Source: a virus. Taken from it: 24,921 bases of DNA. Below are positions 1 through 24,921 of the stretch, piece by piece (the stretch's first letter is position 1; each line of letters begins with the position of its first letter). The DNA lies in the IMG/VR virus record IMGVR_UViG_3300027791_000125, positions 1 through 24,921 of that record. The stretch is one strand, 5' to 3'. The position numbers and the translations under genes are program-made. Below the pieces are notes generated by a model. It was not told the origin of the DNA. It did not search any database and saw only the letters and a list, made by a program, of their open reading frames with translations.

Positions 1-129
1 GCTCACGGAACTACTCAACAACTTAATGGCCCTTATGTTTATCAAGCGGGGGACTCTTTGAAGTATGAAGCTAATGCAGCTAGTTTAAGTTTAGATGTTT
101 CTGTTTTAGAAATTAAGAATCAGCTATAG
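1..129 (+). CDS. 3' end of a phage gene, probably structural (partial)
   Basis: An open frame runs from the first base to a TAG at 127-129 and gives 42 residues, ending in SLDVSVLEIKNQL. The start lies outside the window. Its position upstream of the virion block suggests a structural protein, but no motif supports that. Its last 17 bases overlap the 3' end of the oppositely oriented glycosyltransferase gene, an arrangement repeated at the other strand switches in this window. Confidence 0.6.
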   Translation, partial: AHGTTQQLNGPYVYQAGDSLKYEANAASLSLDVSVLEIKNQL

Positions 130-925
130 CTACAAACATAGATCCAACGTGTCCTTTAAACTGCATGTTACCAAAATGAGCTAGAGGTTGAGATATATCC
201 GCCCAAACTTCACCGCCTATTTCAGCCCATAATCTAGAAAAATAATAATCTTCAGAAAGATATCTTAGCTTACCAGATTTCTCTTTTGTGTCATAGACAC
301 CCACTGCAAAAAAATCATAACAATTATCGGAAGAGTAGCTTTTACCATTAACTATTTGATCCGAGTCATATTTTCTTTCAGGGAAAGCTTTTTGCATTTT
401 AGAGATAACTTCTCTTTTGAGTAGCATCATACCTGTTGCTGCCTCTTGAACTTTTATAAGACCTTCTTGTACATTAACGTTTGAGTCATCGACATTTAAG
501 TTATAACCTAAGCACTTGGCGTGAAGCTCGTCTGGCTTAATATCAGGATTTTTTTTCATTTCTTCAATAGCTTTATCCCAATAAATATGTTTACGAGGAT
601 AGATTCCACACACAACTTCCTTATCAGATAGAATCAATCTTTCAATATTTTTAGAAGAGAATCCTATATCCGCATCAATGAATAAAAGATGAGTAGGACA
701 AAAATCTTTATCATCCATCATCATCGATACTAATGTATTTCTAGCTCTAGATATTAAAGATTCATTACCCATGGTCTGAACCCTTACTTTAACCTGATGT
801 TGAGCCGCCCAGGCATAAAACTGCATAATTCCATGAAAGGTTGCTTCACTTAACATCCCTCCGTACATAGGTAAACCTATAAGTATTCTTACATCTTTAT
901 CTTTTAATTCTTCTAATTTTAACAT
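113..925 (-). CDS. GT-A type glycosyltransferase
   Basis: The 270-aa protein looks like a phage nucleotide-sugar glycosyltransferase. An N-terminal beta-strand (VRILIGLPMYG, about residues 12-22) is followed by a conserved GNESLISRARN stretch (53-63). Then comes a hydrophobic strand ending in the metal-binding DxD motif, FIDADIGF (82-89, Asp84 and Asp86). In this fold the two Asp residues hold the divalent metal and the sugar-nucleotide donor. No signal peptide or membrane segment is seen, so it should act in the host cytoplasm. The start is supported by AGAAGG about 8 bases upstream. The gene is antisense to its neighbours and meets the upstream gene tail-to-tail. Its acceptor (DNA base, virion protein or host glycan) cannot be read from the sequence. 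The fold is fairly sure, the substrate unknown. Confidence 0.75.
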   Translation of the reverse strand: MLKLEELKDKDVRILIGLPMYGGMLSEATFHGIMQFYAWAAQHQVKVRVQTMGNESLISRARNTLVSMMMDDKDFCPTHLLFIDADIGFSSKNIERLILSDKEVVCGIYPRKHIYWDKAIEEMKKNPDIKPDELHAKCLGYNLNVDDSNVNVQEGLIKVQEAATGMMLLKREVISKMQKAFPERKYDSDQIVNGKSYSSDNCYDFFAVGVYDTKEKSGKLRYLSEDYYFSRLWAEIGGEVWADISQPLAHFGNMQFKGHVGSMFVAIADS

Positions 926-996
926 GGATATCCTTCTAATATAGTTTAGTTGGGATTATTTTACTTATTTGTAATAATTTAACAACTCTAAATCTG

Positions 997-1016
997 TTGA
1001 TTTATTTATAAATCAA
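997..1016. repeat. Perfect inverted repeat in divergent promoter region
   Basis: Two 8-base arms, TTGATTTA and TAAATCAA, flank a TTTA loop in the 106-base spacer between the minus-strand glycosyltransferase and the plus-strand virion block. A TATAAA hexamer at 1007-1012 lies inside it and could be the -10 of a plus-strand promoter starting near 1019. I see no convincing -35. The element could be an operator or a weak hairpin; it is too AT-rich to be called a terminator. Confidence 0.45.
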
Positions 1017-1031
1017 GTTTAAAACTATACT

Positions 1032-1301
1032 ATGGCTCATAAAATAGTAGACGAACCAATCATCCTTAGATATGACTATGATATTACAGGTAGAAAAATA
1101 CCTGTCTATAGTGCTAAAGTAGAAACAACATTAACTAACACATTAACAGGTAATACTTACGCAAATGAAGAAGAGATGCAAGCAGACATTAATGATCCAG
1201 GGACCGCTATTACAGAAGCAGAGGTTAGAAGAGATGTTCTTGTTATAGCACCTAAGCTACTTACAGGTGCAGATATTTTAGACGAGGATAAAAAGGATTA
1301 A
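1032..1301 (+). CDS. Hypothetical 89-aa protein, first gene of virion block
   Basis: The protein is small and acidic. Its start MAHKIVDEPIILRYDYD precedes a Thr/Asn-rich beta-type middle (ETTLTNTLTGNTYANEEE) and an acidic tail (ILDEDKKD). I do not recognise a family. It has no hydrophobic segment and no Cys pairs. There is no clear Shine-Dalgarno before the ATG, and the leader should be short if the TATAAA at 1007 is the -10. It is separated by one base from the next gene. The virion context suggests a minor structural or assembly role, which is inference. Confidence 0.65.
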   Translation: MAHKIVDEPIILRYDYDITGRKIPVYSAKVETTLTNTLTGNTYANEEEMQADINDPGTAITEAEVRRDVLVIAPKLLTGADILDEDKKD

Positions 1302-1302
1302 C

Positions 1303-1554
1303 ATGGGTATATTTGGAATAGCAAAAAAAGGGTTTGGTCTTTTAGGTAAGAAAAAAAAGGTTAAAAAGGAATATAATTCTTTAAACAGTTTTGATTCAGG
1401 GAAAAAGAAAAGATTAAGAAAAGAAAATTTAAAAGTTGCTGGTGTAGGAGCGGCTACCACAGCGGGTGTTGGGGCCTATATAGCTCATGAATATGCAGAC
1501 AATTTAAGAAAATATCCTAATACAGGTAAAAATTTAAAAAGGAAAAAGGATTAA
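1303..1554 (+). CDS. Small Lys-rich protein with one hydrophobic segment
   Basis: This 83-aa protein begins MGIFGIAKKGFGLLGKKKK, continues with a very basic stretch, then a Gly/Ala/Val-rich hydrophobic segment at about residues 45-62 (VAGVGAATTAGVGAYIA), and ends in a basic tail. The N-terminal FGxAKxGxGxLGK pattern recurs in the 182-aa protein at 9148-9696, which also has a late hydrophobic segment, so the two look paralogous. The SD is AAGGA in the end of the previous gene. An 18-base string around this start (AAAAAGGATTAACATGGG) recurs at the next gene start. Function unknown. A membrane- or DNA-contacting virion component is possible. Confidence 0.65.
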   Translation: MGIFGIAKKGFGLLGKKKKVKKEYNSLNSFDSGKKKRLRKENLKVAGVGAATTAGVGAYIAHEYADNLRKYPNTGKNLKRKKD

Positions 1555-1555
1555 C

Positions 1556-2791
1556 ATGGGAATAGAAGCCTTACACGAAACAACAAAAGCCATAGCTCAA
1601 CTAGGACGCTTTGAAGATGACTTCTTAGCTCACGTAGCTAAAGGTGAAATGGTCGTGCCAGGTGACGTTCTTAAAAACAATCCTAAGCTTAAAAAAGCAA
1701 TCTTCGACGAGTTAAAAAAATTAGGTGTTAAATCACCATCGACTTATATAGTGGGCTCAAAGTTCATGAGAATCAATCCACTTACAGGACAACCTGAATT
1801 CTTCTTAAAGAAAATATTTCAAAGAGCAAAGAAAGCAGTAAGAGATATAGGCAGTGAGTTAAAAGATAATGACTTACTAAGAACAGCTTTACCTTTTGTT
1901 CTACCTTATGCTGCACCTTTTTTAGGTATGTCAGGAGCAGTTCCTTTTCTATCCAGTAACATGGGTAGAAATTTAGTAGGGGCTGGTATCGGAGCTCTCT
2001 CAGGACAAAAAGCGGGTGACATTGGTAGAGATCTTTTAATACAAAATGCTATATCAGGGGGCCTTGGAGCTTTAAACGCTGGTCAAGGAAATAGAATGAC
2101 TGGCTTTACAGAAGGTTTTAATCCTCTTAGAGGTCCTAACGCAACCAGTGCGATAAATCAAGGTGCAACAGATCTGATAGATGAAGTAGTTTATGACTCA
2201 GCAACAGGAAGGACTATAAATACTGGAAGAAAAGTTGCTCAAGGATTGACACAAGAAACACCTAGTCTTTTTAGTAGAGGTGTTGATGCAGTCAAAGACT
2301 TTATGGTCAATCCTGATAAAACAGGATTACAAAAATATAGTGGATTAATCTCTACTGCTGGTGTTGCAGCAGCTGTACTTGCAGCTCAACAAGCTGGTGA
2401 TCAACTAGCTTTCGGTGACTATGTTTATGATCCAGCTCAAAACGTTTATTTAAGAGGGGGTGAGACAATTGATCAAAATACTTTTTATAACGCTCTTAGT
2501 GATTATTACAATAGTGGGGGTACATCTTACTCAGATGACACAACTTCCCCTGTAGGATATGCTCAAGGTGGTGGAACTGAGTTCCCTAGACAAACAGGCA
2601 AGATCGACGGACCAGGGACAGGACAATCTGATAGTATACCAGCAATGTTAAGTGATGGAGAATTTGTTATGACAAAACAAGCTGTAATAGGTTTAGGTAA
2701 TGGTAGCCGTGACAAAGGCACAAAAAAACTGTATTCTTTTATGGATCAAATGGAAGACAAAGCAAAAGATATTGGAATAGGTAAATTATAA
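1556..2791 (+). CDS. Virion-associated protein with SDSIPAMLSDGEF motif
   Basis: The 411-aa protein has an N-terminal globular part (HVAKGEMVVP, residues 26-35; EFFLKKIFQRAKKAVRDIG, 81-99). Hydrophobic Gly/Ala-rich stretches follow at about 106-150 and 263-280, then a conserved C-terminal motif around 350-382 (GPGTGQSDSIPAMLSDGEF). I know this C-terminal motif from many marine tailed phages, where it occurs in uncharacterised structural-region proteins. The hydrophobic segments fit a protein that meets a membrane during infection, for example an ejection protein, but this is inferred. It is preceded by AAGGA and overlaps the next gene by one base (TAATG). Confidence 0.7.
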   Translation: MGIEALHETTKAIAQLGRFEDDFLAHVAKGEMVVPGDVLKNNPKLKKAIFDELKKLGVKSPSTYIVGSKFMRINPLTGQPEFFLKKIFQRAKKAVRDIGSELKDNDLLRTALPFVLPYAAPFLGMSGAVPFLSSNMGRNLVGAGIGALSGQKAGDIGRDLLIQNAISGGLGALNAGQGNRMTGFTEGFNPLRGPNATSAINQGATDLIDEVVYDSATGRTINTGRKVAQGLTQETPSLFSRGVDAVKDFMVNPDKTGLQKYSGLISTAGVAAAVLAAQQAGDQLAFGDYVYDPAQNVYLRGGETIDQNTFYNALSDYYNSGGTSYSDDTTSPVGYAQGGGTEFPRQTGKIDGPGTGQSDSIPAMLSDGEFVMTKQAVIGLGNGSRDKGTKKLYSFMDQMEDKAKDIGIGKL

Positions 2792-3675
2792 TGGCAACTT
2801 TAGATGAAATCAGAGCTCAAGGGTTAGGAAACTTAATTAAAGCTGGTGAAGCTTTAACAGATCCTACTAAAGTAAAACCTTTACCACTGGAGTCAGTAAC
2901 TCCTATTAGTGCTGCTGAACAACAAGCCTCGAACCTCGCTCAATCTTCTATTTCAGGAATGCCTGATTATCTCGGTCAAGGAGTTGGAGCTTTAGGTCAA
3001 GCCGCCAATACTGCTCAACAAGCTATGACAACAAGTTTAGCTGGCTCTCAAATGTACGATCCAAACAGTTATCAAAATTTTATGAATCCTTACCAACAAG
3101 ACGTTATTGATGCTTATACATCTGAAATGAATCGTCAGTTTGGTATACAAGGACAAACAAGAAATGCCCAGGCACTTCAAGCGGGAGCTTTTGGTGGTAG
3201 TAGACAAGGTGTTTTTGATGCTGAAGCATCAAGAGGTTTCAATCAACAATTAGGTCAAGGTATTTCTCAGTTACTCAACACTGGTTATGGACAGGCTCAA
3301 ACACAAGCTCAAAATGCTTTTCAACAACAGCAACAAAGAATGCAACAAGCCGGTCAAAACCAATTAGGCGCTGGACAATTACAACAAGGTATAGGTCAGC
3401 TGTATGGTCAGTTCGCTCCAACAAGTGCACAAGCTTTAGGAACTAATGTAGAAACACTAGGTAAGATCGGAGCTCAAGAGAGAGGTATTGGACAACAAGA
3501 ACAAGCAGTTCAATATGCAAATCTTATGAGAGAGTATCAACAGCCTTATCAAAATTTAAGTTTCCAATCAGGACTCGTTGGTGGAGTTCCCTCTCAACAA
3601 TATGATTCAGTTCAATCTAATCCTTTTATGACAGGTATTAGTGCATTATTAGGCAATCAAGGTTTATTTAATTAG
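2791..3675 (+). CDS. Gln/Gly-rich virion-type protein
   Basis: The 294-aa protein is rich in Gln, Ala and Gly with an extended helical, coiled-coil-like middle. A central block (YQNFMNPYQQDVIDAYTSEM, then a GAFGGSRQ stretch) matches the style of proteins encoded next to the large internal proteins in marine podovirus genomes. There is no signal peptide or catalytic motif. Translation is probably coupled to the upstream gene through TAATG. By position and composition I infer an internal or tail-associated structural protein; no precise function can be given. Confidence 0.65.
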   Translation: MATLDEIRAQGLGNLIKAGEALTDPTKVKPLPLESVTPISAAEQQASNLAQSSISGMPDYLGQGVGALGQAANTAQQAMTTSLAGSQMYDPNSYQNFMNPYQQDVIDAYTSEMNRQFGIQGQTRNAQALQAGAFGGSRQGVFDAEASRGFNQQLGQGISQLLNTGYGQAQTQAQNAFQQQQQRMQQAGQNQLGAGQLQQGIGQLYGQFAPTSAQALGTNVETLGKIGAQERGIGQQEQAVQYANLMREYQQPYQNLSFQSGLVGGVPSQQYDSVQSNPFMTGISALLGNQGLFN

Positions 3676-3684
3676 GGGGTAATC

Positions 3685-5514
3685 ATGGCTGAAAATGAAT
3701 CAGGCTTTGACACTTTAAAGGCTTTCTCTCAACCCGAAGGTACTTTTTCTTTTGAACCTTATGAAGGTTATGTAGAGGCTAATCAAGTCCTAAGAAATGA
3801 TGCGAAGAGTCAAATTAATACTCAATTAGCTGAACAAGCTGTTAATGAAACATTTGATTATAATAAGATAGCTAATCAATTTGCTGGTCAATATATTCCT
3901 GTAAGACAAGCTAGTGAAGAACAATCTGGTATTATTGCGAAACAATTAGGTTTAGGTCAAAGATATAGTGCTGAGGACATGAAAGCTCAAATTGAAAAAA
4001 CATTAGGTCCTCTCCCTGAAAGAAATCAAAAAAGAAGAGCGGTAAATTTTCTTGTTAATTCACTAAGAGCTAAGACTCCATATAAAGGAGCAGCTGGTGT
4101 ACTAGATGTTTTATTACAATCTTATTCAGTAGATATGACTCAAGAACAAGCTTTAGAAATAGAACAACTTAAACATAAAATGTCTATTGGAGAGTTAGCT
4201 GTTAAACAAGCACAAGATGCAAACGAAGCAGTTCTTGCTAAAGAAGCGGAGTTTTATTTAAAAAAAATGGGCATGGATGATAAATACTTACAAGAATATT
4301 TAAGTTTCACTGCTGATCTTAGTCTAAAAAATGCTGCCTTTGATATTGAGAAAGAACTTAACAGAATTAAAGGAGCTCAAGAACTAATTAGTAATCCAGG
4401 AAGATTAGATGCAAATATTTCTTACATGGTAAATGGTGAATACGTTACAGCTGCTTCAAGAAGAGTTTTAAATGAAGATGGTACATATCAATACAAGTTG
4501 ATCGATGCAGACGGAAACTTTACAAGACCCGTGCCAATTAACCCAGAAACGGGATTTCCTGATTTTTATTTATCACCAAAAGACTTACCTATTACCGAAG
4601 CACAAAAGGCAGCAAATACAGGGATTTCAGGTATTAGCGGAGCTAAACAGGCTGAATTAACAGGTGACATGTTTGCTCTTGATAGAGCTGCTGTCACACT
4701 TCAAGATATTTTAACTGCTGATTATAATGCTTTACAAAATGGAACCTCTTACTTAGGTATTCAAGGTGTAATAGCTAATTTAAAACAAGAAGCTTTTTAC
4801 ACTTTTGAAGATATTTTAAATGGTGTAAAAGGCGGATCAGGAACAGCTTTATATGACGAAGGTCAGGTTTTATTTAATAAAGACCAAGCTTCCACTAACG
4901 AAGAAAGAGTTCCTGATAATAGCATTTATCAAATGACCTCCTTTGAGGTTCCTACTAGTGGTAAATTAGACTCAATTAAGTCTTTTGGTAAAACGAAAAC
5001 AGTGAGTAAAGATGTAAATTTAGCTATGTTAATGGACCCTATGTTTTATACCGGTTTGGGATATGATCCTACTTATGCACAAAATAAAGTAAGAGAAAAT
5101 ATCATTGTATATGCTTTAGCTAGAGCTCAAAAACCAACAGGAAGATTAAACGTAGACGATGTTAAGCGTGCTTCTACTTCAGTGAATATTTCAGGTATGC
5201 AGTCTGATGAACGTGTAAGAGCTCAATTACAAGAAGTTTTAAAGTTTATCAATAGAGGTATTGAAAGTATTTATAATCAAGGTTATCAACAAAATTATGA
5301 AGGTAAGAATACAAATATATTTGATAATAACCCAGCTGTAACTGATGTAAGAAAAAGATATGAGCAGTATTTAGGTATTATACCATCCAATCAAGAACCT
5401 AACCAAAACCAGAAAAAACCTACTGTAGAAGAAGATGTAATTATAACTGATCCAGGTGGAGAAGAATCTATAAGTTTATCCAATGAACAGATATTTGGTG
5501 TAGGGAATTTGTAA
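3685..5514 (+). CDS. Large virion protein (609 aa), likely internal/ejection
   Basis: A long, mostly helical, charged protein without signal peptide or recognised catalytic domain. Residues about 330-362 (from ALDRAAVTLQDIL to SYLGIQGV) resemble the C-terminal third of the 123-aa protein at 9910-10281, including 24 identical nucleotides (4747-4770 and 10210-10233). The sequence upstream of the start is GGGGGTAATC, a weak SD. The stop overlaps the next start by one base (TAATG), coupling it to the 908-aa protein. Pairs of very large proteins between head/tail genes and lysozyme are typical of podovirus internal core proteins delivered with the DNA. The role here is inferred from that layout only. 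Confidence 0.7.
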   Translation: MAENESGFDTLKAFSQPEGTFSFEPYEGYVEANQVLRNDAKSQINTQLAEQAVNETFDYNKIANQFAGQYIPVRQASEEQSGIIAKQLGLGQRYSAEDMKAQIEKTLGPLPERNQKRRAVNFLVNSLRAKTPYKGAAGVLDVLLQSYSVDMTQEQALEIEQLKHKMSIGELAVKQAQDANEAVLAKEAEFYLKKMGMDDKYLQEYLSFTADLSLKNAAFDIEKELNRIKGAQELISNPGRLDANISYMVNGEYVTAASRRVLNEDGTYQYKLIDADGNFTRPVPINPETGFPDFYLSPKDLPITEAQKAANTGISGISGAKQAELTGDMFALDRAAVTLQDILTADYNALQNGTSYLGIQGVIANLKQEAFYTFEDILNGVKGGSGTALYDEGQVLFNKDQASTNEERVPDNSIYQMTSFEVPTSGKLDSIKSFGKTKTVSKDVNLAMLMDPMFYTGLGYDPTYAQNKVRENIIVYALARAQKPTGRLNVDDVKRASTSVNISGMQSDERVRAQLQEVLKFINRGIESIYNQGYQQNYEGKNTNIFDNNPAVTDVRKRYEQYLGIIPSNQEPNQNQKKPTVEEDVIITDPGGEESISLSNEQIFGVGNL

Positions 5515-8240
5515 TGGTAGCTAAAAATAAATTAGTAAAAATTTTAGAAGGTACTGCTAATGAAAAAACTTTTAGATTAGAAAATCCTACCAGCCCTACT
5601 GAAGCTGATATATTAAAAATTAAACAGGCTTATGGTATCCCTGTTGAATATTCAGCGCAAGAAGCGACCGCCGCTCTAAATCAATTAGCTCAGCAAGAAG
5701 TTGCTGGTGTATTAGAAAATATTCCTTATGAGCCTGGTTCAAAACAATATAATAATGAAATTATGGCTAAGATTGCCGATGTTCAAGAGCGTAAAACGTT
5801 AATTGAAGACCCGGCTAATTATTTATTTAAAAATTTTCAACAAAAAATCCTTGGAGGTAAATTAGATAGATTTATCCCTGACGAATTAGTTTCAAAACCT
5901 AGCTTTGAAGCAGCTGGTTCTATGGGAGCTATGGCATTAGCTGGAGTTTTAACGAAATCCTTATCAGGAGCTGCCGCTTCAAAGGTTGTTGGAGCAGATG
6001 TTCTTGGAGCACAAGGTGGTGGTCAAATTTATGAATTTACTAATCAAGTTTTAAGATACTTAAATGATCTTCCAGAAGAAGATAAAGAAACTCAACAAGC
6101 TAAGTTTTTAGAGGATGCTTATATGAATCTGGCTTTCACTGGAGGAGCCGCGAGCCTCGGACCAATATTCAAAGCTTTTAAGCCTATGATAGGTAGAAAC
6201 ATTTTTGGTGTAGGTAAAACAAAAGATCAACAAAGAATGATGGAATTAGCTGAAACTTATGGTGTCCCTCTTGGTATTATTCAGGCTACTGATAATAAAT
6301 TTTGGAAGTCTTACTCACAGATAATAGGTGTATTCCCTTATATAGGAACTCCTTTTACACGTTCAGGTGAAGCTACTAATGAAGCTGTAAGACAATATGT
6401 AAAAAGAATGAGTGATGGTTTTGCACCACTTCAAACTATGTCTGCTATGGGTATGGATTTTAATAAAATGCTTGGTGATGCTTATTCAGATACAAGAGTA
6501 ATACAAGAAATTCTTTATGATGATTTTGGAGAGTATGCAACAAAACTAGGTGGTAAAAAAGTTATTAATATAGGAAGAACAAAACAATTAGCTAAGGAAT
6601 TTGCAGATCAATTTGTAGCCAACACTCCCTTAACTAGTGGTGGTAGACTTTTAAAATTCCCAGGAGATGGTTCTCAAAAAGCTTTCGGTCAATTTTATGA
6701 AACAATGTCTAATATTGATGCAGACATAACTATAGATCAAGCAAAAACTATGCAAACAATGTTTTCGGATTTTATGGCTAATTTTAAAACAGAGTTCAAA
6801 GGAACTATACCTAAAGAACAAGCTGCTAATTTAAGTAAGATGAGACAAATGTTTGAAAAAGAATTAAACACTTTAACAAATTTAGACGGAGATATAGATA
6901 AAGTTATTTTTGATACAGCCGTTAAAAAATTAACTACAGCTAATGATTATTTTGCTATGACCTCACCACAATTTAAAGGGGGAGTGGCTGATAATTTTAA
7001 ACAAGTCAATGCTAACATATTCGGCCCTGGTCCTACCTTGGAAAGAGGTGTGATGTATCCAGGAGAAGTTATGGAGATTGTAGTTGGAAGAGCTAGAAAA
7101 GATCCAAAAGTTATGGAACATTTATTAGATTTATCTAGACCAACAAGAGCTCAAATGGAAGCTTATCAAAAAGCTGGATTTAAAGAAGGTGTTCCTGTTG
7201 AAAATATTACAGTCATGGTAAGAGATATAGACCCCGACAGTGCTACTTTTGGTAAGATGTTAGCTGAAAAACAAACAGTAGTTTCAGTAGCCCCTGAAGC
7301 GGGCCGTCAAAAAATTATGAGATACTTAATGGATGATGCTTTTAAAAAATCCTTAATAGGTGTGCCTCCGTCTAGAACAGCAGAAGAGTTTTTAAACTTA
7401 CGTAATGTAGATACTTTTGACATCCAGCAAAAAGGATTTCAAAAAACAGCTAATAAATCAGGTAATACACAAGCAGCACAATTTAAAGAAGTTGTTATGG
7501 ATCCGACTGCTTTTTCTAGAGAGCTAGGATTAGATACAGCTGAAGGTAGGCAAGTTTTAGAAGAAGTTCTTCAAGGCACTGGAACAAAAATTACAGACAT
7601 TGACGATTTCATTCGTGTAGCAGATGCAGCTGGAAGTTTTACAATTAGAGATCCTTCTAAGTTTGTAGAACGTCGTGTAACTCTAAGTGGTTTTAAAGGA
7701 GCTATGTTCTTTAGTGGTGCTACAGCTGGTGCTGGCATTTTTAGTGCATCAACTCTTATGATACCTTTGTTGTTACGTTATGGTTCTAATATTTTAACAG
7801 ATCCAAAAGTTTTAAAAGCTTTTACAGCGAAACTTTCCGATAAAGGTTTTGATGTAGCTAAAAGAAAAATTTTAATGGACTGGGCTGCAAGAACTTTACC
7901 ATCAGATGAAGAAGTTGAGCAAGAAAAATTTGAACAAGACATCAATCAGGCTATTTTTAATTTACAAATGAATCCTCAATCACAAGGGGAAGCTAGAAGA
8001 GGTAGACAAAATCAAATAAATATGATGGAAAAAGGAATAAACCAAGAACAATTAAATATAGGTGAAAATATAGTTGACCGATTAGATACCGGTTTAACGG
8101 CCCAAGGACCAAGATTTACAGAAACTCCAAGTGTAGCTTCTACTCAATACCAAGACTTATCTAACGCGGCAAGGAATAGTTTAGCTTTTGGCACGATAGA
8201 TGATGCTATGGCAGCAGAAAGAGGAATAGCGGGATTATGA
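5514..8240 (+). CDS. Very large virion protein (908 aa), likely internal core/ejection protein
   Basis: The longest gene in the window. It starts with a small domain (residues 1-60), then a helical region, and has Ala/Gly-rich hydrophobic stretches at about 131-160 (FEAAGSMGAMALAGVL) and 728-757 (GAMFFSGATAGAGIFSAS, then LMIPLLLRYG). The rest is long and helical, ending in an extended Gln/Asn-rich tail. Size, isolated hydrophobic stretches and position before the lysozyme fit proteins that podoviruses eject to form a trans-envelope channel. I see no transglycosylase or protease motif. It overlaps its neighbours by one base (TAATG) and four bases (ATGA). Structural assignment is good; the exact role is inferred. 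Confidence 0.7.
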   Translation: MVAKNKLVKILEGTANEKTFRLENPTSPTEADILKIKQAYGIPVEYSAQEATAALNQLAQQEVAGVLENIPYEPGSKQYNNEIMAKIADVQERKTLIEDPANYLFKNFQQKILGGKLDRFIPDELVSKPSFEAAGSMGAMALAGVLTKSLSGAAASKVVGADVLGAQGGGQIYEFTNQVLRYLNDLPEEDKETQQAKFLEDAYMNLAFTGGAASLGPIFKAFKPMIGRNIFGVGKTKDQQRMMELAETYGVPLGIIQATDNKFWKSYSQIIGVFPYIGTPFTRSGEATNEAVRQYVKRMSDGFAPLQTMSAMGMDFNKMLGDAYSDTRVIQEILYDDFGEYATKLGGKKVINIGRTKQLAKEFADQFVANTPLTSGGRLLKFPGDGSQKAFGQFYETMSNIDADITIDQAKTMQTMFSDFMANFKTEFKGTIPKEQAANLSKMRQMFEKELNTLTNLDGDIDKVIFDTAVKKLTTANDYFAMTSPQFKGGVADNFKQVNANIFGPGPTLERGVMYPGEVMEIVVGRARKDPKVMEHLLDLSRPTRAQMEAYQKAGFKEGVPVENITVMVRDIDPDSATFGKMLAEKQTVVSVAPEAGRQKIMRYLMDDAFKKSLIGVPPSRTAEEFLNLRNVDTFDIQQKGFQKTANKSGNTQAAQFKEVVMDPTAFSRELGLDTAEGRQVLEEVLQGTGTKITDIDDFIRVADAAGSFTIRDPSKFVERRVTLSGFKGAMFFSGATAGAGIFSASTLMIPLLLRYGSNILTDPKVLKAFTAKLSDKGFDVAKRKILMDWAARTLPSDEEVEQEKFEQDINQAIFNLQMNPQSQGEARRGRQNQINMMEKGINQEQLNIGENIVDRLDTGLTAQGPRFTETPSVASTQYQDLSNAARNSLAFGTIDDAMAAERGIAGL

Positions 8241-8683
8241 GTAACACAGGAGGAATTAGTTCAGTAAGATATATTACAGATCCTGTTTTTAAAAGAGTAG
8301 TTAAAATGGCAAAGGGTGGAGATTTGTCTGCACCACCACCAACTAAGGCACCTCCTATGCCTCAACCAAGATTTTATGAACAAGCTACTATGGAAGAAAC
8401 AGTTATTCCAAGTGAGCCAAGAGTTAATCCAACTTATGATACAGGAGCTATATTTCCAATGCCAAATATTCAAGGACCAATGTCCTCGGAGCCAGGTTTT
8501 ATGGAAATACCACAAATGGACAGAGCTCCTGAAGGTACTGTTATGCAAGATATGATAATGAAGGGAAGAGTTTTAGATCCTAGAGATATATATCCTCAAG
8601 ATCCTGATCCTAGTTTTGTATTACCTCCAGGTGTTCGACCTAAAACAGGAATTTTACAAATAACAAAAGAATATGATATATGA
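8237..8683 (+). CDS. Pro/Met-rich hypothetical protein
   Basis: The 148-aa protein is rich in Pro, Met and acidic residues and looks largely disordered (APPPTKAPPMPQPRFYEQ; YPQDPDPSFVLPPGVRP). A MAKGGDL stretch near residue 25 resembles linker sequences in other virion proteins of marine phages. It is joined by ATGA overlaps to the 908-aa gene and to the lysozyme gene, so the three are co-expressed. Another forward frame and a reverse frame are open inside it, but they lack coupling and SD signals and I treat them as shadows. Function unknown; perhaps a virion accessory or chaperone-like peptide. Confidence 0.6.
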   Translation: MSNTGGISSVRYITDPVFKRVVKMAKGGDLSAPPPTKAPPMPQPRFYEQATMEETVIPSEPRVNPTYDTGAIFPMPNIQGPMSSEPGFMEIPQMDRAPEGTVMQDMIMKGRVLDPRDIYPQDPDPSFVLPPGVRPKTGILQITKEYDI

Positions 8684-9126
8684 TCGAAATAACCGATGAA
8701 CTAATTGACAGAGTTAAGACTCATGAAGGCTATAGGAATACTGTCTATTTAGACACGCTTGGCAAGAAAACTGTGGGGGTAGGACATCTTTGCGTAGAAG
8801 ATCATTGGGAAGAAGATAGAGAATATGAAGAAGGTTATCTCATGAACATTTTTGAAGGTGATTTGAAAGAAGCTTGTGTTAATGCAGAGACTTTAATTAA
8901 CAAGAACATTACGTCAGAAGTCATCTTAGAGGACTCCATAGAACACGTCTTAGTAGAAATGGTATTTCAACTGGGTATTGGAGGCGTTGGAAAGTTCCAG
9001 AAGATGTGGAAAGCCTTAAACGAAGGTAATAATGAAGAAGCTGCGAATCAAATGCTTGATTCTAGGTGGCATTCTCAAACGCCCGCAAGGGCAGAATATC
9101 TTGCAGAAATAGTTGCAAGCGCATAA
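8680..9126 (+). CDS. T4-type lysozyme (GH24 muramidase), endolysin
   Basis: The 148-aa protein has the full phage lysozyme core: THEGYRNTVYLDTLGKKTVG then VGH near the N-terminus. Glu16, Asp25 and Thr31 have the same spacing as the catalytic Glu11, Asp20 and Thr26 of T4 lysozyme. The C-terminal lobe includes VFQLGIGGVGKFQKMWKAL and SRWHSQTPARAEYLAEI, also typical. It hydrolyses the N-acetylmuramic acid to N-acetylglucosamine bond of peptidoglycan. There is no signal peptide or anchor, so release would need a holin or delivery in the virion. Because it follows the giant virion proteins, it could serve at entry or at lysis. It begins in an ATGA overlap. Confidence 0.93.
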   Translation: MIEITDELIDRVKTHEGYRNTVYLDTLGKKTVGVGHLCVEDHWEEDREYEEGYLMNIFEGDLKEACVNAETLINKNITSEVILEDSIEHVLVEMVFQLGIGGVGKFQKMWKALNEGNNEEAANQMLDSRWHSQTPARAEYLAEIVASA

Positions 9127-9147
9127 AGAAAGTAGTAGGGTAAACAC

Positions 9148-9696
9148 ATGGGTATAAGCAAAGTAAAAAATTTATTTGGAGCAGCAAAAAGAGGTTATGG
9201 AATGTTAGGCAAAGGTAAAACTGTTGTCAAAAATACTAATCCTCCTATGATTAAAATTAAACCTAAACCAAAGGGATCTACCCCTAAAAATCTTAATGAT
9301 CAAAAAAAAGTTTACGTTTCAGATAAGCCCGCTATTTTAGGTAAAGAAACATATAATTATGAGGGTTTAAAAAATGTAAAGAAGACAGAAGGCATGAAAG
9401 AAAAGTCACAACCAATTAAACTTCCTCCAAGAAAAGGATCACCTAAAAAAGATTATGCTACTTTATCGGATATCAAAAAAGATAATCCAACTTTATATAA
9501 AAAATACATGGAAAACTTAGGTAAGAAAACTTCAACACCAAGTCGTTTTGAAAAAAGAAGAGCTTTTTTACAAGGAGTTCCAACATCTAAGAAAGTAATA
9601 GTAGGTGGAGCAATAGCATTAGCTGGTGCTGATCTAGCTACTGGAGGAAAAAAGATGAAGAAAGCCAAAGACAGCTTAAAGGAGAAGAAAAAATGA
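9148..9696 (+). CDS. Very basic protein with C-terminal hydrophobic segment
   Basis: The 182-aa protein is extremely Lys-rich. It starts MGISKVKNLFGAAKRGYGML and shares the FGxAKxGxGxLGK pattern with the 83-aa protein at 1303. Repeated Pro/Lys stretches follow (IKIKPKPKGSTPKN), then one hydrophobic segment at about 151-167 (VIVGGAIALAGADLATG) and a Lys-rich tail. Charge and a single hydrophobic stretch could suit a DNA-condensing or membrane-contacting virion protein, or a holin-like partner of the adjacent lysozyme. I cannot choose between these. AGGG lies before the start, and the gene overlaps the next by four bases (ATGA). Confidence 0.65.
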   Translation: MGISKVKNLFGAAKRGYGMLGKGKTVVKNTNPPMIKIKPKPKGSTPKNLNDQKKVYVSDKPAILGKETYNYEGLKNVKKTEGMKEKSQPIKLPPRKGSPKKDYATLSDIKKDNPTLYKKYMENLGKKTSTPSRFEKRRAFLQGVPTSKKVIVGGAIALAGADLATGGKKMKKAKDSLKEKKK

Positions 9697-9908
9697 GAAA
9701 AGATTTAAGAAAAAGATTTGGTATCGTAGACACCTTCAAAGCACCTAAGATTCAAGACGATGGTGGTTCTCCAAAAGAGTACACGGACCACGGTGCATTT
9801 AACAACGAAGCTAAGCCAAGCCTACCTGAAGGTTACAAAAAAGGCGAAGCAAGAGGTATGGGAGCTGCTATCAAAGGCGGCAAATATATCATAGCTCCAG
9901 GAGAGTAA
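9693..9908 (+). CDS. Small hypothetical protein with GMGAAIKGGK tail
   Basis: The 71-aa protein begins with a basic helix (MRKDLRKRFGIVDTF) and ends in EARGMGAAIKGGKYIIAPGE. I have the impression that similar Gly-rich GMGAAIKGGK tails end small proteins of other marine phages, but their function is not known to me. A good SD (AAGGAG) precedes the ATG by about eight bases. It lies between the two basic proteins at 9148 and 9910 and is surely in the same operon. Confidence 0.65.
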   Translation: MRKDLRKRFGIVDTFKAPKIQDDGGSPKEYTDHGAFNNEAKPSLPEGYKKGEARGMGAAIKGGKYIIAPGE

Positions 9909-9909
9909 G

Positions 9910-10281
9910 ATGCCTTTTTCAAAATATTCAAATAAGCAAAAAAAGTTAGCACGAATTGCAGAACCACGAGATGCGATTACAGGAGCTGACTTTGCTGCTT
10001 TAAAAAAGAAACCTAAGAAGATGGCTGGCGGAGGTACCATTGCTTCAGTTAAAAAAAGATATGATAACGCGATTAAGCGTAAGGTTGCAGATGTTAAGAA
10101 ACGTAAAGAGTTAATTGCAGATCCATCAGATGGTTTTAAATTAGACAGAGCTTCCCAAACATTAAAAGATATTCTTAAAGAGCAAACTAAAGCCATAAAA
10201 AGAGGAAAATCTTACTTAGGTATTCAAGGTGTAGATGAACAAGAATTTAAAGTTAAAGACATTCCCACCCCTAAAATTTAA
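9910..10281 (+). CDS. Basic protein sharing a module with the 609-aa virion protein
   Basis: The 123-aa protein starts MPFSKYSNKQKKLARIAEP, a start I know from small proteins of uncultured marine phages. A Lys-rich middle follows, with MAGGG near residues 38-42. From about residue 77 (KLDRASQTLKDIL to SYLGIQGV) it resembles residues 330-362 of the 609-aa virion protein; the match includes 24 identical bases. AGGAG about seven bases upstream supports the start. Its stop overlaps the antisense SNF2 gene by four bases. The shared module could be a common binding face or the trace of an internal duplication. The function is unknown. Confidence 0.65.
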   Translation: MPFSKYSNKQKKLARIAEPRDAITGADFAALKKKPKKMAGGGTIASVKKRYDNAIKRKVADVKKRKELIADPSDGFKLDRASQTLKDILKEQTKAIKRGKSYLGIQGVDEQEFKVKDIPTPKI

Positions 10282-11744
10282 GTAATCCACTCTTTCGCAG
10301 CATCACCCATAACCTGACCAGCAATGTTAACCTTGTTCTTTAAGGCAGTTAAGATTTTTTCATCTATCGTTCCTCTACAAACAAGATCAACATAAGTAAC
10401 CTTGCATTTTTGTCCTATTCTATGAGCTCTGTCTTCAGATTGTAATCGGATTTCTAAGTCGTAATTATTTGAATAATACACAACAGTGTGAGCGGAGGTA
10501 AGAGTAATACCATAGCCTCCGGTTTTTGGGTTAGCGACCAAATACGTAAGATCATTCTCCACGTCTTGAAAATTCTTGACAAGATCCATCCGTGTCTGAT
10601 TATCAGTATCACCATAAAAAGCTGCAGTCGAAGTATCACCATATTTCTCCTTTAATAATTTTGTTATAGTTTGAATATTATGTCTATAACTAGCCCAGAT
10701 AATAACTTTACCTGTGGACTCATCTAGTACATGTAATAACTCACTATAACGATTGCCAGGGACGTCGTGAGTCTCACCATCATCGTTGATAGTAAACTCA
10801 CAACACACCTGGTGCAGTTTCACAATTTGTGAAAGTCTGTTAGCAGTCGTCGTCGTTTTGTCGTTAAAGATAAACATAGCGTTTCGCTTTAACGATTCAT
10901 ACGCTACGAGCTGTTCCTTGCTCATCGGTACGAATCTTTTCTGATAGATCTTTTCAGGGAGATCTAAACAATCTTCTTTTTTAACACGGTATGAATTAGA
11001 CTTAATTAATAAGTCAAGCTCATCAAGTCTTTGATAGCCAATGATAAGAGGAAAGGTTCTACCGCTTGATGTAGGTTTTGAAATAACTTTGGCGTATCTT
11101 GCACGGAAAGCATAATAATTATTTTGTCGAAGAATCTTTGTATCTAAAAAAGCAAATTGAGCAAAAATATCTAAAGGACTTTTAGTAACAGGAGTCCCTG
11201 TTAAAATTCTTTTATATTTTATATCTTTAGCAACACGTAACATATTTTTAGTTCGCATGGCCGCTGGAGTTTTAATAGTTGTACTCTCATCAACAATCAT
11301 CATTGTTTTATTTTTATCTTGTTTAGAAATAAATTTGTCTAAAAACAAAAAACCTTTTTTACTAGAAATAGATTCTATATTCATAAGAAAAACAAAAAGA
11401 CCTTTTTCTTGTTTAACTAAAATCTGTGTTAAGTCTTCCTTTGTTTCAGCATCTTTTAAACTTGGGTCCCAAGTAACAATCTTCATTTCTTGATCTGTGT
11501 ATTCTATTATTTCTTTATGCCAGTTACGATACACGGACTTCGGACCAAAGATGATGACAACATTAATTTTATCATCACTATATAAATCGAGCATGTCATG
11601 AATAGTAGTAATAGTTTTACCTGTCCCCATCTCCATAAGATAAGCGAAAACATAAGGATTTTTTCTTCTACACTCGGACACGGCAGTGCGTTGATGATCA
11701 AAAAGATCTTTTTTATAGTTAGCCATAAAAATAATATATTGCAT
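10278..11744 (-). CDS. SNF2-family (SF2) DNA helicase/translocase
   Basis: The 488-aa protein carries both helicase lobes. Walker A is MEMGTGKT (37-44), the DEAH-type box VDEST (151-155), motif III LTGTP (181-185), motif V around 404-418 (ANPKTGGYGITLTSA), and motif VI QSEDRAHRIGQ (435-445), a hallmark of SNF2 proteins. These enzymes translocate on duplex DNA using ATP; phage members are thought to help replication or recombination. It lacks extra nuclease or chromatin domains. The start is uncertain: Met1 (11744) and Met7 (11726, MANYKK) both lack a clear SD. A TATACT on the minus strand at 11760-11765 would leave a leader of roughly 8 or 26 bases. It is antisense to the replication block, sharing a 53-base spacer with it. 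Confidence 0.9.
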   Translation of the reverse strand: MQYIIFMANYKKDLFDHQRTAVSECRRKNPYVFAYLMEMGTGKTITTIHDMLDLYSDDKINVVIIFGPKSVYRNWHKEIIEYTDQEMKIVTWDPSLKDAETKEDLTQILVKQEKGLFVFLMNIESISSKKGFLFLDKFISKQDKNKTMMIVDESTTIKTPAAMRTKNMLRVAKDIKYKRILTGTPVTKSPLDIFAQFAFLDTKILRQNNYYAFRARYAKVISKPTSSGRTFPLIIGYQRLDELDLLIKSNSYRVKKEDCLDLPEKIYQKRFVPMSKEQLVAYESLKRNAMFIFNDKTTTTANRLSQIVKLHQVCCEFTINDDGETHDVPGNRYSELLHVLDESTGKVIIWASYRHNIQTITKLLKEKYGDTSTAAFYGDTDNQTRMDLVKNFQDVENDLTYLVANPKTGGYGITLTSAHTVVYYSNNYDLEIRLQSEDRAHRIGQKCKVTYVDLVCRGTIDEKILTALKNKVNIAGQVMGDAAKEWIT

Positions 11745-11767
11745 TTTTCTAGGATTTCAAGTATAAG
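11739..11767 (+). promoter_or_regulatory. Sigma70-like promoter of the replication block
   Basis: TTGCAT (11739-11744), a 17-base spacer and TATAAG (11762-11767) form a plausible sigma70 promoter. Transcription would start near 11775. A strong AGGAGGT (11786-11792) then lies five bases before the first ATG of the block. The -35 overlaps the start of the antisense SNF2 gene. The -10 matches consensus in five of six positions, the -35 only in three. Confidence 0.5.
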
Positions 11768-11797
11768 ATTATTAATAACAACACTAGGAGGTGTTAT

Positions 11798-12373
11798 ATG
11801 GCTAACGAAATAAGCTTCGAGGAATTGAAGCATGACTCGGGAGATCTCAAAAAGCTTGATGATTCAAGCTTAGAGAGTCTTTCAGTTCTAATTCAAAAAC
11901 TATTAGATAAACAAACTATAGTTGAAGAAATAGAATTAACTTTAAAAGAACAGAAGAGGGAAGTTGAAATATTATCCTCTGAGACAATACCACTTAAAAT
12001 GCAAGAGATGGGTATCACATCTACTCAAATGGAAGACGGTAGCAAAGTAAGCTACAAAGATGAATTCTTTTGTCGTATTCCTAAAGATAGAGCTGAGGAT
12101 GCTTTGAATTATTTAAGGGATAAAGGTCTTGGAGATATAATTAAAAATCAAGTTTCCACAAGTTTCGGATCGGGTGAAGATAATATGGCTGGTGATCTAG
12201 CTGGATATATTCAGCAGAATTACGGTGTCACCCCTGACGTGAAAGAATCAGTGCATCCTTCGACACTGAAGGCGTCTCTTAAAAGACGTCAAGAAGAAGG
12301 AATTTCGGACCCTGAGGATCTTTTCGGGATCTTCATACGTCCTATAACCAAAGTAACGAAAGGTAAAAAATGA
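11798..12373 (+). CDS. Conserved coiled-coil protein of the phage replication region
   Basis: The 191-aa protein has an N-terminal coiled-coil-like segment (about residues 20-65: SLSVLIQKLLDKQTIVEEIE onward) and a compact middle (MEDGSKVSYKDEFFCRIPKD; LGDIIKNQVSTSFG). The C-terminal section VHPSTLKASLKRRQEEGISD ends at DLFGIFI. I have seen proteins of this shape beside the SSB-like gene in other phages, but they have no biochemical role that I know. It is translated from a strong AGGAGGT and overlaps the SSB-like gene by four bases, so tight co-expression and a role in replication or nuclease control are likely by context. No catalytic motif is visible. Confidence 0.65.
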   Translation: MANEISFEELKHDSGDLKKLDDSSLESLSVLIQKLLDKQTIVEEIELTLKEQKREVEILSSETIPLKMQEMGITSTQMEDGSKVSYKDEFFCRIPKDRAEDALNYLRDKGLGDIIKNQVSTSFGSGEDNMAGDLAGYIQQNYGVTPDVKESVHPSTLKASLKRRQEEGISDPEDLFGIFIRPITKVTKGKK

Positions 12374-13173
12374 ACGAACCAAAAGCAAAAAAAGAAGTAG
12401 CAACTAAATCAGAAAACACTGTTGCTGTTTCACAGCCTATGGATCTTGCCACAGTAATGGCGGACCAAGGCGCTGGATTATCTAGTCATACAATGGATGA
12501 CTTAGCTATTCCTTTTATCAAAATACTTAGTTCTATGTCTCCACAGACAAAGAAAAATAAAACTGAGTATATTGAAGGAGCAACAGAAGGTATGATCTTT
12601 AATACTGTTAGTCAGGAATTGACTGATGGTACTAAAGGAATTTCAATCGTACCATGTCTCTTTGAACCTGTTCTACTTGAATGGACTGACAGAGGACAAG
12701 GATCTTCGGCTCCTGTTGTCCATCCTGTTGAATCAGATATTCTGAATCATGCAGTCAAGGATGCTGAGGGTAAACTTAGGTTGCCTTCAGGTACTTACTT
12801 AGAGAGGACTCACAATCATTATTGCCTCCTTATCGATAATGAAGGATTCACTTCTCAAGTGCTTCTTTCTATGAAAGTAAGTCAACTTTCTAAGTCAAGA
12901 AAGTGGAACACAGTAATCATGGGGGCTAAGGTTAGGAATGGTGACATAGTTATCAATCCTCCTAGTTGGTATTATACATATCACCTTCAAACCAAAGCTG
13001 AGTCAAATGACAAAGGTGATTGGTACGGCTGGAATATAACAAGGGGTGAGGTTGTTTCAGCGTCTGTGTATACCGAAGCGAAGGCTTTCCATGACTCTAT
13101 TAAGAGGAAGGAAGTCAAAGTTAATTATACTGAGGACGATGGCACGGAAAAAAAGGATAATAATCCTTTTTAA
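12370..13173 (+). CDS. Single-stranded DNA-binding-like protein
   Basis: The 267-aa protein has a disordered N-terminal tail (1-40) and a beta-rich core with conserved phage-family features (LAIPFIKILSSMSPQTKK; GATEGMIFNT; SKSRKWNTVIMGAKV; ESNDKGDWYGWNI). It ends in a charged acidic-to-basic tail closing DNNPF. Bacterial SSB ends in D-D-I-P-F and phage analogues also end in acid plus Phe, and that tip recruits replication partners. The core does not show a classical SSB motif that I can place, so the call rests on context, the general resemblance and the tip. Its codons for the last residues form a strong RNA hairpin (13150-13171). AAAGG precedes the ATGA-overlapped start. Confidence 0.6.
   Translation: MNEPKAKKEVATKSENTVAVSQPMDLATVMADQGAGLSSHTMDDLAIPFIKILSSMSPQTKKNKTEYIEGATEGMIFNTVSQELTDGTKGISIVPCLFEPVLLEWTDRGQGSSAPVVHPVESDILNHAVKDAEGKLRLPSGTYLERTHNHYCLLIDNEGFTSQVLLSMKVSQLSKSRKWNTVIMGAKVRNGDIVINPPSWYYTYHLQTKAESNDKGDWYGWNITRGEVVSASVYTEAKAFHDSIKRKEVKVNYTEDDGTEKKDNNPF
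13150..13171 (+). terminator. Terminator-like hairpin at end of SSB-like gene
   Basis: AAAAAGGAT (13150-13158) pairs perfectly with ATCCTTTTT (13163-13171) around an AATA loop, and the 3' arm ends in five T. The stem has only two G-C pairs, so it is weak. It encodes the C-terminal DNNPF and the first base of the stop codon. It might cause partial termination between the SSB-like protein and primase. Confidence 0.4.
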
Positions 13174-13179
13174 TCATTG

Positions 13180-13212
13180 AATGTGGTGGGGTCTTAATAG
13201 GCCCCACTCATT
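13180..13212 (+). promoter_or_regulatory. Strong RNA hairpin before the primase start
   Basis: In RNA, GUGGGGUC (13186-13193) pairs with GGCCCCAC (13200-13207), giving seven Watson-Crick pairs plus one G-U around a UUAAUA loop. A lower AAUG/CAUU stem (13180-13183 with 13209-13212) sits below a small internal loop. It is much more GC-rich than its surroundings and ends four bases before a GTG and thirteen before the ATG of the primase. There is no U-run, so it is more likely to control translation or RNA processing than to terminate. Confidence 0.55.
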
Positions 13213-13224
13213 TGAGTGAGTGTG

Positions 13225-14748
13225 ATGGCAGATCATATAAAATTCAGAGATATATTTAGTGGCTTGACTAGAGCTCATGGTGTTTATCATAAGGGTGAAG
13301 TTAAGGAAAATGGTAAAGTTAGTGGTAAAGCTTTTATTTTAAAAGAAGACGTCACTGATATTCATTGGAAAAATCATATAGAAGGTATTGAGCCTTCATT
13401 AGGAATTGTTCCAATACGAGATGATAGCACTTGTAGTTGGTGTTGTATTGATGTTGATGACTACACTCTTGATATTTTTAAAACAATTACAAACATTAGA
13501 AAATTAAAAATTCCAATCGTTCCCTGTCGATCTAAATCAGGTGGATTACATTTATTTATTTTTATTAAAGGAAGTATCACAGCTTCTCTTGCCCGGAAGA
13601 AATTAAAAGAGATTGCTTCGGTCTTAGGTTTTGCTCACTGTGAGATCTTTCCAAAGCAAACTGAACTTGATTCAAAGCGTGGAGACACAGGTAATTTTTT
13701 AAATCTACCTTACTTCAAAGGAGATTTAAGCGGAAGATACTCAATTGATGATAAAGGTGAGTCAAGAACCATGGAACAGTTCTTCGAGGCTGTAAATCAA
13801 TATGCAATCATACCAGAGGACTTTCAAAACATATCTGTACAGTCCTTAAAACCGAAAAAGACCTCTTTTGATGGTCCTCCTTGCATAGAAATCCTTCAAA
13901 ACATAGGTATTTACGAGGGTGGACGCGATGATGCGGTATTTCACTACTGTTGTTATGCTAAAAAGAAGTTTCCCACGGACCAATGGCAAAATGAAGTGTT
14001 TAATTTTAATACTGCTTACTGCAAACCTCCAATGGGTTATGATCAAGTCAAGCAAAAAATAGATCAACACGAAAAAAAAGATTATGGATACAAATGTAAG
14101 GATCAACCAATGATGTCTCACTGTGATAGTTCTAAATGTAGAGTAAGAAAATTTGGTATAGGCAGAGATGATATGGATATGTCTATTGAAAACTTGACAA
14201 AGCTAGAGTCAGATGAATCTGTATGGCATTTAGATGTAGATGGTCATAGAATTACAGTTACCACTGATGAGCTGATGGATCAAAAGTTATTTAGGAAAAA
14301 AGTATTAGAAACAAAAACTACATTACCTGTTGAAATGACTAAGCGGGATTATGAAGCTCGTATTAGAGAACTATTAGATACAGTTGAAATAGTGAAGATG
14401 CCTTATGAAGTTACTAAAGAAGGTAGATTTAATGCTCACCTGGATGACTTTATTTTTAATCAAGCTATTGCAGATGATATTCAAGAAATTATGAACCACT
14501 GTATTTATAAAGAAGAAAATAAAGTTTTCTTTCAGCTATCCTCTTTGGAGAGATATTTAAGAAAGAATCAATTCAAAGAATTTAGCACAACTCAAATGGG
14601 TTCTATTATTAGAGATAGAGGTGGAGATAGTAAACGTACGAGACTTAATTCCAACACAGTAAAGAATTTGTTTTGGATACCTGATCCTCAACCTCAAGAA
14701 GAAAAGAAATTAAAAGTACCTAAGGTAGATAATGATACCCCTTTCTAA
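13225..14748 (+). CDS. Archaeo-eukaryotic-type primase (AEP, TOTE-like)
   Basis: The protein has the catalytic core of archaeo-eukaryotic primases. CIDVDDY holds the metal-binding D-x-D (Asp76 and Asp78 from ATG 13225), and SKSGGLHLFIF holds the S-x-x-x-H nucleotide-contact motif about 26 residues later. Further on, HCEIFPKQ and GNFLNLPYF are typical of the TOTE-type branch. A Cys/His cluster (CKDQPMMSHCDSSKCRVRKF) sits around two thirds along, and the C-terminal part may be winged-helix-like. It should make RNA or DNA primers for the polymerase encoded downstream. I chose ATG 13225; an in-frame GTG at 13216 is possible, and neither has a good SD. Its end overlaps the UvrD-like helicase by 17 bases. 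No DnaB-like helicase domain is fused. Confidence 0.85.
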   Translation: MADHIKFRDIFSGLTRAHGVYHKGEVKENGKVSGKAFILKEDVTDIHWKNHIEGIEPSLGIVPIRDDSTCSWCCIDVDDYTLDIFKTITNIRKLKIPIVPCRSKSGGLHLFIFIKGSITASLARKKLKEIASVLGFAHCEIFPKQTELDSKRGDTGNFLNLPYFKGDLSGRYSIDDKGESRTMEQFFEAVNQYAIIPEDFQNISVQSLKPKKTSFDGPPCIEILQNIGIYEGGRDDAVFHYCCYAKKKFPTDQWQNEVFNFNTAYCKPPMGYDQVKQKIDQHEKKDYGYKCKDQPMMSHCDSSKCRVRKFGIGRDDMDMSIENLTKLESDESVWHLDVDGHRITVTTDELMDQKLFRKKVLETKTTLPVEMTKRDYEARIRELLDTVEIVKMPYEVTKEGRFNAHLDDFIFNQAIADDIQEIMNHCIYKEENKVFFQLSSLERYLRKNQFKEFSTTQMGSIIRDRGGDSKRTRLNSNTVKNLFWIPDPQPQEEKKLKVPKVDNDTPF

Positions 14749-16258
14749 AGTAAAAAAGATTTACGGTCCCCCAGGCACTGGTAAAACTACTTATCTTTTA
14801 AAAATAGTTGAAGAAGAAATACAAAGAAAAGTTACCCCTGATCAAATAGCTTTCCTTGCTTATACAAAAAAAGCTGCTACAGAAGCAGTTAATAGAGCTA
14901 GTCAAAAGTTTAAGCTTGACACTAAGGATTTTAAACATTTCAGAACCATACATAGTTTAGCTTTTCAAAGTTTAAGTTTATCTACTAACGATGTAATGAA
15001 GCCAAAACATTATATAGAAATATCAGAAGCTCTTAAAGTAGATTTACAACCAAAAGATATTCACGATGATGATGGTAATTTTATTCAACAAGATCCTTAT
15101 TTAAAAATCATTGACTTATCAAGAATAACAGGAATCGATTTACACGATACTTTTGCAAAGTATGGACATATTATAGGTGGCTGGCGTAAGTTAGAACAAA
15201 TTGCAGAATATCTAAAAGAATATAAAAAAGTTAGAGGTTTATATGACTTTACGGATATGTTAATAGAGTTTAACCTAAGACCTGAAATATGGCCAGATTT
15301 AGAGGTATTAATAGTTGACGAGGCGCAAGATCTATCGCTCGTCCAATGGCAAGTTATCACAAATCTCATTACTAAATGTAAAAGAGCCTATATCGCTGGA
15401 GATGATGACCAGGCTATTTTTAAATGGGCTGGTGCTGATGTTAATAGTTTTCAGTCTTATCCAGGTGATTCTATTGTCTTGGATAAGTCCTATCGTATAC
15501 CAAGATCACATCACAACATTGCCAATAAAATTGTTAATAATATCAAAGACCGAATTGAAAAAACTTGGGAAGCGAAAGATGAAGAAGGAAAGGTCATTAC
15601 AGTATACTCACATGAAGCTATACCCTACAAAGATAAAAACTGGCTTGTACTCGCAAGGACTAAATACATACTTAATAAAGTTGAAAGGTTCTTCCTGGAA
15701 CAGGGTTACTACTACTCACGGTTTGGAAGCAGTAGCATAAGTGATAGATTAAAACACGCTATAGCATCCTGGAAAAAAATAGCTGAAGGACAATCTATTG
15801 GGTTAGAGGGTTTAAAAGCTATGTATGAATTTATGAGTTCAGGCAGAGGAGTACAAAGAAATTTTAAAAAACTTACAGAAATAGATGATCGAGAAACTTT
15901 TGATTATGAAAAACTTATGTTTAGTCACGGTCTTTTAGTAGGAAAAGAAAGCACTTGGTATCAAGCTTTAGATAGGATACCGTATGGAAAGGTAATGTAT
16001 ATTCGCCAATTAATGAAACGAGGGGTAAACATTTGGCAACGCCCCCAAATAGAACTTTCCACTATCCACGGAGCAAAAGGCGGTGAAGCCGATAACGTTG
16101 TTTTGCTATTAGATCTATCTCGTAAATCAGAAGAAGCACTTCAAAATAATCCTGATGATGAACATAGAGTTTTTTATGTTGGCGCAACAAGAGCTCGTAA
16201 AGAGTTATGGTTAGTTCGTTCTGAATCTGACCGAGAATATCTGGAGGCTATAAGATGA
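14732..16258 (+). CDS. UvrD/Rep-like superfamily 1A DNA helicase
   Basis: The 508-aa protein has all SF1A motifs: Walker A GPPGTGKT (12-19), Ia AYTKKAATE (43-51), Ib TIHSLAF (72-78), II VDEAQD (195-200), III AGDDDQAIFKWAGAD (222-236), IV SYRIP (253-257), V STIHGAKGGEADNVVLL (443-459) and VI RVFYVGATRARKELW (479-493). The family unwinds DNA in the 3' to 5' direction using ATP. It is shorter than UvrD (about 720 aa), so accessory subdomains are reduced, as in many phage versions. AAGG six bases before the ATG supports the start inside the primase gene. It is coupled downstream by ATGA. Together with primase and polymerase it probably works at the fork or in recombination-dependent replication. 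Confidence 0.92.
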   Translation: MIPLSKVKKIYGPPGTGKTTYLLKIVEEEIQRKVTPDQIAFLAYTKKAATEAVNRASQKFKLDTKDFKHFRTIHSLAFQSLSLSTNDVMKPKHYIEISEALKVDLQPKDIHDDDGNFIQQDPYLKIIDLSRITGIDLHDTFAKYGHIIGGWRKLEQIAEYLKEYKKVRGLYDFTDMLIEFNLRPEIWPDLEVLIVDEAQDLSLVQWQVITNLITKCKRAYIAGDDDQAIFKWAGADVNSFQSYPGDSIVLDKSYRIPRSHHNIANKIVNNIKDRIEKTWEAKDEEGKVITVYSHEAIPYKDKNWLVLARTKYILNKVERFFLEQGYYYSRFGSSSISDRLKHAIASWKKIAEGQSIGLEGLKAMYEFMSSGRGVQRNFKKLTEIDDRETFDYEKLMFSHGLLVGKESTWYQALDRIPYGKVMYIRQLMKRGVNIWQRPQIELSTIHGAKGGEADNVVLLLDLSRKSEEALQNNPDDEHRVFYVGATRARKELWLVRSESDREYLEAIR

Positions 16259-16467
16259 GAATAGTTTATCAAAGCGGTAAGTTATATTTAAGTTTACGTG
16301 AAGAAGAAAAAAAAGATATTGTTGAGTCTTACCCTAAACCTTGTGAAATAGATTTATCTTTAATACCTGTTTTAAATAAAGATCTATCTAATATTAATGA
16401 ACAGATTTGGAAAGATACAACAGCAAAAGAATACCAAGAACTTGTAGGAACAATCTCTAAAAAATGA
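16255..16467 (+). CDS. Hypothetical 70-aa protein between helicase and polymerase
   Basis: A small acidic protein (MRIVYQSGKLYLSLREEEKK; later EQIWKDTTAKEYQELVGTI) with no recognised motif. It starts in an ATGA overlap after GGAGG and ends in an ATGA overlap with the polymerase gene, so it must be translated with both. A replisome accessory role is suggested only by position. Confidence 0.65.
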   Translation: MRIVYQSGKLYLSLREEEKKDIVESYPKPCEIDLSLIPVLNKDLSNINEQIWKDTTAKEYQELVGTISKK

Positions 16468-18326
16468 GTGCTTTACAAAACCCTTTATTTGCTCCTCCGA
16501 GTGAATGGGTATGTCCTGAAAGTATTGACTACAAAGGACAATCACCTGTTGCTATTGATTTAGAAACTCACGATCCAGGCATCAAGGACCACGGGCCAGG
16601 ATGGGCTACAGGTCATGGTAAAGTTGTTGGAGTTGCGATTGCCTGGGAAGGCTTCAAAGGTTATTTTCCTATCGATCATGATGCACCAGGCAACTATGAT
16701 AAAAAAGTTTTTATGAGACAGTTTCAAGATCTACTAGACAGATGCCCTGAAATTGTTTGTCACAATGCCATGTATGATGTCGGTTGGATGAAACGTATGG
16801 GTCTAAAAATTACTTCTAAGATTTGGGATACAATGCTTATGGCTCCTATCCTTGATGAAAATAGAATGCGTTACAGTTTAAATGAATTATCAAAAGATTA
16901 TCTTGGAGAAAAGAAATCAGAAGCTCTTCTTTATGAAGCTGCTAAAGAATGGGGTGTGGATGCTAAAGCTGACATGTGGAGACTGCCACCACTTTATGTA
17001 GGTCCTTATGCAGAGCAAGATGCAGAGCTTGCCTTAAAGCTCTATCATATTTTTCAAAGAGAAATTATTGCACAAGATTTAACTTATATAAATGAGTTAG
17101 AGCACGAAGTCCTTCCTGTCTTAATCGATATGAAATGGAATGGTGTTAAAGTTGACGTAGACCAGGCAGAACAAACAAAGAAAACTTTATCTATTAAAGA
17201 GAATAGTTTTTTAAAAAACATTAAAGACAAAACAGGAGTCACTGTGAATGTTTGGGAAGCTAAGTCTATTGCAAAGATGTTCGATCAACTCGATCTGCCC
17301 TATGATCGAACTGAATTAACGGGAGCTCCAAAGTTCGATAAGTTATTCCTCCGTACTCATGAGCACCCGTTGGTTCAACAAGTTGCAGAAGCCAGGGAAC
17401 TTAATAAAGCAAGAACAACATTTATAGATACAATTTTAAAGCATTCTGTGAATGGTCGTATTCATGCAGAGATTAACCAGCTACGAGGTGATGGAGGCGG
17501 AACAGTAACAGGAAGATTGAGTTACAATACTCCGAACTTACAACAAGTCCCTTCCTCTAAGATTCTCGGACCACTGATCAGATCTTTATTTAAGCCAGAA
17601 GAAGGCGCTCAATGGGGTTCTTTTGACTATTCGCAACAGGAACCAAGACTTGTAGTACACTTAGCTAGTTTAACTGCTGGTGGACTTAAAGGCGCTGATG
17701 ATTTCGTTAAAGCCTATCAGCAAGATCCTAATACAGACTTCCACACGATGGTATCGGAAATGGCTAAGATAGATCGTAAGAAGGCTAAAACAATTAATTT
17801 AGGTTTATTTTATGGTATGGGTAAAAACAAATTAGCTAGTCAGCTAGGTGTTACACTTGGTGAAGCTGAAGATCTATTTGATAAATATCATAATCGTGTT
17901 CCTTTTGTAAAAGAAATGATTGAACGAACTATGAAGAAAGCAGCAGATGTAGGTCAGGTAAGAACTTTACTTGGTCGTAAGTGTCGATTTAATAAGTGGG
18001 AACCAGCCAGGTATGGAATTCATAAACCACTGACCAGGGACGATGCTGAACGAGAGCATGGCAAACAAATTAAAAGAGCTTTTACTTACAAAGCATTAAA
18101 TAAAATTATTCAAGGTTCAGCTGCGGACATGACTAAAAAGGCTATGGTAGATTTGCACAAAGAAGGTATTATTCCTCACATTCAAGTTCATGATGAGTTG
18201 AACTGTTCTTTTTATAGTGAAGCAGAGAAAAATAAAATATTAGAAATAATGAAGAATGCAGTAGAGCTTCAAGTACCTATCAAGCTTGACGCGGAAGTGG
18301 GGCCATCATGGGGCGAAGCAAAGTAG
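16464..18326 (+). CDS. polA: Family A DNA polymerase with 3'-5' exonuclease
   Basis: The 620-aa protein has a proofreading domain: Exo I AIDLET (Asp32, Glu34), Exo II CHNAMYD (Asn101, Asp105), Exo III YAEQD (Tyr182, Asp186). The Pol I fold follows: TGRLS (349-353), motif A FDYSQQEPR (Asp388), motif B with Arg438, Lys442, Leu446 and Tyr450 at the canonical spacing, and motif C VHDE (575-578). There is no 5' nuclease domain. Leu446 aligns with Phe762 of E. coli Pol I, a residue that sets dideoxynucleotide discrimination and varies among marine phages. An insert at about 510-538 is usual for phage enzymes. It replicates the phage genome. The start is in an ATGA overlap, and the end overlaps the next gene by 19 bases. 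Confidence 0.95.
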   Translation: MSALQNPLFAPPSEWVCPESIDYKGQSPVAIDLETHDPGIKDHGPGWATGHGKVVGVAIAWEGFKGYFPIDHDAPGNYDKKVFMRQFQDLLDRCPEIVCHNAMYDVGWMKRMGLKITSKIWDTMLMAPILDENRMRYSLNELSKDYLGEKKSEALLYEAAKEWGVDAKADMWRLPPLYVGPYAEQDAELALKLYHIFQREIIAQDLTYINELEHEVLPVLIDMKWNGVKVDVDQAEQTKKTLSIKENSFLKNIKDKTGVTVNVWEAKSIAKMFDQLDLPYDRTELTGAPKFDKLFLRTHEHPLVQQVAEARELNKARTTFIDTILKHSVNGRIHAEINQLRGDGGGTVTGRLSYNTPNLQQVPSSKILGPLIRSLFKPEEGAQWGSFDYSQQEPRLVVHLASLTAGGLKGADDFVKAYQQDPNTDFHTMVSEMAKIDRKKAKTINLGLFYGMGKNKLASQLGVTLGEAEDLFDKYHNRVPFVKEMIERTMKKAADVGQVRTLLGRKCRFNKWEPARYGIHKPLTRDDAEREHGKQIKRAFTYKALNKIIQGSAADMTKKAMVDLHKEGIIPHIQVHDELNCSFYSEAEKNKILEIMKNAVELQVPIKLDAEVGPSWGEAK

Positions 18327-18520
18327 TTGAAAAGATAGAAGCCTCTATCTGTCCTGACTGTAGCTACGAACATATAGTTGTACCTATGTTTAAAGTACAA
18401 AAAGATTTCTTTCATTGTATTGTTTGTAGACAAACTTTTTTAAAGAAAGTAAATGGAAAAACTATATTTATGCCTGTTGCAGATGTAGACATAGAATTCA
18501 CAGCAGACTTCGAATTATAG
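18308..18520 (+). CDS. Small zinc-ribbon protein
   Basis: The 70-aa protein has two Cys knuckles, CPDC (15-18) and CIVC (37-40), spaced as in a zinc ribbon, with beta-type sequence between and after (EHIVVPMFKVQKDFFH; GKTIFMPVADVDIEF). Such domains bind nucleic acid or protein partners. It overlaps the polymerase gene by 19 bases and is probably co-translated with it. A T-rich stretch follows the stop but has no hairpin. The zinc-binding call is good; the role is unknown. Confidence 0.7.
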   Translation: MGRSKVVEKIEASICPDCSYEHIVVPMFKVQKDFFHCIVCRQTFLKKVNGKTIFMPVADVDIEFTADFEL

Positions 18521-18539
18521 CACAACTCTTTTTTATTTT

Positions 18540-18746
18540 ATGATCTATAACATGGTTATGATGAATCTAACAGACAGTGCTAAGAACCACTTCCTAAACT
18601 TCTTTAACGGGTTTTTTAAACAAAAAGAATTTAATGATGCGGGAATAAAAGAATATTGCCGAACTGAATATAAAAAAGATTGGGAATACGCTTATATTTG
18701 CTACACAGAAGATAAACGTTTCCCTAATTCCTTAAATATTCGTTAA
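18540..18746 (+). CDS. Hypothetical 68-aa protein
   Basis: The protein is rich in Phe, Tyr, Lys and Asn (KNHFLNFFNGFFKQKEF; EYCRTEYKKDWEYAYICY). There is no known motif, signal peptide or clear SD. Four ATG codons lie close together (18540, 18552, 18558, 18561), so the start is open. It ends the replication block and overlaps the antisense 64-aa gene by 15 bases. It could be a small host-takeover protein, but nothing proves this. Confidence 0.5.
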   Translation: MIYNMVMMNLTDSAKNHFLNFFNGFFKQKEFNDAGIKEYCRTEYKKDWEYAYICYTEDKRFPNSLNIR

Positions 18747-18926
18747 TTCTAAACAACTTACTTTTATATTTTTAACATCAGTGAGATCTGAACTAAGCTG
18801 TACTCCTTTAATCATACATTCAGAAACTGTTGAAAAAGCTTGTGTATCCTTAATTTCTAGACACTTATTTAAGTCACCGGTTACTTGTTGAGAGCAAAAA
18901 ACCATTACGAGATAATACTTTAACAT
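18732..18926 (-). CDS. Tiny exported-looking protein
   Basis: The 64-aa protein starts MLKYYLVMVFCSQQVTG, a short basic/hydrophobic stretch like a signal peptide or lipobox-poor leader. Three further Cys follow (KCLEIKD, ECMIKG, SCLEL). A strong AGGAGG eight bases before the ATG shows that it is a real gene although it is short and antisense. Its 3' end overlaps the preceding plus gene by 15 bases, and its 5' end faces the promoter at 18946. I recognise no family. A periplasmic or membrane-associated accessory peptide, perhaps disulfide-bonded, is my best guess. Confidence 0.65.
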   Translation of the reverse strand: MLKYYLVMVFCSQQVTGDLNKCLEIKDTQAFSTVSECMIKGVQLSSDLTDVKNIKVSCLELTNI

Positions 18927-18945
18927 TTTAAATCCTCCTAATTAC

Positions 18946-18973
18946 TTGACATTTTATACTAAATCCTTATATT
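18946..18973 (+). promoter_or_regulatory. Strong sigma70-like promoter of the small-gene cluster
   Basis: A consensus -35 TTGACA (18946-18951), a 16-base spacer and TATATT (18968-18973, five of six matches) precede the 39-aa membrane peptide gene. Transcription should start near 18980. It is the best plus-strand promoter I can see in the window. It lies in the 67-base spacer between two divergent small genes. Confidence 0.7.
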
Positions 18974-18983
18974 AATCTATAAG
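18966..18983. promoter_or_regulatory. Inverted repeat over -10/start site, candidate operator
   Basis: CTTATA (18966-18971) and TATAAG (18978-18983) are perfect inverted arms with a six-base gap. They cover the -10 and the predicted transcription start. A ribbon-helix-helix-like protein is encoded second in the operon, so autoregulation at this site is an attractive inference. Confidence 0.4.
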
Positions 18984-18993
18984 AAATTAGGAC

Positions 18994-19113
18994 ATGTTAG
19001 TATATTTAACTATAACAATAATATTACTTGTGATCGCCATTTTCAACTGGAGATGGCTAATGTGTCTTGGTTTCTTACTTTATATATTATCAATAATAAC
19101 AGGAGTTACATAA
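18994..19113 (+). CDS. 39-aa two-segment membrane peptide
   Basis: ATG 18994 to TAA 19113 encodes a very hydrophobic peptide: a first segment LVYLTITIILLVIAIF, a short polar turn NWRW, and a second segment LMCLGFLLYILSIITGV. This predicts a membrane hairpin. TAGGA lies close before the ATG, and the strong promoter at 18946 is just upstream. The next ATG starts directly after its stop codon, so it is in an operon with the regulator-like gene. Size and shape recall small holin-like or toxin-like membrane peptides, but sequence alone cannot show the function. Confidence 0.55.
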   Translation: MLVYLTITIILLVIAIFNWRWLMCLGFLLYILSIITGVT

Positions 19114-19275
19114 ATGGATGCCGCGAAATACAAATCAGTTGCACTGAAAATAGCAGTGTACGAAAAAGCGAAACCAATGGCAGAGGCAGATTACTCTACG
19201 ATGGGTGGATTTTTAAAAAGATTAATAGATGAGGAGTACGAGAGAAGAAATGGAAAAGCTAGTAAAAAAAAATAG
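19114..19275 (+). CDS. Ribbon-helix-helix-like regulator
   Basis: ATG 19114 to TAG 19275 gives 53 residues. After a short start, a strand-like KYKSVALKIAVYEKAKPMAE leads into a helix, a Ser/Thr-Gly turn (STMGGFLKRLIDEEYERR) and a Lys-rich tail. This strand-helix-turn-helix pattern and length fit CopG/Arc-type DNA-binding proteins, which act as dimers on short inverted repeats. AGGAG (19101-19105) eight bases upstream is a good SD. It overlaps the following gene by 26 bases. It probably regulates its own promoter or an early phage function. Confidence 0.55.
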   Translation: MDAAKYKSVALKIAVYEKAKPMAEADYSTMGGFLKRLIDEEYERRNGKASKKK

Positions 19276-19552
19276 TCCAGCGTTGACTTACAAAGAAGCC
19301 TTAACAAAGTTGATTGACTACGTAACCACAGACAATGTTGATGATCTACCGACCATAGTTTTAAGATCTAAACAATTGGTAGATAAAATAGGACAGATTG
19401 AATGGGAATTACAACAGTGGAATGAAATGTTAGTTCACAGTGACTTTACAGTAAGTAGTCAATGGGCTGTTGATAGACTCTATGAGATTCTAAAAGAAAC
19501 CTCTTTGAAAAGTTCCGATGACGGCGCCACGTCGGATAAGGCAGATATATAA
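19250..19552 (+). CDS. Hypothetical 100-aa helical protein
   Basis: I start it at ATG 19250 (MEKLVKKNSPALTYKEAL), preceded by AGAGAAGAA; an in-frame ATG at 19229 would add seven residues. The protein is mostly helical (KEALTKLIDYVTTDNVDDLP; VDKIGQIEWELQQWNEMLV) and ends in an acidic Ser/Asp tail. No family recognised. Its 3' end carries unusually GC-rich, foldable sequence (19515-19535) that seems to belong to the RNA element between this gene and the next. Confidence 0.6.
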   Translation: MEKLVKKNSPALTYKEALTKLIDYVTTDNVDDLPTIVLRSKQLVDKIGQIEWELQQWNEMLVHSDFTVSSQWAVDRLYEILKETSLKSSDDGATSDKADI

Positions 19553-19639
19553 GGAGCAATCCTGAAAAGCTGTTGGTTTACATTTCCCGCGAAGTGTCAA
19601 CCAGGCGCCAACTTTTTAACCCTTACCTGAAGGAGGTAA
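19515..19639 (+). promoter_or_regulatory. Structured RNA leader before the 82-aa gene
   Basis: Four hairpins can be drawn. CCGAUG (19515-19520) pairs with CGUCGG (19530-19535) around a loop holding GGCGCC. AGGA/UCCU (19552-19563) closes a GCAA tetraloop. A long stem of 13 pairs and one mismatch covers 19573-19604 with loop CCGC. Finally UUACCU (19623-19628) pairs with AGGUAA (19634-19639) and partly hides the SD AGGAGG (19631-19636). GUUGG at 19572-19576 could instead pair with CCAAC at 19608-19612, which is followed by five U, giving an alternative terminator-like form. No known riboswitch consensus was recognised. Confidence 0.5.
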
Positions 19640-19640
19640 T

Positions 19641-19889
19641 ATGACTATATTCGAAAAAAATAAAATGATGCACCACACGATAGATAAAAAAGAAATATTG
19701 AAAGATATTTTTCATACTCAATTAGATCACCTTTTCACTGAAAAAACAGTTGCAGAGATATGTTTTATGATTGAACAAGTAGCTGATGAAGCTTGGAGAA
19801 AAGGTTTCGCAGAAGGTAATGATTTATGGAAAGACGTTATGAAAGATATGGGTAAAGAAAAAAAAGTAAATAATATTAATAAAATATAG
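19641..19889 (+). CDS. Hypothetical 82-aa protein under the structured leader
   Basis: A charged helical protein (KEILKDIFHTQLDHLFTEKT; VADEAWRKGFAEGNDLWKD). It contains His and Met residues near the N-terminus (NKMMHHTIDKK) but no clear metal site. It is translated from a strong AGGAGG five bases from the hairpin-associated ATG. The 88-base leader in front is the longest non-coding spacer inside a plus-strand unit, so this gene may be individually controlled. Function unknown. Confidence 0.6.
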   Translation: MTIFEKNKMMHHTIDKKEILKDIFHTQLDHLFTEKTVAEICFMIEQVADEAWRKGFAEGNDLWKDVMKDMGKEKKVNNINKI

Positions 19890-19903
19890 GTATAATATTA
19901 AAT

Positions 19904-20155
19904 ATGAATATAACTGTACTTACACAAGATCTTGAAACTTTAACAAGTAGACGTATGCTTTTAGATCTTATTGAGATGGATAAAGACTTCTTTAATAATA
20001 AAAGAGAAAAGGTCGAAGCTCTCAGAGCGTGTACTGACATATGGAAACATGAGTTAGTCAACGATTCCCCTGAAGTAGCTGAGGCTACAAGAAGATTGGT
20101 ATATCAAAAACTTTCTAGATTAAAAGATCGTAATGTGTTAGCATTTCCTGGATAA
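19904..20155 (+). CDS. Hypothetical 83-aa protein
   Basis: A helical, charged protein (LETLTSRRMLLDLIEMDKDF; RREKVEALRA-like helix; EVAEATRRLVYQKLSRLKD). No motif recognised. A perfect TATAAT at 19891-19896 ends seven bases before the ATG, with no SD and no -35 match, so if it is a promoter the transcript would be almost leaderless. It is joined to the next gene by TAATG. Confidence 0.6.
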   Translation: MNITVLTQDLETLTSRRMLLDLIEMDKDFFNNKREKVEALRACTDIWKHELVNDSPEVAEATRRLVYQKLSRLKDRNVLAFPG

Positions 20156-20370
20156 TGTTACATGGAGTTGTTAAAACTGTGGAAATTGTCCCAACTGTGG
20201 GAGATCCACCACATTTAAAAGAGACTATTGTCTATCAAGTTACTTATCGTAATGGGGTAAAAGAGATATTTTCTCATTATGAATGGAATGAGATTGTAAC
20301 ACAGGGTCAAGAGGCGCTAGAACGTATAAGCGCCAAACCTTTCACCCATAAAGAATATAAAGAGTCCTAA
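20155..20370 (+). CDS. Hypothetical 71-aa protein
   Basis: The first part is beta-rich (VVKTVEIVPTVGDPPHLKET; YQVTYRNGVKEIFSHYEW), the end helical. It resembles a small SH3-like barrel in pattern only. It starts at a TAATG overlap and ends four bases inside the antisense Cys-rich microprotein gene. The bases near its end (20313-20336) contain a GGCGCT/AGCGCC inverted repeat. Function unknown. Confidence 0.6.
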   Translation: MLHGVVKTVEIVPTVGDPPHLKETIVYQVTYRNGVKEIFSHYEWNEIVTQGQEALERISAKPFTHKEYKES

Positions 20371-20438
20371 GCCCCACAACTTTCGCAGTTATCCTCACAA
20401 ATACATTTATCAGAACCACAAACAGGACAATTACTCAT
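20367..20438 (-). CDS. Cys-rich 23-aa microprotein
   Basis: ATG at 20438 to TAG at 20367 encodes MSNCPVCGSDKCICEDNCES then CGA, with six Cys in 23 residues (CPVC, CIC, C, C). The spacing suits one or two metal sites, as in a zinc ribbon or metallothionein-like knuckle. Its start overlaps the stop of the preceding minus gene (TAATG), so it is translated together with the other Cys-rich microprotein. It is very short, so the call rests on the coupling and the Cys pattern. Confidence 0.5.
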   Translation of the reverse strand: MSNCPVCGSDKCICEDNCESCGA

Positions 20439-20572
20439 TAATTAGCCTCGTGACAAACACAATTACCATCGCAACCACATTCTACATCTAAAGCTATTTT
20501 TTCATTCTGAAGGTATGCTATGACTAAATAAGCATCCTGTAATTCTTGTTTTAATATTTGATTTTCGTCCAT
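20438..20572 (-). CDS. 44-aa protein with helical N-terminus and Cys cluster
   Basis: A longer frame is open to 20674, but a strong AAAGGAGG just before ATG 20572 fixes the start, giving MDENQILKQELQDAYLVIAY as the N-terminus. This part is a helix, probably a coiled coil or a dimerising segment. The C-terminus is ECGCDGNCVCHEAN, with four Cys and one His in eleven residues, a likely metal site. It is paired by TAATG with the 23-aa Cys-rich gene and has its own promoter candidate (20600-20628). Role unknown. Confidence 0.6.
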   Translation of the reverse strand: MDENQILKQELQDAYLVIAYLQNEKIALDVECGCDGNCVCHEAN

Positions 20573-20599
20573 AATTACCTCCTTTGAAACGTATCGATG

Positions 20600-20628
20600 A
20601 ACATATATTTCCTTGGATTTATAGTCAA
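20600..20628 (-). promoter_or_regulatory. Minus-strand promoter for the Cys-rich pair
   Basis: On the minus strand TTGACT (20628-20623), a 17-base spacer and TATGTT (20605-20600) fit a sigma70 promoter with matches of five and four of six. Transcription would begin near 20593, about 20 bases before the ATG. Confidence 0.5.
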
Positions 20629-20635
20629 TAAATCT

Positions 20636-20664
20636 TTGATCTTGACAAAGAAAAATTGTATGCT
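20636..20664 (+). promoter_or_regulatory. Plus-strand promoter for the 157-aa gene block
   Basis: TTGATC (20636-20641), a 17-base spacer and TATGCT (20659-20664) form a moderate sigma70 promoter, facing away from the minus promoter with only seven bases between the -35 boxes. A CTTTG/CAAAG inverted repeat (20634-20650) overlaps the -35 and could be an operator for both directions. AAGGAG lies before the gene start. Confidence 0.45.
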
Positions 20665-20698
20665 CCAAACACAAACAGTTTAATTAAGGAGAAAAATT

Positions 20699-21172
20699 AT
20701 GGCGAAAAAAAGAATATCAAGAAAACCTATGTCAGAGTCGGATTATATAAAAAAAATTAAAGGACTAGAAGAGAAAGTTCAAAAGTTAACGGATAGAGCT
20801 CGACCTACAGGTTTAACTAAACAATCTGAAAAATATGGTAAAAGCCCAAAAGCTAAACCTATGACTTATCCAGTGAAAGCCAGTTCCCCTGGGACTAAAA
20901 CTATGACTTATTCCCCAGGGAAAAGAAAAGCAATTAGTGATTTTATAACAGGTAGACCAAACATATCAACAAGAAAAATCAATACTATGTTGAGTAGTAA
21001 AATAAATAAACCAGGCGGAATGGGAATGGGAACTAAAAGCAAATCAAATGCACCAGGCGGAATGGCAGTTCCGAAAAAGTTAATGGCTGACGCACCACGT
21101 CCGCGCTTAGGGTCTAAAATTCAAATGGCTGACGCACCACGTATGGGCTTAAGGTTAAGAAAAAAGAAATAA
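20699..21172 (+). CDS. Basic, repeat-containing hypothetical protein
   Basis: The 157-aa protein is strongly basic and Pro/Gly/Met-rich. It has a coiled-coil-like section near residues 15-35 (YIKKIKGLEEKVQKLTDRA) and a repeat-rich tail in which PGGM and then MADAPR each recur at a 14-residue distance. It starts MAKKRI, as does the 344-aa protein at 22106. AAGGAG supports the start. It is joined by TAATG to the following 40-aa gene. It is probably disordered and virion- or DNA-associated, but the function is unknown. Confidence 0.65.
   Translation: MAKKRISRKPMSESDYIKKIKGLEEKVQKLTDRARPTGLTKQSEKYGKSPKAKPMTYPVKASSPGTKTMTYSPGKRKAISDFITGRPNISTRKINTMLSSKINKPGGMGMGTKSKSNAPGGMAVPKKLMADAPRPRLGSKIQMADAPRMGLRLRKKK
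21011..21142 (+). repeat. Two internal direct-repeat pairs with 42-base period
   Basis: A 13-base string (CCAGGCGGAATGG) occurs at 21011 and 21053, and a 19-base string starting AATGGCTGACGC occurs at 21082 and 21124. Both pairs are offset by exactly 42 bases (14 codons), encoding PGGM and MADAPR repeats. The pattern suggests tandem expansion within the gene. Confidence 0.7.
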
Positions 21173-21294
21173 TGAAACACATATCACTGACCACGGACTC
21201 CGAAAAGAAACTTTTAGATGAGTTTCGTAGAGTAGCTAAAGATGATCAATTATTTAAAGAGTATTTAAAACAATTTAAAAAAGATAAAGAATAA
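21172..21294 (+). CDS. Hypothetical 40-aa charged helical protein
   Basis: ATG 21172 to TAA 21294 encodes a Lys/Asp-rich helix (MKHISLTTDSEKKLLDEFRR; KEYLKQFKKDKE). TAATG overlaps on both sides link it to the 157-aa and 270-aa genes, which makes a real gene likely despite the small size. No motif recognised. Confidence 0.55.
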   Translation: MKHISLTTDSEKKLLDEFRRVAKDDQLFKEYLKQFKKDKE

Positions 21295-22106
21295 TGCCTC
21301 ATAGAGCTGGACATAATAGTGCTAGAAGATACGCTCCTTCTCCAAGCGAACAAAAAGCTCAATCGGGTTCCCCGAACCAAATGCAAAGGGGTAGAAATAG
21401 ACCTTCACCACAAAGGCCTCAACAGCCTGAACCAATAGATCTACCAAGGTACGGAAGTTCTCCTACTGATCCAGGTGGAGACAATTCCATTCAATATAAT
21501 TTTAATTTAACCGATCCTAATAGATTAGTTGAAGCTAAAAATAATTATTTTAATGCCATAGCTGGATTGCCTGGCATAAAATTTCAAAATACAAATAGTC
21601 CTTTTAGTTTTTCAGCTGGAAAAGGGTTTGATCAAAATCCAGATTTTTTAAGACTCGGGTATGGAGCTCCAGTTGGCGGAGGTATTGGTAATCTCAACGC
21701 AGAGTTTGATGTACTTAATAACCAAGGAGGCATTGGATTTTCTACTCCTATAGGAGATTATACTGCTATTGATAGTGGAACTTTTCTTCCAGGCACATTA
21801 AGTGTTAACTCAGGTTATGATCAAAATGGATTTATAGCGCCTACTGTTAATTATAATAAAAGTTTTCGTCCAGAAGGAGTAATGGGTGATTTAATTAGTA
21901 ATATTAATGGTGGAGCTAGTATAGGATTAGGTGCTGGTCAAAGCCCTTCCTTCAATGCTAATATGAGAGTGAATCCCGTGGGAGGAATTTTGTCTATGTT
22001 AGGTTATGATAAATCTAAAAGAGGTTTCGATATTCCTTTGGATGTAGGGATGAATTATAATTTAGGTGACAACTCACCTCGGTTTAATATAGGATTAGGA
22101 TTCTAA
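21294..22106 (+). CDS. Gly-rich beta-strand protein, porin-like in pattern
   Basis: The 270-aa protein begins with a basic disordered tail (1-60, rich in Pro, Ser, Gln, Arg). It is followed by many alternating hydrophobic/Gly beta-strands (SPFSFSAGKGF; FLRLGYGAPVGGG; GGASIGLGAGQSPSFNANM) and ends in NIGLGF with a terminal Phe. A terminal aromatic residue and amphipathic strands are hallmarks of outer-membrane beta-barrels, but there is no signal peptide. It could be a virion protein that forms or mimics a barrel, or a plain beta-rich structural protein. It is coupled to both neighbours by TAATG. No family recognised with certainty. Confidence 0.6.
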   Translation: MPHRAGHNSARRYAPSPSEQKAQSGSPNQMQRGRNRPSPQRPQQPEPIDLPRYGSSPTDPGGDNSIQYNFNLTDPNRLVEAKNNYFNAIAGLPGIKFQNTNSPFSFSAGKGFDQNPDFLRLGYGAPVGGGIGNLNAEFDVLNNQGGIGFSTPIGDYTAIDSGTFLPGTLSVNSGYDQNGFIAPTVNYNKSFRPEGVMGDLISNINGGASIGLGAGQSPSFNANMRVNPVGGILSMLGYDKSKRGFDIPLDVGMNYNLGDNSPRFNIGLGF

Positions 22107-23140
22107 TGGCAAAAAAAAGAATATATGGAGCGACCCCTGTACAAGACTATTCTTCGTTTAAAACTCCTAAAGCTAATAAATGGGCTAATATTAGACAAAA
22201 CAGAATATTAGATAAATATAAAACTTCAACAGGAGCTTTTGCAAAACAAGCAGATGATTTAAAAAAAGCTGGATATACTTTAAATGATACTATGAATGCA
22301 GTTTTTTCTCCTCGAGGACAAGTTGCGGGAATCAATAAAAATAATAACTTGTTTAGTGGTAGTAAAGTAGTGACTGACATACTTAAAAGAAATCTTTCTC
22401 AAAACGCTTCACCAATAGTAGGGGATAGAGTAGCAAACACTTTTAATGTTTTAGATCAAATATATGGTTTAGATGAAATGTCTAAAGCTGGTGAAAACAA
22501 AATTAATAAAGCTTTTGATTCTGGTAGAGGACTCCAATTTGCTCCTGACCAAAATCCAGCCGATCCCTTTAGAGTAATGTCTAATTCACCTACTTTTAGT
22601 GAATTCCTTGGAGGTTTTGGAAGAATGTTGGGCGGAGGAACAGCAAAACAAACAGTACCAGGTCTCAGCATTGCTAATCAACCAAGGAAACAGGAAGGAA
22701 TTTTAGGGTTACTTTTCGATACAATGCCAACTCTTAAAATGATTAAAGAAGCTTTTGGTAGCGCTGGTAACAATATACAAGGCGGAATACAAAAGTTAAA
22801 TGACTACACTAGACCACAGATGATTGAACCACGCGATGGATTTCAAGGTCAATTTGATCAACTATTTAATTTAGGTAAGGGAATGCTTGGTGGTAAACAT
22901 TATAATGACCCTCAAGCTTCAAATAGTGGAGTAATGGCTCTACCAAGTATTAATAATAATAATATTATACCTAATAATATTATGTTAGCTGGACTAACTG
23001 ATAAACAAAAAATGCTTTTAGATCAAAGACGTAATATGTATCCTGGCATGTTAGGTATACAAGAAATGCTTGATAACCTACCTGATGGTGATCCAAATGA
23101 TCCAGCGACTTATCAAGACGTAGAAACGTATTTAACTTAA
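22106..23140 (+). CDS. Unknown 344-aa protein, likely virion-associated
   Basis: A mostly helical protein starting MAKKRIYGATPVQDYSSF, with Gly/Phe-rich segments (FSEFLGGFGRMLGGGTAK; GILGLLFDTMPTLKMIKEAF) and an Asn-rich stretch (about residues 280-292). The early part has a NRILDKYKTSTGAFAKQADD helix. There is no catalytic motif or signal peptide. AGGA before the TAATG-coupled start supports it. It ends four bases before the end of the antisense zincin gene. A structural role is inferred from composition and context. Confidence 0.6.
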   Translation: MAKKRIYGATPVQDYSSFKTPKANKWANIRQNRILDKYKTSTGAFAKQADDLKKAGYTLNDTMNAVFSPRGQVAGINKNNNLFSGSKVVTDILKRNLSQNASPIVGDRVANTFNVLDQIYGLDEMSKAGENKINKAFDSGRGLQFAPDQNPADPFRVMSNSPTFSEFLGGFGRMLGGGTAKQTVPGLSIANQPRKQEGILGLLFDTMPTLKMIKEAFGSAGNNIQGGIQKLNDYTRPQMIEPRDGFQGQFDQLFNLGKGMLGGKHYNDPQASNSGVMALPSINNNNIIPNNIMLAGLTDKQKMLLDQRRNMYPGMLGIQEMLDNLPDGDPNDPATYQDVETYLT

Positions 23141-23144
23141 TAAA

Positions 23145-23468
23145 TTACATATTAGCTTTAATCCATTTACCTATTTTAGAATGACACAATAATTCTGTAA
23201 TAAAATTACTGTAAGAATTAACAACAGTTTCTTCTTCTTTTTCTTTGAGATGATATTGATAATAACCTACGTGTAAAAACTCATGTATTAAAACATTAAC
23301 AGCATCTGGACCGCCTGTTTCCATCATTTCTTTATCTAGGTATATTTTATAAGGTGGTTTAACTACAAAAGTACCTTGAGCTTCAGATACCTCATACATA
23401 ATGTCATGAGGACACAGAACTAACTCAACAGTAAAAGGCCCTATAGTTACAAACTGAGGCAACTTCAT
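23145..23468 (-). CDS. Short HExxH zincin-type metalloprotease-like protein
   Basis: The 107-aa protein has the zinc-binding HEFLH (residues 62-66) within VNVLIHEFLHVGYYQYHL. Glu residues around 78-80 in a following helix (KEEETVVNSYSNFITELL) are candidates for the third ligand. The N-terminal half is beta-rich (FVTIGPFTVELVL; YKIYLDKEMM). It is a minimal zincin, as found in many phages, with unknown target; a proteolytic role in host takeover or virion maturation is possible. GGGAG before the ATG supports the start. It is antisense, sharing the 239-base spacer with the terminase block. Confidence 0.8.
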   Translation of the reverse strand: MKLPQFVTIGPFTVELVLCPHDIMYEVSEAQGTFVVKPPYKIYLDKEMMETGGPDAVNVLIHEFLHVGYYQYHLKEKEEETVVNSYSNFITELLCHSKIGKWIKANM

Positions 23469-23538
23469 TTCTTGTTTCTCCCTATAACATTATTCTACAG
23501 AAATATAATCTAAACTCTACCCAAATTCCCAAAAAGCG

Positions 23539-23636
23539 TTTACATATTTACAAGATTGCTAGAATATAACTATATAGCGGGTTCTAGCTGTAAATAAGTT
23601 GTTCCCTAGGATAATGTGGGATATTTACAGTTTACA
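23539..23636. repeat. Cluster of TTTACA motifs in the terminase-block upstream region
   Basis: TTTACA occurs at 23539-23544, 23547-23552, 23624-23629 and 23631-23636, and inverted (TGTAAA) at 23589-23594. The two pairs have spacings of eight and seven bases. Five copies in under 100 bases is far above chance for this composition. The cluster lies in the 239-base non-coding spacer between the zincin and terminase genes. They may be operator sites or, less likely, origin or packaging iterons. Confidence 0.5.
23547..23576 (+). promoter_or_regulatory. Candidate promoter of the terminase block
   Basis: TTTACA (23547-23552), an 18-base spacer and TATATA (23571-23576) could act as a sigma70 promoter; the -35 matches five of six. 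A TATAAT at 23678-23683 nearer the gene is another possible -10, without a good -35. The -35 is itself one of the repeated TTTACA motifs. Confidence 0.35.
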
Positions 23637-23645
23637 ACTTTTTAT
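23588..23645 (+). promoter_or_regulatory. Two interleaved inverted repeats (pseudoknot or alternative hairpins)
   Basis: CTGTAAATA (23588-23596) pairs with TATTTACAG (23622-23630), with a TCCC/GGGA pair (23603-23606 with 23618-23621) nested inside. AAGTTGT (23596-23602) pairs with ACAACTT (23634-23640), which is followed by TTTATT. The arms interleave, so both stems together would make a pseudoknot, or the two would be exclusive, the second being terminator-like. Located about 65-120 bases before the terminase start. Confidence 0.5.
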
Positions 23646-23707
23646 TGAAAACATTAGCTTTTTTGTTGTTAATAAGTATAATTTAGACAAATATTAAGTA
23701 AAAAAAC

Positions 23708-24259
23708 ATGGCAAATGTACCTCATATAACAGAAAAACAACGCAAATTTGTGGAAATTTTGATCACAAAGGGCACTTTTCAGAGTGGAAAAGATTGTGCT
23801 ACTGAAGCTGGGTACGAAGAAAGCTGTGCTACTGTGATGGCAAGTAAATTACAGAACCCTAAATATTATCCTCTAGTAGTGACTGAAATAGAAGCAAGAC
23901 GTAACGAGTTATCTAGAAGATATTCCATTAATTATAAATCTCATTTAGCTGCTTTAGGTAAATTACGTGACGAAGCCGTAGCTGCTGGTAATTTTACCGG
24001 GGCGATTGCAGCAGAGAAATACCGTGGTATGGCTGCTGGTTTATACATTGACAGAAAAGAAATTCTTCATGGAAGTATTGACCAGATGACTGCCAAGGAT
24101 GTAGAGGAGAAGCTTAGTGAATTACGAAAAAAATTGCAAGAAAACGGAGACAATGCCAAAATTATTGAATCCGACTCATTACAAGGGGAACCTGTCGGAA
24201 GCGATAGCTCTGACGTGGTTGCTCAAGAAGGGCAACTTAGTATTCAAGACCATTCATGA
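23708..24259 (+). CDS. terS: Terminase small subunit
   Basis: The 183-aa protein starts with the DNA-binding part seen in many phage small terminases: HITEKQRKFVEILITKGTFQ, then a helix-turn-helix-like region (CATEAGYEESCATVMASKLQ), then helices (YKSHLAALGKLRDEAVAAGN; AIAAEKYRGMAAGLYIDRK), ending in an acidic, disordered tail. The small subunit recognises the packaging site and passes DNA to the large subunit, which is not in the window and may lie just to the right. There is no strong SD before the ATG. Its last 107 bases overlap a nuclease gene in another frame. Confidence 0.8.
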   Translation: MANVPHITEKQRKFVEILITKGTFQSGKDCATEAGYEESCATVMASKLQNPKYYPLVVTEIEARRNELSRRYSINYKSHLAALGKLRDEAVAAGNFTGAIAAEKYRGMAAGLYIDRKEILHGSIDQMTAKDVEEKLSELRKKLQENGDNAKIIESDSLQGEPVGSDSSDVVAQEGQLSIQDHS

Positions 24260-24467
24260 CACAGGATGTATTGATATAGTCACCGTTGATCCAAACGGTA
24301 TAATTCATTTATACGATGTGAAGACGGTTAGCTTTAGACTAACAGGTAAGCTAAAAGGATTTAGAATAGATCGTCCCACTACAAAACTTCAAAAAAAATT
24401 AGGAGTAGAAATACTCAATGTGGATTTAACAACAGAGAAATGTTACATAACAAAACATGAAACCTGA
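24153..24467 (+). CDS. PD-(D/E)XK nuclease, resolvase-like
   Basis: I place the start at ATG 24153 because GGAG lies five bases upstream; a GTG at 24117 in frame is less likely. The 104-aa protein has HYKGNLSEAIALTWLLKKGN with Glu16, then GCIDIV with Asp41, then DVKTV with Asp55 and Lys57. This is the Glu...Asp...(D/E)xK pattern of small restriction-like or resolvase-like nucleases. Such enzymes cut branched or specific DNA, often in recombination or packaging. The gene overlaps the terminase small subunit by 107 bases in another frame, and the next nuclease by 11 bases. Confidence 0.75.
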   Translation: MPKLLNPTHYKGNLSEAIALTWLLKKGNLVFKTIHDTGCIDIVTVDPNGIIHLYDVKTVSFRLTGKLKGFRIDRPTTKLQKKLGVEILNVDLTTEKCYITKHET

Positions 24468-24867
24468 GCATAATTTATGGAAACAAGTCAAGCGTAATAC
24501 TCAAGGTGTTGTGTGGACAAGAATTGAGTCAAATACTGGACTTGGAATACCTGATTTGTTTGGTTTTTATAGAAGAGCGTTTTGGGTTGAATTAAAGATA
24601 ATAAGAAATAACAAGCTCCTGTTCAGTCCTCATCAAATTGCGTGGCTACATAAGCATTATAACATTGGGTGTCCAGTGTTCGTACTAGCCAAGGACCCTC
24701 TTACAGGGTCTACCCGATTATATCCAGGGGCCATAGTCCGTGATCCATCCTCCATTGCTGATAAACCTCCATTATGGAATTCTAAGCATGGCACCTGGCC
24801 AGAGCTTCTGGAACTGCTGGGTACCTGGCGAGCTCCTAGTCCCGTGAAGTCTACCGATCTCCATTAG
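24457..24867 (+). CDS. VRR-NUC-like PD-(D/E)XK nuclease
   Basis: The 136-aa protein shows RIESNTGLGIPDLFGFYR (Glu24, Asp33) and FWVELK (Glu45, Lys47), the nuclease core of VRR-NUC type proteins. LLFSPHQIAWLHKH and CPVFVLAKD follow, and the tail is Pro/Trp-rich and ends VKSTDLH. VRR-NUC proteins process branched DNA. Placed between terminase small subunit and the edge of the window, it may help resolve replication intermediates before packaging. The final 150 bases are more GC-rich than the rest and carry a TCCATT repeat. Confidence 0.8.
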   Translation: MKPEHNLWKQVKRNTQGVVWTRIESNTGLGIPDLFGFYRRAFWVELKIIRNNKLLFSPHQIAWLHKHYNIGCPVFVLAKDPLTGSTRLYPGAIVRDPSSIADKPPLWNSKHGTWPELLELLGTWRAPSPVKSTDLH

Positions 24868-24888
24868 TCCATTCCTCCATTATCCATT
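24860..24888 (+). repeat. Short TCCATT direct repeats
   Basis: TCCATT occurs at 24860-24865, 24868-24873, 24876-24881 and 24883-24888, a period of about eight bases. Two further copies lie at 24751 and 24768 inside the nuclease gene. The remaining bases to 24921 hold an ATG (24893) with an open frame of only nine codons to the edge; I see no SD and do not call a gene. The repeat may be a terminase-binding or spacer element. Confidence 0.45.
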
Positions 24889-24921
24889 GCCAATGAAGCA
24901 TAGTGTTAGTAGTGCATGTGC

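Follow-up and report, generated by a model that had tools for sequence, protein, structure and literature searches.

Does a short non-coding spacer that carries the same hexamer five times, immediately upstream of the small terminase subunit gene (terS) of a phage, act in packaging, in replication or in transcription, and is it read as DNA or as RNA? The window, by which we mean the whole stretch of DNA that was analysed, is a linear virus record of 24,921 nt. Its genes include those for PolA, a UvrD-like protein, an SNF2-like protein and an AEP-type primase, and they follow the order seen in Pelagibacter phage HTVC023P: SNF2 helicase (on the minus strand), two early genes, primase, UvrD, PolA and terS. 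The window PolA is 49–53 % identical to those of HTVC023P, HTVC027P and 023Pt_psg01. The spacer between the flanking ORFs extends from 23469 to 23707 (239 nt, 27 % G+C), and is bounded on its left by a metallopeptidase-like gene (Table 1) whose place is taken by other genes in the L010–L081 relatives.

The repeats and the conserved element that contains them

The five TTTACA sites, one of them inverted, and the two interleaved inverted repeats listed in a preliminary description of this DNA are all present to within one base. The direct copies start at 23539, 23547, 23624 and 23631 and the inverted copy, TGTAAA, at 23589. In one arm pair CTGTAAATA (23588–23596) is complementary to TATTTACAG (23622–23630), in the other AAGTTGT (23596–23602) is complementary to ACAACTT (23634–23640), and base 23596 is common to the left arms of both. 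None of 5000 Markov sequences of equal composition contained five copies of TTTACA, but five copies of any hexamer occur in about 30 % of such sequences, so that the clustering by itself is weak evidence and a comparison with relatives is needed. It is the conservation seen in that comparison, rather than the clustering alone, which indicates that the cluster is real.

The repeats are part of a non-coding element of about 175 nt, located at about 23489–23664 (Table 1). Free variation between close relatives would have spoken against the preliminary description, and the opposite was found: among eight near-identical contigs there is no difference at any of the 239 spacer positions, although the flanks there are 92–99.7 % identical. 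In 72 further loci, where TerS is 60–65 % identical and the upstream genes are different ones, the block of about 175 nt is retained, in the order box A, pair B, AT-rich spacer, inverted copy D, a variable zone of TTTACA-like words and box F (three of these loci, L016, L059 and L067, begin inside or past the element). The first 114 nt of the element align without gaps across 44 distinct sequences. Box A has no more than two substitutions in every relative whose contig extends to it, site B is changed to GTTACAGAGTTACAA in L019/L022-type relatives, and the AT-rich spacer is fixed in length and variable in sequence; site E varies more than any other part of the array and is in every case rich in TTTACA-like words. 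When loci were scanned with a pattern for the B–D core that tolerated spans of 49–79 nt, the blocks TTTACATATTTACAA and TGTAAATAAGTTGT gave the same span, 64 nt, at each of the 154 loci found, many of which are duplicate stretches of about 90 contigs. The terS gene begins 62–106 nt downstream in 153 of these window-family loci, and the remaining one stops 11 nt after the core.

Table 1. Parts of the element and adjoining features, with their positions in the window
Feature	Positions	Strand	Remarks
Divergent metallopeptidase-like gene, HEFLH motif	23145–23468	−	Neighbour, outside the element
Box A, most conserved left block, ATTATTCTACAGAAATATAATCTAAA	23489–23514		Two mismatches to the family consensus
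Site B, TTTACA direct pair with 8 bp period, GTTTACATATTTACAA	23538–23553	+	Near-invariant
AT-rich spacer, CTATATAGCGGGTTCTAGC in the window, TATATATATATC tract in relatives	23554–23588		35 nt in 154/154 loci
Site D, inverted copy, TGTAAATAAGTTGT	23589–23602	−	Almost unchanged across 44 distinct sequences
Site E, second direct pair, TTTACA at 23624 and 23631	23622–23640	+	Sequence comparison
Box F, T-rich right block, TTTTTATTGAAAACATTAGCTTTTTT; TTTGTTGAAAAATAAGGCTTTTT in relatives	23639–23664		Conserved
TATAAT, possible −10 for terS	23677–23682	+	Sequence only; no good −35 at 16–18 nt
terS, small terminase subunit gene	23708–24259	+	PHROG 51 and 641

The element is present once in each of 18 long records. 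It does not behave as coding sequence: a 109-residue frame found in relatives is interrupted by three stops in the window, and the first, second and third codon positions account for 19, 16 and 12 variable columns, with no excess at the third. Matches resembling box A in L098 and L099 fall within coding sequence and are attributed to chance, and a DNA similarity search of phage records with the spacer gave nothing beyond short chance matches. The repeats belong to a DNA control site, present once per genome and under strong conservation, that is maintained near terS by a large family of SAR11-type marine phages.

Related phages keep the plan but use different words

HTVC023P, HTVC027P, 023Pt_psg01 and two uncultured groups have the same plan written in other repeat words, that is, a direct pair, an AT-rich spacer, more repeats (of which usually one is inverted) and a T-rich tract analogous to box F. 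A homologous block that precedes terS in HTVC023P and about 80 of its relatives uses the word CTAGGAAA, arranged as an 8 bp pair with further copies 44–63 nt on. In phage 023Pt_psg01 the word is TGGCACA, present as pairs that are separated by an inverted copy. HTVC027P and its relatives have GTTACAATG-type words near positions 0, 8, 51, 62, 72 and 82 and do not always have an inverted copy. The words are GGTAATG in L088/L290-type phages, and GGTAGTG or GGTAATG in G032 and G029. Within a genome the words tend to change in concert, from TTTACA to GTTACA, from CTAGGAAA to CTAAGAAA at all sites in L246 and L247, and from GTTACAATG to GTCTCAATG, although the concert is imperfect since some members retain mixed words. 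Several groups have the plan enclosed by inverted repeats of 16–37 nt, which are perfect over 23 bp in L290, about 22 bp long in G032 and, in L190, 37 nt long (76 %); outer arms of 36 and 9 nt occupy the same place in DSL-LC04. An outer inverted repeat in the window family is not significant (P about 0.7). An invertible switch between the outer repeats is not supported, the orientation being uniform in the loci inspected by eye.

The position of the element relative to terS differs between groups. In the window and HTVC023P families terS lies 0.1–0.2 kb downstream, and in DSL-LC04 0.59 kb downstream; in HTVC027P, psg01 and the L088/L290 phages terS is inverted and the element is found 0.3–0.65 kb past its 3′ end. 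The two are within about 0.7 kb of each other in the window, HTVC023P, HTVC027P, psg01, L290 and DSL-LC04 groups, and 5–5.8 kb apart in G029 and G032. By comparison, the element is always about 3–6.6 kb downstream of polA, in constant orientation to the replication genes. A role confined to the terS transcript, as its promoter or leader only, is ruled out because terS is inverted or 5–5.8 kb away in some of these groups.

Some further features of the neighbouring regions were observed. Several groups with an inverted terS have tandem repeats of the AAGCTACAAGC or CAAGCCACAAGC type upstream of that gene, including L090 (3934–4158, minus strand), L091 (5142–5381, minus strand) and L102 (4130–4260). 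In loci L302–L364 terS is preceded, at a distance of about 40 nt from its start, by a compact conserved block, CTTGTAATCACAAGTAAAnTTACTTATATTTAC, which contains TTGTAA-N17-TATATT with an ATG about 10 nt further on; from its sequence it is likely to be a leaderless terS promoter. Metallopeptidase-like genes with an HExxH motif adjoin the element on either strand in three groups, represented by the window, L088 (1051–1374) and L449 (6850–7245), the last of which has a weak match to Pfam M78/IrrE. A 76-residue ORF beginning MKKYIHVNQHVIRSNKKNN is present between the UvrD gene and polA in G001 (17413–17643), G003 (13300–13530) and G017 (4509–4787), though not in the window, and its product is 92–95 % identical between phages as against 72–84 % for the adjacent proteins, a pattern suggestive of either recent transfer or unusual constraint. 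The G045 (L472/L475) primase is matched in two adjacent stretches, residues 1–321 and 333–521, about 5 nt apart on the contig, and appears to be encoded by a split or frameshifted gene. A sharp module boundary just after polA is evident between G044 (about 15.3–16.4 kb) and G027 (about 20.8–21.8 kb).

Weighing RNA, transcription, packaging and replication

A pseudoknotted leader or attenuator had also been proposed for the interleaved repeats, with a search for covariation in related phages as the check, and neither reading is borne out. The helices can pair in 48.6 % of cells, compared with 47.9 % in shuffles and up to 52.6 % in slid versions, and there are related phages in which the element does not lie upstream of terS; no covariation was detected in the window family by RNAalifold (−3.1 kcal/mol, with no pair changed on both sides), and folding of the single sequence gave no improvement over shuffles (z −0.29). 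A broader version, in which transcription of the element yields a structured RNA with the outer inverted repeat as its closing stem, seems very improbable. The outer arms do covary in the HTVC023P family, where double-sided changes occur in one or more sequences at 13 of the 27 predicted pairs, but a single protein reading both arms would account for this equally well; moreover, the window-family arms are not significant and do not covary, in the L290 group the arms change on one side only and do not form wobble pairs consistently on either strand, and a covariance-model search with the element found no Rfam family. We favour DNA sites over RNA. As DNA, the array could be a transcription control region, with operators for a regulator at the early/late junction overlapping promoters that use TTTACA as −35 and TATATA as −10. 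TTTACA is indeed near the −35 consensus and is 16–18 nt from TATATA in the window family, and an M78-like or HExxH metallopeptidase gene stands next to the element in three groups. Nevertheless we regard this as improbable: the promoter scan gave no excess, the words CTAGGAAA, TGGCACA and GGTAATG of other groups are not −35-like, and the plan is kept where terS is inverted or far away and has a likely compact promoter, TTGTAA-N17-TATATT, of its own. Packaging and promoter roles need not be mutually exclusive, since the pac site and promoters overlap in phage SPP1.

The remaining part of the preliminary description, that the repeats resemble operators or the iterons of a replication or packaging site, agrees with words in two orientations at fixed geometry that often change together and are conserved without coding. 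For a site that is single-copy and strict in geometry, is conserved without coding or RNA pairing and exists in related groups with other words, the reading that we consider likeliest, at a little below even chance, is a pac-type packaging-initiation site read by TerS. Packaging of the phage genome would start at this one site in the spacer, where TerS oligomers would bind the TTTACA words through their N-terminal helix–turn–helix (HTH) domains, contacting the direct pair on the left, the inverted copy in the middle and the second pair on the right, while the AT-rich spacer and A/T tracts would bend the DNA into a compact complex. We infer that TerL would then make its first cut nearby and that packaging would continue in headful mode. 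Genome-length records break at differing places elsewhere than the element and published HTVC023P-type genomes circularise (PMC9599517), both of which are compatible with headful packaging. Contig starts, which are indirect evidence of termini as they derive from assemblies, are scattered, with none recurring at one base, and no termini were seen at the element; a cos site with unique ends was rejected as there is no recurrent contig end and genome-length records are cut elsewhere. Points against the pac reading include this lack of a pile-up of contig ends, the 5–5.8 kb that separate the element from terS in G032 and G029, an orientation that follows the replication genes rather than terS, and the long flanking inverted repeats, which are not usual for a pac site.

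The main rival is an iteron-type replication origin, in which a phage initiator would bind the direct and inverted words and open the AT-rich tract, a possible candidate being the AEP-type primase or some other protein of the replication module; we consider it rather unlikely, although several observations favour it. Repeated words stand beside AT-rich and T-rich tracts as in SPP1 oriL and oriR, and the position downstream of polA and the orientation relative to the replication genes are constant. HTVC027P and G029 have different words and dissimilar replication proteins (primase 29 %, UvrD 34 % identity) despite TerS proteins that are 66 % identical, and the window and G003 share both the word and similar replication proteins (primase 72 %, UvrD 82 %) with TerS at 60 %. 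Residues specific to the GTTACA group are also most numerous in the primase (19 columns). Against an origin, cumulative GC or AT skew shows no consistent turn at the element in seven long genomes, although the skew proved uninformative on this question, and the comparison of G027 with G044 separates the two modules: these have the same word, TerS proteins identical over 167 residues and right halves with 91–97 % DNA identity, but their primase, UvrD, PolA, SNF2 and two more early proteins are only 26–60 % identical (G044 being possibly a chimeric assembly). The word has thus stayed with the terS side, which overturns a first impression that it follows the replication proteins. For the pac reading, the TerS model has an N-terminal HTH with helices at residues 27–33 and 41–48 (confidence about 90 in the HTH), and in a Foldseek search its N-terminal domain matches the DNA-binding domain of SF6 G1P, an SPP1-like TerS (TM score 0.84 on the target, probability 1.0, E-value 0.07). 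When 12-residue segments of seven proteins in 17 genomes were compared with word similarity, TerS residues 41–52, coincident with the predicted recognition helix at 41–48, gave the highest correlation of any TerS segment (rho 0.75) and ranked second among all 1991 segments; the word is tracked equally well by parts of the primase (0.77) and of UvrD (0.75), and the correlations have no simple P value because the 17 genomes are related. Some word changes occur with the TerS recognition helix unchanged, and among protein distances in the HTVC027P group, where the word was extracted for part of the members only, no protein stood out as the reader.

Known sites and the significance of the element

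In phage P1 the pac site, about 160 bp long, has several copies of a short hexamer at each end, and the element is likewise a hexamer-repeat site, but with different words. The SPP1 pac site (pacL–pacC–pacR; PMC6316719, PMC4856287) overlaps promoters and the start of its terS, and its binding involves two flanking subsites (PMC6316719). The element resembles it in having a TerS with an SF6/SPP1-like predicted HTH, circularisable genomes, a non-coding location that in the window and HTVC023P families immediately precedes terS, and separate clusters resembling TerS sites on either side of an AT-rich stretch; unlike SPP1 pac, it has regular TTTACA-type words at exact spacing, inverted repeats flanking it in several groups and a location far from terS in one group, and it is a candidate site predicted from sequence. 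Lambda cosB (R3-I1-R2-R1), which has the TerS word three times, a bend between R3 and R2 and poly-dA/dT tracts in I2 (PMC4856287), is similar in that a word recurs at set positions on either side of a bend, close to A/T tracts, but nothing like the cosN cut site or a unique genome end was found at the element, contig ends being scattered. SPP1 oriL and oriR consist of direct repeats and an AT-rich unwinding element (PMC6316719), and the element shares with these and other iteron-type origins its direct repeats adjoining an AT-rich region; it differs in that no initiator gene was recognized and in that the G027/G044 word is not linked to the replication proteins. The SPP1 and lambda analogies hold, neither amounting to membership of the class.

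In the open-licence papers searched we found no description of the element, or of a packaging site or replication origin of these phages, and it appears to be previously undescribed. Phage packaging sites and origins are already known as a kind, and what is new here is the regular array of words, their concerted replacement and the frequent outer inverted repeats. It is conceivable, if distinctly unlikely, that these define a new class of phage cis-element, a cassette of 175–235 bp, often bounded by long inverted repeats, with five to seven copies of a short word at fixed positions, the copies being exchanged together from one lineage to another without a change in geometry; such a cassette could serve both replication and packaging, and its word changes could be driven by competing phages or satellites. 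The element offers an exact 200 bp target for work on the packaging site or replication origin of these phages. If it is a packaging site, the repeat word would mark the specificity of TerS in a few bases, and the concerted exchange of words with unaltered spacing would supply naturally occurring variants of TerS/DNA specificity. Such variants would be of use, as the binding of TerS to pac has proved difficult to measure in vitro (PMC9611059).
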